Source: Streptosporangium sp. NBC_01495 (GTDB lineage: Bacteria; Actinomycetota; Actinomycetes; Streptosporangiales; Streptosporangiaceae). Taken from it: a stretch of 64,000 nucleotides of DNA. The DNA is taken from contig NZ_CP109430.1 of NCBI RefSeq assembly GCF_036250735.1, forward strand, positions 3,534,001-3,598,000. Reading direction: 5' to 3'. Of the stretch, positions 1-64,000 are shown in pieces. The position numbers and the translations under genes were made by a program. The notes under the pieces are model-generated. The model ran no database searches, was not told the DNA's origin, and was given only the letters and a program-made list of their open reading frames with translations. Within the stretch, counting starts at the first letter, position 1; the number at the start of each line of letters is the position of its first letter.

Positions 1-830
1 GCCTTCTCCAGCCGGGCCAGCATCGCGTTCAGCGTCGTGGCCAGGCTGTGCACCTCGTCGCGCGCCTCGGGCACCGGCAGGCGGCGGGAGCGGGCGGTGT
101 CGGTGATCTCGTCCGCGCCCCGGCGCAGCGCCGCGATCGGCCGCAGGGTCCCGCCGATGATCACCCAGCTCGCCCCCGCGAGCAGGACCAGCAGCAGCGG
201 CGTGCCGACGATCAGCACGTGCCCGGCCGTGGAGATGCTGGTCTGCACCTCGCTGAAGGGACGTGCCGCGATCACCGTCTGCCCCCGGTCGGCGCTGAGC
301 ACCCGGACTCGGAGCATGTGCGGGATGCCGTACGGCTTGCCGTCCAGGAAGCGCGCCTCGCCCCCGTCGATCGCCGCCGCCCGCTCCCCGGCGTCCAGCA
401 GCGGCACCAGCCTGTCGGTGCCGGTGGTCGTGTGGGTGATCCGCCCCGCGCCGTCGATCACCTGCAGGAGCGTGCCGTCCGGCGAGGTCATCTCGTCGGG
501 CAGCCGCCCGGCGTCGGCCAGCGAGACCGTCTCCCTGGCCCGCTGGTAGATCGACTCGTCGATGGTGGTCAGCAGCGCGTTGCCGAGGACGGTGATCATC
601 ACGTAGGCCGAGACCACCAGCGCCACCGCCAGCACGGCCGAGGCGACCGCCGTCAGCCGGAAGCGCAGGCTCTTGCGCCGCCACCTGCCGACCGCGCGCC
701 CTCCCCCGTGCGCGACCGCGTCGGTTGGGGAGACGGCGCCGGTACGGGAACCCGTGCCCGCCCCGCCGGCGGGCCGCTCCTGGACGTCCCGGAGGTCCCG
801 GTGGTTTCGGGGGGCCGGATCAGCCGCCAT
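1..830 (-). CDS. sensor histidine kinase, N-terminal part (runs off the left edge)
   Basis: This is the membrane sensor of a two-component pair whose regulator lies directly upstream. The reading frame opens at ATG 830, 11 bp inside the end of the regulator gene, and stays open to position 1. It shows a basic N-terminal tail, a first membrane segment (about residues 56-76, VASAVLAVALVVSAYVMITV), an extracellular domain of about 110 residues, a second membrane segment near 190-210, and a HAMP region with the motif GGTLRPIAALRRGADEI. The window ends at LNAMLARLEKA, the entry to the dimerisation helix, so the phospho-accepting His and the ATPase domain lie outside. The overlap with the regulator implies translational coupling. 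The class is secure; the stimulus cannot be told. Confidence 0.85.
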   Translation of the reverse strand, partial: MAADPAPRNHRDLRDVQERPAGGAGTGSRTGAVSPTDAVAHGGGRAVGRWRRKSLRFRLTAVASAVLAVALVVSAYVMITVLGNALLTTIDESIYQRARETVSLADAGRLPDEMTSPDGTLLQVIDGAGRITHTTTGTDRLVPLLDAGERAAAIDGGEARFLDGKPYGIPHMLRVRVLSADRGQTVIAARPFSEVQTSISTAGHVLIVGTPLLLVLLAGASWVIIGGTLRPIAALRRGADEITDTARSRRLPVPEARDEVHSLATTLNAMLARLEK

Positions 831-1494
831 CGCCGGCCAGCCGGTATCCCGCTCCCCGCACCGTCTGCAGCGCGTTTTTGGAGAACGGTACGTCGATCTT
901 GCGCCGCAGGTAGCCGACGTAGACCTCGACCACGTTGGGATCGGTGTCGAAGGTGTCCCAGACGTGCTCCAGGATCTCCGTCTTGGAGACCACCTCGTCG
1001 TGGTGGCGGAGCAGGAACTCCAGCAGCGCGAACTCCCTGGGCGTCAGCTCCACCGGCGTCTCGCCCCTGGTGACGCGTCGCCGCGCCGGGTCGAGCGCCA
1101 GATCCCCCGCCCTCAGCACGGACGGGCGCCGGTTCGCCCCGCGCCGCAGCAGCGCCCTCAGCCTGGCCACCAGCACCACGTACGAGAACGGCTTGGTCAG
1201 GTAGTCGTCGGCGCCGAGGTCGAGCCCGTCGGCCATGTCGTACTCGCCGTCCTTGGCCGACAGCATCAGGATCGGAACCCAGTTCTCCTCGGCCCGCAGC
1301 TGCTTGCAGACGTTGTAGCCGGAGATCCTGGGCAGCATGATGTCCAGCACCACGACGTCGTACTCGCCGTACCTGGCCTGGTGCAGGCCGTCCTCCCCGT
1401 CGTGCGCGAGGTCGACCGCGAACCCCTCGGCCTGCAGACCACGCTGCAGGGCGGCGGCCATCCTCCGCTCGTCCTCAACGACGAGAATCCGCAT
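820..1494 (-). CDS. OmpR/PhoB-family response regulator
   Basis: A 224-residue DNA-binding regulator phosphorylated by the kinase encoded next. The receiver domain (1-115) has the acidic pocket E7-D8, the phospho-acceptor D51 in VVVLDIMLP, S79 and K101 in TKPF. The C-terminal winged helix (about 130-222) carries the usual LTPREFALLEFLL and VRGAGYRL blocks. I chose ATG 1494 because AGGGG sits six bases upstream and the protein then begins MRILVVEDE; an ATG at 1512 would add six residues. The gene is divergent from the LolA-like gene at 1657, so the roughly 160-bp gap between them probably holds both promoters. Class certain, regulon unknown. Confidence 0.93.
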   Translation of the reverse strand: MRILVVEDERRMAAALQRGLQAEGFAVDLAHDGEDGLHQARYGEYDVVVLDIMLPRISGYNVCKQLRAEENWVPILMLSAKDGEYDMADGLDLGADDYLTKPFSYVVLVARLRALLRRGANRRPSVLRAGDLALDPARRRVTRGETPVELTPREFALLEFLLRHHDEVVSKTEILEHVWDTFDTDPNVVEVYVGYLRRKIDVPFSKNALQTVRGAGYRLAGDGG

Positions 1495-1656
1495 GACTGC
1501 CCCTTTCACCACCTAGAACGTGTCCATCCTCGACCACCCGGCCTGAGAGGCGGCTGAGAATCCTGTGAGCCCTCTCAGTCTGTCTCAGCTTCGGCACAGG
1601 ACCTGTAGCGCAGGCTGCTGTCGACAGGGATTGACGGCATACCGTGGAGGAATGAG

Positions 1657-2865
1657 ATGTCTGAGCAAGCGAGACGGGGCCGCGCGGTGAGGTGGGCCGT
1701 GCCGGTCGCCGCGATCGCGCTGGTCACCGGGGCCATCGGAGCCGGACCGGTCATCGCCGCCGTCCAGGGGGATCCCACGCTGCCGGAGCGTACCGCCGAG
1801 CAGTTGCTGGCCGGCGCCGCCCAGGCGAGCCAGGCCGGGTTGAAGCCCATGTCGGGCACCGTCATGCAGACCGCCTCGCTCGGGCTACCCGGGCTGCCCG
1901 GGATATCGGGCATGGGCGGATCCTCGCCCGCGGCCCTGCTGGCGGGCTCGCACGAGCTCAAGGTCTGGTACGGCGGCGAGGACAAGGTCCGCTTCGCCCT
2001 CCCCGGCCGGATGAGCGAGACCGACCTGATCGTCAACGGCGACCAGGTGTGGATGTGGCAGAGCGACGCCAACAAGGCCACCCGCATCAAGACGGGGACC
2101 GCGGACGGCACCGGGGGCGAGAAGGGCCTCGGGCACGGGGGGCCGGGCGACGGGGCCGACGCCGCGCACCGGGCGCTGCCCACGGCGACCACACCGCAGC
2201 AGCTCGCCCAGCAGCTGCTGGGACGGATCGGGGCCGACACCGCGGTCAGCGTGACCAACACCGAGAAGGTCGCCGACCGCGCGGCCTACCAGCTCGTCCT
2301 CGCCCCCAAGGACACCTCGTCCCTGGTCAAGGAGGTCAAGCTGGCGCTGGACGGGGAGACCTTCGTCCCGCTGCGGATCCAGGTGTACGCCAGGAACGCG
2401 GCCGAGCCCGCCTTCGAGGTCGGCTTCACCTCGGTCACGTTCTCCCCGCCCGCCGCGGAGAACTTCACCTTCACCCCGCCCGCGGGCGCCAAGGTCGAGG
2501 AGGCGTCGATCGGCGAGCTCGCCGGGGAGCACGGAGCCCGGCAGGGCGAGAAGCTCAAGGAAGGCGAGGAGATCAAGGACAAGACCAGGACCGTCGGCGA
2601 AGGCTGGACCACGGTCGCCGTGGTCCCCGCCTCCGAGATCGAGAAACTGACCTCGGCACCGCGGGGTGAGGCCCCCGCGGGACAGCAGGACGCCGGTGCG
2701 ATCACCGACGCCCTGCTGAAGTCGGCCAAGCCGATCAGCGGCACGTGGGGTAGCGGCAAGGTCATCCAGACCAAGCTGGTCTCCGCGCTGCTGACCGACG
2801 ACGGCCGCCTGCTGGTCGGCGCCGTCACCCCGGAGAAGCTGTCCGAGGCGGCCGGTAGGAAGTGA
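1657..2865 (+). CDS. LolA/RseB-like secreted protein
   Basis: A 402-residue exported protein with a signal or anchor segment at about residues 12-36 (AVPVAAIALVTGAIGAGPVI). The central part resembles the LolA/RseB-type half-barrel family found in actinomycetes next to two-component or sigma-factor genes: a motif around ELKVWYGGEDKVRFALPG followed by DLIVNGDQVWMW. The tail (about 320-400) looks like a second, DUF-like lobe. There is no lipobox. The start has GGAGG six bases upstream. It is divergent from the response regulator and is followed by a strong hairpin, so it is probably transcribed alone. In related bacteria such proteins sense envelope state or carry lipids; which applies here is not visible. 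Confidence 0.7.
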   Translation: MSEQARRGRAVRWAVPVAAIALVTGAIGAGPVIAAVQGDPTLPERTAEQLLAGAAQASQAGLKPMSGTVMQTASLGLPGLPGISGMGGSSPAALLAGSHELKVWYGGEDKVRFALPGRMSETDLIVNGDQVWMWQSDANKATRIKTGTADGTGGEKGLGHGGPGDGADAAHRALPTATTPQQLAQQLLGRIGADTAVSVTNTEKVADRAAYQLVLAPKDTSSLVKEVKLALDGETFVPLRIQVYARNAAEPAFEVGFTSVTFSPPAAENFTFTPPAGAKVEEASIGELAGEHGARQGEKLKEGEEIKDKTRTVGEGWTTVAVVPASEIEKLTSAPRGEAPAGQQDAGAITDALLKSAKPISGTWGSGKVIQTKLVSALLTDDGRLLVGAVTPEKLSEAAGRK

Positions 2866-2912
2866 GCCCGGTGCCGGGAGCCCGACGCCCGCGTCGGGTT
2901 CCCGGCGGTTCT

Positions 2913-2940
2913 CCCCGGATCCCGCGTGCGGGATCCGGGG
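2913..2940. terminator. strong GC hairpin after the LolA-like gene
   Basis: Perfect 13-bp inverted repeat (CCCCGGATCCCGC / GCGGGATCCGGGG) with a 2-base loop. A smaller 8-bp hairpin (CCCGACGC/GCGTCGGG) lies just before it at 2881-2898. There is no U-tract, as is usual for actinomycete terminators. It separates the LolA-like gene from the ABC exporter. Confidence 0.7.
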
Positions 2941-3105
2941 GCGGGGCCCGGCGGCGCGAATCGGGGACGCCGTCCGGGCCACGCCGGGCGTTCGGGAAAC
3001 ACAGCACGTTCATGGGTGTTCGTGGGCGCCCGTGAACGTCCAGGGCGCGAGACGAGGCGGGACGGCCGCGTGGCCGTCCCGCGACCGACGAGCAGTGGGG
3101 GAGAA

Positions 3106-4191
3106 GTGCCGATCGTCCAGAACGCGGGGAACAACGGGACCGGGAAGAACCGGACCGGCGGAGCCCCGGAGAACGGAACCGGCGAGGTCCGGGGCGGCGG
3201 GACGGCCGGGAGTGCCGTGCTGACGGCCGAGAGACCCGCGCCCGATTCCGCCGCCGGCGGGGGGTTCGCCATCGTCACCAGCGGGCTGACCAAGCGCTTC
3301 GGGAGCGGCCAGGTGGCCGTGGACGCCCTCGACCTGGCCGTACCCCGCGGGTCGGTGTTCGGCTTCCTCGGCCCCAACGGCTCGGGCAAGACCACCACGA
3401 TCCGCATGCTGCTCGGCCTGGTGTCCCCGACGGCGGGAGACTGGCAGCTGCTCGGCACGCCGATGCCCGGCGGGGCGGGCGGCGTGCTGCCGAGGGTGGG
3501 GGCCCTGGTCGAGGGGCCGGCCTTCTACCCCTACCTGTCGGGTGAGGCCAACCTGCGCCGCTACGACGCCGCCGACCCGTCGGCCGACCCGCGCACCGTC
3601 TCGGCCAGGATCGGGTACGCGCTGGAACGGGTGGGCCTGGCCGCCGCGGCCCGCAAACGCTACCGGGCCTACTCGCTCGGCATGCGCCAGCGGCTCGCCA
3701 TCGCCGCCGCGCTGCTCGGTCCGAGGGAACTCCTCATTCTCGACGAGCCGACCAACGGCCTGGACCCGCAGGGCACCCGCGAGGTGCGTGGCCTGGTCAA
3801 GGAGATCGCCGCCGAGGGGACGACGGTGTTCGTCTCCTCCCACCTGCTGGCCGAGGTGGAGCAGATGTGCTCCCACATCGCCGTCATGCGGACCGGGCGG
3901 CTCGTCGCCCAGGGGGCCATCGCCGAGTTGCGCGCGGGGGAGACGGTCAGGATCCGGGTGGAGACCCCCGACACCGTCGAGGCGGCGGCCGTGCTGGCCG
4001 GGCTCGGCCTGTCGGAGATCCGCCTCGGCGACGGCGACGTCAGCGCCGCGCTGGGAACCGGCGCGGCGGAGCGGGTGTGCGCCGCCCTGGTCGCCGACGG
4101 CGTCGCCGTCCGCGGCCTCGCCGTCCAGCGGCCCAGCCTTGAGGACATGTTCGTGGGCCTGACCGGGGAGGGATTCGATGTCGACGCTTAG
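3106..4191 (+). CDS. ABC-2 exporter ATP-binding protein
   Basis: Nucleotide-binding subunit of an ABC-2 export system, paired with the permease that overlaps its end. It shows Walker A (FLGPNGSGKTTTIRM), a signature motif (YSLGMRQRLAIA), Walker B with D-loop (LLILDEPTNGLDPQG) and the switch His (VFVSSHLLAEVEQM). The first 60 residues before FAIVTSGLTKRFG are low-complexity and Gly/Thr-rich, so the true start is uncertain. GTG 3106 has GGGGGAGAA just upstream and is preferred; GTG near 3218 is a shorter alternative. Related pairs include drug and lantibiotic immunity exporters, but the substrate cannot be inferred. Confidence 0.88.
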   Translation: MPIVQNAGNNGTGKNRTGGAPENGTGEVRGGGTAGSAVLTAERPAPDSAAGGGFAIVTSGLTKRFGSGQVAVDALDLAVPRGSVFGFLGPNGSGKTTTIRMLLGLVSPTAGDWQLLGTPMPGGAGGVLPRVGALVEGPAFYPYLSGEANLRRYDAADPSADPRTVSARIGYALERVGLAAAARKRYRAYSLGMRQRLAIAAALLGPRELLILDEPTNGLDPQGTREVRGLVKEIAAEGTTVFVSSHLLAEVEQMCSHIAVMRTGRLVAQGAIAELRAGETVRIRVETPDTVEAAAVLAGLGLSEIRLGDGDVSAALGTGAAERVCAALVADGVAVRGLAVQRPSLEDMFVGLTGEGFDVDA

Positions 4192-5263
4192 CGGGAAGGA
4201 AGCCGTGCCCACCGAGAACGCCGTACGCGCCGAGAATGCCGCGCTCACCGAGAATGCCGTGCCCACCGAGAATGCCGCGCTCACCGAGAATGCCGTGCCC
4301 ACCGAGAATGCCGCGCTCACCGAGAACGCCGTACGCGCCGTCTCCGGGGAACCCGCCACGGCGGCGGGTCCGCCCTCCGGCGGGCACGCCTCCGGGGGGC
4401 GGATCCCGCCCGCGCGGGCGGTGGGCGCCCCCCGGGCGTGGCTGCGGCTGCTCGGCTCGGAGATCGGCCTGATCTTCCGGCGGCCGAGGAACCTCGCCAT
4501 GCTCGCCGTGCTCGCCGTGATCCCGGCGCTGATCGGGATCGCGCTGTGGATGTTCGGCGGATCCATGGAGGACGAGGGAGGTGGGGGCGGCGGGTCGGCG
4601 ATCTTCGAGCAGGTCACCGGGAACGGGCTCTTCCTCACCTTCGCCGCGCTCTCGGTCCTGGTGCAGCTGCTGCTGCCGGTCGCCGTCGCGGTCGTCGCCG
4701 GAGACTCGATCGCGGGGGAGGCGGGCATCGGCACGCTGCGCTACCTGCTCGTGGCCCCGGCCGGCCGGACCCGCCTGCTGGCCGTCAAGTACACGAGCGT
4801 GGTCGTCTTCTGCCTGGCCGCCGTCGCCACGGTCGCGCTGTCCGCGCTGCTCGTCGGCCTGTTGCTCTTCCCCGCCGGTCCGATCACGCTGCTGTCGGGA
4901 GGGACGATCCCCTTCCTCGACGGCGTGCTGCGGATCGGTGTCGTCGTGCTGTACGTCTCCGCGGGCATGGCCGCCCTGGCCGCCATCGCGCTCGCCCTGT
5001 CGACCCTGACCGAGGTGTCCATCGGAGCCATCGCCTCGACCGTGGTCGTCGTCATCGTGGCCCAGGTGCTGGGGGTCATCCCGCAACTGTCCGTGATCCA
5101 GCCGTACCTGCTCACCCAGTGGTGGAGCGGCTTCGACGGCGTCCTGCGGGACCCGGTGGCCACCGGCGAGATGGGGCAGGGCCTGCTGGTCTTCGCCGCC
5201 TACGTCGTCGTCTTCGGCTCCGTCGCCTGGGCCCGCTTCACCGGCAAGGACATCACCGCCTGA
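4178..5263 (+). CDS. ABC-2 exporter permease with N-terminal hexapeptide repeats
   Basis: Membrane subunit of the exporter, starting 14 bp inside the ATPase gene, so the two are translationally coupled. The core (about residues 90-360) has six hydrophobic segments and the ABC-2 pattern, including VAGDSIAGEAGIGTLRYLL, the loop usual in the NatB/BcrB-like group. The first 55 residues are unusual: alternating TENAVP and TENAAL hexapeptides, then a Pro/Gly-rich linker. This tail should be cytoplasmic and has no counterpart that I recognise. A start after the repeats is possible, but ATG 4178 gives the coupling expected in such operons. A hairpin follows the stop codon. Confidence 0.87.
   Translation: MSTLSGKEAVPTENAVRAENAALTENAVPTENAALTENAVPTENAALTENAVRAVSGEPATAAGPPSGGHASGGRIPPARAVGAPRAWLRLLGSEIGLIFRRPRNLAMLAVLAVIPALIGIALWMFGGSMEDEGGGGGGSAIFEQVTGNGLFLTFAALSVLVQLLLPVAVAVVAGDSIAGEAGIGTLRYLLVAPAGRTRLLAVKYTSVVVFCLAAVATVALSALLVGLLLFPAGPITLLSGGTIPFLDGVLRIGVVVLYVSAGMAALAAIALALSTLTEVSIGAIASTVVVVIVAQVLGVIPQLSVIQPYLLTQWWSGFDGVLRDPVATGEMGQGLLVFAAYVVVFGSVAWARFTGKDITA
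4205..4339 (+). repeat. 18/36-bp tandem coding repeat
   Basis: About seven tandem 18-bp units of the form ACC-GAG-AAT-GCC-GTG-CCC and ACC-GAG-AAT-GCC-GCG-CTC alternate, giving a 36-bp period inside the permease gene. The central units are identical at the DNA level, including the rarer AAT codon, so the array expanded recently. Outer units are degenerate, with AAC and CGC variants. Confidence 0.9.
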
Positions 5264-5271
5264 TCATCCCG

Positions 5272-5300
5272 CCCCGCCCCGGACGCCGTCCCGGGCGGGG
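5272..5300. terminator. GC hairpin after the ABC-2 exporter
   Basis: A 13-bp inverted repeat with one mismatch (CCCCGCCCCGGAC against GTCCCGGGCGGGG) and a 3-base loop. It lies between the exporter operon and the convergent sugar-binding lipoprotein gene, so it can serve both strands. Confidence 0.7.
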
Positions 5301-5344
5301 CACCCACGGCACGCGGGCGCCGTCGAGCCCGCCGGTGGGAGATC

Positions 5345-6703
5345 TCATCTTTCAGGGGAGACCTGGAAGCCCTGCCGCCGCGCGTAGGCGCCGATCCGTG
5401 ACTGCCAGGCCCTCAGGCCGGCGTTGAGGTCGGTGGCGTCCGAGAGGGACCGTCCCACGCTGCCGCCGAAGACGCTGTTGGCGTAGAGCTGGAACGGCAG
5501 GTACTGCCAGCCCTTCGCCACCTGCGCGGAGCCCTCGGTGAACAGCCTGTTCGCCCGCTGGCCACCCAGGACCGGGATCTTCACGTCGAGGAACTCGCGG
5601 CTTCTCATCAGCTCGGTCGTCGCGGGGAACACCCCGGAGACCGCGCTCAGCGACCTGACCGCCTCGGGGGCGGAGTCCAGCCACCGGGCGAAGCCGTAGG
5701 CGGCAAGCTGGTGTCTGCTCCGCGAGAGTACGGCCACGCCGGAGCCGCCGTTCTCCGCGTTGACCGGTTTCCTGGCGTCCCAGCTGGGGAGAGGCGCGGC
5801 GCGCCACGCGCCCCTGGTCCGCGGGATCGCGCCGTCGATGACGCCGGGGGCCCAGGCGCCCGTGATCCACAGTGCGTACCTGCCGCTCGCCATCTTCTTC
5901 CACCACGGGGCGGTCCAGTTCACGGCCGGGTCGACGAGCTTCTCCCGCGACAGCCTCGTCCACAGCCTCGCCCACCGCCTGGCACCCTTGTCCTGCAGGT
6001 CGATCCGGATGGTCGTGGCGTTCTCGATGGCGAAGGGTCGTCCGCCCGCCTGCCAGATCAGGCTGTCGGCGACGCCGGCGTCGGTCGGGTCGACGCTGGT
6101 GATGAAGACGCGGAGGTCCTTCTTCCTGATCCGTTCGGCGACCGTCACGAACTCGTCCCAGGTCGCCGGCGGTTTCAGGCCGAGCCGGTCGAAGACGTCC
6201 TTGCGGTAGATCATGGTCATCGGGCCGGTGTCCTGCGGGACCGCGTAGACGCTGCCGTTGAGGTCCACCTGGTCCCAGGCCGAGGGGCTGAACCGTTTCT
6301 TCAGCCTTTCCACGCCGTACATGTTGAGATCGGACACGGCCTGGGAGAACGCGAAGCGGGGCAGTGCGAAGTACTCGATCTGCGCCACGTCGGGGATACC
6401 GGTGCCGGTTCTCAGCGCCGCCTGGAGCCTGGTGTACTCGGCCCTGGACCGGCCGGCGTTGATCAGGTTGACCTTGACCTTGGGATATCTCCGCTCGAAC
6501 AGCGCCACCGTCTTCTCCATGTTGGGGACCCACGACCAGAACGTCAGCGTGGTCTCGGTCCCCAGGGCCCTCTCGATGTCGGCGGCCCCGATCTCCGGTG
6601 CCGGGGGCTGCGGGCGGGGGGCGGGCGGCTCGCCACAGGCCGCCAGGGTGAGCAGGACGAGAGAGAGCGCGGCGACCGAGGTCGCGCGCGTGGTGGGCCG
6701 CAT
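5345..6703 (-). CDS. extracellular sugar-binding lipoprotein (orphan)
   Basis: A 452-residue family-1-type solute-binding protein. It has a lipoprotein signal with lipobox LTLAACG (Cys near residue 22), then the conserved TLTFWSWVPNMEKTVALFE start and the hinge motif YAVPQDTGPMTMIYRKDVF. ATG 6703 is chosen because GGAGG lies five bases upstream; earlier in-frame ATGs at 6715 and 6832 would precede the signal peptide. The protein would be tethered outside the membrane and deliver a carbohydrate to an ABC importer, but no permease or ATPase gene is adjacent, so it must use components encoded elsewhere. The 410-bp stretch upstream (6704-7114) holds its promoter region and the terminator of the YcnI-like gene and no convincing gene. 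Confidence 0.9.
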   Translation of the reverse strand: MRPTTRATSVAALSLVLLTLAACGEPPAPRPQPPAPEIGAADIERALGTETTLTFWSWVPNMEKTVALFERRYPKVKVNLINAGRSRAEYTRLQAALRTGTGIPDVAQIEYFALPRFAFSQAVSDLNMYGVERLKKRFSPSAWDQVDLNGSVYAVPQDTGPMTMIYRKDVFDRLGLKPPATWDEFVTVAERIRKKDLRVFITSVDPTDAGVADSLIWQAGGRPFAIENATTIRIDLQDKGARRWARLWTRLSREKLVDPAVNWTAPWWKKMASGRYALWITGAWAPGVIDGAIPRTRGAWRAAPLPSWDARKPVNAENGGSGVAVLSRSRHQLAAYGFARWLDSAPEAVRSLSAVSGVFPATTELMRSREFLDVKIPVLGGQRANRLFTEGSAQVAKGWQYLPFQLYANSVFGGSVGRSLSDATDLNAGLRAWQSRIGAYARRQGFQVSPER

Positions 6704-7002
6704 GAGGACCTCCATGGGAAGTGCGGGAACGTTCGAAACCTGTGGTGGCGCGGGAGAAGGAGGAGAGGGTACGGGACGGGGGGCGCGATACGGCGGACAC
6801 ACCTGTAGAACGTTGCCCTGAGCTGGAAACATTTCCGTAATGCGCGGCCGGACCTCCCGTTTCTGGCCGCGCCGCCGCGCCGCCGCGCCGCCGCGTCGGT
6901 TCCGCGGTGAGGGACCGGCGGGGTTCGTGGTGCCGCACTCTTCCGCGAGGAGCCGCGAGGAGCCGGGAAAGGGCGAGCGGCGGCGGGCAGGTGGCGGGAA
7001 AC

Positions 7003-7043
7003 GCGGGACGGCCCCGGGAAGGAGTTTCCCGGGGCCGTCCCGC
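7003..7043. terminator. long perfect hairpin after the YcnI-like gene
   Basis: An 18-bp perfect inverted repeat (GCGGGACGGCCCCGGGAA and its complement) with a 5-base loop. It lies 72 bp beyond the stop codon of the YcnI-like gene. Confidence 0.8.
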
Positions 7044-7114
7044 GTGCGATCAGAAGACGATCAGAGGGTTGTCAGAAGGTGGTCACGAGGCGATCGGATG
7101 ATCGAAGTGCGAGG

Positions 7115-7858
7115 TCAGGAGGCGCGGCCGCGGCGCAGGCCGAGCGCACCGACCACGAGCCCGACGAGCCCGAGCGCCAGCCCGGCCCCGCCGAGCAGGC
7201 GGGCGGTGCCGTCCGAGCTCTCGGAGGAGGAGGCGGCTGCGGGGGCCACCGACGGCGCCGACACCGCCGGGGCCGCGGCCGAGGGGGTGGCGGAGGCGCC
7301 GTGGCCGTCTCCCTCGGCGGAGGCGGGGGTGAGCTTCAGCGTCGGGGCCGGGCGCTCGGGCTCGGAGCCGTCGGCCTTGGGCTCGTCCGCCCACTTGACG
7401 ACCTCGCCGCCGCTGTAGGTCTGGGTGGTGGGGAAGACGAGCTGGTCGGTGTCGGTGGGCAGCGTGCCCATGGACACCTCGAACTCCTGGAACTGGCCGG
7501 GATCGATCTTCCCGCCCGACCAGGTGACCTTCGTGACCGCCTCGGTGAGCTCGCCGTACTCGGTGGTGATCGGCTTGGGCAGCTTGCCCTCGACCACCTT
7601 GACGTCCCAGCCGGGCACGGGCTTGACCGAGACGAAGGCCAGCGGGTGGTCGGTGGGGAAGGTCACCTCGAGCTTGGTCGTCGAGGCGTCGTCACGCTCG
7701 TTCGGGACCCGGAAGGCGACCTTGGTGAAACCGCCCTGCTGGGCGGTTCCGGGATTGATGGAGACGTGCGCGAGGGCGGGAAGGGCGAGGCCGAGGGTGA
7801 GGGCGGTGACACCCGCGGTGACGGCGGCCAGACGACGGCAGGCATGCGAAAGCGACAT
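7115..7858 (-). CDS. YcnI-like (DUF1775) copper-associated secreted protein
   Basis: A 247-residue exported protein. A signal peptide ends at LALPALA, so the mature chain starts with His (AHVSINPGTAQQGGFTKVAFRVPNE). That N-terminal His is the known copper ligand of the YcnI family. The YcnI domain (residues about 30-160) includes VTKVTWSGGKIDPGQFQEF. A Pro/Ala/Ser-rich linker and a C-terminal membrane anchor (LLGGAGLALGLVGLVVGALG) followed by RRGRAS hold it at the outer membrane face. The next gene downstream of the shared promoter region, on the same strand, is a small membrane protein. Copper handling is a family inference. Confidence 0.88.
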   Translation of the reverse strand: MSLSHACRRLAAVTAGVTALTLGLALPALAHVSINPGTAQQGGFTKVAFRVPNERDDASTTKLEVTFPTDHPLAFVSVKPVPGWDVKVVEGKLPKPITTEYGELTEAVTKVTWSGGKIDPGQFQEFEVSMGTLPTDTDQLVFPTTQTYSGGEVVKWADEPKADGSEPERPAPTLKLTPASAEGDGHGASATPSAAAPAVSAPSVAPAAASSSESSDGTARLLGGAGLALGLVGLVVGALGLRRGRAS

Positions 7859-7900
7859 GGGGGTTCTCCACTTCGAGGTTCGGGGTTTTCCGGGGGCGGG

Positions 7901-8452
7901 TCAGACGGCGGGAAGCGGAGGACCGCGCCGGCTGACGGAGTGACGGAGGACGGCACGCGCGGGAACGGGCGTGACCGGGGCGTGCGCGGGGCGGGAGGCA
8001 GGGGCGACGGCCGCGGGGGGCCGCAGCAGCAGGAACATGGCGCCGAGGCGGCGGCCGGCGGAACGGAGCATCGCCCACAGGGCGCTCTCGCCACGGGCCA
8101 GCCACCAGCCGGTGATCATGGTCGCGGTGAGGTGCGCGACGAGCATGCCGAGGCTCTCGCCCAGTCCCCTGACATGCGGATGCGGGGGCGAGATCCCCGC
8201 GGCGCCGCCGAGGGCGAACACCTCGTGCAGCGACAGCTGCAGGGCGGCGAGCCCGGCGCTGATCGTCACCGTGGACCGCTCCCGTCCCGCGAGCAGCGCG
8301 GCCATCGCCATGACCGCCGCCCCGGCCGCGGCCACCGCCCACGGCCGCGGCCACGAACCGCCCGCGGCCACGTGGCCGAGGACAGCGAGTGCCAGGCAGA
8401 CGGCCGAGAAGGTGGCCGCGCGCATGAGGCGTAATGGGAGGCGGGCGCGCAT
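7901..8452 (-). CDS. multi-pass membrane protein, function unknown
   Basis: A 183-residue hydrophobic protein with about four membrane segments (for example ATFSAVCLALAVLGHVAA and AVAAAGAAVMAMAALLAG) and a His-rich loop (SPPHPHVRGLG) between the second and third. It lies 42 bp upstream of the YcnI-like gene on the same strand, so the two probably form an operon. The His-rich loop and this neighbour hint at a metal-related role, which is only an inference. ATG 8452 gives a typical basic start before the first helix; an in-frame start at 8482 is also possible. The C-terminal 40 residues are basic and Pro-rich. Confidence 0.7.
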   Translation of the reverse strand: MRARLPLRLMRAATFSAVCLALAVLGHVAAGGSWPRPWAVAAAGAAVMAMAALLAGRERSTVTISAGLAALQLSLHEVFALGGAAGISPPHPHVRGLGESLGMLVAHLTATMITGWWLARGESALWAMLRSAGRRLGAMFLLLRPPAAVAPASRPAHAPVTPVPARAVLRHSVSRRGPPLPAV

Positions 8453-8555
8453 GGTGACCCATATGTTCTCACGTCCCGGCACGTCTGCCGTTTTGAAGTT
8501 TTTGTCGCTATGGTTGCCGCGACCGTGACAGGTCCTTCAAGCCGAGGTGGTGGCG

Positions 8556-9032
8556 ATGCGGCACGTCGTTGGGCTGCTGGTCGGACTGGTCGTGGCGGCC
8601 GTGCTCCTCTTCGGCGCGGGCTGGGCCGTGCAGGAGGCGGCGGCGAGCCTGGTGCCCCTTCCCACGGAGAGCGGTTCGAAGACCTGGATCGCCCTCGGGG
8701 TGATGGCCGGGATCGGCCTCCTGGTCGGCCTGGTGGTCGCCGGTCGTGTCTCCCCGCTGGCGACCTTCGTGCCGTCGATGGTCCTGCTCGCTTGGACCGT
8801 GGTCTACGCCCTGGACGTCAGGCGCGCCATGGGACTGGTGCCCGACGACCCGACCTTCCACGAGGTGCTCCTGCAGGCCGGTCGTGGCATGGGCCTGCTG
8901 CTGACCACCGGTGTCTACACACTCCTCGGCATCCTGCTGTTCCTGCCGGTACTGATGCCCTCCCGCTGGGCGCCTCGGTTCCGGGGCGACGAGGAGGAGT
9001 ACGAGGAGTCCGGCGAGCAGGGCTATCGCTGA
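8556..9032 (+). CDS. small membrane protein, function unknown
   Basis: A 158-residue protein with four predicted membrane segments (VVGLLVGLVVAAVLLFGAGW; TWIALGVMAGIGLLVGLVVAG; FVPSMVLLAWTVVYAL; GMGLLLTTGVYTLLGILLFL) and an acidic C-terminal tail (DEEEYEESGEQ). ATG 8556 has a GAGGTGG ribosome site; an in-frame ATG at 8547 would add three residues. It is divergent from the YcnI-linked membrane gene and stands alone. I do not recognise the family. Confidence 0.75.
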   Translation: MRHVVGLLVGLVVAAVLLFGAGWAVQEAAASLVPLPTESGSKTWIALGVMAGIGLLVGLVVAGRVSPLATFVPSMVLLAWTVVYALDVRRAMGLVPDDPTFHEVLLQAGRGMGLLLTTGVYTLLGILLFLPVLMPSRWAPRFRGDEEEYEESGEQGYR

Positions 9033-9175
9033 GTTCTCCGGGTCTCGCGCCCGCTGGGTCCCGATCACCGGACCCGCGTCGGCCGAACTTCCGACCACCG
9101 GACTCCGTGCCCGTCACTCCCGGGCCGTCACACCGTCACTTCCGGGCACTCCCGGGCGTCGTCCCGCCAACGTTG

Positions 9176-10684
9176 TCACCGCCGCTGGTGCCCGGCCGAG
9201 TGGGCCGGGTGCTCCTTGTCGGCGTCCTCCCTGCCGCCGCTCCCCTTGCCGGTGGTCTTGGCGGTGTTCTCCTTGGCGGTGTTCTCCTTGGCGGTGTTCT
9301 CCTTGCCGGTGGCCCTCCTGGCCATACCGTTGCGCTGCGCCTCCGGATCGGTCCCGAGCGGCTGCGCGTCCGACAGCGGGAGCCGGAGGACGAACCTGGC
9401 CCCTCGCGGCGAGTCCTCGACCAGCAGGGTGCCCTGGTGGGCGTGGGCGATGTCGCGGGAGATGGCGAGGCCGAGCCCGCTGCCGCCGGAGTCGCGCAGC
9501 CGCCCGTCGTCCAGGCGGGTGAAGCGTTCGAAGACGCGCTCGCGGTCGGCGGGCGCGATGCCGGCGCCGTCGTCGACCACGGCCACGACGGCCTTGCCGT
9601 CCTCGAAGCCGACGGAGACCTCGACGCGGCTGTCGGCGTGCCGCCGCGCGTTGCTCAGGAGGTTGCCCACCACCCGGATCAGCTGGATCCGGGAACCGTG
9701 CACCCATACGCGGGCGGCCACGTGGACCCGCACCGGGATCCCGGTGCCCTGGGCCGCCTCCTCCGACACGAGGGCGCCGAGATCGATCAGCTCCTGCGGC
9801 GCCGGGTCGGCGGCGCGCAGCCTGGCCAGCTGCAACAGGTCGTTGACGATCGCCTCCAGCCGGCCGCTGGCCGTCAGCGCCCCCCGGATGGTCTCGCGGG
9901 GATCGGTGTCGTCGGGGTAGAGCAGTGCCTCCTCCAGCTGCACGCGCAGGCCCGCGATCGGCGTCCTGAGCTCGTGGGAGGCGGTGGAGGCGAAACGGCG
10001 CTGCTGCTCCACGGCCTCCTCCAGCCGCGCCAGGGTCTGGTTGGCGGTGCGGGCGAGCAGCGCGATCTCGTCCTCACCCGGCGGGATGGGCACCCGCAGG
10101 CTCAGGTCGCTCACCGTGATCTCGGACATCCGTGCCCGGATCGCCGCCACCGGCCGTAGCGTCCGTCCCACGACACACCAGGTCATCCAGGCCGCGAGGG
10201 CCAGGAGGACGAGGGCACCCGCGCTGATGAAGTACTCCAGGTGGTGCTTGTGCAGGATGGCGGGCTCCTCGAGGCCCGCGTAGACCACGGGGGAGTCGGC
10301 CGCGGGGGAGACCCGGATGGCCATGACCATGAGGGAGCCCTCGGTCAGCTGCTGGAACCGGTCGTCGGGCGGGGGGCGGGTGGCGCTTATCGGCGCCATG
10401 CCCATGGCCTGCCTGCTGGAGTTCACGACCACGCCGTGGGAGTTCACCAGCTGGACGAGGTCGACCGGAGCCGAGACGGGGATCGGATCGGGGATGTTGC
10501 CGATCCGCGACAGCGCGCTCCACTGGCTGGCGACCCGCTCGGTGTTGCCGAAGATGTCGTCCTGGATCCGGTAGCGGATCGCCATGTCGATGCTCGTCCC
10601 CACCAGGGAGAGGATGACCAGCAGCAGCATCGTCGTGATGATCGTGTAACGCGCTTGGATCGAGCGCAGGCGCGACCCCTTCAT
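9176..10684 (-). CDS. sensor histidine kinase (coupled to an XRE regulator)
   Basis: A 502-residue membrane kinase. It has a first membrane segment (about 14-34), an extracellular domain of some 115 residues, a second membrane segment (about 150-172), HAMP (RTLRPVAAIRARMSEI), the H-box (FASTASHELRTPIAGL), the N-box (VVGNLLSNARRHA) and G-boxes (DDGAGIAP, GGSGLGLAI). Its ATG overlaps the TGA of the upstream XRE-type gene (ATGA at 10681-10684), so the pair is translationally coupled. No response regulator is adjacent. The C-terminus beyond the catalytic domain is a low-complexity hydrophilic tail containing three KENTA pentapeptides. Kinase class certain, partner unknown. Confidence 0.92.
   Translation of the reverse strand: MKGSRLRSIQARYTIITTMLLLVILSLVGTSIDMAIRYRIQDDIFGNTERVASQWSALSRIGNIPDPIPVSAPVDLVQLVNSHGVVVNSSRQAMGMAPISATRPPPDDRFQQLTEGSLMVMAIRVSPAADSPVVYAGLEEPAILHKHHLEYFISAGALVLLALAAWMTWCVVGRTLRPVAAIRARMSEITVSDLSLRVPIPPGEDEIALLARTANQTLARLEEAVEQQRRFASTASHELRTPIAGLRVQLEEALLYPDDTDPRETIRGALTASGRLEAIVNDLLQLARLRAADPAPQELIDLGALVSEEAAQGTGIPVRVHVAARVWVHGSRIQLIRVVGNLLSNARRHADSRVEVSVGFEDGKAVVAVVDDGAGIAPADRERVFERFTRLDDGRLRDSGGSGLGLAISRDIAHAHQGTLLVEDSPRGARFVLRLPLSDAQPLGTDPEAQRNGMARRATGKENTAKENTAKENTAKTTGKGSGGREDADKEHPAHSAGHQRR
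9257..9301 (-). repeat. three perfect 15-bp tandem repeats in the kinase tail
   Basis: The unit CTTGGCGGTGTTCTC (plus strand) occurs three times head to tail and encodes the KENTA pentapeptides of the histidine-kinase C-terminus. Identical copies mean a recent in-frame expansion. Confidence 0.92.
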
Positions 10685-11511
10685 GACGACGTCAGCGCCG
10701 CGAGGCTACCCAGCAGGTCCAGGGCGTGCGCGGAAGGACTTCCGGGCTCGGCCTGGAAAACGATCAGTTTCTGGCCGGGGGAGCCGTTGACGTTGAACAG
10801 CTCGTACGTGAGCGTCAGGTCACCGACGTCATGGTGGCGGAAGCGTCTGGTCGCGACGTTCTCGGTGGACACGTCGTGGCGCGCCCACAGGCGGCGGAAG
10901 TCCGTGCTCTTGAGCGAGAGCTCGCCGACCAGGTCGGTCAGGTACGGGTCGTCGAGGTCCGCGCCCGCGATGGCGCGCAGCTGGGCCACCTTGGAACGGG
11001 CGGATTCCTCCCAGTCCCGGTAGAACCGGCGGGAGACGGGGTTCAGGAAGATCAGCCGGAGCAGGTTGTCCCTGTGCTCCAGCCTGTCGTAGAGGGCGTC
11101 GGCCATCTGGTTCGAGGCCAGCACGTCCATCCAGCGGCCGGTCACGATCGCCGGTGTGTAGGGCCAGCTTCGTATCAGCCGCAGCAGCGCCGGTTTGACC
11201 TGGTCCGGCTGGCGGATGTCCCCGGTCTGCCGCGGCCGGGGGTGCGCCAGCTCGTGCAGGTACGACGCGGCGTCGGCGCTGAGGTTGAGAACCTGAGCGA
11301 GGGCGCAGAGCACTCGATCGGAGGGGTGACGTTCCCGTCCCTGTTCCAGGCGGATGTAGTAGTCGGTGCTGACCCCGGCCAGCATCGCCACCTCTTCCCG
11401 GCGCAGCCCCGGTGTCCGCCGGGAACCCGACGGCAGGAGGCCCGCCTGTTCAGGGGTGATGAGTTCACGCCGGGCGCGGAGGAACTCACCTAGGAGCTTG
11501 TCGCTGTCCAT
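10681..11511 (-). CDS. XRE-family regulator with MmyB-like ligand domain
   Basis: A 276-residue regulator. The N-terminal helix-turn-helix (about 10-75) contains the family block TPGLRREEVAMLAGVSTDYYIRLEQGRE. The remainder matches the MmyB-type sensor domain common in actinomycetes, with blocks DVLASNQMADALY, NLLRLIFLNP and HDVGDLTLTYELFNV. In characterised members this domain binds a fatty-acid-like ligand. The stop codon overlaps the start of the histidine kinase gene, so the two proteins are made together, an uncommon pairing. ATG 11511 is the only good start and sits close to a possible promoter, so the transcript may be nearly leaderless. Confidence 0.9.
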   Translation of the reverse strand: MDSDKLLGEFLRARRELITPEQAGLLPSGSRRTPGLRREEVAMLAGVSTDYYIRLEQGRERHPSDRVLCALAQVLNLSADAASYLHELAHPRPRQTGDIRQPDQVKPALLRLIRSWPYTPAIVTGRWMDVLASNQMADALYDRLEHRDNLLRLIFLNPVSRRFYRDWEESARSKVAQLRAIAGADLDDPYLTDLVGELSLKSTDFRRLWARHDVSTENVATRRFRHHDVGDLTLTYELFNVNGSPGQKLIVFQAEPGSPSAHALDLLGSLAALTSS

Positions 11512-11949
11512 AGCATTACGGTATGTCAGAACCCATTTGACAAGGTGGCAGTATCACTCCCATGAAAGCCATCTCCGGGTCGACGAACCCCCTGCTCGGA
11601 GCCACTTTCGGTAGATCATCTCCGACGATCGGCTTGCTCGGGGCGGCGATCACCCGGCCTTTTCTGATCGCGTTTTACCCGCACCCCCTGAGGCCATTTG
11701 CGGCTACGCATAGGGGATTCCAGTGGTAAAGGGAGATGGGAAACGCTTCCCCGGGATCGGTTTTGTGTATGGAGAAGACCGTGTGAGTCAAGGTGGCCTC
11801 AACCGCTTGACGGGGAGTGTCCCGCGTCCCGCGGCGATCATCGATATGTGACAAACATCACATATATTTCGGCGGGGATTCGTAGTAGGTCTCAGGCGCC
11901 CTGAGCGCCCGTGCGGGGCGCGCGCCGCCGGTTCCGCCGCCCCCGGGAA
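11512..11949. other. 438-bp intergenic region, no gene seen
   Basis: It lies between the XRE-type gene and the end of the ABC exporter operon, both on the minus strand. Short open frames here lack coding character. AT content is higher than in the surroundings near 11700-11870. The only distinct signal is a Crp-like palindrome at 11844-11865. Confidence 0.6.
11844..11865. promoter_or_regulatory. perfect Crp/GlxR-like palindrome
   Basis: ATATGTGA-CAAACA-TCACATAT has perfect 8-bp arms around 6 bp and contains the classic TGTGA-N6-TCACA half-sites recognised by Crp-family regulators. It lies about 335 bp upstream of the XRE-type gene start and about 85 bp beyond the end of the exporter operon. 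Its target gene is unclear. Confidence 0.6.
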
Positions 11950-12699
11950 TCAACCGGAGTAGAGGCGGGCGACCACCTCCTCCATGGAATCCCCCTCGGG
12001 AGCGGTGGCGCGCAGGTCGTCGAGGGTGCCGTCGAAGGCCAGGCTGCCGTGGTCGATCAGCATCACGCGGCGGCAGAGCTTCTCGATGTCGCCCATGTCG
12101 TGGGTGGTGAGCAGGACGGTGGTGCCCCGGTCGGCGTTGAGGCGCCGCAGGAAGTCGCGCATCGCGGCCTTGCTGACCACGTCCAGGCCGATTGTGGGCT
12201 CGTCGAGCACCAGCACGGCGGGGTCGTGCAGGAGGGCCGCGGTGATGTCGCCGCGCATGCGCTGGCCGAGGCTGAGCTGGCGGACCGGGGTGGTCATGAA
12301 GTCGGCGAGGCCGAGGAGTTCGGTCAGCTCGGCCAGCCGTCGCCGGAAGTCCAGTTGATCTACTTTGTAAAGGTGTCGGATCAGCTCGAAACTGTCCCGC
12401 AGCGGCAGATCCCACCACAGGGTCGTCCGCTGGCCGAACACCACCCCGATCCTGCGCGCCAGCGCCGTGCGGCGGCGGGTCGGATCGAGCCCGGCCACCC
12501 GGATGCTGCCCGAGGTCGGGGCCAGGATGCCGGTGAGCATCTTGATGGTGGTGGACTTGCCCGCGCCGTTGGGGCCGAGGTAGCCGACGAACTCCCCTGC
12601 CTCCACGGTGAACGACAGGTCCCGTACGGCGTGCACGGTCTTCTTGGTCCTGCGGCGGCCCACGGTGAACGAGCGGCCGACCCGGTCGAGTTCGATCAT
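11950..12699 (-). CDS. ABC-2 exporter ATP-binding protein
   Basis: A 249-residue nucleotide-binding subunit: Walker A (YLGPNGAGKSTTIKM), Q-loop in GVVFGQRTTLWWDLPL, signature (LSLGQRMRGDI), Walker B (VLVLDEPTIGLD) and the switch His (LLTTHDMGDIE). The GQRTTLWWDLP block is typical of the subgroup that works with two different DUF990/ABC-2 permeases, as in viologen- or drug-export systems. The two permease genes lie directly upstream, and only 3 bp separate this gene from the first of them. It is the last gene of the three-gene operon. The substrate is not predictable. Confidence 0.92.
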   Translation of the reverse strand: MIELDRVGRSFTVGRRRTKKTVHAVRDLSFTVEAGEFVGYLGPNGAGKSTTIKMLTGILAPTSGSIRVAGLDPTRRRTALARRIGVVFGQRTTLWWDLPLRDSFELIRHLYKVDQLDFRRRLAELTELLGLADFMTTPVRQLSLGQRMRGDITAALLHDPAVLVLDEPTIGLDVVSKAAMRDFLRRLNADRGTTVLLTTHDMGDIEKLCRRVMLIDHGSLAFDGTLDDLRATAPEGDSMEEVVARLYSG

Positions 12700-12702
12700 G
12701 TG

Positions 12703-13488
12703 TCAACTTCCCGTCGAGCGGTAGCGGCGGATGCCCGCCCGCCACGCGAGGGCGGCGACGGCGGCCAGGACGACGGCCGCCAGGGGCGAGGCGAAGCGGA
12801 GCCAGTACGGCAGGCCGAGGGGATCGTCGCGGTCGAGCACGAACAGCGCGGGCTGCCAGTTCACGAACGCCAGTGGCACGACGAAGGTGACACCCTTGAC
12901 GAGCTCGGAGCCGTAGACACTCAGGGGGTACTGGGTGAGGGTGCCGCCCCCGTAGGTGAAGGCGTTGGCCACCTCGGGGGCGTCGGTCAGCAGGAACTGA
13001 ATGGCTCCGCCGAGGGTGAAGATCGCGGTGAAGATGACGAGCCCGCACACGACCATCAGCGGGATCATCCAGGCCCTGCCCCAGGAGAGACCGAGCTGGG
13101 GCAGGGCGAGGGCGAGCACGACGGCGGCCTGGGTCACCCTGCCGAAGCGGTGCACCCCGAAGCGGTCGACGGCCATCTGCGTGAACGCGCTCGCCGGGCG
13201 GATCAGCATGGTGTCGAAGCCGCCGCTCCTGATGTGCTGGCTGAGCCGGTCGACGTTGCCGAAGAGCATGTCGGCCAGCGCGAAGGACAGGCCGGCGGTG
13301 CCGTACAGGAACATCACCTCGGCCAGTTCGAAGCCGCCGAGCGATCCGGTGTGCTCGAAGATCACCCAGATCGCCGCCACGTCCAGCGCGTTGACCGCGA
13401 ACGAGCCCAGCATCATCATGATCAACGATCCCGGGTACTGTGCCGAGGCCCTCAGCCAGGTCCAGGCCAGCAGGAGGTACGTCCTCAC
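12703..13488 (-). CDS. ABC-2 exporter permease (DUF990-like)
   Basis: A 261-residue membrane subunit with six hydrophobic segments; blocks such as FDTMLIRPASAFTQM and FTYGGGTLTQYPLSVYG are characteristic of this permease family. GTG 13488 is chosen because GGGAGG lies nine bases upstream and the protein then starts at the conserved VRTYLLLAWTWLRAS. An in-frame ATG at 13620 would overlap the upstream permease gene but adds 44 Gly/Arg-rich residues without homology. The two permeases presumably form a heterodimer in the membrane with the ATPase encoded next. Confidence 0.85.
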   Translation of the reverse strand: MRTYLLLAWTWLRASAQYPGSLIMMMLGSFAVNALDVAAIWVIFEHTGSLGGFELAEVMFLYGTAGLSFALADMLFGNVDRLSQHIRSGGFDTMLIRPASAFTQMAVDRFGVHRFGRVTQAAVVLALALPQLGLSWGRAWMIPLMVVCGLVIFTAIFTLGGAIQFLLTDAPEVANAFTYGGGTLTQYPLSVYGSELVKGVTFVVPLAFVNWQPALFVLDRDDPLGLPYWLRFASPLAAVVLAAVAALAWRAGIRRYRSTGS

Positions 13489-13612
13489 CGTCGGGCGCCT
13501 CCCGTGGCGTCGCCGGCTTTCCCGGGCCGCCTCCCGCGTGACGGGCCCGGGGTTCCTGAGGCCCCTGAGGCCCCTGGCGCCCCCGTGGTCCCCGGTGTTT
13601 CCGCCTCCGTCG

Positions 13613-14395
13613 TCACCCACCCTGGATCACGACCTTCCTGCGGGCCGCGTTCGTGGCCAGGGCGCCCAGGGCCAGCAGCGCCATCGCCCACACGGCCTGG
13701 AACGCCAGGGCCTCCAGGACGTCGCGCTTGCCGAGGTAGATGTCGGCGGGGACCTGGACCATGGCCGACCAGGGGAGTGCCTCGGCCAGGGTGCCGAGCC
13801 AGCCGGGGAAGAGGTTGAGGGGCAGGACCATGCCGCTGAAGAAGAAGGTCATCACGAGCGACATCGTCTGCACCCCCCGGTCGTCGATGACCCAGCAGGA
13901 GGACAGCGCGACCAGGTAGCGCAGGGTGAAGCTGACGACCACCGCGAGGACGAAACCGGCCGCGAAGGACAGCCAGGTCAGCGGGTCGACCGGCACGACG
14001 AGGCCGAACAGCGCGGCGCCGACGGCCGTGGGCGGCAGGCTCCGTACGAGGAACAGGTAGGCGGCCCGGCCGAGGTCGTCGGCGAGGTTCCACATCTGCA
14101 GGGAGGCGGGGCGGAGCAGGTCGAGGGCGACGTCCCCGCTGCGCACGCGCTCGGAGAGCTCCAGGCCGCCGCCGAAGACCTGCATGGGGCCGATGAAGGC
14201 CTGGCTGAGGAAGCAGAAGGTGACGGCGTCGGTGAGGTCGTATCCCGCGAGGCCGGGGCGGGCCTCCCAGAGGGCGATCAGGACGTAGGCGCGGAGGATG
14301 CCGAAGACGGTGTTGGTGAAGGCTCCGGCGACGGCGGCGGCACGATAGGTGGAGTGGCGGCGGAAGCCGTACCCGGCGATGCGCGCGTAGATCAG
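13613..14395 (-). CDS. ABC-2 exporter permease (DUF990-like), apparent CTG start
   Basis: The first gene of the exporter operon, about 260 residues with six membrane segments. The conserved N-terminal part (IYARIAGYGFRRHSTYRAA, then AFTNTVFGILRAYVL) is clearly encoded upstream of the first ATG in frame (14185). Between the in-frame TAG near 14420 and that ATG there is no ATG, GTG or TTG. The codon in the right place is CTG 14395, with GGGAGG eight bases upstream. Starting at ATG 14185 would remove the first 70 residues and the first membrane helix. The open frame and family length favour initiation at CTG; a sequencing error near 14400 is the alternative. Confidence 0.75.
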   Translation of the reverse strand: MIYARIAGYGFRRHSTYRAAAVAGAFTNTVFGILRAYVLIALWEARPGLAGYDLTDAVTFCFLSQAFIGPMQVFGGGLELSERVRSGDVALDLLRPASLQMWNLADDLGRAAYLFLVRSLPPTAVGAALFGLVVPVDPLTWLSFAAGFVLAVVVSFTLRYLVALSSCWVIDDRGVQTMSLVMTFFFSGMVLPLNLFPGWLGTLAEALPWSAMVQVPADIYLGKRDVLEALAFQAVWAMALLALGALATNAARRKVVIQGG

Positions 14396-14565
14396 GAAGG
14401 CTGCCTCCCGGAAGGTGTCAGGACAACCCTCCTATCCTCATGGGCGCTCCGGGGAGGGGCAACGGATTTTCGGCGGTGCCCCAAGGTGCCCCAAGGCGCC
14501 CCAAGGCGGAGTGCGGCGGGAGACCGGCCGCCGGTACGGCCCGATCCGGATGGGCCTCCGGATGT

Positions 14566-14631
14566 GATTACATTGAGCGTTCGAATATGTATCGAGAGTG
14601 ATGCGTACCCGTATGATACATAGTTGTAATC
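14566..14631. promoter_or_regulatory. nested inverted repeats upstream of the esterase
   Basis: GATTACA (14566) pairs with TGTAATC (14625), and inside it ATGTATC (14587) pairs with GATACAT (14615). The region is AT-rich for this genome and ends about 70 bp before the esterase start. It could be an operator or an RNA leader fold. Confidence 0.4.
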
Positions 14632-14698
14632 TTCCCGATATGTTCAATCGCCGATAGAAGACCACTCTGGGGGGAATGTCCTTTTGTGGAGGTCCCCC

Positions 14699-15856
14699 AT
14701 GCGCGATGAGATTGATATGGACGTCAGTCCGGTCTACCCCTTCAGCTGGCAGGCCGCCACCCTCAACGCGATCATGCGTGGCACCTTCAAGCCCATCTCC
14801 GACCTGTTGCTGAGGAACGACGTCGGCGTCGCCGCGGCCTCTCGCATCGTCGCACTGGCGGGCAGGGTACCGTTCCGCCTGCCGGTCCACGTACAGGTGA
14901 CCCCCGACGAGACGGGGCCGTGCCCGGGGGAGTGGGTCCGCGCGGGAGAGGACCTCGACGAGGACAAGGTCCTGCTCTACTTCCACGGCGGGGGCTACTT
15001 CGCCTGCTCCCCGGCGACCCACCGGCCGATCACCTGGCGCCTGTCGGCCGCGACCCGGCGCCCGGTGCTGGCGGTCGACTACCGTCAGGGCCCCGTCCAC
15101 AGGCCGGCCGAGGCCCTTGAGGACGCGATCGCCGCCTACCGATGTCTCCTGGAGCACGGGTACGACCCCGCCGACGTCGTCTTCGGCGGAGACTCCGCCG
15201 GAGGCCACCTCACCCTGGCCACGCTCCTGGCGCTCCGCGACCGGGGCATGCCGCTGCCGGTCGCCGCCGTGTGCCTCTCCCCGTGGGCGGACCTCACCGG
15301 CGCGCCCCGCAGGGTCAACCGGCTGCTCGACCCGATGATCCCGGCCGGCCGCGTCGACTGGCTCGCCCGCCGCTGGACCGCGGGCCTCGACCCCCACGAC
15401 CCCCTGCTCTCCCCGGTCCTCGGCGACTACACCGGCCTGCCCCCGCTGATGGTCGTCACCGGCTCCACCGAGGTCCTGCGCGACGAGGGCCGCCGCGTGG
15501 CCGAGCGGGCCCGCGCCGCCGGGGTGCCGGTCACCTACGAGGAGTGGCCCCGCATGCCGCACGTCTTCGCCATCCTCGCCGACGTCGTCCCCGAGGCCCG
15601 CGAGGTGTATCCGCACATCGCCCGCTTCCTCACCGCGGCCCAGGACCTCCTGCCCGTCCGGGACGGCTCGAAGCGGCGCTTCGCGATGCCGGACCTCGCC
15701 GCGTCGGACCTCGCCGCGTCGGACCTTTCCGGACCGGACCTTCTCCTGCCGGGTCTTCCCGTCCCCGATCTTCCCGCGCCGGACCTCGCCCCCGAGGACG
15801 TCGCCGCTCCGGTTCTCCGGAAGCGGTCCGCACGCCCCGGTTCCGCCGCCGCCTGA
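14699..15856 (+). CDS. alpha/beta-hydrolase, HSL-type esterase/lipase
   Basis: A 385-residue hydrolase of the hormone-sensitive-lipase group. The oxyanion-hole motif HGGG is at residues 96-99, the nucleophile S166 lies in GGDSAGGH, and a C-terminal PRMPHVFAIL supplies the catalytic His. ATG 14699 has GGAGG six bases upstream; a TTG at 14684 is a weaker start. There is no signal peptide, so it is cytoplasmic. After the normal end of the fold (about residue 325) comes an odd tail with repeated DLxAS/DLPAP-like five-residue units ending in a basic RKRSARPG stretch. Substrates are likely short acyl esters; this is a family inference. Confidence 0.88.
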   Translation: MRDEIDMDVSPVYPFSWQAATLNAIMRGTFKPISDLLLRNDVGVAAASRIVALAGRVPFRLPVHVQVTPDETGPCPGEWVRAGEDLDEDKVLLYFHGGGYFACSPATHRPITWRLSAATRRPVLAVDYRQGPVHRPAEALEDAIAAYRCLLEHGYDPADVVFGGDSAGGHLTLATLLALRDRGMPLPVAAVCLSPWADLTGAPRRVNRLLDPMIPAGRVDWLARRWTAGLDPHDPLLSPVLGDYTGLPPLMVVTGSTEVLRDEGRRVAERARAAGVPVTYEEWPRMPHVFAILADVVPEAREVYPHIARFLTAAQDLLPVRDGSKRRFAMPDLAASDLAASDLSGPDLLLPGLPVPDLPAPDLAPEDVAAPVLRKRSARPGSAAA

Positions 15857-16088
15857 GGCGTACGCCCGCGAGACGCCGCGGGCCTCTCCCGCTGGTCACA
15901 CCGTCCCGTCCAGCCCCGAGGGCATCCTTCACACCATGGATTCCTTACCCTGAGGGATCATTCGCCTTACCTCTCATATCCCTTCTGGCCGGTCGGGAGC
16001 GAAGGACGCCCAAATCCCGCCACAGTGTGCTTGCCGAAGCCCGCGCACGAGAGGCTCAACGAGGATGGCACGTGGGGGAGCAGGTCCT

Positions 16089-17747
16089 GTGAACGGCATG
16101 CCGACCGGTGTGCGGCCGCTGACCGTCGGGGACCCGGTCATCATCGGCCGCTACCTTCTGCTCGGCCGCCTCGGAGTGGGTGGGATGGGCATCGTCTACC
16201 TGGCCGAACATCCGCAGGGCGGGGTGGTGGCGCTCAAGACGCCGCACCCGATGCATCTCAACGATGCCACGCTCCGCGCCCGTTTCGCCGAAGAAGTGCA
16301 ATTCTCCCGGAGAGTGGTGCCTTTCTGCACCGCCGCGGTGATCGAGGACGGCACCGACAGGGACCGCCCCTACCTGGTGTCGGAGTACGTTCCCGGCCCC
16401 GCGGTGTCCCAGGTGGTCTCCGCGCACGGCCCCCTCACCCCCGACCTGGCGTACGGCGTCGCCCTGGGGGTGGCCGCCGCGCTGGTCGCGGTGCACGAGG
16501 CGGGGCTGGTCCACCGCGACCTCAAGCCCGGCAACGTGCTGCTGTCGGACACCGGCCCGAGAGTGATCGACTTCGGTATCGCCAGGGACGTCGACGTGCT
16601 CGCCGCGCACACGCAGGCGGGGCAGGTCATGGGCAGTCCCGGCTGGGTCGCCCCCGAGCGGCTCACCGGCGGGCTCGCGCTGCCCGCCTCCGACGTCTTC
16701 GCCTGGGGCTGCCTGATCGCCTACGCGGCCACCGGCCACCACCCCTTCGGCGCCGGTGAGGCGGACGTGCTGACCCGGCGCATCCTGGTCGAGCCGCCGA
16801 GGGTGGCCTCGGTGCCCGCGCTGCTGCGCCCGGCCGTCGAGGCGTCCCTGGCCAAGAACCCCGCCGAGCGGCCCAGGGCCGCCGACCTGCTCGGCGCGCT
16901 GCTCGCCGCGGGAGGCGTGGGCGCCCCCTGGGATCTGCGCGAGGCGGTCGCGGAGGTGCTGGCGGAGATCTGGACGCCGGTGCCCTACACCCCGGGGGCC
17001 GGGAGGGTACGGCTCGCGGGCCTGCCCTCGTCACTTCCGTCATCTCCGTCGCACCTGTCCGCCCCGCTCGCGTTCCCCTCCTCGCTTCACGACGAGCCCT
17101 CGGTCCCGGCGGAGATCTCCGGCAGGGGGTCCCGCAGGGCGCCGCGCAGGGGCGCGCACCTGTCGCAGGCCGGTTTCGCGGCGCTGGCCACGGTCTCCAT
17201 GGCGGCGGTCACCGTGGCCGCCGCGACCGGTGGCGGCGGGTCCGGTTCGGCCACCGGTTCCGGCATCCCCGAGCCGGTGCCGCTCGTCCTCCCGGCCGAG
17301 GGCACCCCCTCCGGTTCCATCTTCCGTGACGGCACCCGCCCGCTCCCCGACAGGCCGCCGGCATCGACGCCGACCACCCTTTCCACCGTCCAGATCACCA
17401 CCACCAGAACCGTCTCGCTGCCCACCACGGGTCGTGACGACCGCGACGACCGGGAGGATCCGGCGCCGGAGCGTCCCCGAGGCCCCCGCGGCTCCGGCGA
17501 CTCGTCCGACGACGGTGACGATCCGCGGGACTGCGCGGACGCGACCGCCAAGGGCAGGGGCAGGGGCAGGGACTGCCCGACGGCCTCGGGCGGCCCCAAG
17601 CCCTCGGGCGGCCCCAGGCCCTCCTTCACCCAGATCCCGCAGACCGGCGATGGCGAGAGCCCGTCTCCGACACCCACCGCCCCCGCCCCCTCGGGGACGA
17701 CCATCACCCCGCAGCCCACCCCCGGACCCTCCATCCAGATGGGGTGA
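16089..17747 (+). CDS. membrane Ser/Thr protein kinase (PknB-like)
   Basis: A 552-residue eukaryotic-type kinase. The kinase domain (about 18-270) has the Gly-rich loop (GRLGVGGMGIVYLAE), the ATP-binding K50 in VALKTP, the catalytic loop HRDLKPGN and the metal loop DFGIAR. A membrane segment (about 368-388) follows a basic juxtamembrane region, then a Thr/Pro/Asp-rich extracytoplasmic tail with no PASTA domain. GTG 16089 has GGGGGAG eight bases upstream; ATG 16065 would add eight residues. In this family the kinase phosphorylates regulators of growth or cell-wall synthesis; the targets are not visible. The upstream 230 bp holds no gene. Confidence 0.92.
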   Translation: MNGMPTGVRPLTVGDPVIIGRYLLLGRLGVGGMGIVYLAEHPQGGVVALKTPHPMHLNDATLRARFAEEVQFSRRVVPFCTAAVIEDGTDRDRPYLVSEYVPGPAVSQVVSAHGPLTPDLAYGVALGVAAALVAVHEAGLVHRDLKPGNVLLSDTGPRVIDFGIARDVDVLAAHTQAGQVMGSPGWVAPERLTGGLALPASDVFAWGCLIAYAATGHHPFGAGEADVLTRRILVEPPRVASVPALLRPAVEASLAKNPAERPRAADLLGALLAAGGVGAPWDLREAVAEVLAEIWTPVPYTPGAGRVRLAGLPSSLPSSPSHLSAPLAFPSSLHDEPSVPAEISGRGSRRAPRRGAHLSQAGFAALATVSMAAVTVAAATGGGGSGSATGSGIPEPVPLVLPAEGTPSGSIFRDGTRPLPDRPPASTPTTLSTVQITTTRTVSLPTTGRDDRDDREDPAPERPRGPRGSGDSSDDGDDPRDCADATAKGRGRGRDCPTASGGPKPSGGPRPSFTQIPQTGDGESPSPTPTAPAPSGTTITPQPTPGPSIQMG

Positions 17748-17831
17748 GGCATGCTTTTCGGACGATTTATAGGGAGATATCGGTGCATCGGTTAAAGTGA
17801 GCGCCGCGAGTCGAGGCGGAGGGGGATACCG

Positions 17832-18647
17832 ATGGGCGAGCCTGTGTCCGGTGCGGTGGATTTGAGCGGCGTCGGGGTCCGGGTGGTCGGCCGTACCCTG
17901 CTGGACGGCATCGACTGGCGGGTCGGATACGGAGAGCACTGGGTGGTGCTCGGTCCCAACGGGGCGGGGAAGACCACGCTGCTGTCACTGGCCGCCGCCG
18001 TCCGCCATCCCACCGAGGGGGCCGTCACCGTGCTCGGCCAGCGGCTGGGCCGGGTCGACCTGCGGGAGCTGCGCCGCCACATCGGCCTCGTCGCGGCCAG
18101 CCAGCGGCTCGTCGACGAGGAGCTGCTGGAGGAGGAGGGGGCCACCGCGCACACCGTCGTCCTGACCGGCCACACCGGGACCAGCGCTCCGCTCTGGGAC
18201 CGCTACGGGCCCTCCGAGCACGAGCGCGCCCACCACCTGCTGGCCGACCTGGGCTGCAAGGACCTCGCGGACCGGCTCTTCCGCGTCTGCTCCCAGGGGG
18301 AGCGGGCCCGTGTCCGCATCGCCAGGGCGCTGATGGCCGATCCGGTGATCCTGCTGCTGGACGAACCGTTCGCCGGGCTCGACCTGCCCGCCCGCGAGGA
18401 CCTGATCACCGCGGTGGAGGACCTGGCGGCGACCCGCCCGGCGCTGACCACGGTCACCGTCACCCACCACCTGGAGGAGGTTCCGGCCACCACGACCCAC
18501 GCCCTGCTGATGCGCGACGCCCGCGTCCAGGTGGGCGGGCCGGTGGCGGAGATCCTGACCGCGGAGAACCTGTCGGAGTGCTTCGGACGCCCGCTGCGCG
18601 TCGACCACCTCGACGGCCGCTGGTCCGCCCGCGCGGTACGCGGCTGA
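17832..18647 (+). CDS. stand-alone ABC ATPase (YlmA/iron-type)
   Basis: A 271-residue ATPase with Walker A (LGPNGAGKTTLL), signature (CSQGERARVRIARAL), Walker B (VILLLDEPFAGLD) and switch His (TVTHHLEEVP). The signature begins CSQGE rather than LSGGQ, as in ModF/YlmA-like soluble ABC proteins. No permease gene is adjacent, so it may serve a distant transporter or act in the cytoplasm. ATG 17832 has AGGGGG five bases upstream. A possible promoter lies in the 84-bp gap after the kinase gene. Confidence 0.85.
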   Translation: MGEPVSGAVDLSGVGVRVVGRTLLDGIDWRVGYGEHWVVLGPNGAGKTTLLSLAAAVRHPTEGAVTVLGQRLGRVDLRELRRHIGLVAASQRLVDEELLEEEGATAHTVVLTGHTGTSAPLWDRYGPSEHERAHHLLADLGCKDLADRLFRVCSQGERARVRIARALMADPVILLLDEPFAGLDLPAREDLITAVEDLAATRPALTTVTVTHHLEEVPATTTHALLMRDARVQVGGPVAEILTAENLSECFGRPLRVDHLDGRWSARAVRG

Positions 18648-18723
18648 AGATCTCGCGGCGGGGCGGGGTGATCTGCGGGAAAAGCGGTGTTATGCGGGTG
18701 ATCTTCCCGGTACGGTGTCACGC

Positions 18724-19458
18724 ATGGCGACCAAGTTGAACCAGATCCTCGCCGTGGAGAAGGGCGTCAAGTCCGACACCCAGCGCAAGGTGACCGAGGC
18801 TTACCACACGATCCAGAAGAACGCCCTGCTGTCGGGTCTCTCGCGGACCTACCAGCCCATCGACGACGAGGGCGAGCGGCTGCCCCCGGAGTCGACCCGG
18901 GTGCAGGTGCAGGGTGAGGATCTGCTCAAGCAGGTGGGCGCCGCGCTCACCCGGCTGTTCGACGTCACCGCCACCAAGGACTGGGCCAACTGCTCCGCGC
19001 GGGCCGACGTCAAGGTCGACGGCTCCACCCTCCTGGAGGACGTGCCCGTCACCTACCTGCTGTTCCTGGAGAAGCAGCTGGTCGACCTGCACACCTTCAT
19101 CGCCAAGCTGCCCATTCTGGACGCCGCCGAAGCCTGGACGCTGGACCAGTCAACCGACTGCTGGCGGACCGAGCCGGTCAAGACGACCCGTACCAAGAAG
19201 GTGCCCCGCAACCACGTCAAGGCGGAGGCCACCGACAAGCACCCGGCCCAGGTCGAGGTCTACCACGAGGACATCGTCGTCGGCTTCTGGACCAAGGTCA
19301 CCTTCTCTGGAGCCGTGCCGCAGAAGCGGGTCAACGAGCTCCTGGAGCGGGTCGGCAGGCTGCAGAACGCGGTGAAGTTCGCCCGCGAGGAGGCCAACGG
19401 CACCGAGATCACCTACCAGCGTGTCGGTGAGAAGGTGCTGGGCTACCTGCTCGGGTAA
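18724..19458 (+). CDS. conserved actinobacterial protein, unknown function, upstream of permuted tRNA-like RNAs
   Basis: A 244-residue soluble protein without signal or membrane segments. It starts MATKLNQILAVEKGVKSD and contains highly polar, conserved-looking blocks (LSGLSRTYQPIDDEGE, DVTATKDWANC, TYLLFLEKQLVDLHTF, RTKKVPRNHVKAEA, FAREEANGTEIT). I recall similar proteins in many actinomycetes but no assigned function. Many Lys, His and Arg residues around RTKKVPRNHVKAEATDKHPAQ could fit RNA or phosphate binding; that is only a guess. Only 42 bp separate its stop from the first structured hairpin of the RNA locus, on the same strand, so they may be co-transcribed. Confidence 0.8.
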   Translation: MATKLNQILAVEKGVKSDTQRKVTEAYHTIQKNALLSGLSRTYQPIDDEGERLPPESTRVQVQGEDLLKQVGAALTRLFDVTATKDWANCSARADVKVDGSTLLEDVPVTYLLFLEKQLVDLHTFIAKLPILDAAEAWTLDQSTDCWRTEPVKTTRTKKVPRNHVKAEATDKHPAQVEVYHEDIVVGFWTKVTFSGAVPQKRVNELLERVGRLQNAVKFAREEANGTEITYQRVGEKVLGYLLG

Positions 19459-19470
19459 GATCACAGGACT

Positions 19471-19502
19471 CCCCGTTGGAGCACGGGGATGCGCGAAAGC
19501 GC
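19471..19502 (+). other. two small hairpins just before the permuted RNAs
   Basis: CCCCGT-TGGAGC-ACGGGG (19471-19488) is followed by GCGC-GAAA-GCGC (19491-19502) with a GNRA tetraloop. They lie between the stop codon of the upstream gene and RNA element 1. They could be part of its leader structure, or a weak terminator of the protein-coding gene. Confidence 0.5.
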
Positions 19503-19645
19503 GGAAGCTGAAACTGAACCGTCAGACTGACACGCGGCCACAGTGGGGGTTCGAGTCCCTCTCCCGGCACCTTCGGGCCGGGGATAGCCCAAATGGTAGA
19601 GGCAGCCGCTCAAGCTCAGGCTCTCGCTCCAGATTCAGCATTCGC
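19501..19645 (+). ncRNA. circularly permuted tRNA-like RNA 1 with flanking helix
   Basis: The 3' half precedes the 5' half. Order along the DNA: anticodon-like loop CTGACAC (19527-19533), anticodon stem 3' strand GCGGC, 6-nt variable region, T arm GGGGG-TTCGAGT-CCCTC (19545-19561), acceptor 3' strand TCCCGGC, ACC, linker, acceptor 5' strand GCCGGGG (19577-19583), D arm with GCC...GGC and ATGGTAGA, anticodon stem 5' strand GCCGC (19605-19609). All 7 acceptor pairs, 5 anticodon-stem pairs and 5 T-stem pairs form. CTGACAC is the usual loop of tRNA-Val(GAC). The linker ACCTTCGG contains a C(UUCG)G tetraloop. Outside the core, 19501-19516 pairs with 19630-19645 (14 of 16 positions). Confidence 0.82.
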
Positions 19646-19665
19646 CGCCGGGCGCCGGATCGAAC

Positions 19666-19772
19666 GGATGCGGGCAACGATGGTCGAGTGCGGGTTCGAA
19701 TCCTGCTGGACGCTCCACGTGCGTCTATAACTTAATGGCAGAGTGCGACCTCATCATGAGTGACCCGGATCC
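19666..19772 (+). ncRNA. circularly permuted tRNA-like RNA 2 with flanking helix
   Basis: It has the same permuted order as element 1: anticodon-stem 3' strand GGTCG (19682-19686), 3-nt variable region, T arm GCGGG-TTCGAAT-CCTGC (19690-19706), acceptor 3' strand TGGACGC, discriminator T, encoded CCA (19715-19717), linker CGT, acceptor 5' strand GCGTCTA (19721-19727), D arm ACTT...GAGT with TGG in the loop, anticodon-stem 5' strand CGACC (19746-19750). The acceptor has 7 of 7 pairs (one G-U), the anticodon stem 5 of 5 and the T stem 5 of 5 (one G-U). The flanks 19666-19674 and 19764-19772 pair at 8 of 9 positions. The anticodon is ambiguous: the upstream loop reads CAACGAT, which would be ACG but lacks U33. 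Confidence 0.8.
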
Positions 19773-19784
19773 TTAAACGTGCCG

Positions 19785-19835
19785 GTGCCGCGATATGGCG
19801 GCACTCCAGGCCCTCGGGGAATGGATACTTCCCCG
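19785..19835. terminator. double hairpin after the permuted RNA locus
   Basis: GTGCCGC-GATATG-GCGGCAC (19785-19804) and CGGGGAA-TGGATAC-TTCCCCG (19815-19835), both with 7 perfect pairs. They close the RNA locus on the plus strand and can also stop transcription from the convergent HU gene. Confidence 0.65.
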
Positions 19836-19943
19836 GGGGCCGCCGCCTTCCCGCCCCCGCTCCCAGCCCGCGTCCCAGTGGCGTCTCGGACGGTGACGCC
19901 TCGGTTGGTACAGCCTCGGGCGGCCGGTGCGGGCCCGGAGAGG

Positions 19944-20231
19944 TCAGTCCTTCTTGCGCTGGCGGATCAGGCCCATGAACCCCGGGCTGGGCTTGAACTT
20001 CGCCGTCCAGGTCTCCGCGATCTCCAGCGGCTCCCCGGTCTGTGGGTTGCGCCCGGTCCGGGCGGGCTTGTGCACGATCTCGAAGGACCCGAACCCGGGA
20101 ATCGCCACCTTGTCCTCGGCCGCCACGGCCGTCTGGATCGTCCCCAGGATCGCGTCGAGAGCCGCGGCCGTCTGCCTCCGGGTGAGCCCGGCCTCGGCGG
20201 CGGCCTTCTCGATCAGCTCGCGCTTGTTCAT
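19944..20231 (-). CDS. hup: HU-family DNA-binding protein
   Basis: A 95-residue nucleoid protein that bends and coats DNA as a dimer. It starts MNKRELIEKAAAEAG, has the conserved core GFGSFEIVHKPARTGRNPQTGEPLEI, and ends with a short basic tail QRKKD. ATG 20231 gives the exact family start; upstream in-frame ATGs (20247, 20291) add residues without homology. It has the length of a plain HU and lacks the long Lys/Ala tail of the second actinobacterial HU type. Gene symbol by family only. Confidence 0.93.
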   Translation of the reverse strand: MNKRELIEKAAAEAGLTRRQTAAALDAILGTIQTAVAAEDKVAIPGFGSFEIVHKPARTGRNPQTGEPLEIAETWTAKFKPSPGFMGLIRQRKKD

Positions 20232-20330
20232 GGGGACAGTTAACGCCATCACCACCCGGTGAATCGAGCCCCGTCCTCCACTCGCCCCCATCGCGCTCTC
20301 CGCGACGGCGCCCCTTCGCGCGGGCGGCGC

Positions 20331-20359
20331 GGGTGCCCGCCGTCAGGTGGCGGGCACCC
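20331..20359. terminator. hairpin after a small minus-strand ORF
   Basis: Perfect 11-bp inverted repeat (GGGTGCCCGCC/GGCGGGCACCC) with a 7-base loop, ending 9 bp beyond the stop codon of the 35-codon ORF at 20368-20475. This supports transcription of that ORF. Confidence 0.7.
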
Positions 20360-20367
20360 GTCCTCGT

Positions 20368-20475
20368 TCAGCGGTCGGGCCGGGCGGCCAGCCGTTCCGC
20401 CTCCGTGTGCAGTGCCTCGACGAGGATGAGCTCCAGGAGGAGATCTTCGTCAACGAGGCCGATCAGAACATCCAT
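20368..20475 (-). CDS. 35-residue small protein
   Basis: Encodes MDVLIGLVDEDLLLELILVE followed by ALHTEAERLAARPDR. A strong ribosome site GGGAGG lies four bases before the ATG, and a terminator hairpin follows the stop, so this tiny ORF is plausibly real. The first 20 residues could form an amphipathic, acidic and Leu-rich helix. It is the second of two small minus-strand genes; the first ends at 20584. No function can be proposed. Confidence 0.5.
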   Translation of the reverse strand: MDVLIGLVDEDLLLELILVEALHTEAERLAARPDR

Positions 20476-20583
20476 CGAGCCTCCCTGACTACTCGACGCC
20501 CCAGTGGTCGCAGAAGTTGACACGCGTACCGAACAAGACTCGGACATGATCCGGTATCGGTCGTTCGTCCACGCGGGGTCCGG

Positions 20584-20757
20584 CTACGCCGGGACCAGCT
20601 CCGCGAGGTCGACGTGCTCTCCGACCTCGCGGATGCTCATGCAGTACGCCACGAGGACCCGCCGTCCGTCGATCCGACGGGTGACCAGCAGACAGGGGCC
20701 GTCGTGGACCACGATCGCCTCAACCTCGATGCCCTGAGGGCTACGCCAGATACCCAT
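20584..20757 (-). CDS. 57-residue small protein, unknown
   Basis: Encodes MGIWRSPQGIEVEAIVVHDG and continues with LLVTRRIDGRRVLVAYC and REVGEHVDLAELVPA. The alternating pattern suggests a compact beta-rich fold. I place the start at ATG 20757, because the longer frame to 20820 begins with unconvincing sequence. The next small ORF lies about 110 bp downstream on the same strand. The family is not recognised. Confidence 0.55.
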   Translation of the reverse strand: MGIWRSPQGIEVEAIVVHDGPCLLVTRRIDGRRVLVAYCMSIREVGEHVDLAELVPA

Positions 20758-20920
20758 GAGCCCGAGGCTACGGAGAACCGAGTAAGGGCGGGGTAACCAA
20801 ACAGGCATATCGTGATGCACAGTATGTATGTCGGGGATCTATCTCTATGTCCTCCGATGATTAACCGGGTTGCTTTGGGTAGCAGGACGCTGGAATTACC
20901 GTCATCAGGGAGAAAACACC

Positions 20921-21229
20921 ATGGCTTTGCCCAAGCTCACCCCCGAACAGCGTCAGGCCGCCCTGGTCAAGGCCGCCGAGACACGCACAGCTCGCGCCAA
21001 GCTTCTCGCCGAGGTCAAGAACGGCGCGCTCAGCCTGGAGCAACTGCTTGGCCGTGAGGACGACATCGCCAAGCGCATCAAGGTGTCCCAGGCACTCCGG
21101 GCCCTGCCCGGAGTCGGAACGGTCAAGGCCGCCCAGCTGATGGAACAGGCCGACGTGGACGAGGCGCGCCGGCTGGGAGGCCTCGGTACCCAGCAGCGCC
21201 GCAAGCTCATCGAGGCCGTCGGCCGCTGA
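20921..21229 (+). CDS. mihF: integration host factor, actinobacterial type (mIHF)
   Basis: A 102-residue nucleoid-associated protein, unrelated in fold to HU/IHF, needed in relatives for nucleoid shape and phage L5 integration. It begins MALPKLTPEQRQAALVKAAE, has the long N-terminal helix, and carries the helix-two-turn-helix DNA-binding block around VSQALRALPGVGTVKAAQLMEQ with the closing GGLGTQQRRKLIEAV. ATG 20921 gives the family start, with GGGAG upstream. In many actinomycetes it is followed by gmk; here it is followed by a terminator and aceA, so the context is unusual. Confidence 0.93.
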   Translation: MALPKLTPEQRQAALVKAAETRTARAKLLAEVKNGALSLEQLLGREDDIAKRIKVSQALRALPGVGTVKAAQLMEQADVDEARRLGGLGTQQRRKLIEAVGR

Positions 21230-21365
21230 GATGCCCCCGCCGTCCGCCGTCCGCCGTTCCCGGGAGGAGAGCTCCCGGGAAGGCGGGCCGTGGAGAACGA
21301 GGTGGGGGAGGGGCCGGTACGGCCGGTACACGGAACACGTGACATCGGGACGGGGAACGGGGAGG

Positions 21366-21404
21366 CCCCGCCGCACGGATCCGGGGGAGATCCATGCGGC
21401 GGGG
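21366..21404. terminator. hairpin between mihF and aceA
   Basis: A 16-position inverted repeat with one mismatch (CCCCGCCGCA...TGCGGCGGGG extended inward by GGATC/GATCC) and a 7-base loop. It lies between two convergent genes and can serve both. Confidence 0.75.
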
Positions 21405-21468
21405 CCCGTCGGTCGCTTGGCCGGCGACCTGGTTGTCGAGCTCGTCCGGGCGGGCTCGGTCCGGAGGG

Positions 21469-22761
<1,293 letters not shown>

Positions 22762-23145
22762 CGGGTAACTCCTTTTCGTCCCCTGGGTGGCCTACTTCGA
22801 GTGTGTGCCTCGACGAAACAGCCAAACAAGGTCGAGTCGGGCGAAAAAATGGAAATTCTTCTCTTTCGATCAATACTCACCGGTATTCAGATGAGAAGAA
22901 GTTAATAGTTTTCCCTATGGACTAGACCAATTCTTGTGCTGAGGCCAGGTGTCCGAGGGGTGCCACCGGGGGCGCGCGGGAGATCGGCGTTCCGGTGCGC
23001 GGGCGTGATGATCTTCGAACCGCCGGGCCGGAACCCATCGCGAGGACGGCCCCGGCGGGCGACGCGGGTACGAGTACGGCGACATCCGCCCCGGAGACCC
23101 GCCAGGAGATGAAATTTCCTCGGAAATTTCGTTTAGCATCGGGTC
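22762..23145. other. aceA-ramB divergent intergenic region
   Basis: 384 bp without a gene. It is AT-rich at 22830-22930 (the aceA promoter side) and again at 23108-23138 (the ramB side), where a tandem GAAATTTC repeat lies. Confidence 0.6.
23111..23130. promoter_or_regulatory. paired GAAATTTC operator-like repeat before ramB
   Basis: Two copies of the palindrome GAAATTTC (23111-23118 and 23123-23130) are separated by 4 bp, 16 bp before the ramB start codon. A similar GGAAATTC occurs at 22851 on the aceA side. The position suits autoregulation by the XRE-type protein RamB. Confidence 0.5.
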
Positions 23146-24615
23146 ATGGCATCTTTGGTGGGTGAAGAACCGCTTTCCTTGACGCAGGAGCTTGATCTCA
23201 TCGCGTTCGGCCAGCGGCTGAGACACCTGCGCAAGCAGCGCGGCCTCACCCTTTCCGACCTGGGCGAACGTGTGAGCCGCGCGCCCAGCCAGCTCTCCCT
23301 GCTGGAGAACGGCAAACGCGAACCGAAGCTGTCGCTGCTGAAGTCCCTGGCCGCCGCGCTCAACGTGCCGATCGAGGAGCTGCTCCGCAGGCAGGCCCCC
23401 AACCGGCGGGCCCAGCTGGAGATGGCCCTGGAGGAGGCGCAGCGCGACCCCCTGTACGCCGGGCTCGGCCTGGCCAGGCTGAAGATCTCCGCCCGCGTCC
23501 CCAACGACGTGCTCGAACACATCCTCGGCCTCTACGGGGAGCTGCGTTCACGCCAGGCCAGGGGGACCGCCACCCCCGAGGAGGCCCGCGCCGCCAACGC
23601 CGAGCTCCGCCGCAAGCAGCGCGAGCAGGGCAACTACTTCGCGGAGATCGAGCAGGCCGCCGCCGAGGCGCTCGCCGCGGTCGGCTACCGCTCGGGCGCG
23701 CTGTCGCAGAGCACCGTCCAGGCGCTGGTCAGCCACTTCGGCTACACCGTCCAGACGGTCCAGGACCTGCCGCGCACCGTGCGCTCCATCTCCGACCTGC
23801 GCAACCGGCGCATCTACGTCAAGCACGAGCAGGTCGGCATGCACACCCCGCGCACGATCCTGCTGCAGACCCTCGGCCACCTCTCCCTCGGCCACCACAG
23901 GCCCCGCGACTTCGCCGACTTCCTGCGCCAGCGGACCGAGGCCAACTACTTCGCCGCCGCCGTCCTGGTGCCCGAGGCCGCCGCCGTGCCGTACCTGCGG
24001 GAGGCGAAGAAGGACCGCGCGCTGAGCGTGGAGGACCTGCGCGACGTGTTCGCCGTCTCCTACGAGATGGCCGCGCACCGCTTCACCAACCTGGCCACCA
24101 ATTTCCTCGACCTGGTCTGCCACTTCGTCCGCAACAACGCCGACGGGATCATCTACAAGGCGTACGAGAACGACGGCATCGTCTTCCCCGCCGACGAGCA
24201 GGGCGCGATCGAGGGCCAGCGCATGTGCCTGCAGTGGTCGGGGCGCCAGGTCTTCCTGTCACCCGACCGCTTCTCGGTCCACTACCAGTACTCCGACTCG
24301 CCCACCGGCACCTACTTCTGCCTCGCCCACGTCGACATCTCGCGCGAGCGCGACTTCGCCATCACCCTCGGCGTCCCGTACCGGGAGTCGCGCTGGTTCC
24401 GCGGCAGGGAGACCACCACCCGCACCAAGTCCGGCTGCCCCACCGGCGACTGCTGCCGCCGCCCGCCCGCCGAGCTGACCCAGCGCTGGGAGGGGTACGC
24501 CTGGCCCTCGGCCCGCGGTAACTCCCACATCCTGGCCGCGCTGCCGCCCGGATCCTTCCCCGGGGTGGACGAGGCCGACGTCTACACCTTCCTGGAGCGC
24601 CACGCCGCGGGCTGA
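23146..24615 (+). CDS. ramB: RamB-type XRE regulator of acetate metabolism
   Basis: A 489-residue regulator. The N-terminal helix-turn-helix (about 20-80) reads FGQRLRHLRKQRGLTLSDLG and RAPSQLSLLENGKREP. A long middle region follows. Next comes an ImmA/IrrE-peptidase-like segment in which the metal motif is reduced to TLGHLSLGHH, then the C-terminal short-chain-fatty-acyl-regulator domain with conserved Cys and His (SGCPTGDCCRRPP). In Corynebacterium, RamB controls aceA and aceB according to carbon source; the divergent aceA here fits. ATG 23146 follows the paired GAAATTTC repeats by 16 bp. Confidence 0.92.
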   Translation: MASLVGEEPLSLTQELDLIAFGQRLRHLRKQRGLTLSDLGERVSRAPSQLSLLENGKREPKLSLLKSLAAALNVPIEELLRRQAPNRRAQLEMALEEAQRDPLYAGLGLARLKISARVPNDVLEHILGLYGELRSRQARGTATPEEARAANAELRRKQREQGNYFAEIEQAAAEALAAVGYRSGALSQSTVQALVSHFGYTVQTVQDLPRTVRSISDLRNRRIYVKHEQVGMHTPRTILLQTLGHLSLGHHRPRDFADFLRQRTEANYFAAAVLVPEAAAVPYLREAKKDRALSVEDLRDVFAVSYEMAAHRFTNLATNFLDLVCHFVRNNADGIIYKAYENDGIVFPADEQGAIEGQRMCLQWSGRQVFLSPDRFSVHYQYSDSPTGTYFCLAHVDISRERDFAITLGVPYRESRWFRGRETTTRTKSGCPTGDCCRRPPAELTQRWEGYAWPSARGNSHILAALPPGSFPGVDEADVYTFLERHAAG

Positions 24616-24632
24616 ACACGAGAGGCCCGGCA

Positions 24633-26750
24633 TCACCCCGCGGGCGGGGCCGTCCGGCGCAGCGTCAGGGCCGGGTGGCCGTGGAAGCGGTAGGCGCCCG
24701 CGCTGTCGGGGGCCTGCGCGCGCATGGACCGCAGCACCTCGGCCGGGGGCTCACCGGCGAAGCAGCGCCGGTAGAACTCCGGCGCCAGACCGCCGCCGGC
24801 GGGCCAGAGCGGGGCGACGACCCCGCTCGCGCCCGCGATCAGGAACGCCTGGGTGTCCCCCGGCTCCTCCAGGAAGACGAACGGGGCCCCGGGCAGCTCG
24901 TAGCCCAGCGCCTCGGACGCGGACCCGCCGTCCGTGAAGTGGATGATGTCGGGACCCTGGCCGAGCACGCCCAGGACGTCGCCGAGCGCGGGGGAGACCT
25001 GCGTGGCGCCGTACTCCGTCACCAGCGGATGCGCCTGAGCCTCGCCGTAGACCACCGCGACGCGGTCGGCCCGCGCGTTCGCGGGAGGGGGCAGCTCGGG
25101 ACGCCGTCCGCCGAGGGGCCAGCGGCCGGTCACCGTCTGGCAGTTCAGGTAGGGGGGCAGCGAGGGATCGTACGGCTGCTCCAGCACGGCCAGCTCCCAG
25201 GGCACGTGCGGCTCCTGGGAGAGGATCAGCACGTTCGGGCGGCGCGGCGCCACCCGGCCGGCCACCGCGTTCAGCAGATCCCAGAAACCCCACGGCACGC
25301 GCGAGCCGACCTCCCGTCCCAGGTCCTCGGAGAGACGGCCCCGCCCGGTCAGGTGCCGGCCGAACTCCGAGGCCCGGGTGCCGAGGTCGCAGCGCTCGGC
25401 CCGGTCGGGGGTGACGAAGTGCGGCGACTGGTAGGTCCACCACAGCCGTCCCGGCCGGTCGCCGTGGACGATGATCGCCGTGACGTCCGCGGGCTCGCCC
25501 ATGAGGGCCGGGCGGATGCGGGTACCCGAGACCGGCTCCAGCGCCTCGTGCCCGCCGAGGCTGCCGGGCGAGCCGTGGACCGTGACCGCCCGCAGGCCGA
25601 ACCCGATCACCTGGCCGCGTACCGCGTAGGTCACCTGGATCTGCCGGGCCGCCTCCGGCTCCTCCTGGGCGAGGGCGACGAGGTTGACCACGGCGCCGGG
25701 GTACGACGACGCCTTGTCGGCGCGCAGCCGCACCCGCCAGCCGCCGGGCGCGTCGAAGCCCTCGGCGACGACCTGGATGTCCAGGTCGATCGGCTCGCGC
25801 GGTGTCGCGGTGCCGTTCCGCCCCGGGCCGGGGGCGACGCCGATCGTCACCTCGGCGCCCCAGCCCGCGACCGCCTCGGCGGGGGCCTCGATCAGCGGGA
25901 TCCCCTCCCACTCGGGCCCCGGCGCCGGGGCGGGCGGCTCCTTGCGCCGCCTGCGGAAGGCGCCGGTCAGCCGGTTGAGAACCGAGGGACCCCGGCCCTC
26001 GGCGGGAGGCGGCGCCGCGGGCGGATCGGCCGGTGCCGGTGCCGGTTCCGGCGGCGCCGATGCCGGGGTCTGGGGCGGCGGGACCCGTGGTGACGGCGCC
26101 TGGGGTGTCCGGGACGGTGGCTCCGGGGGCGTTTGAGGTGTTTCCGGGGACGCCGCCTGTGGTTCCCGGGACGGCGGAGACGAGGGGGCGGCGGGGTCGG
26201 CCGCCTGGTCGGGGTGCATCCAGTCGGTGCTCATGGCACCGGTGGAGGGCATGTCGCCGTACCCGTCGTCGTACGCGGCCTCGCTCCCGTTCTGGGGCGC
26301 CTGCCCGGAACCCGGCATCGGACGCCCCTGCCCGCCCGCGTCGGGGAGCATCCAGTCGGGAGTGTGGGAGGCGGTCGACGGGAAGTCGTCCGGATCCCAG
26401 CCGGAGGGGTCCGTACCGTTCTGAGGCGGTGCCGCGCCCCAGGAGGGCGGAGTGGGGCCCGCGCCGCCCTCCTGGGGCGCGGCGCCCGGTCCCTGGGAGA
26501 GCATGGGAAGCACCTGCTCGGCGGTGAGGCCCCGGTCCAGGCTCAGCAGCGCGGTGAGCCGCTCCCAGGCGGGGCCGTACTCGGCGACGAGCGCGATGAC
26601 CGCGTCGGCCAGCTGGCCGGGGGGCCGGCTGCCCGCCTCGGCGAGCAGCGGATCCAGCCGGTCGCGAAGCTCGCCGGAGGCGCCGCCCATCAAGCTGTCG
26701 AGCTCGTCGCGGACGCCGCGCGCCGCCCGCATCACGGCTACCGGGTTCAT
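24633..26750 (-). CDS. CHAT-like (caspase-fold) protein without the catalytic dyad
   Basis: A 705-residue protein. Residues 1-90 form a helical domain (MNPVAVMRAARGVRDELDSL). About 95-290 is a Pro/Ser/Gly-rich linker containing two related WM(L/H)PD motifs. Then comes a beta-rich domain, followed by a C-terminal CHAT-like domain: ILSQEPHVPWELAVLEQ, then DIIHFTDGGSAS, then GASGVVAPLWP and YRFHGHPALTLR. In CHAT proteases the first motif is H-x-x-x-H-G and a Cys follows FLNAC; here these read HFTDGG and FVFLEEP, so both catalytic residues are missing. ATG 26750 has GAGGGGGG upstream. It is probably a scaffold or sensor rather than a protease. Confidence 0.75.
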   Translation of the reverse strand: MNPVAVMRAARGVRDELDSLMGGASGELRDRLDPLLAEAGSRPPGQLADAVIALVAEYGPAWERLTALLSLDRGLTAEQVLPMLSQGPGAAPQEGGAGPTPPSWGAAPPQNGTDPSGWDPDDFPSTASHTPDWMLPDAGGQGRPMPGSGQAPQNGSEAAYDDGYGDMPSTGAMSTDWMHPDQAADPAAPSSPPSREPQAASPETPQTPPEPPSRTPQAPSPRVPPPQTPASAPPEPAPAPADPPAAPPPAEGRGPSVLNRLTGAFRRRRKEPPAPAPGPEWEGIPLIEAPAEAVAGWGAEVTIGVAPGPGRNGTATPREPIDLDIQVVAEGFDAPGGWRVRLRADKASSYPGAVVNLVALAQEEPEAARQIQVTYAVRGQVIGFGLRAVTVHGSPGSLGGHEALEPVSGTRIRPALMGEPADVTAIIVHGDRPGRLWWTYQSPHFVTPDRAERCDLGTRASEFGRHLTGRGRLSEDLGREVGSRVPWGFWDLLNAVAGRVAPRRPNVLILSQEPHVPWELAVLEQPYDPSLPPYLNCQTVTGRWPLGGRRPELPPPANARADRVAVVYGEAQAHPLVTEYGATQVSPALGDVLGVLGQGPDIIHFTDGGSASEALGYELPGAPFVFLEEPGDTQAFLIAGASGVVAPLWPAGGGLAPEFYRRCFAGEPPAEVLRSMRAQAPDSAGAYRFHGHPALTLRRTAPPAG

Positions 26751-26881
26751 GCCGTCCCCCCTCGTTCCGGACTGGACTGATCTTCCCACCTGCGTGGCGG
26801 GGACGGGAGCCGGTAGGTGTCGGGAATCGGCGCCACATAAGGTGATACCCCTAACTACCGAGGTGATGGAAAGGGTGGGTC

Positions 26882-27832
26882 GTGCTGCCTGAGGTCGAGG
26901 CATGGCTACGCGGGCGCACCTCATCCTCGGGGGACTGGGCGCTGCCGGAGCTGCTGAGCGCCAAGGGTGAGACGACGATCAGTGTCGTGCTGCCCGCCCG
27001 AGACGAGGAGGACACGGTCGGGGAGATCGTCGCCGCGATCCGCCGCGACCTCATGGAGGCCGTGCCGCTCGTCGACGAACTCGTGGTCATCGACTCCCGC
27101 TCCGTCGACGAGACCGCCGTACGCGCCGCGCGGGCCGGGGCGAGGGTGGTCGCCCAGGACGAGGTCCTGCCCGACCTCAAACCGCTGGACGGCAAGGGCG
27201 AGGCGCTCTGGAAGTCCCTCGCCGCGACCTCCGGCGACCTGCTGGTCTTCGTCGACGCCGACCTGCGCGAGTTCCGCACGTCCTTCGTGACCGGACTGCT
27301 CGGCCCGTTGCTCGCCGACCCGGCGGTGGTCTACGTCAAGGGCTGCTACGACCGGCCCCTGCAGAACGTGCAGAGCGGCGGCGGGCGGGTCACCGAGCTG
27401 GTCGCGCGCCCCCTGCTCAACCTGCACTGGCCCCGGCTGGCCGGGTTCGTGCAACCCCTCGCGGGGGAGTACGCCGGGCGCAGGTCCGTGCTGGAGCGCG
27501 TCCCGTTCGTCACCGGCTACGGCGTGGAACTCGCCCTGCTGATCGACCTGCTCGACCTCGCCGGTCTCGACGCCCTGGCCCAGGTCGACCTGGGCCGCCG
27601 GGTGCACTCCCACCAGTCGACGGAGGCGCTCGGCGGGATGGCCGCCCAGATCCTGCAGACCTCCTGGTCGCGCCTGGAGCGCCAGAACATGATGGTCTCC
27701 CTGCACCGGCCCTCTCCCCGCCTGGCCCAGTTCCGCCGGGGCGCGAACGGCCACCAGGTGAGCGTCCGGGACGTCGCCGTCGCCGAACGCCCCCCGATGG
27801 TCACGATCCCGGCCTACCGGCCCGCCGGCTGA
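26882..27832 (+). CDS. gpgS: glucosyl-3-phosphoglycerate synthase
   Basis: A 316-residue GT81 glycosyltransferase that transfers glucose from a nucleotide sugar to 3-phosphoglycerate. This is the first step to glucosylglycerate and, in some actinomycetes, to methylglucose lipopolysaccharides. Evidence: SVVLPARDEEDTVGEIV (nucleotide-sugar site), the DxD motif in FVDADLREF near residue 125, YVKGCYDRPL and VTGYGVELALLIDL, all in family order. GTG 26882 has GGAAAGG upstream. It stands alone, divergent from the CHAT-like gene. Confidence 0.94.
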   Translation: MLPEVEAWLRGRTSSSGDWALPELLSAKGETTISVVLPARDEEDTVGEIVAAIRRDLMEAVPLVDELVVIDSRSVDETAVRAARAGARVVAQDEVLPDLKPLDGKGEALWKSLAATSGDLLVFVDADLREFRTSFVTGLLGPLLADPAVVYVKGCYDRPLQNVQSGGGRVTELVARPLLNLHWPRLAGFVQPLAGEYAGRRSVLERVPFVTGYGVELALLIDLLDLAGLDALAQVDLGRRVHSHQSTEALGGMAAQILQTSWSRLERQNMMVSLHRPSPRLAQFRRGANGHQVSVRDVAVAERPPMVTIPAYRPAG

Positions 27833-27911
27833 CCACGCCGTCGGTCACGAACGGGTGAGGGTGTATCGGGTGAACCGCGACGCCCTGTCTTCGGCGTCTC
27901 CGGCCCGGCTC

Positions 27912-30074
27912 TCAGGGGGATTCGGCGAGTTTGGCGCGGAGCAGTTCGGCGTCGGGCTGTGCCAGATCATCGAAGATGGTGAGGGCCAGCTGCCAGGAGT
28001 TCCGTGCGGAGGCGTGGTCGCCAAGTGCCGCCTGCGAGTCGCCGACCCTGGTCAGGACATCGGCCTCGTCGTAGCGGTTCCCCATTTCCTGCCAGAGCTT
28101 CAGGGCCGCGCGGTAGTGGACCAGGGCTTGCTCGTACTCCCCGATCCCGGCGTGGACATAGCCCAGGCTGTCGAGGGTGTCGGCCTCGCCGTCCCGGTCG
28201 CGTAGCTCGCGGAAGCGCGTCAGCGCCGCGTTGCACGTGTCCAGTGCCTGCCGGTGTTCTCCGAGGTGGGCGTGGCACCAGCCCATGTTCTCCAGCGCGT
28301 GTGCCTCACCGGCCCTGTTGTCGTGCTTGCGGTGCAGGTTCAGAGCGGTGGCGAGATGAACCTTGGCCTCGGAGTAGTGATCTCTCTCCTCGTCGACGAT
28401 GGCCAGGGCGATAAGAGCGTTCGCTTCGTGCACCTCGGCACCGAGATCCCTGAGAATGGCCAGCGCACGGCTGAGCTCGCGGGTCGCTTCGTCGAACTGG
28501 CCCAGCCGCGAGTAGGCCGAGCCGATGCTGGTCCGGATGAGGGCCTGAGCCTCCAGGTCGCCCAGCCGGTCGGCGGCGGCCAGGGCTAGTTCGCCGGTGC
28601 GCGCCCGATCGGTGGCATGCCCGCGCCGGTCGTAGTAAACCCCCAGGGTCCACGCCAGCTGCCACACGTGGGTGTCGAGACCACTCTGTCCGGCGCGGCG
28701 CAGGGTCTCGATCAGGCTGGTGTGCTCGGACTCCAGCCAGCCGACGGCTTCCTCGTAGGCCGAGAAGCGAAGGCTGACGACACCGGGAGACGGTGGCGGG
28801 ACGGTGATCCGGTCACGGTTGGGGCTCAGTATGCGATCGGCGGCGGTCGCGGCGATCAGCAGGAAATCCAACAGCCGCCTGATCGCCTCCCGTCTTGATC
28901 CTTCGTCATCCTCCCGCATGGTCCGATCAAGCGCGAAGACACGCAGCAGGTCGTGCATCCGGTAACGGCCGGGTGTGAACTCGTCGATCAGATTGCAGTG
29001 GCCGAGGCTGTCGAGCAGCCCGTGTGCCCGGGGTATCGAGAGGCCGGTGAGAGAGGCGGCTCCGGCGAGACTGATGTCAGGGCCGGGGTTGAGGCCGAGA
29101 AGACGGAAGAACCGGGCGGAGTCTGGAGTGAGACTCCGATATGACCATGAAAAAACCGCGTTCACGCTTGTTCTCTCGCCGTCATGCAGATCCAATGTGT
29201 ACAAACGGTCTTGCTCGGCTCGGAGGTCCGCGACCAGGGAGTCAAGAGAACAATTGTAGATGGCCGCGCGTGCGGCAACAATGCTGAGGGCCAGGGGAAG
29301 CCTGCCGCACAGGCGTACGAGCGTCACCGCCGACTCCATGTTGTTCTCCACCTGCCGGGCGCCCAAATAGCGTGAGAGGAGACCGATCCCCTCTTCCTCG
29401 CTGAGCAACTTCACGGTCAGTGGCTTGGCCCCGTCACTCGCGACGAGTGCCGCCAGTTGGTGCCGACTCGTCACGATTACCAGACAAGAGGGTGACCCGG
29501 GTAATAAGGGGCGAACCTGATCGGTGCTTATGGCGTTGTCCAAAACAACGAGAACGCGCTGGCCATCGAGCAGCGAGCGGTAAAGGGAAATCTGCTCGGG
29601 AAGTTCCAGAGGAATGTTCTCCGGCCGGATTCCGAATGCGGAGATGAAGCCGCGAAGCGCCTCACCCGGCTCCATGGGAACGCCGATTGGCTCAAAACCC
29701 CGTAAATTCACGAAGAGTTGGCCATGAGGGAAACGGTCCGCGTTGAGGCGTGACCAGTAGACCGCCAGACTCGTTTTCCCGATCCCCGCCATACCGCCGA
29801 GGGAAGAGATCATCACAGCGCTGACACTCGTCACGGAGACGTCGAGCAGCCGGTTGAGTTCGGCGATCTCCGCCTCTCTGCCTGTGAAATGACTTGTTAC
29901 CCCCGGAAGTTGCCGGGGAATCACGACGGTGGCAGCGGCGGCATGGTAGTGGATCTCGATGCCACCGCTGATGGAACGGGACTGGATCACCGGGCCGTGA
30001 ACCGATGACCCCGACAGCTCGTTGATCGGGATATCGTGGCTGGATTCCCTGGCTGAGGGAGGGTCTGAGGTCAT
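27912..30074 (-). CDS. STAND ATPase (NB-ARC with TPR repeats)
   Basis: A 720-residue signalling ATPase. The short N-terminus has a beta motif (VHGPVIQSRSISG, residues 25-37). Next come the NB-ARC module with Walker A (GGMAGIGKTSLA, 93-104), Walker B (VLVVLDNA, 174-181), the GLPLAL-type GRLPLAL motif and the RMHDLLR motif, then a winged-helix region and six or more TPR units from about 490 to 710 ending KLAESP. Such proteins oligomerise on sensing a signal through the repeats. The effector is normally N-terminal, but here only the short motif is present, matching the divergent small protein. A defence or developmental role is an inference. Confidence 0.88.
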   Translation of the reverse strand: MTSDPPSARESSHDIPINELSGSSVHGPVIQSRSISGGIEIHYHAAAATVVIPRQLPGVTSHFTGREAEIAELNRLLDVSVTSVSAVMISSLGGMAGIGKTSLAVYWSRLNADRFPHGQLFVNLRGFEPIGVPMEPGEALRGFISAFGIRPENIPLELPEQISLYRSLLDGQRVLVVLDNAISTDQVRPLLPGSPSCLVIVTSRHQLAALVASDGAKPLTVKLLSEEEGIGLLSRYLGARQVENNMESAVTLVRLCGRLPLALSIVAARAAIYNCSLDSLVADLRAEQDRLYTLDLHDGERTSVNAVFSWSYRSLTPDSARFFRLLGLNPGPDISLAGAASLTGLSIPRAHGLLDSLGHCNLIDEFTPGRYRMHDLLRVFALDRTMREDDEGSRREAIRRLLDFLLIAATAADRILSPNRDRITVPPPSPGVVSLRFSAYEEAVGWLESEHTSLIETLRRAGQSGLDTHVWQLAWTLGVYYDRRGHATDRARTGELALAAADRLGDLEAQALIRTSIGSAYSRLGQFDEATRELSRALAILRDLGAEVHEANALIALAIVDEERDHYSEAKVHLATALNLHRKHDNRAGEAHALENMGWCHAHLGEHRQALDTCNAALTRFRELRDRDGEADTLDSLGYVHAGIGEYEQALVHYRAALKLWQEMGNRYDEADVLTRVGDSQAALGDHASARNSWQLALTIFDDLAQPDAELLRAKLAESP

Positions 30075-30278
30075 CCTGAGTGAGTTTCGGCCATGACCCG
30101 CGTCTCTACGGGACAGATTGAATAGGAACCTTACTCAACCTACGGTCGCACCGATAGGCGTACCACATACATAATATTCTTGAGCCGCGGTGATCCGGCC
30201 TCCTGACCCGCCGGCGTCGCGCGGTGGCGACACACAACAAGGTGCACCATCAGCCATTCGAGCATGAAAAGGGAAATA

Positions 30279-30692
30279 ATGGATGCTCTGTCCATGACAC
30301 TTGTCGTCTCAGCCATCACGACTCTGGTCACCGGAGCGGCGGGAGAAGCGGGCAAACAGGCGTGGACCGGTCTTACCGAGATCGTTCGTAAGGCGTTTGG
30401 CGGTGATTCCGAGGAGAAGGCGGCCCTTGATCTGCTATTGGCCACTCCGGAGAACGAGCAGGCGGTCCGGGAAGTGTCGGGGACCATTGTCGATCGCGCG
30501 CGGAAGGATCCGGTATTCGCCTCCGATCTGGAGGCGTGGCTGGGTGAAGTCCGGGAGGAAACGCGGCTGGACGGACCGACGAACGTCATCGCGGGCGAGG
30601 CCACGGTCCACGGCCCCGTCTTCCAGGGGCGTGATTTCTCCGGGCCCATCACCTTCGGCGCGGAACCCGGCGGGAAGAACCAGCAAGGCTAG
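30279..30692 (+). CDS. small partner protein sharing the VHGPV motif with the STAND ATPase
   Basis: A 137-residue protein, divergent from the STAND gene with about 200 bp between them. The N-terminus (residues 4-35) is hydrophobic and helical (MTLVVSAITTLVTGAAGEAG), the middle is acidic and helical (DSEEKAALDLLLATPENEQA), and the C-terminus carries VHGPVFQGRDFSG (110-122), nearly the same as VHGPVIQSRSISG in the ATPase. The shared motif suggests that the two proteins meet through it or bind the same partner. ATG 30279 has AGGGA five bases upstream; ATG 30264 is an alternative. The role is unknown; an effector recruited by the ATPase is one possibility. Confidence 0.72.
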   Translation: MDALSMTLVVSAITTLVTGAAGEAGKQAWTGLTEIVRKAFGGDSEEKAALDLLLATPENEQAVREVSGTIVDRARKDPVFASDLEAWLGEVREETRLDGPTNVIAGEATVHGPVFQGRDFSGPITFGAEPGGKNQQG

Positions 30693-30936
30693 ACGACCGA
30701 GACCGCGGGATCGCCCGTGGAAACAGCACGAGAACGTTCGTGATCCGTCTATGGCGACAGGCTCGAACGCCCTCGCGGCGATACTCCGTGTGAAGGTCGG
30801 CGACGCGCGGGAACCCGGTGGCCCTCGATGACCCGCGCCCTCTTCGGAGAACACCCGAGATCCGACGGCCTGTTGCCGGCCTGCCCGCTGACATGTTCGT
30901 TTCCGTGGGAGATTCGGGACGCGGGCGGGCGGAAGG

Positions 30937-31908
30937 TCACGAGGCCAGCAGTGACGCGTAGCGGTCGAGGTCGACGTTGCCCCCGCTGACGATCACACCG
31001 ACCCGTTTCCCGCCCAGCTGGGCGGCGAGGCCGCGGACGGCGGCCAGGCCGAGGCATCCGGTGGGCTCGACGACGATCTTCATGGCGGATCCGAAGAGCT
31101 TCATGGCGTCGACGAGATCGGCGTCGGTGGCGGTGACGATGTCGTCGACCTCGCGGCGGATGATCTCGAACGTGTGGGTGCCCAGTTGCTGGGTCTGCGC
31201 GCCGTCGGCGATGGTCTTCGGCGTGTCGATCTGGACGATGGAGCCCTGGCGCAGCGACCGCCGCCCGTCGTCGCCCGCCTCCGGCTCGACGCCGTACAGC
31301 GCGCAGCCGGGTGACAGCGCGCGGGCCGACAGCGCCGTACCGGAGAGCAGCCCGCCTCCGCCCAGGGGTACGAAGAGCGCGTCGAGGTCCCCGACCTCGT
31401 CGAACAGCTCCTTGGCGGCGGTGCCCTGACCGGCGATCACGTGGGGGTGGTCGTACGGCGGGATCAGCGTGAGACCGCGGTCGGCGGCCAGCGCGCGGCC
31501 GATCTCCTCCCGGTGCCCGGTGTAGCGGTCGTAGCGGATGACCTTCCCGCCGTACCCCTCGGTGGCGGCCACCTTCGAGGCCGGTGCGTCGTGCGGCATG
31601 ATGATCGTGGCCGGGATGTCGAGCAGCCCGGCGGCCAGGGCGATCGCCTGGGCGTGGTTGCCCGAGGAGTAGGTGACCACACCGGAGCGCCGCTGCTCGG
31701 GGGTGAACCGCGACAGCGCGTTGAACGCGCCGCGGAACTTGAAGGCCCCCATCCGCTGGAAGTTCTCGCACTTGAACACCACGTCGGCGCCGACGATCTC
31801 GTTGATCCTGCGTGAGCTCAGCACGGGGGTGCGGTGGGCCCGCGGCGCGATGCGGGCGGCGGCGCTCAGGACGTCGTCGTAGGTCGGTGACGTCGGTGAC
31901 TGGGACAT
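30937..31908 (-). CDS. threonine/serine dehydratase-like PLP enzyme
   Basis: A 323-residue fold-type-II PLP enzyme of the threonine ammonia-lyase / serine racemase / hydroxyaspartate ammonia-lyase group. The PLP lysine is K57 in RMGAFKFRGAFNALS. SSGNHAQA binds the substrate carboxylate, GGGGLLSG holds the phosphate, and the C-terminal VSGGNVDL contacts the pyridine ring. There is no C-terminal ACT regulatory domain, so it is the short, catabolic type. ATG 31908 with GGAGAG upstream is preferred; the open frame continues to 32187 through repeat DNA without homology. Confidence 0.9.
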   Translation of the reverse strand: MSQSPTSPTYDDVLSAAARIAPRAHRTPVLSSRRINEIVGADVVFKCENFQRMGAFKFRGAFNALSRFTPEQRRSGVVTYSSGNHAQAIALAAGLLDIPATIIMPHDAPASKVAATEGYGGKVIRYDRYTGHREEIGRALAADRGLTLIPPYDHPHVIAGQGTAAKELFDEVGDLDALFVPLGGGGLLSGTALSARALSPGCALYGVEPEAGDDGRRSLRQGSIVQIDTPKTIADGAQTQQLGTHTFEIIRREVDDIVTATDADLVDAMKLFGSAMKIVVEPTGCLGLAAVRGLAAQLGGKRVGVIVSGGNVDLDRYASLLAS

Positions 31909-32036
31909 CGGCTGCTCTCCTCGGTCGGCACGGCTACGGACTCGAAGCCTGGCATTCTCGTCGAACGGGCGGGGTGCCGGGGTGCCGGTGCCGGGTTCGC
32001 GTGCCGCCGGCGACGGTGCCGGCGCGTGACCGTTCG

Positions 32037-32088
32037 CGGCTTCGTGAGACGGCTTCGTGAGACGGCTTCGTGAGACGGCGTCATGAGG
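32037..32088. repeat. 13-bp tandem repeat
   Basis: Three perfect copies of CGGCTTCGTGAGA followed by one degenerate copy (CGGCGTCATGAGG), about 130 bp upstream of the PLP enzyme gene. A recent slippage product; it might also alter promoter spacing. Confidence 0.9.
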
Positions 32089-32282
32089 CGACGGTACGGA
32101 ATCGGCGCGTGAGGCGATCTGATGAGAGGACCTGTGGAGCGGCGGTACGGAATCGACGGGGACACGGCGCGTCGTCCGGTCTAGCATCGGGTCGTCCGGC
32201 GTGACAGGCAGGCCGGACTCACCGGCCGGACAGTTCCGGAAGGTGAGCGCGAAGCGGTGCGATTCTCTGTGCAGGTGGTGTT

Positions 32283-32717
32283 GTGGTGGCAGTCGGTACG
32301 ATCCTTCGTTTCGACGAGGTGCGCGGGTACGGTTTCATCGCCGCTGTCGGCGGGGGCGAGGATGTGTTCTTCCACGCCAACGACTTCGGTGAGAGCAGGC
32401 ATGTCGTCCAGCCCGGTATGCGGGTGGAGTACGAGGTGATGGAGGGCGAGCGCGGCCTGAAGGTCTCGACCGTCAGCCTTCTGGATCCGCCGCCGGCCCG
32501 GCGGCCGGTCACGGCCGTGGCTCCCACGGCCACCGTCTCCTCGCAGCAACTCGGCGACGACGACGGTGTGTGCGACGTGTTGTCGGCGAAGTCCTTCAGC
32601 GGGGCGGTGACCGAGCTGCTCATCGAGCACGCGCCCACGCTGACGGGCGCGCAGATCGGGCAGGTCAGGCACCGTTTCCTGGCGTTCGCCCGGTCCCACG
32701 GCTGGGTCGACGACTGA
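32283..32717 (+). CDS. cold-shock-domain protein with C-terminal extension
   Basis: A 144-residue protein. The N-terminal cold-shock domain (3-67) has RNP motifs in altered form (GYGFIAAV for RNP1, DVFFHANDF for RNP2) and should bind single-stranded nucleic acid. The C-terminal part (about 95-144) is a separate helical domain (AVTELLIEHAPTLTGAQIGQVRHRFLAFARSHGWV) found in longer actinobacterial CspB-type proteins. It starts at GTG 32283 or 32286, with AGGTGG upstream, and is followed by a strong terminator. It probably acts as an RNA chaperone. Confidence 0.9.
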   Translation: MVAVGTILRFDEVRGYGFIAAVGGGEDVFFHANDFGESRHVVQPGMRVEYEVMEGERGLKVSTVSLLDPPPARRPVTAVAPTATVSSQQLGDDDGVCDVLSAKSFSGAVTELLIEHAPTLTGAQIGQVRHRFLAFARSHGWVDD

Positions 32718-32774
32718 GATCGGCCGGCGCGCCCCCGGAGGGCCGGGTCGCGGTGGCGTGATCCGGAGTGGTAC

Positions 32775-32804
32775 GGCTCGCGCGTCCCGGAGGACGCGCG
32801 AGCC
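32775..32804. terminator. perfect 13-bp hairpin after the cold-shock gene
   Basis: GGCTCGCGCGTCC and GGACGCGCGAGCC are separated by a CGGA tetraloop. It lies 57 bp after the stop codon. Confidence 0.85.
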
Positions 32805-32920
32805 GAGGTGGGGCCCGGCCGCCAGGGCTCACGCCGCAGTGGAGCACGCCCCGGACGGAGTTGATCTGGCTCATTAAAGGGCGCAGGCCCCGTCCTTCAA
32901 GGCGAGGTAAGAGCGGCACG

Positions 32921-33136
32921 TCACAGGAAGTTGATCACTTCGAGTTCGTCTTGTCCTGGTCTGCGGATCAGTACGGTTCCGCCTTCGGCGCGCAGTCGCT
33001 CCAGGTAGGCGTATACCTGGAGTGCCCGGTTGACGGTTTCCGGTGGTTGCCACGGTACAGCGCTCTCAACCCCTGGTCGCCGGGCTGCCGGGAGCCGCCG
33101 GTCGCCGTGGGGCGGGCACGGGACGGCGTGGCTCAC
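32921..33136 (-). pseudogene. remnant of a small ribbon-helix-helix-type gene
   Basis: The last 40 codons read PETVNRALQVYAYLERLRAE then GGTVLIRRPGQDELEVINFL, matching the C-terminal half of small actinomycete RHH-like regulators (TVNRAL helix followed by a beta strand). The preceding residues (MSHAVPCPPHGDRRLPAARR) do not supply the N-terminal strand, so the front of the gene has been replaced. The assignment rests on a short motif and is tentative. Confidence 0.4.
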
Positions 33137-33285
33137 AATCCTTGGCGCTCTTCGGTTGGATGCGCGCCCAAGTTCTGTTCATATGGGACAAAAGCGGCTA
33201 CTCTCGACGAGAATTGACCTTGGGTGGTGGGAATCGTCCGCGGTTCCCGTGGACAGTGGGCCTTCCAGTGAGAGCAGAGGTGGCG

Positions 33286-34110
33286 ATGGCGCGCTGGTTG
33301 GGCCAGCTGCTCGTGCTGGCCGTCGTCGCCGGCGTCGCGCTGACCGCCCTCGCGACGCCCGCGTCCGCGCACGGCCAGCTCGCGATGTCGACGCCGGCCA
33401 AGGACAGCACGGTGACCAAGCCGATGGAGTCGCTCGCGCTCTACTTCACCGAGAAGCCCGCCTCGAACGCGTACTTCACCGTCACCACCCCCAGCGGTGC
33501 CCGCGTCGACGAGCCGTGGTCGCACGGGCAGCCCGAGCGCCTCGACGAGCCGGTCACGGAGTACAACCTCGTGGACGGCAAGTGGCAGCCGAACCTCTAC
33601 CACACCGGGTTCCCGGCGACCGTCCCGGTCGCCTACTGGCCGGAGCAGGGCCTGTACGTCGCCCGCTACGTGTCGGTCGCCTCGGACGGCGAGAAGGTGA
33701 CCGGAGAGGTCCGGTTCACCTACGAGGGCCCGATGTCAAAGGCGCCCAAGGGCTGGAAGGCCCCCACGAACGAGCCCGACCCCGCGCTGCTCGCCACGGT
33801 GGAACCCAGCACCACCGCGTCGGCCGGACCGGCCGCGCCCGTCACCTCCCAGGCCACGCCCCAGGCCGCGGCCTCGAACGCGCCCCAGGCCACCTCGGGC
33901 TTCGACCTGTCGGTGTGGCTGCTGCCCGCCGTCCTCGTCGTCGGAGCGGGGTTCATGGTGGTCCGGGCGGCACGGCGGCCGTCGCCCCGTGGCGCGGAGG
34001 TCCGGCGACGCTCCACCGGGCCGCCCGCGAGAAGGCCTCCGGGGCGGTCCGCGACCGCGTCGCGCAAGCCGCGGAGCGCCAAGGCGGTCAAGACCGCGAA
34101 GCGACGCTGA
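33286..34110 (+). CDS. CopC-domain copper protein, membrane anchored
   Basis: A 274-residue exported protein. The signal peptide ends TPASA, so the mature chain starts with His (AHGQLAMSTPAKDS), the position of the first copper ligand in CopC. The CopC-like domain runs to about residue 145. A linker rich in Ala, Thr and Pro leads to a membrane segment (VWLLPAVLVVGAGFMVV) and a strongly basic tail (KPRSAKAVKTAKRR). ATG 33286 has GAGGTGG upstream. It heads an operon with a cupredoxin-like lipoprotein and a large membrane protein, which together suggest copper binding and transfer at the cell surface. Confidence 0.88.
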   Translation: MARWLGQLLVLAVVAGVALTALATPASAHGQLAMSTPAKDSTVTKPMESLALYFTEKPASNAYFTVTTPSGARVDEPWSHGQPERLDEPVTEYNLVDGKWQPNLYHTGFPATVPVAYWPEQGLYVARYVSVASDGEKVTGEVRFTYEGPMSKAPKGWKAPTNEPDPALLATVEPSTTASAGPAAPVTSQATPQAAASNAPQATSGFDLSVWLLPAVLVVGAGFMVVRAARRPSPRGAEVRRRSTGPPARRPPGRSATASRKPRSAKAVKTAKRR

Positions 34111-34253
34111 CCTGCCCGCACTCCGGCTCCGCCGACGCGATGCAGACACGATGCCGACACCGCCGCCCCCGTACCGATTCCCCGCCCCCGCCCCCACGCC
34201 GGTTCGCCGCCCCTCGCACCGGCCTGACACCCCCACCCCCCAGGAGAACAGCC

Positions 34254-34640
34254 ATGAAGTCCCCCCTTGCCCGCCGTCGCCCGCTGCTCGCCGCACTCAT
34301 GCTCGGCGTGACCCTGCTGATGGCCATGCTTACGGCCACGGCCTGCGGCTCGCCCACCGCGGCCCCCGGCGCCTCGACGGTCAAGGAGATCACGGTGACC
34401 ATCGCCGGACGGCAGGTGACGCCCCCGCCCGGACGGATCGACGTGGCCAAGGGCCAGACGGTACGGATCACGGTGACCGGTGACGCGGCCGACGTGGCAC
34501 ACGTCCACGGCTACGACAAGGCGGCGGACCTGAAGCCCGGCACCCCCGCGACGATCGAGTTCGTCGCCGACAAGGACGGGCTGTTCGAGGTCGAGACCCA
34601 CGACTCGAAGCTGCAGCTCTTCCAGCTCGTGGTGCGCTAG
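34254..34640 (+). CDS. cupredoxin-like lipoprotein
   Basis: A 128-residue lipoprotein with lipobox LTATACG, then a beta-sandwich-like domain: VKEITVTIAGRQVTPPPGRI, VAKGQTVRITVTGDAADVAH, VHGYD and a C-terminal HDSKLQLFQLVV. This is the pattern of the EfeO/plastocyanin-like cupredoxin-1 group, with His in AHVHGYD and THDSK as possible copper ligands; no Cys ligand follows the lipobox. AGGAG precedes the ATG by seven bases. It lies between the CopC-like gene and the membrane protein. Confidence 0.85.
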   Translation: MKSPLARRRPLLAALMLGVTLLMAMLTATACGSPTAAPGASTVKEITVTIAGRQVTPPPGRIDVAKGQTVRITVTGDAADVAHVHGYDKAADLKPGTPATIEFVADKDGLFEVETHDSKLQLFQLVVR

Positions 34641-34646
34641 GCCCGC

Positions 34647-35960
34647 GTGATGCTCCTGGCTCACGGCATCGGCGGCCGCCAGGACCTGCCGATCCCCTTC
34701 GAGGCCGCGCTGATCGGCGCGATCCTCGCCCTGCTGGTGTCGTTCGTGGCGCTGGGCGCCCTGTGGACCGAGCCGCGGCTGGGCGGTGGCGTCCGCCGCC
34801 CGCTCGCCGCCCTCGTCCAAAAGACGGTCTCCGCGCGGGCGTGGCCGTGGTTCTGGCGCGTCGCCGGGCTCGTCGCCGGGGCGTACTTCTGCGTGGGCCT
34901 GCTCTTCGGCCCCGACCGGGTCGAGAACCCCACCGCGGGAGTGTTCTACGTCCTGTTCTGGGTTGGCCTGGTGCCGCTCTCGCTGCTGTTCGGGCCGGTG
35001 TGGCCGGTCCTCAACCCGCTGCGGACGCTGCACCTGCTGGCCTGCCGGGGACTCGGACGCGACCCCGAGACCGGGATGCGCCCGCTGCCGGAGGGAATCG
35101 GCTACTGGCCCGCGGCGGGCGGTCTCCTGGCCTTCGTCTGGCTGGAACTGGTCGCCCCCGAACGGGCCACCCTGCCGGTCATCGGGGCCTGGCTCGCCGT
35201 GTACGTCGTGTTCATGCTCGGGGGAGCGGTGCTCTTCGGGTCACGCTGGTTCGACCACGCGGACGCGTTCGAGGTCTACAGCACCCTCGTCGGCCGGCTC
35301 GCCCCGGTGGCCAGGCGCCCCGACGGTGTCGTGACCTGGCGCAACTCGCTCGACGGGATGGCCGGGCTCCGGCCGGTGTCGGGGCTGACGGTGCTGGTGG
35401 TGGTGCTTCTGGGCTCCACCATGTACGACAGTCTCTCCAACGCCCCGATCTGGGTGCGCCTCGTGCAGGAGAGTTCGGTGCCGGCGCCGGTCACGGGGAC
35501 GGTGGGCCTGCTCACCGTCATCGGCCTGGTGCTCGCGGCGTACCGCGGGGCGACCGCGCTGGCCGGCCGCTGGGGTGCGGCGGAGCCGGGGACGACGGCG
35601 GGCGAGCTCGCCCACGCGGTCGTCCCGATCGCCGTCGGGTATGTGGTCGCCCACTACTTCACCCTCCTGCTCCTCGAAGGGCAGCGGACCCTCGCCCTGC
35701 TCTCCGACCCGCTGGACACCGGCGCCAACTGGCTGGGCACCGCGGGGTGGACCGTCCAGGCGATCGGTACCTCCCCCGCCGGGATCGCCATGCTTCAGGT
35801 GACGGTCATCATCGTCGGCCACGTGCTCGGCACCGTACTCGCCCACGACCGCGCGCTGGCCCTGTTCCCGCGGAAGACCGCCGTCATCGGGCAAATCCCC
35901 CTCCTGGTGCTGATGGTGGTCTACACGGTGGTGGGCCTGTTTCTCCTCTTCGCGGGCTGA
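34647..35960 (+). CDS. multi-pass membrane protein of the copper operon
   Basis: A 437-residue protein with about ten membrane segments, beginning MMLLAHGIGGRQDLPIPFEA. The blocks FVALGALWTEPRLGG and FGSRWFDHADAFEVYSTLVG are conserved in actinomycete homologues, some of which carry the doubtful name fenitrothion hydrolase; no hydrolase motif is visible. It starts 7 bp after the cupredoxin gene at GTG 34647 (or ATG 34650). It contains several membrane-embedded His residues (VVAHYFTLLLLEG, IVGHVLGTVLAHD), compatible with metal transport, but that is an inference from the operon. Confidence 0.82.
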   Translation: MMLLAHGIGGRQDLPIPFEAALIGAILALLVSFVALGALWTEPRLGGGVRRPLAALVQKTVSARAWPWFWRVAGLVAGAYFCVGLLFGPDRVENPTAGVFYVLFWVGLVPLSLLFGPVWPVLNPLRTLHLLACRGLGRDPETGMRPLPEGIGYWPAAGGLLAFVWLELVAPERATLPVIGAWLAVYVVFMLGGAVLFGSRWFDHADAFEVYSTLVGRLAPVARRPDGVVTWRNSLDGMAGLRPVSGLTVLVVVLLGSTMYDSLSNAPIWVRLVQESSVPAPVTGTVGLLTVIGLVLAAYRGATALAGRWGAAEPGTTAGELAHAVVPIAVGYVVAHYFTLLLLEGQRTLALLSDPLDTGANWLGTAGWTVQAIGTSPAGIAMLQVTVIIVGHVLGTVLAHDRALALFPRKTAVIGQIPLLVLMVVYTVVGLFLLFAG

Positions 35961-35969
35961 CCGGCTCCG

Positions 35970-36731
35970 CTACCGGCCCGGCCCGGCGGGGGCCGGTGCC
36001 GGGGTCGGCCTCGGAGCCGACGTGGCAGGCGTCGTGGGGAGGTCCCAAGGACGCGGGTCCTCCTTGGAGGCCACCACGACCACCATGCTCGTGTCCACTC
36101 CGATGGACTTGACGATGTTCCGGGTCGCCGCGGCGTACCTGGACAGGATGACGACCTTGTTGCTCTGCACGTCGACGTAGCGGACGCTCCCGGAGGTCGG
36201 GTGGGCGGGCAGGGTGTCGTCGAGTTTCTGTTTGAGTGCCCTGAGCGTCGCCAGTGACGCGCGGACGACCTTGGCCCTGGCGCCCGCGGAGACGATCCTC
36301 GGAACGTCGCCGGCACTGGTGGTGGCGATCACGAGGGTCTGCGCGATGATCCCCGTGAACCAGGAGCCGCCGAAATGGTCGCCGAGCTCCTCGCGCAACT
36401 GTGCCTCGATCGGTGCCAGCCGGGCCTCGTTGAGCAGCCGGGCCTCGGCCTGCTCCCTGGTGAGACCGAGGTCGCGCTGGAGCGCCTCGATGACTCCCGG
36501 CGGCGGGCTCACCACGACGGGGGCGCTCGGTTTTCTGGTCGGGGTGACGGGGGGGCGGGGAGGCGGGGCGAGCGCGGTGCCCACCGTCCGGGGCCTGGTG
36601 AGGGCGGGAAGGGGGGACAGGGCGAGTGCGGCGCCTGCCGCCCAGTGCGCGGCGACGGCCGGAAGGGTCGTCAGGGCGAGCGCGGTGATCGCCAGGACGC
36701 ACCCCGTGGTGGCGATATGGCTGCGGGACAT
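35970..36731 (-). CDS. orphan alpha-lytic-protease-type propeptide protein
   Basis: A 253-residue secreted protein. A signal peptide (ATTGCVLAITALALTTLPAVA) is followed by a linker and by what looks like the pro-region of an S1 streptogrisin/alpha-lytic protease: LGLTREQAEARLLNEARLAP, LGDHFGGSWFTG, VSAGARAKVVRASLATLRAL, RYVDVQSNKVVILSR and DTSMVVVVASKEDPRP. In such proteases this region ends just before the catalytic domain. Here the protein stops after a 25-residue Pro/Thr tail (DLPTTPATSAPRPTPAP), with no His/Asp/Ser domain in any frame downstream. It may be a stand-alone folding helper or inhibitor for a protease encoded elsewhere. Confidence 0.82.
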   Translation of the reverse strand: MSRSHIATTGCVLAITALALTTLPAVAAHWAAGAALALSPLPALTRPRTVGTALAPPPRPPVTPTRKPSAPVVVSPPPGVIEALQRDLGLTREQAEARLLNEARLAPIEAQLREELGDHFGGSWFTGIIAQTLVIATTSAGDVPRIVSAGARAKVVRASLATLRALKQKLDDTLPAHPTSGSVRYVDVQSNKVVILSRYAAATRNIVKSIGVDTSMVVVVASKEDPRPWDLPTTPATSAPRPTPAPAPAGPGR

Positions 36732-36924
36732 GTGATCTCTCCTCGGCCTCTTTCGAAGCGTGAGGGGGGAGGTCGCTCCACATCGCCGATTGGTCGTGCG
36801 ATACGGACATCGTCACCCTAATGCAGCCGCCGTCGATTCCGGCCGCGAACGCCGGTCGCCACGCGGGCCGGATGAGCCCGGGTGGCGACGCTCCTGTTCA
36901 ACGCGGATACGCCCCGGGCCGCGG

Positions 36925-38199
36925 TCAGCCGACGCGGAGCGGTAGTGTGCGCGGTCCCCGGACCTGGCCCGTCGCCCAGGTCACCGCCGCCGGGTCGTCG
37001 AGGCTGAAGTCCGGGATCCGCTCCAGCCAGACCTCAAGGGCGACCTGCAGTTCCATGCGGGCCAGGTGGGAGCCCACGCAGCGGTGGATGCCCAGGCCGA
37101 ACGCGGCGTGCCGGTTGACCTCGCGGTCGATGACGACCTCGTCCGCCCGGTCGAACTGGGCCTGGTCGCGGTTGGCCGCCGGGAACGACAGCAGGATCCA
37201 GTCGTCGGCCTTCATGTCGACGCCGTTCCAGTGCATGTCCTCCTTGACCAGCCGCGCCATCGTGACCGGCGCGTAGGCCCGGAGGAACTCCTCCATCGCG
37301 GTCGGCAGCAGGGCGGGCTCGGCGACCAGGCGCTCGCGGTCGGCCGGTGTCTTGGCCAGGTGCCACAGCGACGCGCCGATCGCGCTCCACGTCGTGTCGA
37401 TGCCGGCGATGAGCAGCAGCGCCATCGTGCCCGCCACGTGGAGCGACTCCAGCTTCTGGCCGTACAGTTCCGCGTTGACGAGGTAGGTCGTGAGGTCGTC
37501 GCGCGGGTTGTCGACGTGGTCGCGGATCTGCGCCAGCAGGTAGTTGAACAGCTTCTCCATCCGGGGGATGCGCTCCTCGGGCGGCAGGTTGACGCCCTCC
37601 AGCGCGTTCTCGACGAATTCACGGAACTGTGGCCCGTCCTCGGGCGGGAAGCCCAGCATGTCGCCGATGACACGCATCGGAATGTGCTGGGCGTAGTCAC
37701 GGGCGGCGTCGACGACGTCCTGCCCCTCCAGCGCGTCGATGAGCGAGTGGCAGAACGCTCGCGTCGCCTGCTCCTGCCTGGCGACCACCGTCTTGGTGAA
37801 CATCGGCAGCAGCAGCTTGCGCGCGTCATGGTGGAAGGGCGGGTCGGAGGAGATCGGCGGCGTGCCGCCCACCGGCGCCACCTCGCGTGGCGGCCGGAAG
37901 TTGCTCATGATGATCGACCGGGAGGAGAAGCGCTCTGTGTCGTAGGCGATGGCCGCGACGTCCTCGTAGCGGGTCGGCAGCCAGCCGCCGCCGAACCGGT
38001 CGGTGTGCGCGATCGGGCAGCGCTGCCGCAGGTCGTCCTGGATCGGGTACGGGTCGGCCGCCCACTCCGGCTCGGTGTGGGAGAAGTCGGTCGCCCAGTC
38101 CGAGACCGGTCCGGTGATCACCTCATTGCGCACGCCGTCGGGGCGGTCTCGTAGCCTCTCCGTGAATTCCTGCTGGCCGAAGCGGTCATCGACCGTCAT
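36925..38199 (-). CDS. cytochrome P450
   Basis: A 424-residue monooxygenase. The I-helix motif AGIDTT (265-270), ExxR (304-307 in EEFLR) and the haem loop FGLGIHRCVGSHLAR with ligand C374 are all present. ATG 38199 has AGGAGG six to eight bases upstream. It overlaps the end of the ferredoxin gene by 14 bp, so electrons probably come from that ferredoxin via a reductase encoded elsewhere. The substrate is not predictable; the AGIDTTW and HDARKLLLPMF blocks resemble bacterial class-I P450s of catabolic or terpene type. Confidence 0.94.
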   Translation of the reverse strand: MTVDDRFGQQEFTERLRDRPDGVRNEVITGPVSDWATDFSHTEPEWAADPYPIQDDLRQRCPIAHTDRFGGGWLPTRYEDVAAIAYDTERFSSRSIIMSNFRPPREVAPVGGTPPISSDPPFHHDARKLLLPMFTKTVVARQEQATRAFCHSLIDALEGQDVVDAARDYAQHIPMRVIGDMLGFPPEDGPQFREFVENALEGVNLPPEERIPRMEKLFNYLLAQIRDHVDNPRDDLTTYLVNAELYGQKLESLHVAGTMALLLIAGIDTTWSAIGASLWHLAKTPADRERLVAEPALLPTAMEEFLRAYAPVTMARLVKEDMHWNGVDMKADDWILLSFPAANRDQAQFDRADEVVIDREVNRHAAFGLGIHRCVGSHLARMELQVALEVWLERIPDFSLDDPAAVTWATGQVRGPRTLPLRVG

Positions 38200-38401
38200 G
38201 TCGCGCCTCCTGGAGGATCTCGATCGTTCTTTCCGGACAGTTCGCCGCCGCCCGGCGCGCCGCCTGCTCCTCGTCCGGCGGTACGACGCCGTCGCCGACG
38301 ACATGCCCGTAGCCCTCGTCGTCCTCGCCGAACAGGCCGGGGGCGAGGGCGTAGCAGCGACCGTGTCCCTGGCACCCCTCGGGATTGATCTTTACTTTCA
38401 C
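38186..38401 (-). CDS. P450-associated ferredoxin with a His in the cluster motif
   Basis: A 71-residue ferredoxin (VKVKINPEGCQGHGRCYALA at the start). The cluster ligands are C10, C16 and C55; the position of the usual second Cys is H13, giving CxxHxxC...CP. That leaves three Cys and suggests a 3Fe-4S cluster or a His-ligated 4Fe-4S cluster, as known for mycobacterial P450 partners. The GTG start overlaps the TGA of the TetR gene (GTGA at 38398-38401) and has GGGGAG seven bases upstream. It is the middle gene of the TetR-ferredoxin-P450 operon. Confidence 0.92.
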   Translation of the reverse strand: MKVKINPEGCQGHGRCYALAPGLFGEDDEGYGHVVGDGVVPPDEEQAARRAAANCPERTIEILQEARHDGR

Positions 38402-39048
38402 GGTGGAGCTCCCCTCTGTGCTGCGGTGTCGGCAGGAGCCAAGGTCTGTGCTGCCGTGCTGTCGGCGGGCGCCAGGGCGGCGACGACGCGGGTGAGCAAC
38501 GCGGCCCACTCCTCCTCGTCGACCGCGTGCAGGTCCGGTGTGACGAGCGCGCTGCCCATCGCGAGCAGCAGACAGAAATGCGACAGCGCGTCCGGCGACA
38601 GCGCGCCGTCCAGCTCGCCGCCGTCCTGGGCGGCGCGGACGAGCCCGGCGAGCCGCTCGGCACGTTCGCCGACGTAGTCGCGCATCGGCCGGGCGACGTC
38701 CTCGTCGCGGCGTGCCGCCACGAGCGCCTCGACGATGAGATAGCCGTGGGCGTCGCGCCGGCGCGGGAGCCCGCGGCCGACGGCGGCCAGCAGCTCCGTG
38801 ATCGACCGGCCCCGATCGGTGGCGAACAGCTTGGCCAGCAGCTGCGGCCCATGCGCGCGCAGCGCGGCCACCAGCAACTCGGCCTTCGAGCCGAAGTGCG
38901 CGTACAGGGCGCCGTTGCTCACCCCCGCGGCCGCGGCGATGTCGGCCACGCGCGTGCCGTCATAGCCTCGCCGGGCGAAGGCCTCGGCCGCCGCTCCCAG
39001 CAGCCGCTCGCGTGTCTCGGCGGCGGTGACGCCTGCGATACGCCCCAT
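38398..39048 (-). CDS. TetR-family regulator of the P450 operon
   Basis: A 216-residue repressor. The N-terminal helix-turn-helix reads RERLLGAAAEAFARRGYDGT and VADIAAAAGVSNGALYAHFG; the C-terminal ligand domain is helical. The stop codon overlaps the ferredoxin start, so it is the first gene of a three-gene operon. The near-perfect palindrome AAAAGAACGTTCATTT, 10 bp before its ATG, is a likely operator for autoregulation. Confidence 0.93.
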   Translation of the reverse strand: MGRIAGVTAAETRERLLGAAAEAFARRGYDGTRVADIAAAAGVSNGALYAHFGSKAELLVAALRAHGPQLLAKLFATDRGRSITELLAAVGRGLPRRRDAHGYLIVEALVAARRDEDVARPMRDYVGERAERLAGLVRAAQDGGELDGALSPDALSHFCLLLAMGSALVTPDLHAVDEEEWAALLTRVVAALAPADSTAAQTLAPADTAAQRGAPP

Positions 39049-39057
39049 ACATCAATT

Positions 39058-39073
39058 AAAAGAACGTTCATTT
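39058..39073. promoter_or_regulatory. TetR-type operator palindrome
   Basis: AAAAGAAC/GTTCATTT: seven of eight positions are symmetric around GAACGTTC. It lies 10 bp upstream of the TetR start codon, where binding would block transcription of the P450 operon. Confidence 0.7.
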
Positions 39074-39110
39074 GATATGTCAACAGTGGTGTGGGTCCCC
39101 GGGGAAGTTG

Positions 39111-39186
39111 TCTGGGGCCCTTGCAGATGTCAGTACGGCACGCGAGTTGTCAGTGAACTTGGCAGTGAGTCATCAGGGATGGCAGT
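39111..39186 (+). repeat. transposon-end iteron array A (20-12-20 bp spacing)
   Basis: Four direct 8-bp repeats: ATGTCAGT (39127), TTGTCAGT (39147), TTGGCAGT (39159) and ATGGCAGT (39179). TCTGGGGCC lies 16 bp before the first. The start-to-start distances of 20, 12 and 20 bp are the same in arrays B (54089) and C (52409). They look like binding sites for a Mu/TnsB-type transposase upstream of a tniQ-like gene. Confidence 0.8.
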
Positions 39187-39215
39187 AGACGCGTGTGCGA
39201 CAGGAGGTTCAGCCC

Positions 39216-39383
39216 GTGACATCTGGCCGCATCCCTCGGCGCTTGACGTTGGTGGTCGAGCCGCAGCCGGGTGAGTCGTTCGCCTCTTGGGTTGATCGGA
39301 CGGCGGTGGGGGCCAGTTGGCCGGCCGCGTGGCCTGTCCCGCACACGCGTACCTGCCCTGTTGCAATGCGGCGCGATCGTTAG
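39216..39383 (+). pseudogene. truncated tniQ-like gene (copy A)
   Basis: A GTG start with AGGAGG eight bases upstream opens a frame reading PRRLTLVVEPQPGESFASWV then DRTAV, the typical beginning of actinomycete TniQ-family proteins, which help choose the target of Tn7/Tn5053-like transposons. After about 30 residues the sequence loses similarity and ends at 39383. The remaining several hundred residues of a TniQ protein are absent. The region 39384-39606 holds no gene. Confidence 0.7.
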
Positions 39384-39606
39384 CGGGAGTGTTTGCGATC
39401 AACCGATCTCGACGGACCCGCATCGCCAGCGACCCGTGTCGAAACGCCGCCCTGGCCACCGCCGCCGTCTGCTCGGGAACAACCGGCAGCCCACTGAACC
39501 AGACAGGGCTCTGGAACCGGGGGCAGGATCACAGGACACTCAACCGGAACGCACCCTTCCAGGCCCCAACGATCATTATCAACGGGCTGCGGACCTGTCG
39601 CAGCGA

Positions 39607-40428
39607 TCAGTGACCTCGTTCCCGGCCGAGGAAGCACGACAGGAGTCGCCTGAAGTCGTGCGGGTGCTCGAGCGCCGGCACGTGCCCGCATCGGCCGAGC
39701 ACGTACAGACGGACATCGGCCAGGTGTTCGAGCAGGGGCAGGGCTGCCGTCCCGAGCGGGGTGACTCGGTCCTCGGCGCCGTGGACGAGCAGCACGGGCG
39801 CGCGGATCCCTGCCAGCGTTTGCGCCGAGAGGGTGAGCTCGTCGGCCCAACGTGCCCTGGGTGGAGGGAACAACGACGCGAATGCGGCCGCCCCGGCTCG
39901 CATCGCGGCCGCACGGGCGGCGACGGCCGACTCGGTCACGAGCGCTTGGTCGAGGACGAGGCGACTCAACATGTCTCGTGCCCCGAGCGGGCCGGCGGGG
40001 GCGGCCCAGAGCGCGTCGAGCTCGGCGGACAGCGGCGCCCCGGGGGCGCCCATCGTCGAGACCGCCACGACACGGGTGACCTGCTGGGGACGCGCGGCCG
40101 CCAACGCCAGCGCCACGGCACCGCCCATGGAGTGGCCCACCACGGCGTAGTGCTCGACACCGAGAGCATCCATCAGGCCCGCGGCCTGCTCCGTCCACAG
40201 CCGGAGCCCACCCCTGGAGCCCGCCGGGATTGGTGTACGGCCGAACCCGGCCTGGTCAGGGGCCACCAGGTGCCAGGACGTGCCCAGCGCCTGTGCCGTC
40301 GTCGCCCAGGCACCGGATCCGGTCGTACCGGGTCCGGAGCCGTGCAGCATCAGCACCGCGGGCCCGGTGCCGCTCTCCAGGACGTGGACGGGGGAGCCGT
40401 CGACTGTGACGGTCCGAAGTGCCGTCAC
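39607..40428 (-). CDS. alpha/beta-hydrolase (C-C hydrolase-like)
   Basis: A 273-residue hydrolase. The oxyanion block HGSGPGTTGSGAW resembles meta-cleavage-product hydrolases (BphD/HsaD group). The nucleophile lies in VGHSMGGAV, the acid in HGAEDRVTP and the catalytic His in CGHVPALEHP. It is cytoplasmic. It is the first of three minus-strand genes (hydrolase, PfpI-like, GntR) facing the ABC importer operon. The true substrate, a ring-cleavage product or a simple ester, is not settled by sequence. Confidence 0.88.
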   Translation of the reverse strand: MTALRTVTVDGSPVHVLESGTGPAVLMLHGSGPGTTGSGAWATTAQALGTSWHLVAPDQAGFGRTPIPAGSRGGLRLWTEQAAGLMDALGVEHYAVVGHSMGGAVALALAAARPQQVTRVVAVSTMGAPGAPLSAELDALWAAPAGPLGARDMLSRLVLDQALVTESAVAARAAAMRAGAAAFASLFPPPRARWADELTLSAQTLAGIRAPVLLVHGAEDRVTPLGTAALPLLEHLADVRLYVLGRCGHVPALEHPHDFRRLLSCFLGRERGH

Positions 40429-40447
40429 CGAGACAGGTCCGGTGTGC

Positions 40448-41017
40448 TCATGCCGATGCGGAGTTGACGGACTTCGAAAAGACCTCCATCATCGCCCTGC
40501 CGAATTGCGGCATGTCGGGCCACCCCCGGCAGGAGACGAGGTTGCCGTCCACGACGTCGGGAGCGTCGACGACCGTCGCGCCCGCGTTCTCCATGTCACC
40601 GGTGATGGGGGGGAAGCACGCCGTCTTTCGACCCTTCAGCAGCCCGTACACAGCTGGCACCTGCGCGCCGTGGCACACCAGCGCGATCGGGAGGTCGCGC
40701 GCGAAGAAGTGCTCGGTGATGCGCCTGACGTCGGCGTCGACCCGGATCCACTCGGGGGCACGTCCCCCAGGGATGATGAGGGCGTCATAGCGCTCGACGT
40801 CGACCTCGGCCCAGGGCACGTCGACCGGCAACTTTCGGCCGTTCTTCTCCACGTAGGCGTCGGAGTTGGGGTCGAACTCGTGGATGACCAGCTGAACGTC
40901 ACGCATCGTCCGTGACGAGACGTCAACGTCCCAGCCGCCCTCCTGCACGCGATAGTAGGGATACATGGTGTCGAGCTCCTCGGCGGCGTCGCCGGTCAGG
41001 AGCAGCGCTCTGGGCAC
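40448..41017 (-). CDS. DJ-1/PfpI-family protein
   Basis: A 189-residue protein of the PfpI/DJ-1 superfamily. The nucleophilic Cys sits in the elbow LVCHGAQVPAVYG, and the conserved Glu-containing and IIPGG segments (DALIIPGGRAPEWIR) precede it. GTG 41017 has GAGGAG upstream. Family members include glyoxalase-III-like, deglycase or hydratase enzymes. It follows the GntR gene on the minus strand and may detoxify an aldehyde from the neighbouring catabolic pathway, which is an inference. Confidence 0.88.
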   Translation of the reverse strand: MPRALLLTGDAAEELDTMYPYYRVQEGGWDVDVSSRTMRDVQLVIHEFDPNSDAYVEKNGRKLPVDVPWAEVDVERYDALIIPGGRAPEWIRVDADVRRITEHFFARDLPIALVCHGAQVPAVYGLLKGRKTACFPPITGDMENAGATVVDAPDVVDGNLVSCRGWPDMPQFGRAMMEVFSKSVNSASA

Positions 41018-41109
41018 CTGCTTCTCCTCGCATCTGGAGCGGGTGAGGTGGATCCGATCCGATCCAATCCGATCCGGTTGAGTTAGCATTCCTCGGCCCA
41101 GCCCGCCCG

Positions 41110-41853
41110 TCAAGCCTTTACCGCCATTCCGTCCGCGCCCTCGGCCTCGTCGAACAATCGTCGGAACCGCTCGCCGGACAGCAGGATGTGCCGACGCATG
41201 GCGTAGGCGGCGGCGTCGGGGTCACGCGCGGCGATCGCGGCCAGAACCTCTTCGTGCTCGGCCATGGCCAGGTGAGTGACCTGGGTGTCGTGGAGAAGCC
41301 GGAACAGGTGCACGTGCGTGTGCAGGCGGGCGAGCGCTTCGCGGATGACCTGGTTCCCCGCGCTCAGGGCGACGAGATCGTGAAAAGCGGCGTCGCGTAG
41401 CCCGAAGGCGCCATAGGCCATGGGCCCGTCGCCCCCCTCCAGCTCCGCCATCTCCTCCAGCATTCGTCGCAGACCGGCCACCTGCTTCGAGGATGCGCGT
41501 TCGGCGGATCTGCGCGCCGCCGCCGGCTCGAGGAGCAGGCGGATCTCAAGCATGTCCTCGAATCGGTCACGGGTGATCTGGGGGGGAATGCGATAGCCGG
41601 CATGGGGCACACGCACGACCAGGCCCTCGGCCTCCATGCGGTTCAGGGCGTCTCGGATCGGCGTCTGCGAGACCCCCAGCTCTCGCGCCAGGGCGTCGAT
41701 CGTGACGCGGGAGCCAGGCTCGATCCGTAGCGACATCAGCTGTCCGAGCAGCGTGTCGTACACCTCGTCGGCAAGCCGGCCGCGAGATCTTCCCGGCGGC
41801 GTTCCGCCCGTCATGGCCTCACGGCGCCGCGCGATCATCACTTCGTCGTCCAT
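41110..41853 (-). CDS. GntR-family (FadR/FCD type) regulator
   Basis: A 247-residue regulator. The winged helix-turn-helix reads LADEVYDTLLGQLMSLRIEP, IDALARELGVSQTPIRDALN and MEAEGLVVRVPHAGY. The FCD ligand domain (about 95-235) has the helical block MLEIRLLLEPAAARRSAE and metal-binding His/Asp positions (AAFHDLVAL, HEEVLAAI, MRRHILLSGERF). It is divergent from the ABC importer operon and presumably represses it until a sugar acid or related metabolite binds. ATG 41853 is preferred over upstream in-frame starts, which would run into the promoter region. Confidence 0.92.
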   Translation of the reverse strand: MDDEVMIARRREAMTGGTPPGRSRGRLADEVYDTLLGQLMSLRIEPGSRVTIDALARELGVSQTPIRDALNRMEAEGLVVRVPHAGYRIPPQITRDRFEDMLEIRLLLEPAAARRSAERASSKQVAGLRRMLEEMAELEGGDGPMAYGAFGLRDAAFHDLVALSAGNQVIREALARLHTHVHLFRLLHDTQVTHLAMAEHEEVLAAIAARDPDAAAYAMRRHILLSGERFRRLFDEAEGADGMAVKA

Positions 41854-42025
41854 CGTGACGTGAGGTCCTTTCCTGCGTCTTCGAGAACTTGTTGACATCG
41901 GTCGCAACGCTGCGGGATATTGACGCTCCCATTCGGATCGTATAGGAAAGGTGGCGGATGCCACCCATCCTTCACCCATCGCGGAACCGCCCGCCATCGC
42001 TCCGCTTCGATCAGCTGGAGCTCCC
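41854..42025. promoter_or_regulatory. divergent promoter region of the catabolic cluster
   Basis: On the plus strand TTGACA (about 41894) is followed 18 bp later by GATATT, and a second TTGACG lies 15 bp before TATAGG (about 41945). Both are plausible promoters for the importer operon. No clear GntR dyad was identified. Confidence 0.4.
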
Positions 42026-42127
42026 ATGAGCATGCTCGACGTCCTACTCGATTCGCCACCGGGCCGCACCAGGACCGAAGGACTTCTCGACTGCCTGAAG
42101 CCCCATTACATCGCGGCGTACTCGTGA
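42026..42127 (+). CDS. 33-residue leader ORF before the importer operon
   Basis: ATG 42026 has GGAG five bases upstream and opens a short frame (MSMLDVLLDSPPGRTRTEGL, then LDCLKPHYIAAYS). It lies 120 bp before the solute-binding-protein gene, downstream of the presumed promoter. It may be a translated leader with a regulatory role or a remnant of a lost gene. No known leader peptide is recognised. Confidence 0.35.
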   Translation: MSMLDVLLDSPPGRTRTEGLLDCLKPHYIAAYS

Positions 42128-42246
42128 CGCCGGTCTGCGGGTCAGCCCCTGCGACAGCCGGCAACACGCCTGAACAACCCAGCAACCGCTCGGCGAAGCA
42201 CGCAGCAAGGCTCCAGAGGCCCACCCCCCAGAAAGCAGGCAAGAAG

Positions 42247-43671
42247 ATGCGGTATCCACAGCGAACAGGACGACTGTCCGTTCCCCGTCGAAAGGTGCGG
42301 CTGGCGACGGCGGCCATGCTGGTGGCCACGACCATGGCGGCTTGCGGCCAGGACGACGGCGCGAAGGCGAGCGCCCCCAAGGCACCGGCGACCATCCCGG
42401 AGCTCACCAAGGACCCGCTGACCCTCAGCTTCATCTGGTTCGACTGGCCCCCCGCTCACGCGCTGGAAGCCTTCGCGAACGCGGAGTACACCAAAGAGCG
42501 GTCGAACGTGACCATCAAGGTCAACACCGTGCCGAACGCGAACTGGCACGACGCGATGTTCACCCAGTTCGCAGCGCACAAGACCGACTTCGACATCCCG
42601 ATCCTGGACTCGCAGCACATCGGCGAGGCCGTGACGAACGGCAACATCCTCGACCTCACCGACTTCGTCAAGAAGAACATCGACGTCAAGGCCTACAACC
42701 CGTACCTCCTGGCGGCCTACGGCCAGTACCCCCAGGCGGAGACCGGCAAGCGCGACGAAAACGCCAGCATGTACGGACTGCCGCTGCTCGGCGACACCTG
42801 GACGATGATCTACCGCAAGGACCTGATCGGCGACAAGCCACCGCAGACGTGGGACGAGATGATCTCAGTCGCCGAGAAGTGCCAGGCGGACAACCCTGGC
42901 GTCAGCGGGCTGGCTTTCCACCAGGCCAACGGCTCCGACGCCGCGGCCGTAACCTACAACACGGTCAACGGCGTCTACGGCGGCAACCTCTGGGACTCCA
43001 AGACGCGCAAGATCGAGGGCGTCATCAACGACACTGCGGGCCAGGAGGCGATGGACGTCCTGGTCAACAAGATGAAGCCGCTGACCGCCAAGGGCTCCGG
43101 CAACTGGTTCATCGACGAGGTGAACGCGGCGGTCGCCCAGGGCAAGGCATGCATCGCGTTCAACTGGATCGCCGCGAGCGGCGGCCTGCTTGACCCGAAG
43201 CAGTCGACGCTCGGCACCACGCGGGAGCAGATTCTCGACAAGCTGGGTTTTGCCACCCTGCCGAGCCAGAAGACGAACCTGGTGCCTCTCGGCGGCATGG
43301 GGATGCACGTGTCGGCCTACTCCCCCGCGGCGAACCAGGCGGAGGCCCTGAACTTCATGAAGTGGTTCGAGCAGGCTGACATCCAGAAGAAGTGGGCCGC
43401 GGCTGGTGGCGTGCCATCGCGTACGGACGCCCTGGAGTCGCCCGAGTTCCTCAATGCCGGGCCGTTCAACCAGGTGTACGCCGACTCGGTTTCGCGGATG
43501 CGGGACATGTGGAACGTGCCCGAGTACGCGCGCCTCGTCGACATTGAGAACACCAACGTGAACGCGGCTCTGAACGGCGCGAAGACGCCGAAGGACGCGC
43601 TCGACGACATCGCCAAGGAGCAGCAGGGCGTACTCGACTCCGGCAGCCGCAAGGGCGGCGGCGGACTGTGA
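42247..43671 (+). CDS. ABC importer solute-binding lipoprotein (sugar/polyol type)
   Basis: A 474-residue lipoprotein with lipobox TTMAACG. Conserved family-1-like blocks are LTLSFIWFDWPPAHALEAFA, FDIPILDSQHIGEAV, YGLPLLGDTWTMIYRKDL, FNWIAASGG and NFMKWFEQADIQKKWA. It begins at ATG 42247 after AGGCAAGAAG. Its TGA overlaps the GTG of the first permease gene. It would capture a carbohydrate or polyol outside the membrane. The combination with two ATPase genes recalls GlpSTPQV-type glycerol importers, but the binding protein itself does not settle the ligand. Confidence 0.93.
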   Translation: MRYPQRTGRLSVPRRKVRLATAAMLVATTMAACGQDDGAKASAPKAPATIPELTKDPLTLSFIWFDWPPAHALEAFANAEYTKERSNVTIKVNTVPNANWHDAMFTQFAAHKTDFDIPILDSQHIGEAVTNGNILDLTDFVKKNIDVKAYNPYLLAAYGQYPQAETGKRDENASMYGLPLLGDTWTMIYRKDLIGDKPPQTWDEMISVAEKCQADNPGVSGLAFHQANGSDAAAVTYNTVNGVYGGNLWDSKTRKIEGVINDTAGQEAMDVLVNKMKPLTAKGSGNWFIDEVNAAVAQGKACIAFNWIAASGGLLDPKQSTLGTTREQILDKLGFATLPSQKTNLVPLGGMGMHVSAYSPAANQAEALNFMKWFEQADIQKKWAAAGGVPSRTDALESPEFLNAGPFNQVYADSVSRMRDMWNVPEYARLVDIENTNVNAALNGAKTPKDALDDIAKEQQGVLDSGSRKGGGGL

Positions 43672-44618
43672 GTGACCCCGCCCCTCTGACGACCGACCAC
43701 CCCGGGCAGGTGGCGTCCGCGACGCCGCCCGCACCGGGGTGGTCCCGCCGCTTGAGCGACCGCTGGCTCGCCGTGGCCTTCATCTCCCCCGCGCTGCTGC
43801 TGTTGCTCGCGATGTCGGTGTTCCCGTTGCTGTGGGCGTTGTACCTGTCTTTCACCGACTACTCGGCCACCCGCGGGGGACCGGCCCATTTCGTCGGGTT
43901 CGAGAACTACACCGCCATCCTGACGTCGGCGCAGGTCCACCTGAGGGCCTTGACGACGTTGATCTACGTGGTCGGCGCGGTCACCCTGCAGACCGTGCTC
44001 GGTTTCGCCATCGCCTACCTGATCTCACGGCGCACGCACGGGCGAGGACTGCTGACCACTCTGTTCCTGGTTCCGATGATGCTGTCGCAGGTCGTGGTCG
44101 GGCTGTTCTGGCGATTCATGCTCGACGCGCAGTTCGGCGTGATCAACAGCATGCTCGGCTCGCTCGGCCTGGGGCAGGTGGAGTGGCTCACCCGGCAGCG
44201 GACGGCACTGATTTCCCTGATCGTGGTCGACACCTGGCAATGGACGCCGTTCATCATGCTCATCGCACTCGCGGGCCTTACCGCGGTCCCCAAGTACCTG
44301 TACGAGGCCGCCTCGATCGACCGGGCGTCCGAGTGGTTCCGGTTCCGCACCATCACTCTTCCGCTGGTGTGGCCGCTGCTCCTCATCGCCGTGTTGTTCA
44401 GGGCCATCGAGGCCTTCCGGCTGTTCGACCTCGTCTACATCCTCACCAGCGGAGGCCCGGGGGTCTCCACCGAGACGTTGTCGTTCCACGTCTACAAGGT
44501 CGCGTTCCTGGGCTTCAACACCGGAACCGCCTCGGCGTACGGGATCCTCATGGTCCTCGTCGTCATCGTCCTCACGCAGCTCTACCTGCGCTACTTGAAC
44601 AAGCTCAAGGAGGACTGA
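43668..44618 (+). CDS. ABC importer permease (MalF/UgpA type)
   Basis: A 316-residue inner-membrane subunit with six segments. The cytoplasmic EAA loop is EAASIDRASEWFRFRTITLPL, contacting an ATPase. GTG 43668 overlaps the stop codon of the binding-protein gene, and its own stop overlaps the next ATG. It forms the translocation pore with the second permease. Confidence 0.94.
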   Translation: MSDPAPLTTDHPGQVASATPPAPGWSRRLSDRWLAVAFISPALLLLLAMSVFPLLWALYLSFTDYSATRGGPAHFVGFENYTAILTSAQVHLRALTTLIYVVGAVTLQTVLGFAIAYLISRRTHGRGLLTTLFLVPMMLSQVVVGLFWRFMLDAQFGVINSMLGSLGLGQVEWLTRQRTALISLIVVDTWQWTPFIMLIALAGLTAVPKYLYEAASIDRASEWFRFRTITLPLVWPLLLIAVLFRAIEAFRLFDLVYILTSGGPGVSTETLSFHVYKVAFLGFNTGTASAYGILMVLVVIVLTQLYLRYLNKLKED

Positions 44619-45529
44619 TGGCCGTCTCCGTCGACGAGGCCGTGTCCCCAGGTCCTGTCCGGGATCACACGCCCTCCGCGCGCCGCTTCGGCGGCCGGGG
44701 CCGCTCCGTGCTGGAGGTCGCGCTGCTGACCGTGCTGGCCGTCGTGATGCTCTTTCCGGTGCTGTGGATGATCGAGACGTCCCTCAAGGAGAACCGGGAC
44801 GTCTACGCCATCCCGGCCAAATTCTTCGACTTCAAGGTCACTCTGGACCATTTCAAGGACGTGTTCGTCGCCTCCGGCGGCGGTCGTTCGACCTTGTCCG
44901 TCGCGTTCCTCAACTCCGTCGTGGTCGCCGGGGTCTCCACGGCGCTGGCCACCGTGCTGGGGGTCCCGGCGGCGTGGGCCTACTCACGCTTCGCCGTGAA
45001 GGCCAAGAAGGACCAACTGTTCTTCATCCTGTCCACCCGCTTCATGCCGCCCGTGGTGGTCGTGATCCCGATCTTCCTCATGTACCGCCAAGTCGGACTC
45101 ATCGACACCAAGCTCGGCCTGATCCTCATCTACACCGCGTTCAACGTCCCGTTCACGATCTGGATGATGAAGGGGTTCGTCGACGAGGTGCCCGCAGAGT
45201 ACGAGGATGCCGCCATGCTCGACGGCTACACCCGCTTGCAGGCGTTCTGGCGATTCACCCTTCCCCTGCTCCTGCCCGGCATCGCCGCGACGGCGGTCTT
45301 CGCACTCATCTTCTCGTGGAACGAGTTCGTGTTCGCCATCTTCCTTACCTCCAGCGACAACGTGCGGACGGCCCCACCCGCCATCGCCGGCCTCATCGGT
45401 GGAACCACTGTGGACTGGGGTCTCGTGGCCGCCGCCTCCGTGGTGTTCGCCCTACCGGTGCTCGTCTTCGCCTACCTGGTGCGCAAGCACCTCGTCGCCG
45501 GTGTGACGCTCGGGGCGGTGCGACGCTGA
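44618..45529 (+). CDS. ABC importer permease (MalG/UgpE type)
   Basis: A 303-residue partner permease with six segments and EAA loop EDAAMLDGYTRLQAFWRFTL. The motif FNVPFTIWMMKGFVDEVPAE precedes it, as in the carbohydrate CUT1 group. ATG 44618 overlaps the upstream stop (TGATG), and its own stop overlaps the start of the first ATPase, which points to tight translational coupling. Confidence 0.94.
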   Translation: MAVSVDEAVSPGPVRDHTPSARRFGGRGRSVLEVALLTVLAVVMLFPVLWMIETSLKENRDVYAIPAKFFDFKVTLDHFKDVFVASGGGRSTLSVAFLNSVVVAGVSTALATVLGVPAAWAYSRFAVKAKKDQLFFILSTRFMPPVVVVIPIFLMYRQVGLIDTKLGLILIYTAFNVPFTIWMMKGFVDEVPAEYEDAAMLDGYTRLQAFWRFTLPLLLPGIAATAVFALIFSWNEFVFAIFLTSSDNVRTAPPAIAGLIGGTTVDWGLVAAASVVFALPVLVFAYLVRKHLVAGVTLGAVRR

Positions 45530-46596
45530 TGGCGGGCATCGAGGTGACCGCCCTGCACAAGCGCTACCCGGACGGGACGGTCGCGGTCGAACACGTGGAC
45601 CTGTCCATCGGCGAGGGCGAGCTGTTCGTGATGCTCGGCCCTTCGGGTTGCGGCAAGACGACCACGCTGCGGGCCATCGCCGGCCTGGAGAGGCAGACGA
45701 CGGGCGACATCCGCATCGGCGACACGCTGGTCAACGACCTGCCGCCCGCCGAGCGCGACATCGCCATGGTGTTCCAGTTCTACGCTCTCTACCCGCATCT
45801 GAGAACCCGCGACAACCTGGCGTTCCCACTGCGGGCCGAGGGACTGCCCAAGCCGGAGGTGGAGGAGCGGGTCAACGAGGCCGCCCGGCTGATGCGGCTC
45901 GGTCCGCTCCTGGACCGGCGACCGAGCCGGCTGTCCGGCGGGGAGCAGCAGCGCGTCGCGCTTGCTCGCGCCCTGGTGCGACGACCGCGCGCATTCCTCA
46001 TGGACGAACCTCTCACCAATCTGGACGCGGAGCTGCGGGCGGACATGCGCACGGAGATCAAGCACCTGCAGGGTGAGCTGGGGACGACGATGGTCTACGT
46101 CACCCACGACCAGGTCGAGGCGATGTCGCTCGGTCACAGAATCGCCATCCTCAACAAGGGCCGCGTCGAGCAGATCGGCACGCCGCTGGAGGTCTACGAC
46201 CGTCCGGCGAGTCTCTTCTGCGCCGCGTTCATCGGTTCCCCGCCGATGAACCTGATCGAGGTGGAGGTGGCCGACGGGCAGCTGCGCGGTAAGGGCGGAC
46301 TGGTCCTCACGCCACCGCCAGGCCTGCCGCGCGACCGTAGCCTCGTTGCAGGCGTCCGGCCGGAGGCGCTGGAAGTCACAGAACCAGGAGCGGAAGGTTC
46401 AGTCCCGGCCCGCGTGGTCTCGGCGGAGTGGCTGGGCGACGAAATCATCTACGTGGTCGACCACGGCGGCCAGCGCGACGTACGGGTTCGGATGGCACCG
46501 ACTGTCCGTTTCGCCGGTGACGCGCCGGTCGGGCTGCGGCACACCGGCGGGCCCCCGGTGGTCTACGACGTGAGCACGGAAGAGCTGGTGGCCTGA
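45529..46596 (+). CDS. ABC importer ATPase 1 (UgpC/MsmK type)
   Basis: A 355-residue ATPase with Walker A (LGPSGCGKTTTLRAIAG), signature (RLSGGEQQRVALARAL), Walker B (AFLMDEPLTNLD), switch His (MVYVTHDQVEAMSLG) and a C-terminal TOBE-type regulatory domain. All catalytic residues are intact, unlike in its neighbour. It starts at ATG 45529, sharing its A with the previous stop codon. Confidence 0.95.
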   Translation: MAGIEVTALHKRYPDGTVAVEHVDLSIGEGELFVMLGPSGCGKTTTLRAIAGLERQTTGDIRIGDTLVNDLPPAERDIAMVFQFYALYPHLRTRDNLAFPLRAEGLPKPEVEERVNEAARLMRLGPLLDRRPSRLSGGEQQRVALARALVRRPRAFLMDEPLTNLDAELRADMRTEIKHLQGELGTTMVYVTHDQVEAMSLGHRIAILNKGRVEQIGTPLEVYDRPASLFCAAFIGSPPMNLIEVEVADGQLRGKGGLVLTPPPGLPRDRSLVAGVRPEALEVTEPGAEGSVPARVVSAEWLGDEIIYVVDHGGQRDVRVRMAPTVRFAGDAPVGLRHTGGPPVVYDVSTEELVA

Positions 46597-47672
46597 TGGG
46601 AACCGTGGCAGTGCACGGATTGTGCAAGTCCTTCGGCAAAGTCCAGGCTCTGGACGACGTGACGCTGGAGGTGCCGGACGGCTCGTTCTTCGTCGTGCTC
46701 GGGCCCTCCGGGGCAGGCAAGACGACGACCCTGCGAGCGATCGCCGGCCTTGACAGGCCTGACGCCGGGTCGGTGCATCTGGACGGGAGGGACGCCACCG
46801 GTGACACCCCGGCCGCACGCGACCTGGCCATGGTCTTCCAGAGCTACGCCCTCTACCCGCGACACACGGTGTACGAGAACATCGCTTCGCCGCTGCGGGC
46901 ACGCCGCTGTTCTTCGAGCGAGGTCGCCGCCGCCGTCGAGCGGATGTCGAGCCTGCTGCACATCGAACGTCTGCTGCAGCGTCGTCCCGCGCAGTTGTCG
47001 GGCGGTGAGATGCAGCGTGTCGCCCTGGCCCGGGCGCTGGTCCGTCGCCCGCGCGCGTTTCTCATGGACGAGCCGCTGACGAACCTCGACCTCAAGCTCC
47101 GCGTCGAGATGCGCACCGAGCTCACCCGCATCCACCGGAGCCTCGGGGCGACCTTCGTCTACGTGACCAACGACCAGGTCGAGGCCCTGTCCATGGCCGA
47201 CCAGGTCGCGGTCCTCAAGGAGGGGAAGGTGCAACAGGTCGGAACGCCGACCGAGGTGTACGAGCGGCCGGCCAACCAGTGGGTCGCAGGCTTCGTCGGG
47301 AGCCCGTCGATCAGCCTGCTCGCCTGCCACGCCGAGGGAGATCGTCTGGTCGGGGCGGAAGGCTGGACGCTGCCGCGGCCCCGCTGGACCACGGCTGAGG
47401 ACGGTCGTCCGCTGCTGCTGGGCCTGCGCGCGGAGGACCTGTCCGTCGAGCAGCGTGGGAACGCGTCGTTGTCGGGTGAGCTCTACGGCCTTGAGCCGCT
47501 CGGTGACCGAACGGTGGTCGACGTCCGAGTGGGGACGGAGATCCTCAAGGTCAAGGCACGACCCACCGTCACCGGTACGCCGGGCGAGCGGCTGCTTGTC
47601 ACGGTCGACCTGGACCGTGCGCACCTGTTCGATGCGGGCACCGGGCTGGCGCTGTCCGAGGCCGGGAGGTAA
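46596..47672 (+). CDS. ABC importer ATPase 2 with Asn in place of the switch His
   Basis: A 358-residue ATPase paralogous to the previous one. Walker A (LGPSGAGKTTTLRAIAG), signature (QLSGGEMQRVALARAL) and Walker B (AFLMDEPLTNLD) are intact. The H-loop reads FVYVTNDQVEALSMA, so the switch His is Asn. A His-to-Asn change here normally weakens ATP hydrolysis, so a heterodimer with one full and one degenerate site is likely. Two adjacent ATPase genes occur in GlpS/GlpT-type glycerol importers. A 285-bp gap without a convincing gene follows. Confidence 0.93.
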   Translation: MGTVAVHGLCKSFGKVQALDDVTLEVPDGSFFVVLGPSGAGKTTTLRAIAGLDRPDAGSVHLDGRDATGDTPAARDLAMVFQSYALYPRHTVYENIASPLRARRCSSSEVAAAVERMSSLLHIERLLQRRPAQLSGGEMQRVALARALVRRPRAFLMDEPLTNLDLKLRVEMRTELTRIHRSLGATFVYVTNDQVEALSMADQVAVLKEGKVQQVGTPTEVYERPANQWVAGFVGSPSISLLACHAEGDRLVGAEGWTLPRPRWTTAEDGRPLLLGLRAEDLSVEQRGNASLSGELYGLEPLGDRTVVDVRVGTEILKVKARPTVTGTPGERLLVTVDLDRAHLFDAGTGLALSEAGR

Positions 47673-47957
47673 CCGCGCAGGGCGGCGACGTCAACATGCG
47701 CCCGCACGTGGCGATCGAGCCTCGGCGGACCGTCACCGGTGAGCACGGCCTGACGACGCTGAAGCAGCCATGGCCCGAGAAGGCGATCGGTGGCGCGGGG
47801 CGTCGCCCCGCAGCCAGGGCCCCAGGTCTAACGGCCACGTTCGACCCGCTCGGCGACCTCGACCCCGACGAGGCCGTGTGACCCGTTCGTCAACGCGCGT
47901 GGCGCGATCGCCGAGGTCACGCTGAACATCACCAAGAACATCACAGGAGGCGACGCA

Positions 47958-49418
47958 ATGAGTGACCCGATGAACGTCCTGGCCCCCGAGCACCGGCGGC
48001 TCCGGATTGGCGACGCCTGGCGCGATGCCGCCGGCGGAGCCACCTTTGTCGTCGAGGACCCGGCCACCGGCAAGACCATCGCCGAGGTGGCGGACGCCGG
48101 CGTCGTTGACGGGCTCGCCGCTCTGGACGTGGCGAGCAAGGCAATGGCGGAGTGGGCGGCGACCCCGCCGCGAAAACGGTCAGAGTTGTTGACCGCGACG
48201 TACCGGGCACTGACCGAGCGATCCGAGGAGGTCGCCCGGCTGATAACGCTCGAGATGGGCAAGCCGCTCGCCGAGGCTCGGGGAGAGGTGGCCTATGGCG
48301 CCGAGTTCTTCCGTTGGTTCGCCGAGGAGGCGGTGCGCGTCGAGGGGCGCTACAACACCGCTCCCGCTGGTGGGTATCGCATCCTCACCGTGCCGAAGCC
48401 GGTCGGACCGTGCGTCTTCGTGACACCCTGGAACTTTCCGTTGGCCATGGGTGCCCGCAAGATCGCTCCTGCGCTGGCGGCGGGCTGCACGACGATCACC
48501 AAGCCAGCGGCCCAGACGCCACTCACCATGCTGTTCCTGGCCCGCATCATGGAGGAGGTCGGCGTTCCCCCGGGCGTCGTCAACGTCGTGACAACCAAGC
48601 GTGCCGGCGAGGTGGTCTCAGCACTGCTGGCCGACCGTCGGACCCGCAAGCTTTCGTTCACCGGGTCGACCGAGGTCGGGCGCGTGCTGCTACGACAGGC
48701 GGCGGACAACGTGCTGCGCACCTCCATGGAACTGGGCGGCAACGCGGCCTTGATCGTGTGTGCCGACGCGGACCTGGACGTCGCGCTCGACGGTGCCATG
48801 GTGGCCAAGATGCGCAACATCGGGGAGTCCTGCATCGCGGCCAACCGAATCTACGTCGAGGAGCCGGTGCGCGAGGAGTTCACGGCGCGCTTCGCCGAGC
48901 GGATGGGCGCGCTCTCGGTGGGCCATGGTCTCGACGACGGCGTGGACGTCGGGGCGTTGATCGACGAGGCCTCGGTCACCAAGATCGACGAGCTCGTCAC
49001 CGACGCGGTCAATCGCGGCGCCCGTGTCTTGGTGGGCGGCGAGCGTCCGGATGGGCCGGGCCACTTCTACCCGCCTACGGTCCTCGTCGACGTGCCCGAA
49101 GACGCGCGGATGCTGGAGGCGGAAATCTTCGGCCCGGTGGCGCCGATCATCTCGTTCACGTCCGACGACGAGGTAATGGCGAAGGCCAACGACACCGAGC
49201 ACGGCCTGGTCGGATACGTCTTCACCCGTGACCTCCAGCGGGCGCTCCGGTTCACCGAGGGGCTGGAGACGGGGATGGTCGGCATCAACCGTGGTCTGAT
49301 CTCGGACCCGTCGGCTCCGTTCGGAGGCGTGAAGCAGTCCGGGATCGGCAAGGAGGGGTCGCACGAGGGCATCCTTGAGTACCTCGACGTCACCTACGCG
49401 GCGATCGACCTACCGTGA
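47958..49418 (+). CDS. aldehyde dehydrogenase (succinate-semialdehyde type)
   Basis: A 486-residue NAD(P)-dependent enzyme. It has the catalytic Cys in NIGESCIAANRIYV, the general base Glu in SMELGGNAALIV, FTGSTEVGRVLL for cofactor binding, and the PWNFPLAM and FGGVKQSGIGKEG blocks of the GabD-like group. It probably oxidises an aldehyde made by the iron alcohol dehydrogenase encoded nearby. AGGAGG precedes the ATG. The 285 bp before it contain a short in-frame stretch (ARGAIAEVTLNITKNIT) that may be the tail of a deleted gene. Confidence 0.94.
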   Translation: MSDPMNVLAPEHRRLRIGDAWRDAAGGATFVVEDPATGKTIAEVADAGVVDGLAALDVASKAMAEWAATPPRKRSELLTATYRALTERSEEVARLITLEMGKPLAEARGEVAYGAEFFRWFAEEAVRVEGRYNTAPAGGYRILTVPKPVGPCVFVTPWNFPLAMGARKIAPALAAGCTTITKPAAQTPLTMLFLARIMEEVGVPPGVVNVVTTKRAGEVVSALLADRRTRKLSFTGSTEVGRVLLRQAADNVLRTSMELGGNAALIVCADADLDVALDGAMVAKMRNIGESCIAANRIYVEEPVREEFTARFAERMGALSVGHGLDDGVDVGALIDEASVTKIDELVTDAVNRGARVLVGGERPDGPGHFYPPTVLVDVPEDARMLEAEIFGPVAPIISFTSDDEVMAKANDTEHGLVGYVFTRDLQRALRFTEGLETGMVGINRGLISDPSAPFGGVKQSGIGKEGSHEGILEYLDVTYAAIDLP

Positions 49419-49903
49419 CCGGCCCGCTGCTCCGGGTGCCCGCCGAGGATCACCGCGCCCTGTGCACACATGACCTGACCGGCCTCCACCCGTGGGGCGG
49501 GACCCGGGCCATGGTCGGCACGAATCCGCCGGCACCCGGGGACGCCGTCGACTCCGCCGGTGTGCGCGCCACAGACGCGGCCGCGGCGGTGGATGGGGCG
49601 ATCAGCCCTTTCGGCGGTCCCAAAGGCTACGCCCTCGGGCTCATGATCGAGGTGCTGGTCGCGACCTTGACTCGTACCGCCCTTGGCGACGATGTCCGCG
49701 GGACCCTCGACCCGACTGGCCCGCCCACCAAGGGCGACGTCTTCATCGCGATGGAGCCGAGGGCGCCCGGGCACGACCGAGTCTGGGAGCCCGGCGCGCG
49801 CCTGCGCCACCCGGCAGCCAAGCTTGCCGACGCCGTTCCGGTCTCGCAGGTGACCTGGACGTCCGCCCAGCAAATCACCGCCGACGTTCCAGAGAGGCAC
49901 TGA
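49415..49903 (+). pseudogene. LDH2/malate-dehydrogenase-family gene with an internal deletion
   Basis: The 162-codon frame contains GGTRAMVGTNPPAPG joined to DAAAAVDGAISPFGGPKGYALGL and EVLVATLTRTALGDDVRG, then PTKGDVFIAMEPRAPG. These are two conserved stretches of LDH2-type (malate/ureidoglycolate) dehydrogenases, but the catalytic and nucleotide-binding part between them is missing, as are the N-terminal 120 residues. Its GTG start overlaps the aldehyde dehydrogenase stop. It is a decayed member of the same catabolic cluster. Confidence 0.8.
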
Positions 49904-49904
49904 C

Positions 49905-51140
49905 ATGCTTGAGACCGTCCGCGGACCACGCCAGCTGATAGTGGGCGAAGGGGTCGCGCAGAACATCCCACGAGTGGTGGCCGAGTGTGGCTCGCGAGTC
50001 CTCATCGTGACCGACCGGGTTCTTCTGGGGCAGCCGGGCGTGGCCGAGATCGTGGCCGCCGTGCGGGAGAAGGTCGAAGTCGTCGGGGTGTTCGCCGACG
50101 CGACTCCGGACGTGCCACTCGCCGATGTCGCCCTGGCCGTCTCGGTCGCCGCAGAGGTGGACGCCGACGTAATCCTCGCCATCGGGGGTGGCACGGTGAT
50201 CGACCTCGCCAAAATCGTCGGCGTCATCCGGCGCCACGGTGGGACGCCGCGCGACTTCTACGGCGAGTCGAAGGTGCCGGGGCCGACGATTCCTCTCGTC
50301 GCGGTCCCGACGACGTCAGGCACCGGCTCCGAGCTCACGCCCGTCTCGGTGTTGACCGACCCGGACCGCGAGCTGAAGGTGGGGGTCTCCAGCGTCCACA
50401 TCGTGCCCGACTTCGCCATCGTCGACCCCGAGCTCACCTACACCTGCCCTGCGACCGTCACTGCCCACTCCGGCATCGACGCGTTTTGTCACGCGGTGGA
50501 GAGCTACACCGCGCGACCCCGGGCCCACGGACCGCGCGACCCGGTGGAGCAGGTCTTCCTCGGCCGTAACCCGATCACCGATCACTACGCGCTCCTGGCC
50601 GCGGAGCGGATCGCCCGCAGCTTGCCCCGTGTCGTCAGGGACGGAGGCGACAAGGACGCGCGCGCGGACATGTCCTATGGGTCCATGCTGGCCGGGCTCG
50701 CATTTTCCCACGCGGGCAACGCGGCTCCGCACGCCCTCCAGTACCCCATCGGCGCAGCCACCCACACCCCGCACGGCCTGGGCGTCGGGCTGCTGCTGCC
50801 CTACGCGCTGGACGCGGCCAGGGATGCCATCGGCGACCGGTTGGCCATCCTCGCCGGGGTGTGCGGGCTCGACGTGACCGACGCCTCGGATGCCGAGGCC
50901 GCAGATACGTTCCTCACCTGGCTCGACGGGCTCCTTGCCGACATCGGCATCCCTACCACCTTGGCGGACATCGGCGTGGCACGCGCCGACCTCCCGCGCT
51001 TCGCGGAGATGGCCAGTGGCGTCACCCGCTTGATCCAGAACCATCCAGGCCCGACCGACACCGCCAGCCTGACCGCGATCCTCGAAGCGGCCTGGATCGG
51101 GGACCGGACCCGACACGTCCTGACTCCGGAGCAGAGATAG
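49905..51140 (+). CDS. iron-containing alcohol dehydrogenase
   Basis: A 411-residue group-III alcohol dehydrogenase. GGGTVIDLAK binds NAD, PTTSGTGSELTPVSVL is family-specific, and the metal ligands lie in DAFCHAVESYTA and FSHAGNAAPHALQYP with THTPHG. Members act on short alcohols, polyols, glycerol or hydroxy acids. It lies directly after the broken LDH2-type gene, 66 bp before an IS5 element, and is the last gene of the catabolic cluster. Confidence 0.93.
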   Translation: MLETVRGPRQLIVGEGVAQNIPRVVAECGSRVLIVTDRVLLGQPGVAEIVAAVREKVEVVGVFADATPDVPLADVALAVSVAAEVDADVILAIGGGTVIDLAKIVGVIRRHGGTPRDFYGESKVPGPTIPLVAVPTTSGTGSELTPVSVLTDPDRELKVGVSSVHIVPDFAIVDPELTYTCPATVTAHSGIDAFCHAVESYTARPRAHGPRDPVEQVFLGRNPITDHYALLAAERIARSLPRVVRDGGDKDARADMSYGSMLAGLAFSHAGNAAPHALQYPIGAATHTPHGLGVGLLLPYALDAARDAIGDRLAILAGVCGLDVTDASDAEAADTFLTWLDGLLADIGIPTTLADIGVARADLPRFAEMASGVTRLIQNHPGPTDTASLTAILEAAWIGDRTRHVLTPEQR

Positions 51141-51230
51141 TGACGGGCCTTTCACATGACGACGAGTTCCCTGCCCCACCCTGGGTATCGGAATTGTCGG
51201 CTACGCCTTAGAACTCCTAGCAAAATGCGG

Positions 51231-51641
51231 TCAGCGGGCGAGGCGGCGCCAGCAGATGATTGCCAGAGCGAGGATCAGGAAGGCCTCGTGAATGTCGTCG
51301 CGGATCTCCCAGCGGATGCGTAGTCGGCGAAACCAGTGCAGCAGGGCGATCGTCTGTTCGACGACCCAGCGGTGGACGCCGAGGCCAGAACCGTGCGCGG
51401 TGCCGCGGCGGGCGATGACCGGTGTGACGTGTTTCTCGCGCACCGAGCGGCGGTGGCAATCGTGGTCGTAGGCCCGGTCGGCATACAGCGCCGCAGGGCG
51501 TCGACGGGGCTTGCCCACCTTGCCCACCTTGCCGCGCACCGGTGGAACCGCCTCGAGCAGCGGCATCAACCGCAGCACGTCGTTGCGGTTGCCGCCGGTC
51601 AGGCTCACGGCCAGTGGAATGCCGTTGCCATCGGTGATCAC
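51231..51641 (-). CDS. IS5-family transposase, second frame (OrfB)
   Basis: Encodes the C-terminal part with the remaining catalytic residues: ITDGNGIPLAVSLTGGNRND, YADRAYDHDCHR (second Asp) and HRWVVEQTIALLHWFRRLRI (Glu). It overlaps OrfA by 4 bp, but homology extends further upstream in this frame, which supports a programmed frameshift rather than separate translation. Confidence 0.9.
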   Translation of the reverse strand: MITDGNGIPLAVSLTGGNRNDVLRLMPLLEAVPPVRGKVGKVGKPRRRPAALYADRAYDHDCHRRSVREKHVTPVIARRGTAHGSGLGVHRWVVEQTIALLHWFRRLRIRWEIRDDIHEAFLILALAIICWRRLAR

Positions 51642-52054
51642 ATGGTGTTTCGAGCCCGTTTTGGCGCGGTCGACCGGGCTCGGACCGGTTGTGGGCCCCC
51701 CTTGAGCGCCCGCACGTGGGAGCTGTCGATCACCGCCTTGGACCAGTCCAGCTGCTCGCCGGCCTGCAACTCGGCCAGCAACGTCTGATGCAACCGGTCC
51801 CAGACCCCGGCCTGATGCCAGTCACGCAACCGACGCCAGCACGTCATCCCCGAGCCAAAACCCAGTTCCTGCGGCAGGAACTCCCACGGGATCGCGGTGT
51901 AGAGCACGAACAAGATCCCGCATAGCGCCTTACGGTCGTCCAGCCGCTTACGCCCAGGGTGCCGGTAGCGGCGCTCCGCTCTCGGCAACAATGGTTCGAT
52001 CCGCGCCCACAGCTCGTCCGAGACGATCCAGGGCAGCTGCTCACCCTTCCTCAT
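51638..52054 (-). CDS. IS5-family transposase, first frame (OrfA)
   Basis: Encodes the N-terminal 138 residues of the transposase: WIVSDELWARIEPLLPRAER, PWEFLPQELGFGSGMTCWRR, and VIDSSHVRALKGG, which contains the first catalytic Asp. After ALKGG the frame drifts into PQPVRARS while the second frame continues GPSPVDRAKTGSK, so the ribosome must slip at the run of six G (51696-51701, C on the plus strand) to make the full enzyme. Confidence 0.9.
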   Translation of the reverse strand: MRKGEQLPWIVSDELWARIEPLLPRAERRYRHPGRKRLDDRKALCGILFVLYTAIPWEFLPQELGFGSGMTCWRRLRDWHQAGVWDRLHQTLLAELQAGEQLDWSKAVIDSSHVRALKGGPQPVRARSTAPKRARNTM

Positions 52055-52234
52055 ACCAGGTACAACAACCGATGACCTGCAAAGATGCCGCTCAGATCAT
52101 TCTGTTAGGACTTCTAAGAGATCCCGGCCTGAAAGGGACAGGGGCCGAGACTGGCCTCGACAGCGCCTTGTCCGCGGCAGATCCGCATGGGGCAGAATGT
52201 GCCGATGGTCCAAGACTAGACAAGTTCGAGCCCT

Positions 52235-52490
52235 GAAGCCTCAGCGCCCAACCGACGCACATTCATGGCACTCGATCTTCGGCTGCGCACTGCCGACTTC
52301 GATGACGCGAGCACCAACATCTCGACACCCGTCTAAGTGACAGTGTCCAGGTCAGGAGCAGATCCTACTGTCATCTTCGCTGGGTCCAGACATCTGAGGG
52401 TCTTGAAGACGACAGTCCGTCACGGCAACTGGAAGCGGACGTGGAAGCGCGCAATCGAAGTTGGCAGTAGCGGCGTGTACGGCAGGAGGT
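52235..52490 (+). repeat. transposon-end copy C with iteron array
   Basis: It shares two parts with copy B at 53910-54150. The first is a block with inverted ACTGCCGA (52289), GTGACAGT (52337) and ACTGTCAT (52367). The second is an array with units at 52409, 52429, 52441 and 52461 (ACGACAGT, CTGGAAGC, GTGGAAGC, TTGGCAGT), again spaced 20-12-20. TCTGAGGG lies 16 bp before the first. Beyond the array, ggcaggaggttcggcccg matches the leader of copy A, but no tniQ frame follows. It is the most decayed copy. Confidence 0.72.
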
Positions 52491-52643
52491 TCGGCCCGGA
52501 AGATGGTGACGGTCGGAAGATCGATATCTGCTGCAGATCTGGCCGCAGCCTGAGTCCATCCCACGGGTGGTCAGAAGCACGAGCGCGCAGCTTGCCTACT
52601 GGCGCAGCGCGGACTGACGTCCCGGCTTTGGTAGTTTCTGATC

Positions 52644-53444
52644 ATGTCCGATGCCGACTTCATCCCCCTTCGCATCACCTACCGGACGCACGGGCGTGAC
52701 ACCTCCCTCCGCATCCGCACATGGGCGAAGGCGAAGGGCTACTCCGTCAGCGACCGTGGCCGGGTCGCTCCGGAGATCATCGACGCCTTCTTCGCCGCCC
52801 ATCCTGAGGTCTATGAACAGGCGCGCACGTTCGAAATGGTTCACGCCACCGCGAGGACCCCCGGCGCGTCCCCGGAGGATTACGAATGGCAGGGGAAGGA
52901 TGACAGTCGGCTCGGGGACATCTACACGATCGTTTTCGTTCGTAGGCTCGACGAGCGCGAGGTGCTGCATCGGCTCGGTGCCGCGGACGAGGACATCCGG
53001 CTGATCGGAGACGGGGACTACTCCTATCCGGAAGGACCCCAGGTCATCACCGTGAGGCGAATCGGGGACTGGACCGTCGCGATCGAGGATTGCGGCTGGC
53101 GCGGCGCGCAAGGGGAAGTTTTGGACGCTTTATCACGCGACGGCGGAGAGGTTGTGGTGGTGCAGCGGCATGACTACGCCCAGCACCTCGTTGCCTATGC
53201 CGTCGACGGCCGACTCATTACCAACATCAACCCGGGGTTTCCCATCGACAGACAGGGCTCGGATCCCGACCGGCTCAATCGTCACCTCCGTGAGCTGGGC
53301 ATCGATCCGGCCGCCGACGACTCCATCGACAACCCCATCCCGGCGGCCCTGGCACTCGCCACCCGCGTCACCGGTGTCATGATCACTCCGCAACACCTTC
53401 GCCGCCCCGCCCTCGGCGCCGCCATACCCGGTGCCTGCTTATGA
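52644..53444 (+). CDS. Lsr2-type DNA-binding motif fused to a DUF6461-like domain
   Basis: A 266-residue protein. Residues about 24-56 (IRTWAKAKGYSVSDRGRVAPEIIDAFF in part) match the C-terminal DNA-binding domain of Lsr2, whose usual form is WA..NG..VSDRGRI. The remainder (about 85-260) resembles the DUF6461 group: DIYTIVFVRRLDEREVLHRL, VRRIGDWTVAIEDCGWRG, VVVVQRHDYAQHLVAYAVDG and LITNINPGFPIDRQGSDPDR. The dimerising N-terminal half of Lsr2 is absent. It lies between transposon-end copies C and B. Lsr2 normally silences foreign DNA, so a DNA-binding role is possible. The DUF number is from memory. Confidence 0.72.
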   Translation: MSDADFIPLRITYRTHGRDTSLRIRTWAKAKGYSVSDRGRVAPEIIDAFFAAHPEVYEQARTFEMVHATARTPGASPEDYEWQGKDDSRLGDIYTIVFVRRLDEREVLHRLGAADEDIRLIGDGDYSYPEGPQVITVRRIGDWTVAIEDCGWRGAQGEVLDALSRDGGEVVVVQRHDYAQHLVAYAVDGRLITNINPGFPIDRQGSDPDRLNRHLRELGIDPAADDSIDNPIPAALALATRVTGVMITPQHLRRPALGAAIPGACL

Positions 53445-53477
53445 TCCGCCTTGACTGCCCTTAACAAGCTCGGCACC

Positions 53478-53864
53478 ATGCCCGACATGAGTGTCGGTTT
53501 GATCATCGCGATGCCTTTTCGACAGTGGGGGCTCATCGACGGATGCATGGACAACGACGCCAGCATCGAGACAGTGAACGGCAGTCGCCAGCGGGCCGAT
53601 CTCGCGCGCAGCATTCGAAGGGCCGGTTGGGATCAGATCGCCCACTGGACACCCGGCGTTCCCGGCTCCGGCTCGTGGCCGCCATCGGACGAGGTCGTGA
53701 AACCCAAACTCACGATCGCGCAATGGCTTCTCACGGTCGACGTTCTCGAGCGCTGGGCTGCATTCGGTGACCAGGTGGGACATCACGACGCAGCTGCTCA
53801 AGACCGCGAGCTCCGAGGACTGATCATCTCTCGGCTTCAAGCGCATGGCGTTCAGGCGCTCTGA
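53478..53864 (+). CDS. hypothetical protein of the accessory region
   Basis: A 128-residue frame beginning MPDMSVGLIIAMPFRQWGLI, with a helical, Trp-rich middle (RAGWDQIAHWTPGVPGSGSW) and IAQWLLTVDVLERWAAFGD. It starts 33 bp after the DUF6461-like gene and has ordinary codon bias, but no strong ribosome site. I recognise no family. A start at ATG 53487 is also possible. Confidence 0.5.
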   Translation: MPDMSVGLIIAMPFRQWGLIDGCMDNDASIETVNGSRQRADLARSIRRAGWDQIAHWTPGVPGSGSWPPSDEVVKPKLTIAQWLLTVDVLERWAAFGDQVGHHDAAAQDRELRGLIISRLQAHGVQAL

Positions 53865-53909
53865 AGGCTCCGTTGGCGACTTCAGGCCCGGGCGCATTCG
53901 TGTCCCTTG

Positions 53910-54148
53910 AAGCCATAGCTCCAACGCACGCACGTCCATGCACTCGATCTTCGACTGGGTACTGTCAACTTCGACGACGCGGGCACAGGTATTTCGACGC
54001 CCGTCGAAAATGACAGTGCCCAGGTCAGCCGCAGGCGCCGCTGTCATGTTTCGTGACGCCAGACAGGAAGTGTCTGGGGCCGTCGAACTTGAGAGTTCGG
54101 CGTGGATCTTGAGAGTCGACTTGATAGTGAGGAGTCGAAGATGAGAGT
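53910..54148 (+). repeat. transposon-end copy B with iteron array
   Basis: Inverted or direct 8-mers ACTGTCAA (53961), ATGACAGT (54010) and GCTGTCAT (54040) are followed by TCTGGGGCC (54073) and four direct repeats: TTGAGAGT (54089), TTGAGAGT (54109), TTGATAGT (54121) and ATGAGAGT (54141). The spacing is 20-12-20, as in copies A and C, but the core differs (TGAGAGT against TGNCAGT), as expected for ends recognised by a related transposase. The last unit contains the ATG of the tniQ-like frame. Confidence 0.8.
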
Positions 54149-54332
54149 CGGTTTCCTCCTCCGGCGCCTGGCGTTGGTGGTTGAGCCGCAGCCGGACGAG
54201 TCGTTCGCCTCTTGGGTTGATCGGATGCCCGTCGTGGACAATCGTCGAGTCACCGGGGCTCAATGTGCGGGGGCTGTCTGGCGATGTTCGCCCACTGGCG
54301 TACGGCGTCGTCGCGACCACGGAGATGTGTGA
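54141..54332 (+). pseudogene. truncated tniQ-like gene (copy B)
   Basis: ATG 54141 with GAGGAG six bases upstream opens LRRLALVVEPQPDESFASWV followed by DRMPVVDN, nearly identical to copy A at 39216 over 20 residues. Similarity to TniQ then ends and the frame stops at 54332. Both copies break at about the same point, after DRM/DRT, suggesting a shared history of decay or a repeated recombination end. Confidence 0.7.
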
Positions 54333-54410
54333 GGCGATCAGGCTTTTCAGTTCGGCGGCGACTTCTGGCGGCAGCAGCGGCCAGGCATGGTTTGGATCGC
54401 CGCAGCCGAC

Positions 54411-55484
54411 TCAGCGGCCGTGAGCCCAGATCAAACCGATGCGGCCAGAAGGTGCCGCGCCGACCGCCCAGACGGAACCGCTCTCCGGCTGGATGGCGAG
54501 GTCACGGACGAACGCGTTCTGGTTCGGCGGAGCCGGGAAGGCGCCCGGCTCGACGCTGTCGGCGCCGATGTGCAGAAACCCGCTGCCCCCGCCCTTGGCG
54601 TCGTAGACGACCCAGGCCCCGCCTCTGCCGTCGGGCTCCGCCTGGGCGCGCGGCTGGATGCCCGGTTCACCGCGGACCTCGAAGGTAAAGCCGCCCAGAT
54701 AGCCCGACAGCAGCAAAGTCTCACCGCAGAAAGAGTGCTTCGCACCGCCGCACGGCCAGGCGACCCAGCCGACGGCCATCACCCGGCCGGTCTCACCGTC
54801 GACCGCTACATCCGTCAACTCCGAGATCTGGCCCGAGCGTGCGGACGGAATCGCGGGAAGCGCGACCGCGCGCCAGGCCGTGCCGGTCCAGCGGGCCAGA
54901 GCCGCCTTGCCCCGCGCCGAGCCCGCCGCCCACTTGCCGTCGAGTCCTTTGACCACAATCGGCGTGTCGACCTTGCGCCACACCGACCCGGCCAGGCGCC
55001 GCAGCGTGGACCGCGCCTTCCACTCGGCGTCACCGGCCGCGGGGAACGTATTCGAGTTCTCGATGACCCACAGGTTCTCGCCAATGGCGTACGCCCGATC
55101 CACCCGGCCATAGCGCCATCGCTTGACCTGCCAGCGCTTGCCGTCCCACCGGGCGTACCGCGACGCGCCGAACGCCCAGACCCTGGTGTCGGACGCCGAC
55201 GTCAGCCGTTTCACCCGGAAGTCCGGCCCGGTGACCCGCTTGAAGGTGGACCGGCCGCCCTTGAGCAGGAGCGACTCGGTGCGACTCGATCCGCGATCCG
55301 GGAGCCTCGTCCCGGCGACCCAGACGGCCCCACCCGGCGTCACCGTCACCGCGTCGTAGGAGTCACGGCGGTGGTCATGGACGACGCTCCACTGACCGGC
55401 CGGTGCCACGGCGTGGGCGGCGGCCGGCCCGGCGGCGACGAAAAAGGCGACGGCTGCGGCGGTGCCGCGAAACAACATTCCCAT
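54411..55484 (-). CDS. secreted protein with beta-propeller-like repeats, unknown
   Basis: A 357-residue exported protein. A signal peptide (GTAAAVAFFVAAGPAAAHA) is followed by repeated units of the type VWVAGTRL, VWAFGASRY, LWVIENSNT, VMAVGWVAW and VWAVGAAPS, each after an Asp/Gly turn, as in WD- or kelch-like propellers. Two Cys (PCGGAKHSFCGE) could form a disulfide. ATG 55484 or 55478 may be used. It lies between transposon-end copies B and D. No enzymatic motif is seen. Confidence 0.75.
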   Translation of the reverse strand: MGMLFRGTAAAVAFFVAAGPAAAHAVAPAGQWSVVHDHRRDSYDAVTVTPGGAVWVAGTRLPDRGSSRTESLLLKGGRSTFKRVTGPDFRVKRLTSASDTRVWAFGASRYARWDGKRWQVKRWRYGRVDRAYAIGENLWVIENSNTFPAAGDAEWKARSTLRRLAGSVWRKVDTPIVVKGLDGKWAAGSARGKAALARWTGTAWRAVALPAIPSARSGQISELTDVAVDGETGRVMAVGWVAWPCGGAKHSFCGETLLLSGYLGGFTFEVRGEPGIQPRAQAEPDGRGGAWVVYDAKGGGSGFLHIGADSVEPGAFPAPPNQNAFVRDLAIQPESGSVWAVGAAPSGRIGLIWAHGR

Positions 55485-55640
55485 AAGGGTGAGACGCGCC
55501 TGTCAGAGGAAAAGTTTGCATGCGGCAGGGCAGGAGGTAGCGAGTCCGGACCTGTCGCCCGACCGTATCCACCGGGCGTGAGGGTGATGGGGCGAAGTCC
55601 TGCTCATTGGGGCGGCCGCGCGGTCACATGCACTGCAAGA

Positions 55641-55750
55641 TCATCCGCTACTGCCAACTTCGACGACTCGCCCGACGAGTGGTCACGCACAGCTGTCTGA
55701 CAGTGAGCAGGTCACAGCGTCGGTCACTGTCATCTTCGCTGACATGGGGT
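55641..55750 (+). repeat. transposon-end copy D (partial)
   Basis: It has the same block as B and C: ACTGCCAA (55650), CTGACAGT (55697) and ACTGTCAT (55726), separated by 47 and 29 bp (48-49 and 30 in B and C). CTGTCATCTTCGCTG is identical to copy C. The 20-12-20 array and tniQ are missing; a methyltransferase gene follows instead. Confidence 0.65.
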
Positions 55751-55906
55751 CTGTCAATCAAGCGGCTCTGGCACGAATCCGGTGGTGGCGGAGCCGTTTT
55801 TTCTACAGTCCCCTCGCCATGTGCTGTCCCAACCCCAAGACCTCTTCTTAAGACGTCGACCTTGTCGGTGTTGCAACCCGCCGAATGATTTTGTGATAGT
55901 CGATCC

Positions 55907-56566
55907 ATGAAATCGGCTGATGGCGGGAACCTGCAAGAACTACTAGACGAACAGGTCGTCTACTACCGGGCGATTGCCGCAGAATACGAGCGCCACGCTC
56001 TACCCTTTCCCGGAACCTCTGAGCTGTCGGCGGCGCTCGATGCGTTCCGGCCGACCGGCAGCGTGCTCGAACTCGCCTGCGGTCCAGGCAGATGGACCGC
56101 CCAACTGCTCCAGCACGCCACCGATGTCACGGCCGTGGACGCGTCTCCAGAAATGCTCGCCATCGCCTCGACGCGGGTGAGCGAGGACGAGCGGGTGCGC
56201 TTCGTGTCGGCCGACCTGTTCCGCTGGCAGCCGGACCGTCGTTACGACGTCGTCTTCTTCGGGTTCTGGCTGTCGCACGTTCCGCCCGAACGCTTCGCGT
56301 CATTCTGGTCGCTGGTGGCCGACTGCCTGAAACCGGAGGGGCGGGTGTTCTTCGTCGACGACGGCTACCGTACCGCCGACGAACTCATCGAGGGTGAGCA
56401 ATCCGCGACCATACAACGCCAGCTCATGGACGGGACCGCCTACCGGATCGTCAAAGTCCCGCACCGCCCGCCGGACCTCGAACGACAGCTCGAGCAGATC
56501 GGATGGCGCATCAAGATTCACTCGACCTCTGGGCCGTTCTACTGGGGAGCAGGAAACCGGGCCTGA
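55907..56566 (+). CDS. class I SAM-dependent methyltransferase
   Basis: A 219-residue Rossmann-fold methyltransferase. Motif I is VLELACGPGRWT, the acidic residue binding the ribose is in VTAVDASPEMLAI, motif II includes FVSADLFRW, and YDVVFFGFWLSHVPPERF precedes the post-motif LKPEGRVFFVDDGYR. The conserved FWLSHVP block is typical of small-molecule methyltransferases in antibiotic or secondary-metabolite contexts. Its substrate is unknown. It is a single gene just after transposon-end copy D. Confidence 0.9.
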   Translation: MKSADGGNLQELLDEQVVYYRAIAAEYERHALPFPGTSELSAALDAFRPTGSVLELACGPGRWTAQLLQHATDVTAVDASPEMLAIASTRVSEDERVRFVSADLFRWQPDRRYDVVFFGFWLSHVPPERFASFWSLVADCLKPEGRVFFVDDGYRTADELIEGEQSATIQRQLMDGTAYRIVKVPHRPPDLERQLEQIGWRIKIHSTSGPFYWGAGNRA

Positions 56567-57025
56567 CCCCAAGAAACTGCCACCTTCGATGGGACAACCT
56601 CGGACCGCGTCTCATTCAACCTGTCACAACCCTGACCACAGATCCCTTCAATGACAAGATTATCGAGATGCCACCCCAAGGCGCCCTAAGCTGCCCACTT
56701 GCCCACCTGGCTGCCATCCCGATTCCTCTCAAGAAAGATGTCAATTCGCTGACCAGGGGCGCCCTGCCTGTCGCAATTCATTGAGACCGGACAATGGGTG
56801 GCCCATCTGTGAGCGGTGGTTGGCCTCGTGTCGCGACCCCCGGCTACAGATGGCGGTTCCCAGGTTTTGTGGCGGCTGGGTGGTAGAACCGTCGGACGTC
56901 GGTGAGATGGGCCTTGGTCGTCCGGGCCGTCCTACTCATGGGCGTGGCGCAGGTGCCGGCAGGCCTTCGAGCTGAACTCGGAAATCGGTTACGGTTTGGA
57001 CCGGCCGAGATTCCCGCTACGACCG
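56567..57025. other. 459-bp region with no recognisable gene
   Basis: Composition is mixed, with lower GC from 56570 to 56790. Short open frames on both strands lack codon bias. It probably consists of remnants of rearranged DNA between the methyltransferase and the TetR gene. Confidence 0.5.
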
Positions 57026-57616
57026 TCACCCCGCGCGAAGCCGTGCCAAGTGGTAGTCGAGCAACGCCGCGACCTCCTCGGGTGTGTAGTGCCCGACCAG
57101 GGTGGCGTTCACGATGCCCTGCGCGAAGGCATACAGGATGCTCGCCTCCTTGTCTGCGTCCAGGTGGGCGGTGAGCTGCCCGGCGGCCTGGGCGGCCCTG
57201 ATCTGCTCGGCGAACAAGGACAGCAGGAGCGGCACCCCGAGCCGCATCGCCGCCGCCTGGTCGTCGTCCACCACCGAGCTCGCCTGGAACGCCAGCCCGA
57301 CGCGGTTCAGGTAACTGCGCTCGTCGTCCAGCGGCAACAGCTCCAGCACGGTGTCCCGCAGCAGGTCGAGCGGCGTGGACCGGCGCGCGGCCACGGCTGC
57401 CACCCGGTTGCCGATCCAGATTCCGATGTGCTCCAGCGCCAGCAGCAGCATCTGGTCCTTCGTCGTGACGTAGTACTGCACCGCGCCCATGGACATTCCG
57501 GCCTCGGCGGCGACCTCCCTGAGGCTGACGTTATTCATGCCCTTGTCGTGGATGATGCGGTGCACGGCCTCGGCGATGTGCCGTCGCCGGGCGTCGTGGT
57601 CGACGATCTTCGGCAT
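57026..57616 (-). CDS. TetR-family regulator
   Basis: A 196-residue repressor. The helix-turn-helix reads DARRRHIAEAVHRIIHDKGM and SLREVAAEAGMSMGAVQYYV. The C-terminal domain (about 70-190) is of the TetR_C6-like type with GLAFQASSVVDDDQAA. It is divergent from the glycosyltransferase gene, and the 90 bp between them contain two identical palindrome cores, its likely operators. Confidence 0.93.
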   Translation of the reverse strand: MPKIVDHDARRRHIAEAVHRIIHDKGMNNVSLREVAAEAGMSMGAVQYYVTTKDQMLLLALEHIGIWIGNRVAAVAARRSTPLDLLRDTVLELLPLDDERSYLNRVGLAFQASSVVDDDQAAAMRLGVPLLLSLFAEQIRAAQAAGQLTAHLDADKEASILYAFAQGIVNATLVGHYTPEEVAALLDYHLARLRAG

Positions 57617-57631
57617 ACCCCACTACTTTCT

Positions 57632-57688
57632 CATGCGAGTGCATGGAAAAGCCTGCTCGTCCCGTTTATCATGCGAGTGCATGATAAA
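57632..57688. promoter_or_regulatory. two TetR operators, one a perfect 24-bp palindrome
   Basis: The site at 57665-57688 is TTTATCATGC-GAGT-GCATGATAAA with perfect 10-bp arms. The site at 57632-57645, CATGC-GAGT-GCATG, has the same core. They lie 16 and 49 bp from the TetR start codon and overlap the presumed promoters of both divergent genes. Confidence 0.85.
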
Positions 57689-57705
57689 CGAGCGAGGGGA
57701 TGCGG

Positions 57706-58632
57706 ATGCGAGTTTTAATCGTCGGGGTCGGCACACGGGGGGACGTGGCGCCGTACACGGGACTGGGAATGCGCTTACGCGAGGCCGGGCACGAGGTGGC
57801 GATCGCCGCGCACGAGCCGTACGCGGAGCTCGTGACCGATGCGGGCCTGGAGTATCTGCCACTTCCCGGAGATCCGCTCCCCGCACTGACCGGCCGCTTC
57901 TCCATCAGCGCGTTCAAGGAGTACAGCGAGCAGCTCATGGACGGCCTGACCCAGATCGCCGAGCAGGAGGCAGACCTGCTCCTGCTGGGCATGGCGGGCG
58001 CGCAGGGCTGTCACGTCGCCGAGGCGATGGGCGTGCCGAGCATGGGGGTGCACCTGCAGCCGATAGATCCCACGGGCGACTTTCCGCCGGTCATGAGCCT
58101 GTTCCGTCAATCGCTCGGACGGTGGGGAAACCGCAGGACGGCCCGGCTCGCGTTCGAGTCGCCCGCCGCCGGCCCGTTGCTCGCCGGGATGAGCACGAAG
58201 ATGCGGGCCCGGCTCGGGTTGCCCCCGATGACCCCGCGCGCCCTCTACCGGCGCCGGGAGGACACGCGCTGGCCGGTCTTCCACGGGGTCAGCCCGCTGG
58301 TGGTGCCGCGCCCGGCCGACTGGCGGCCGGGGCTGGAGATCACGGGTTACTGGTGGCCGCTCCAACCGCGAGGCTGGCAGCCGGATCCGGTGCTGCGCGA
58401 CTTCCTGACATCGGGGCCCCCGCCGGTCTTCGTCTCGGCAGCGGGCCCAGGCCCTGTCGGTCGGAGTCTCGGCAGAGGACGGCGCGGCGCCCGTCGTCGA
58501 GGCGGTGAACCAGCTCCAAGTCACCCGCGGGCCCGGCCGCCGAACAGGGTGACAGCCGCCGAACGTCCAACACGTTTGGCCGACCGGCGGAAACGGCGCT
58601 TCGGATCGGTGTCACCGCTCACTCCTGGCTGA
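57706..58632 (+). pseudogene. glycosyltransferase family 1 (UGT type), C-terminal half lost
   Basis: The N-terminal 240 residues match UGT/macrolide-type glycosyltransferases: LIVGVGTRGDVAPYTGLGMR, AGHEVAIAAHEPYAELV, GMAGAQGCHVAEAMGVPSMG and ISAFKEYSEQL for the acceptor domain, up to the linker FLTSGPPPVFVS. The family then continues with GFGSM and the donor-binding domain, but here the frame goes into basic low-complexity sequence (RSLGRGRRGARRRGG) and ends at 58632. A deletion or rearrangement at about 58440 removed the nucleotide-sugar site. ATG 57706 has GGGG six bases upstream. The regulator and operators are intact. Confidence 0.78.
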
Positions 58633-58832
58633 ACCTACGCCCGGAACCTTTTGGCATGTTTCGCCATCCTAGCGAGTGATCTGTCCGGAATCTCTGGAGC
58701 ACCTCAAGCCGGGCGATCCGAATCTGACGATGCCCGGCCCCGTGGGAGCCGGCGGCGTTCCGCTCGATCTCCCTCACGAGGTGGGGAGATCCGGCACAAT
58801 ACACGTTTCACTCCTACGGCAATGAGGCGGAC

Positions 58833-59621
58833 ATGGGCTGGGACGAGGAACTGGATGAGGCGTTCGGGATCCTGCTGGGCAGGAGGCTCGCCGACTATGA
58901 CCCGGAGGCGACGTACGCGGTCTACTACGGCGGGGACGTCCTCAACGAGATGGCACCTCCGGCCGGCTGGCTGAGCCCCGCCGCGCTCGCCGACCCGACG
59001 CCGAGGCCGCTCCCCGACCCCGTCTACCTGGACGAGGACCACCAGGGTTTCGCCTGGCACTTCGACCTGAGCGACTCGTTCGTCCACTTCGACGCGGAGG
59101 TGCTCGACGGCCCGTTCTCCGGCGCTTTCGCCGACGACGTCCGCGCCGCCGCCGCCCTGAAGGGCGTCGACCTGCTGATCCGCGGCGCGGACCTGTCCCC
59201 GCTCCTGGTTCGCCACGGCGTCGACCTGACCGCCGAGGATCTTGACAACTTCCACTACTCGATCACCGCGACCCTGCGCCTGGCCACCGACGGCACTCTC
59301 CGGGACGCCCTGCGCGCCGCCACGTTCACCCACCGGGGCCCCGACCACCTCATCCCCATGGGTGGCGACGACGGCTACGTGGAAGAAGCCGAACCGCGAT
59401 GGGAGAAGGCCCTCCGTCCCGTCCGGAACCAGGCCCTTCGCGACCACCTCCGCTTCCACTGCGTGGAGGAGGCGGACGCCGTCTCCTCAGGCGCCCTCTA
59501 TCTCGCCGCCGACGAATGGCCCCCCAGCGGCGGCGCCGTCGAACAGCTGGGAGCCGTCCTCATCGCCGGCTGGAGCTTCGGCGAATACCAACACGGCGTC
59601 GCGGTCGTTCGCCTCCCCTAG
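58833..59621 (+). CDS. hypothetical protein, unrecognised
   Basis: A 262-residue acidic, soluble protein (MGWDEELDEAFGILLGRRLA at the start). It contains VYYGGDVLNEMAPPAGWLSP, WHFDLSDSFVHFDAEVLDGP, a long helical middle and a C-terminal ADEWPPSGGAVEQLGAVLIA. It has no signal, membrane segment or metal motif. It stands alone between the broken glycosyltransferase and the convergent acyltransferase-like gene. I cannot name a family. Confidence 0.7.
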   Translation: MGWDEELDEAFGILLGRRLADYDPEATYAVYYGGDVLNEMAPPAGWLSPAALADPTPRPLPDPVYLDEDHQGFAWHFDLSDSFVHFDAEVLDGPFSGAFADDVRAAAALKGVDLLIRGADLSPLLVRHGVDLTAEDLDNFHYSITATLRLATDGTLRDALRAATFTHRGPDHLIPMGGDDGYVEEAEPRWEKALRPVRNQALRDHLRFHCVEEADAVSSGALYLAADEWPPSGGAVEQLGAVLIAGWSFGEYQHGVAVVRLP

Positions 59622-59842
59622 AAGGCCGCTGAAGGTCTTGCGTTCTGGCCTTGTTCCTTCTGGAATGAGGCCACAGTGGTGGATGCGCAGGGTGAGTGGG
59701 CTGCTCCACACCCGTGCCGCCGCCCTCAACCTGCGAATCCTGATCAACCTCGGACTCCCCGGACCGGCAACGTCTGGACACTGGTTCCCAAGCTCCCCTG
59801 AGCGAACCACGGCCGGCCAAGAGCACCGCCACAGAAACAAGA

Positions 59843-60805
59843 TCAGGAGTGCGGCCGGATCGGGAAGCGGCCGCGGCGGACGTACCAGTGGCGGCCGGCC
59901 TTCAGGTGGTCGACGATCGCGCGCTGGAGCACGGTGCGGCGCGGCAGCTGGTCGAGCGGCGTGGTCAGGGTGCGGAACACGAACCGCAGCACCTCGACGT
60001 CGGCGTCCAGCCCTTCCGGCTCCTGGTAGGGCTCCAGCTCGAACCTCCGCTGGAACCGGACGATGTTGGAGTCCCCGGGCAGGTACTCCAGCAGCTGCGG
60101 GTCGAGCAGCCACGAGCCGCAGGAGAACGCCGTGTAGCGCTCGTCGGGAAAGTGGCGCGGGAAGAACACGCGGGCCTCGTCGAGCGACGCCGCGACCGTC
60201 TCCGGGGTCATCGGCCCTGACTCGGGGATGTGCAGGTCGATGGTGGGGGTGGTGCCGCCGCGGTGGTACTGCAGCCGGCCCAGCTCGTAGATGCCGCCGC
60301 GCGCGTGCAGCGTCAGCCAGCCCTGCATGACCGGCCAGCCCTCGCGGTGCATCCGCCGGTCGATCGCGAGGTTGCGGCCCAGGTCCGCGAGGGTCACCCA
60401 CGACACGGCATCGGCGATGCCGTGGTCGCGGTGGTATCCCGTGACAACGTCGACCAGGGCCAGGTACGCGTACACGTAGAGATGCCGCCAGGCGGGGCCC
60501 CGTTCGCGCGGCAACTCCGGACCGGGCGACAGCCAGCTGTGGCCCCCGAGATCGGCGCGGACCAGGGCGATCGAGCGGTCGAGCAGCCAGCGCAGCTCCG
60601 GCGTCCACAGTGGAGAGTCGGGATCGGGCCAGCCCGCCATGATCTCGGCGGCGTCGTCCGGCCGCACCGCGAGCCGGTCGAGGATCGCGGGCGCGTCGGC
60701 CTTGGCGGGCAGCGGAGCAGACGGACGGTCGCCGGCGAGCCGGTGCACGCGGTCGACGTCCTCGACGGGTACCCCGAGCCTGGCGGCGATGGCGTCCAGA
60801 TCCAC
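59843..60805 (-). CDS. acyltransferase-domain protein (DUF5596-like)
   Basis: A 320-residue protein. The N-terminal helical domain (VDLDAIAARLGVPVEDVDRV) is followed by a two-part fold with WRHLYVYAYLALVDVVTGYH, VSWVTLADLGRNLAIDRRMH, GIYELGRLQYHRG, TIDLHIPESGPMTPETVAAS and FSCGSWLLDPQLLEYLPGDSN. This matches the GNAT-like acyltransferase-domain proteins of actinomycetes. GTG 60805 is chosen; the frame is open further upstream but loses similarity. The activity is unknown. Confidence 0.8.
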   Translation of the reverse strand: MDLDAIAARLGVPVEDVDRVHRLAGDRPSAPLPAKADAPAILDRLAVRPDDAAEIMAGWPDPDSPLWTPELRWLLDRSIALVRADLGGHSWLSPGPELPRERGPAWRHLYVYAYLALVDVVTGYHRDHGIADAVSWVTLADLGRNLAIDRRMHREGWPVMQGWLTLHARGGIYELGRLQYHRGGTTPTIDLHIPESGPMTPETVAASLDEARVFFPRHFPDERYTAFSCGSWLLDPQLLEYLPGDSNIVRFQRRFELEPYQEPEGLDADVEVLRFVFRTLTTPLDQLPRRTVLQRAIVDHLKAGRHWYVRRGRFPIRPHS

Positions 60806-61097
60806 GCGGACGATCCTACCGGGCCCCTCCCGCCGCCGGTCAGCGCCGGCTGCGGCGGCACGATCCGCTCGATCGTTGTCCGGGGTTGTCAAGCGAACCT
60901 GCCGGTCAGCCGCATGGAGGTCGTTAAGGCACGTCAGGCAAGTAGAGGCGAGCATGCCGAGGATGGCCGGGACCAGCGCGACGGTCTTCGAGGGCGGGGG
61001 AAGCGGTTGATCAGTGATGGGTCGTCGCGATGAGGCGTCGTAGTGCGGCGAGTGCGGTAGCTCAGGCAAGGGGCCCGTGTTTTAGGCTCCTGGGCCT

Positions 61098-61658
61098 ATG
61101 AGCCAATTGCGCACGCTATCTGCCACGGAGGTCCCTTCGGAACGGCTCCTGCTTCGCAGAGCGTTGCACGATGCCGACCGTGAAGGATTCATCGAGCTCT
61201 CGACCGATCCCGAGGTTCAGGCATACATCGGTGGTCCCCAGCCTCGGAGTGATGTCGAGCAGCGCTTCGACGCGGCAATCGCCAACGCGACATCCAGGCC
61301 CGGCAACTATGTCATCGCGGACAACACGACGAACCGGTTTATCGGAACATTGATGCTCGCCCGCCGGTCGACCGACAGCCCTGGGCATGTCACCGAGGAT
61401 GGCGAGAAACTGGAACTGGGCTATGTACTGCGGCGCAGCGCCTGGGGCGCGGGGTTCGCATTCGAGGCCGCGACGGCCGCGTTGCGCGCCGCGGCTGACG
61501 AACTCCCCGACCAGCCGGTCTTGCTCGTGACCCAGACCGCGAACAAGCGATCTCTGAAACTCGCCGCCCGCCTTGGCTTTCGCCCCATCAGCACGTTCGA
61601 GGAGTTCGGCGCTGAGCAGGCCCTCTGCACGGCTCCCCTGTCCATGTTCCGAATCTGA
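61098..61658 (+). CDS. GNAT-family N-acetyltransferase
   Basis: A 186-residue RimJ/RimL-like acetyltransferase. It starts with SERLLLRRALHDADREGFIE, has the acetyl-CoA segment ELGYVLRRSAWGAGFAFEA (the usual RG.G.G loop appears as AWGAGFA) and ends with ANKRSLKLAARLGFRPIST. It may acetylate a protein N-terminus or a small amine such as a drug. It is a single gene. Confidence 0.9.
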   Translation: MSQLRTLSATEVPSERLLLRRALHDADREGFIELSTDPEVQAYIGGPQPRSDVEQRFDAAIANATSRPGNYVIADNTTNRFIGTLMLARRSTDSPGHVTEDGEKLELGYVLRRSAWGAGFAFEAATAALRAAADELPDQPVLLVTQTANKRSLKLAARLGFRPISTFEEFGAEQALCTAPLSMFRI

Positions 61659-61826
61659 TCTCAGTATCCAGCACACCGGCCCTCGGACCAGGAGACCCGG
61701 GTCCGCGCCGGCCAGGGAGGCGGCCGCCAGATAGATGGTTGCGCTCTGTGTAGGTTTCTTGTCATAGTGTTAGCATTATCCCTATCGTCGGCTTTGCGTA
61801 AGCGCTGACAGACGTGGGGGCCAGGT

Positions 61827-62610
61827 ATGAACGCATCGGCACTGACGGTCTCGGTCGCGTCCCACGACGGCACGCCCGTGATGGACGCCCGGGTGACCCG
61901 GGTGGACAGCTCGCGAGAACAGGTGACGGTCACCACGGACCGCAAGGGGCAGGCGCGCTTCGATGTTCCCCCTTCGGAACCGGCCACCATCGTTGTCATC
62001 GCCCAGGGCTACGCGCCCGACTCCCGCGAGATCGGCGGCGGCTACCCCACACGCCCGGACGGCGTCGAGCAGTTCGTCCTGGGACCGGCCGGATGGCCGC
62101 ACTACAACCGGGGCCGGGTGCGCGTCCCGTTCCAGCCCATCCTGGACGCCGTCGGTGTACGGCTCAACCGTCCGTCCGGGGAGGACGACACGGTGCGCGA
62201 TGTCGAGAGGCTGAACGGCGACGCCTCGCGGCTGATCCGTTTCGACGACGAGCAGGTCGTGGTCTTGCGCGTGCCGGAGCTGCGCCAGGAGAGCGACGAG
62301 CCGGACAACGTGGTCCGGGAGGTGTCGCCGAGCCGGGCTCAGCGGGTCGACAACGGCGTCGACGCCGGGCACCCGAGCGTCGCGGTCACCCTCACCGACG
62401 GCACCTCGAAGATCGCGCGGCTGTTCGACTTCAACGGGATGGTGGCCGACAACGACGCGACCAACACCGGTGAGAGCGCGGACCACGGCATGTGCTGCGC
62501 CTCCGCGGCCACCGGAGCGGCGGACAACGGTGAGGGTATGGCGGGTGTCGCCGGCAACTGCCACCTCATCTCTGTGGATTCCCTGCACGCCACGGCGCAT
62601 GGACGCACAA
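61827..62610 (+). pseudogene. subtilase-like (S8) gene interrupted by a tnpB element
   Basis: The first 245 codons encode a carboxypeptidase-regulatory-like beta domain (SALTVSVASHDGTPVMDARV) and then a subtilase-like stretch: VDNGVDAGHPSVAVTLTDGT, MVADNDATNTGESADHGMCC and ASAATGAADNGEGMAGVAGN. HGMCCASAATG resembles the HGTxVAS catalytic-His motif. After CHLISVDSLHA the frame enters tnpB-element sequence and ends at 62726. A continuing frame (LAKYFLQVLAGVKNDQIVVD...) resumes at about 63862 and runs off the window, so the insertion split one gene. Confidence 0.7.
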
Positions 62611-62617
62611 TTGATCC

Positions 62618-63841
62618 GTGCGGCTCAGGTACAACTTCCGCCTTTACCCGTCGCCGGGTCAGCGTCAAGCTCTGGCGCGGGCGTTCGGGTGCGCGCGGAC
62701 GGTGTTCAACGACGGGCTGCGCCTGAGGCAGGACGCCCGGATGCAGGGCCTGCCGTACATCTCCGACGGAGACCTGTCCAAGCACGTCATCACGCGGGCC
62801 AAGGCGACGCCGCAGCGGGCATGGCTGGGCGAGGTGTCGGCCGTGCTCTTGCAGCAGGCGCTCGCGGATCTGAACACCGCCTACCGCAACTTTTTCGCCT
62901 CCCTGTCCGGCAAACGCAAGGGCCGCACGATTGCCCCACCCCGGTTCCGATCCCGCAAGGACTCCCGCCAAGCGATCCGGTTCACGAAGAATGCCCGATT
63001 CACGGTCACGGCGGGTGGGAGACTCCGGCTGCCGAAGATCGGTGAGGTGGAGGTGCGCTGGTCGCGGACCCTGCCGTCGGACCCGTCATCGGTGACGGTG
63101 GTCAAGGACTCGGCGGGCCGGTACTTCGCGTCGTTCGTCGTCGAGACCTCAAACGAGCCGTTGCCCGAGACGGGTCCCGAGATCGGCCTCGACCTGGGTC
63201 TCACCCATTTTGCGATCACCTCCGATGGCCGGAAGATCGCCAACCCGCGCATCCTGCGGCGGGCGGCCAAGCAGCTCCGCAAGGCACAGAAGGCGTTGAG
63301 CCGAAAGAAGAAGGGATCGGCGAACCGGGCCAAGGCCAAGCTGAAGGTCGCCAAGGCTCACGCCAAGGTGACCGACACGCGCCGCGACTGGGCACACAAG
63401 CTCTCCACCACGTTGATCCGCGACAACCAAGCGGTGTATGTGGAGGATCTCGCCGTGTCCGGTCTCGCGCGCACGAGGCTGGCCAAGAGCGTGCATGATG
63501 CGGGCTGGTCGCAGTTCATCGCCATGCTGGAGTACAAAGCCGTCAGGTATGGCCGCCACTTCGCCAAGATCAACCGCTGGTTTCCGTCGTCGAAGCTGTG
63601 CTCGGCCTGCGGGACCATCACCGATTCGATGCCGTTGAACGTCCGGTCGTGGACCTGCCCCTGCGGGGCCGGCCACGACCGGGACGTCAACGCGGCGGTC
63701 AACATTCTCGCCGCCGGGCAGGCGGAGAGACTAAACGACTGTGGAGCGAGGGTAAGACCGGGAGCGATCCCGGCACCGCGCGAAGAAGCAGTAACCCGCC
63801 AGGAGCCGCACACGCGGCAGACCGGAATCTCCGTCCTTTAA
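62618..63841 (+). CDS. tnpB: TnpB RNA-guided nuclease (IS200/IS605 or IS607 group)
   Basis: A 407-residue nuclease, the ancestor type of Cas12. The RuvC residues are intact: D192 in EIGLDLGLTHFA, E276 in VYVEDLAVSGL and the Asp of HDRDVNAAVNIL (354-356). The zinc ribbon has C328, C331, C347 and C349 (CSACG...CPCG). GTG 62618 opens the frame. No tnpA is in the window, so the element must be moved by a transposase elsewhere. It sits inside the subtilase-like gene. The guide RNA would end at the element's right end, just after the stop codon. Confidence 0.93.
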   Translation: MRLRYNFRLYPSPGQRQALARAFGCARTVFNDGLRLRQDARMQGLPYISDGDLSKHVITRAKATPQRAWLGEVSAVLLQQALADLNTAYRNFFASLSGKRKGRTIAPPRFRSRKDSRQAIRFTKNARFTVTAGGRLRLPKIGEVEVRWSRTLPSDPSSVTVVKDSAGRYFASFVVETSNEPLPETGPEIGLDLGLTHFAITSDGRKIANPRILRRAAKQLRKAQKALSRKKKGSANRAKAKLKVAKAHAKVTDTRRDWAHKLSTTLIRDNQAVYVEDLAVSGLARTRLAKSVHDAGWSQFIAMLEYKAVRYGRHFAKINRWFPSSKLCSACGTITDSMPLNVRSWTCPCGAGHDRDVNAAVNILAAGQAERLNDCGARVRPGAIPAPREEAVTRQEPHTRQTGISVL

Positions 63842-63850
63842 GGCGGAGTG
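63700..63850 (+). ncRNA. probable tnpB guide (omega) RNA region
   Basis: By family rule the guide scaffold overlaps the end of tnpB and stops at the right end of the element. A hairpin CTCCGTC-CTTTAA-GGCGGAG (63829-63848) overlaps the stop codon and may mark that end; the sequence after it (tggatgtcaaaaactgg) would then be the guide. The exact boundary is not determined. Confidence 0.45.
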
Positions 63851-63861
63851 GATGTCAAAAA

Positions 63862-64000
63862 CTGGCGAAGTACTTCCTGCAGGTCCTCGCCGGCGTCAAG
63901 AACGACCAGATCGTCGTGGATCCGCCGGTCACCGTGGCCCCGGACACCACCGTGGACGTCCCTTTCCTCCTGGCTGAGACGGACTTCGTCACCGACGTCA
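63862..64000 (+). pseudogene. 3' portion of the interrupted secreted protein (runs off the edge)
   Basis: An open frame reads LAKYFLQVLAGVKNDQIVVD, PPVTVAPDTTVDVPFLLAET and DFVTDV to the window end, without a start codon. Its sequence style fits the protein started at 61827, resumed after the tnpB element. The distance suggests that part of the middle may be missing as well. Confidence 0.5.

What the first reader, a model, noticed from the sequence alone, without database searches (positions are those of the whole stretch)
19527..19609. First circularly permuted tRNA-like RNA: the 3' half is encoded before the 5' half
Seen directly: a T arm (GGGGG-TTCGAGT-CCCTC) and acceptor strand TCCCGGC come first, then after an 8-nt linker the matching strand GCCGGGG, a D arm and an anticodon strand GCCGC that pairs with GCGGC located upstream of the T arm. 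Seven acceptor and five anticodon pairs form only in this permuted order. Rejoined, it gives about 76 nt plus CCA, with the loop CTGACAC typical of tRNA-Val(GAC). Permuted tRNA genes are established in some algae and archaea; I know of no described bacterial case that is a functional tRNA. Bacterial YrlA-type Y RNAs are known tRNA mimics and are the main alternative.
Basis: partly seen in the sequence, partly recalled or inferred. Interest (0 to 1): 0.93.

Follow-up and report, generated by a model that had tools for sequence, protein, structure and literature searches.

The report
Two-headed tRNA-mimic RNA beside DUF7873
Next to a protein gene of unknown function lies a conserved structured RNA, shared by soil bacteria and many phages, that carries two tRNA look-alikes written back-to-front; it resembles the known bacterial Y RNAs but goes with a different protein, so it is probably a new RNA-protein pair and not a working tRNA gene.

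Summary
The permuted T arm-acceptor-D arm module at 19527-19609 is real. Both lie in one ~390-nt structured RNA directly 3' of a DUF7873 gene (18715-19458). Downstream of DUF7873, at least one permuted module occurs in 80 of 80 actinobacterial loci (68 with two) and 66 of 80 viral-contig loci, against 13 of 3200 shuffles. Acceptor pairs covary. In 120 genomes of the family, 36 of 38 DUF7873 hits carry the RNA; the other two are weak partial hits.

It is not the first permuted tRNA-like RNA: bacterial Y RNA superposes on tRNA by circular permutation in print, and this genome has its own Ro60 gene with YrlA-type RNAs 1.18 Mb away. Nor does it look like a translation tRNA: 74 homologous modules give 24 'anticodons'.

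It lacks the stem signature of Ro60-linked Y RNAs, scores far below Rfam's YrlA threshold and sits beside an unrelated protein. In two related Arthrobacter phages, Ro60/Y RNA and DUF7873/this RNA alternate in a shared tRNA island. Best reading: an undescribed Y-RNA-like RNP. Partner binding and function are inferred; no expression data were available.

The parts
18715..19458 (+). DUF7873 gene (start GTG 18715 or ATG 18724); putative protein partner
   Evidence: PF25283, 389.3 bits against cut-off 27, E 1.1e-116; ORF
19462..19852 (+). structured RNA with two tRNA-mimic arms; ends are inferred from the conserved block and the 3' hairpin, not mapped
   Evidence: MFE fold z -2.85; consensus folds
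19470..19502 (+). two 5' hairpins (19470-19489 and 19491-19502)
   Evidence: MFE fold of the window sequence; not predicted as such in the 30-row consensus
   Evidence: register uncertain, no covariation
19534..19609 (+). permuted tRNA module 1 (anticodon-type strand, T arm, acceptor 3' strand, 8-nt linker, acceptor 5' strand, D arm, anticodon-type strand)
19615..19639 (+). arm 1 basal stem, 3' side, highly conserved CTCAGRCTCTCGCTCCAGATTCAGC
   Evidence: alignments
19653..19681 (+). arm 2 basal stem, 5' side
   Evidence: compensatory changes on most of its pairs
19682..19750 (+). permuted tRNA module 2 (acceptor TGGACGC 19707-19713, linker TCCACGT, acceptor GCGTCTA 19721-19727; T arm 19690-19706; D arm 19730-19744)
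   Evidence: own-genome model hit 71.3 bits (the window is one of the model's 46 sequences)
19764..19788 (+). arm 2 basal stem, 3' side, with the TTAAACG motif
19809..19841 (+). strong 3' hairpin, probable terminator without a U run
   Evidence: alignment, fold; the terminator scan, which needs a T run, found none

Best explanation
A noncoding RNA encoded directly 3' of DUF7873 folds into two stalks, each ending in a tRNA mimic written in the order T arm, acceptor, D arm, with the chain entering and leaving through the anticodon stem. [Shown here by comparison: the structure, its covariation and the linkage to DUF7873; not shown: that it is transcribed.] DUF7873 binds the conserved stalk or junction region, as Ro60 binds the basal stem of Y RNA, while the mimics present an acceptor plus elbow to enzymes that recognise tRNA by shape, such as PNPase or tRNA-processing and tRNA-modifying enzymes, and so tether or compete with them. 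[Inferred by analogy with Ro60/YrlA and from the alternation with it in a phage tRNA island.] Shape rather than amino-acid identity is selected, since acceptor sequence and 'anticodon' vary freely. [Inferred.]
For: Linkage: modules in 80 of 80 actinobacterial and 66 of 80 viral loci; 36 of 38 DUF7873 hits in 120 genomes have a model hit of 50 bits or more within 700 nt downstream. Covariation in modules and arm 2. Same tip as Y RNA: sub-threshold YrlA hits fall on the modules and the module model finds Ro60-linked Y RNAs (33 of 77 hits of 50 bits or more lie 5' of a TROVE hit). Alternation: Arthrobacter phage Atuin has Ro60 plus two modules, its relative Mimi DUF7873 plus two modules, in a shared tRNA island. 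Y RNA as tether of Rsr to PNPase, and YrlA as substrate of DusA and TruB: passages of PMC8394870.
Against: No expression or binding data. DUF7873 is acidic (median pI 6.1) and has no recognised RNA-binding fold. Arm 1's basal stem shows no compensatory change. Four of 80 viral loci show no module near the gene (L104, L105, L144, L145), and Microcoleus phage L089 none adjacent. Rhizobium RHph_Y65 keeps both systems, so they are not simply interchangeable. The alternation rests on one pair of phages.
Confidence: 0.55

Rival explanations
1. Decoy or sensor in phage-host conflict: the two mimics attract tRNA-recognising nucleases or toxins and so protect tRNAs (phage) or sense attack (chromosome), with DUF7873 as stabiliser, effector or toxin of an RNA-protein pair.
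For: Present in phages, plasmids and chromosomes with patchy distribution; no conserved neighbour gene; in phages the gene often lies among tRNA genes. A competitive-inhibitor role for YrlA's tRNA-like domain is floated in a passage of PMC7790460.
Against: No PADLOC or PHROGs family matches. The module has no anticodon loop, so it cannot be bait for anticodon nucleases. No toxin-like fold found.
Confidence: 0.2
2. Cis element: the RNA is the 3' untranslated region of the DUF7873 mRNA and mainly stabilises, terminates or autoregulates that message.
For: It starts within a few to about 150 nt of the stop codon in the 22 loci and ends in a strong hairpin; the linkage is near-complete.
Against: Elaborate, covarying tRNA shape conserved from actinobacteria to Klebsiella phages goes beyond a terminator or stabiliser; in L154 the modules lie upstream of the gene and in L152 on the other strand.
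Confidence: 0.12
3. The linkers are cut by RNase P (and end-trimmed), giving a split RNA with CCA-bearing acceptor ends, as in permuted two-piece tmRNA.
For: NCCA follows the acceptor in 38 of 106 module-1 and 27 of 106 module-2 copies.
Against: Most copies lack NCCA; some linkers are only 4 nt long; acceptor sequences vary too much for one synthetase identity.
Confidence: 0.08
4. One reading: a permuted gene whose transcript is rejoined into a translation tRNA-Val(GAC).
For: The rejoined window module is called tRNA-Val(gac).
Against: 24 different triplets in 74 homologues, U33 in 16 of 74, module 2 equally variable; ARAGORN calls each of the 74 and 79 rejoined modules a tRNA, so that test does not discriminate.
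Confidence: 0.03

Closest known systems
YrlA, bacterial Y RNA (Rfam RF02553; PDB 6CU1), partner Ro60/Rsr (TROVE)
   Same: tRNA-like tip in permuted order T arm, acceptor with closed linker, D arm, on a basal stem; gene next to its presumed protein partner; found in phage tRNA islands
   Different: Two tips in one ~390-nt RNA in most loci (one in the Rhizobium and Vibrio phages fetched); different basal stems; partner gene is DUF7873 and not Ro60; 3' of the gene; 19.5 and 18.7 bits against a 69-bit threshold
Permuted tRNA genes of algae and archaea (PMC3978253, PMC3218864: listing and abstract start only)
   Same: 3' half encoded before the 5' half
   Different: No conserved anticodon; no sign that the halves are joined
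Permuted two-piece tmRNA (recalled)
   Same: Acceptor 3' strand precedes the acceptor 5' strand with a short linker
   Different: Full tRNA-type D arm, two mimic units, not called as tmRNA in the window by ARAGORN; no tag reading frame was looked for separately

Membership tests
YrlA / bacterial Y RNA | tRNA-like tip in permuted order T-acceptor-D | tested here: met
YrlA / bacterial Y RNA | score above Rfam's gathering threshold (69 bits) | tested here: not met
   window 19.5 and 18.7 bits; linked modules of 8 phage loci at most 37.6. Caution: the same genome's own Ro60-linked RNA also misses it, at 45.9 bits
YrlA / bacterial Y RNA | basal-stem signature of the Ro60-linked RNAs of this bacterial family (my motif, taken) | tested here: not met
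   0 in the window RNA, 1 of 80 actinobacterial and 0 of 80 viral DUF7873 loci; present in 6 of 6 Ro60 loci tested, some of which inspired the motif
YrlA / bacterial Y RNA | encoded beside Ro60 | tested here: not met
   Ro60 lies 1.18 Mb away in the window's genome; the neighbour is DUF7873
YrlA / bacterial Y RNA | bound by Ro60 or tethers PNPase | not testable with these tools
   needs biochemistry
Permuted tRNA gene | conserved anticodon and decoding function | tested here: not met
   24 and 32 different triplets among 74 and 79 modules; decoding itself not testable
Permuted tRNA gene | processing to a rejoined or end-matured tRNA | not testable with these tools
   needs RNA data
tmRNA | recognised as tmRNA, with tag reading frame | tested here: inconclusive
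   ARAGORN 0 genes in the window, Rfam none at gathering threshold; tag frame not looked for
DUF7873 (PF25283) | score above the Pfam cut-off | tested here: met
   389.3 bits against 27

The most novel reading that the evidence does not exclude
A new class of RNP, probably of phage origin: DUF7873, a protein with no assigned fold, carries a two-headed permuted tRNA mimic that engages tRNA-shape-recognising machines at two tips at once; it can stand in for Ro60/Y RNA in phage tRNA islands, guards or reroutes tRNA metabolism during infection, and has been taken into actinobacterial chromosomes.
Probability: 0.3. Interest if true: 0.92.

Novelty: new variant of a known kind. Interest (0 to 1): 0.77.

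Why it matters
It gives a family of unknown function (DUF7873) a likely partner RNA, adds an RNA that no Rfam 15 family covers at its threshold, and suggests that permuted tRNA mimicry is a recurrent, exchangeable part used beside at least two unrelated protein families. That makes the open question of what Y-RNA tRNA mimicry is for testable in laboratory phages that carry one system or the other (Mimi, Atuin). It also warns that tRNA finders can call pieces of such RNAs as canonical tRNAs (5 of 80 actinobacterial loci).

Tried and rejected

Conserved neighbour genes: 1065 ORFs around 160 loci were clustered; the largest clusters cover 10-11 loci and two of the three lie over the RNA, as frame shadows.

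Copies without DUF7873: of 77 R1 hits of 50 bits or more in 120 genomes (a search that says it loses weak matches), 38 are 3' of DUF7873, 33 are 5' of TROVE and 6 other. Of the six, three are tandem duplicate tRNA genes (Gly-Gly twice, Asn-Asn), which mimic the permuted pattern; two (G303, G401) look like Y RNAs by eye; one (G369) is unexplained.

Co-occurrence of DUF7873 and TROVE hits: 38 and 55 of 120 genomes, 27 both, Fisher p 2e-4; relatedness is not controlled and two of the 38 are weak partial hits.

Literature: DUF7873 in 0 papers of the held library. The other eight searches listed no title or abstract start that describes this RNA. Passages only were seen of PMC9569102, PMC7824862, PMC8394870, PMC7790460, PMC11472068, PMC10085705 and PMC7765460. 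Chen 2014, Wang 2018 and two Y RNA reviews are not held.

Full report
Observation. The permuted module is in the sequence as described. Seven acceptor and five anticodon-type pairs form in permuted order, and the unconstrained MFE fold of 19462-19852 contains them. A second, equally complete module lies at 19682-19750. ARAGORN and Rfam at gathering thresholds find nothing in the window. With lax thresholds on 19440-19800, YrlA scores 19.5 and 18.7 bits against a threshold of 69, one hit on each module; the top row by score is a plastid UTR family on the other strand.

Context. The gene directly upstream is DUF7873 (PF25283, E 1.1e-116), a family of unknown function. Downstream of the gene, a scan that requires T stem, T loop, acceptor pairing and D arm found at least one module in 80 of 80 loci (two in 68). 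The same scan gave 0 of 80 upstream, 3 of 80 on the minus strand, 1 of 80 at 700-1400 nt and 7 of 1600 dinucleotide shuffles. The window's own module 1, with its extra base, passes the looser scan but not the D-arm pattern of the stricter one (one search lists no window row).

Phages. DUF7873 occurs in 73 phage records: Vibrio 29, Gordonia 12, Rhizobium 12, Klebsiella 7, Serratia 6, Arthrobacter 3, Pseudanabaena 2, Rhodococcus 1, Microcoleus 1, many of them near-copies, and 258 viral contigs encode a relative. Of the 80 viral loci kept, 66 pass the pattern scan within 700 nt (controls 1 of 80 minus strand, 2 of 80 upstream, 2 of 80 further on, 6 of 1600 shuffles) and 74 have a covariance-model hit downstream on the same strand (tally by eye); L152 has it on the other strand, L154 upstream, L104, L105, L144 and L145 have none near. 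Some viral loci are part of the model's training set. Of ten named phage loci, nine have at least one adjacent module and six have two; Rhizobium (two) and Vibrio (one, 21.9 bits) have one; Microcoleus L089 has none adjacent but a HEARO RNA there. The model also scores junctions of tandem tRNA genes, so weak hits in tRNA clusters mean little.

Structure. Module 1: acceptor cells 99.2% paired over 51 sequences, changes on both sides at 7 of 7 pairs. Module 2: 99.7% over 46 sequences, 7 of 7. No shuffle of 500 reaches the observed values; slid registers give 38-54% paired cells. The anticodon-type helix is poorly aligned, 64.7 and 50.9% paired. These rows were selected for at least 6 of 7 acceptor pairs and linkers of at most 12 nt, which raises the percent paired but not the variety of pair types. 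For the whole RNA, RNAalifold predicts 62 pairs in 30 sequences, 38 with compensatory change, including the arm-2 basal helix and part of a closing helix. None of the ten arm-1 basal pairs has a compensatory change, and that stem can pair in more than one register because of CTGA repeats.

Is it a tRNA? Rejoined, the window module is called tRNA-Val(gac), but every one of the 74 and 79 rejoined homologous modules with a perfect anticodon-type helix is called some tRNA. Their 'anticodons' take 24 and 32 values, and U33 occurs in 16 of 74 and 11 of 79. The mimicked tRNA is thus not conserved. The linker begins with NCCA in 38 of 106 and 27 of 106 loci, more than a random triplet would give but far from universal; this may reflect descent from tandem tRNA genes or a processing site.

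Is it a Y RNA? The genome has a Ro60 (TROVE) gene at C1:2370194-2371774 with YrlA-type RNAs just upstream (YrlA 45.9 bits; module-model hits at 2369600, 2369753 and 2370046), 1.18 Mb from the window. In 120 genomes of the family, the search hits DUF7873 in 38, TROVE in 55, both in 27. Of the 38 DUF7873 hits, 36 have a module hit of 50 bits or more within 700 nt downstream; the two without are partial hits of 21-22 bits; the 36 include one fragment with stops (G343), one gene in two pieces (G317) and one with an internal stop (G363). Of 77 module hits of 50 bits or more, 38 are 3' of DUF7873, 33 are 5' of TROVE and 6 other. A stem signature taken from the Ro60-linked RNAs is found in 1 of 160 DUF7873 loci and 6 of 6 Ro60 loci. 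So the tip is Y-RNA-like but the RNA is a different one.

Analogous role. Two Arthrobacter phages share gene order around a tRNA island (blastn segments of 74-91% identity). Atuin carries Ro60 with two modules just after it, and no DUF7873 in the 16-kb stretch compared; it is not among the three Arthrobacter records with DUF7873. Mimi carries DUF7873 with two modules and no Ro60 in the 18-kb stretch compared. The two genes do not sit at the same spot of the island. Rhizobium RHph_Y65 carries both systems about 5 kb apart in one tRNA island. I infer that DUF7873 and its RNA do a Ro60/Y-RNA-like job; one pair cannot exclude coincidence. For Y RNAs, passages of PMC8394870 say that the basal stem holds Rsr, the tRNA-like domain binds PNPase, and DusA and TruB modify YrlA.

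Protein. AlphaFold2 gives a confident mixed alpha/beta model with no convincing relative in the PDB or viral libraries. The segment ATDKHPAQ holds several of the invariant or nearly invariant residues. The protein is acidic, median pI 6.1, so RNA binding remains an inference.

Evolution. In a tree of 106 rows, chromosomal DUF7873 (17 rows) and four viral contigs form one clade (93/88) among phage sequences at a midpoint root, with unsettled bootstrap and long branches: consistent with one main transfer but no proof of direction. Tandem duplicated tRNA genes produce the permuted pattern by themselves, a plausible origin of such modules.

Verdict. Real and conserved; not the first permuted tRNA mimic and very unlikely a translation tRNA; most likely a previously undescribed Y-RNA-like RNP with DUF7873. 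What it does in the cell is open.

Noticed in passing
window 19577-19586: Module 1 of the window has one base more between the acceptor strand and the D arm than the other 50 rows of alignment A3.
   Followed up: partly
G000:C1:2369600-2371774 (L082, L202): Ro60 (TROVE, 526 aa) gene with at least three YrlA-type Y RNA modules just upstream, in the same genome.
   Followed up: yes
L204 1672-3548: A second, divergent Ro60 type preceded by two modules 145 nt apart whose stems differ from the usual Y RNA (GGGTCGAAG...CGGTTATC).
   Followed up: partly
L218, L222, L223, L224; L216 5474-5553: Tandem tRNA genes (Gly-Gly, Asn-Asn, also Thr-Phe in phage Mimi) look like permuted modules to the model: false positives and a possible origin.
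   Followed up: yes
L029, L043, L047, L071, L075 just downstream of DUF7873: ARAGORN calls a canonical tRNA (or tRNA-???) inside this RNA, so annotation may carry false tRNAs here.
   Followed up: no
L221 about 1698-1772 (minus strand): A permuted module of 52.7 bits with neither Ro60 nor DUF7873 found beside it and a stem unlike either class.
   Followed up: partly
L089 3941-4150: Microcoleus phage DUF7873 gene is followed by a HEARO RNA (129 bits) in place of the two-module RNA.
   Followed up: no
L083 1069-1597: A tmRNA match (89 bits) inside the tRNA cluster of Gordonia phage Phendrix, not in the annotation shown.
   Followed up: no
window 19944-20291 (-) and 20870-21229 (+): Genes for an HU-type DNA-binding protein and an actinobacterial-type integration host factor lie just downstream of the RNA.
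   Followed up: no
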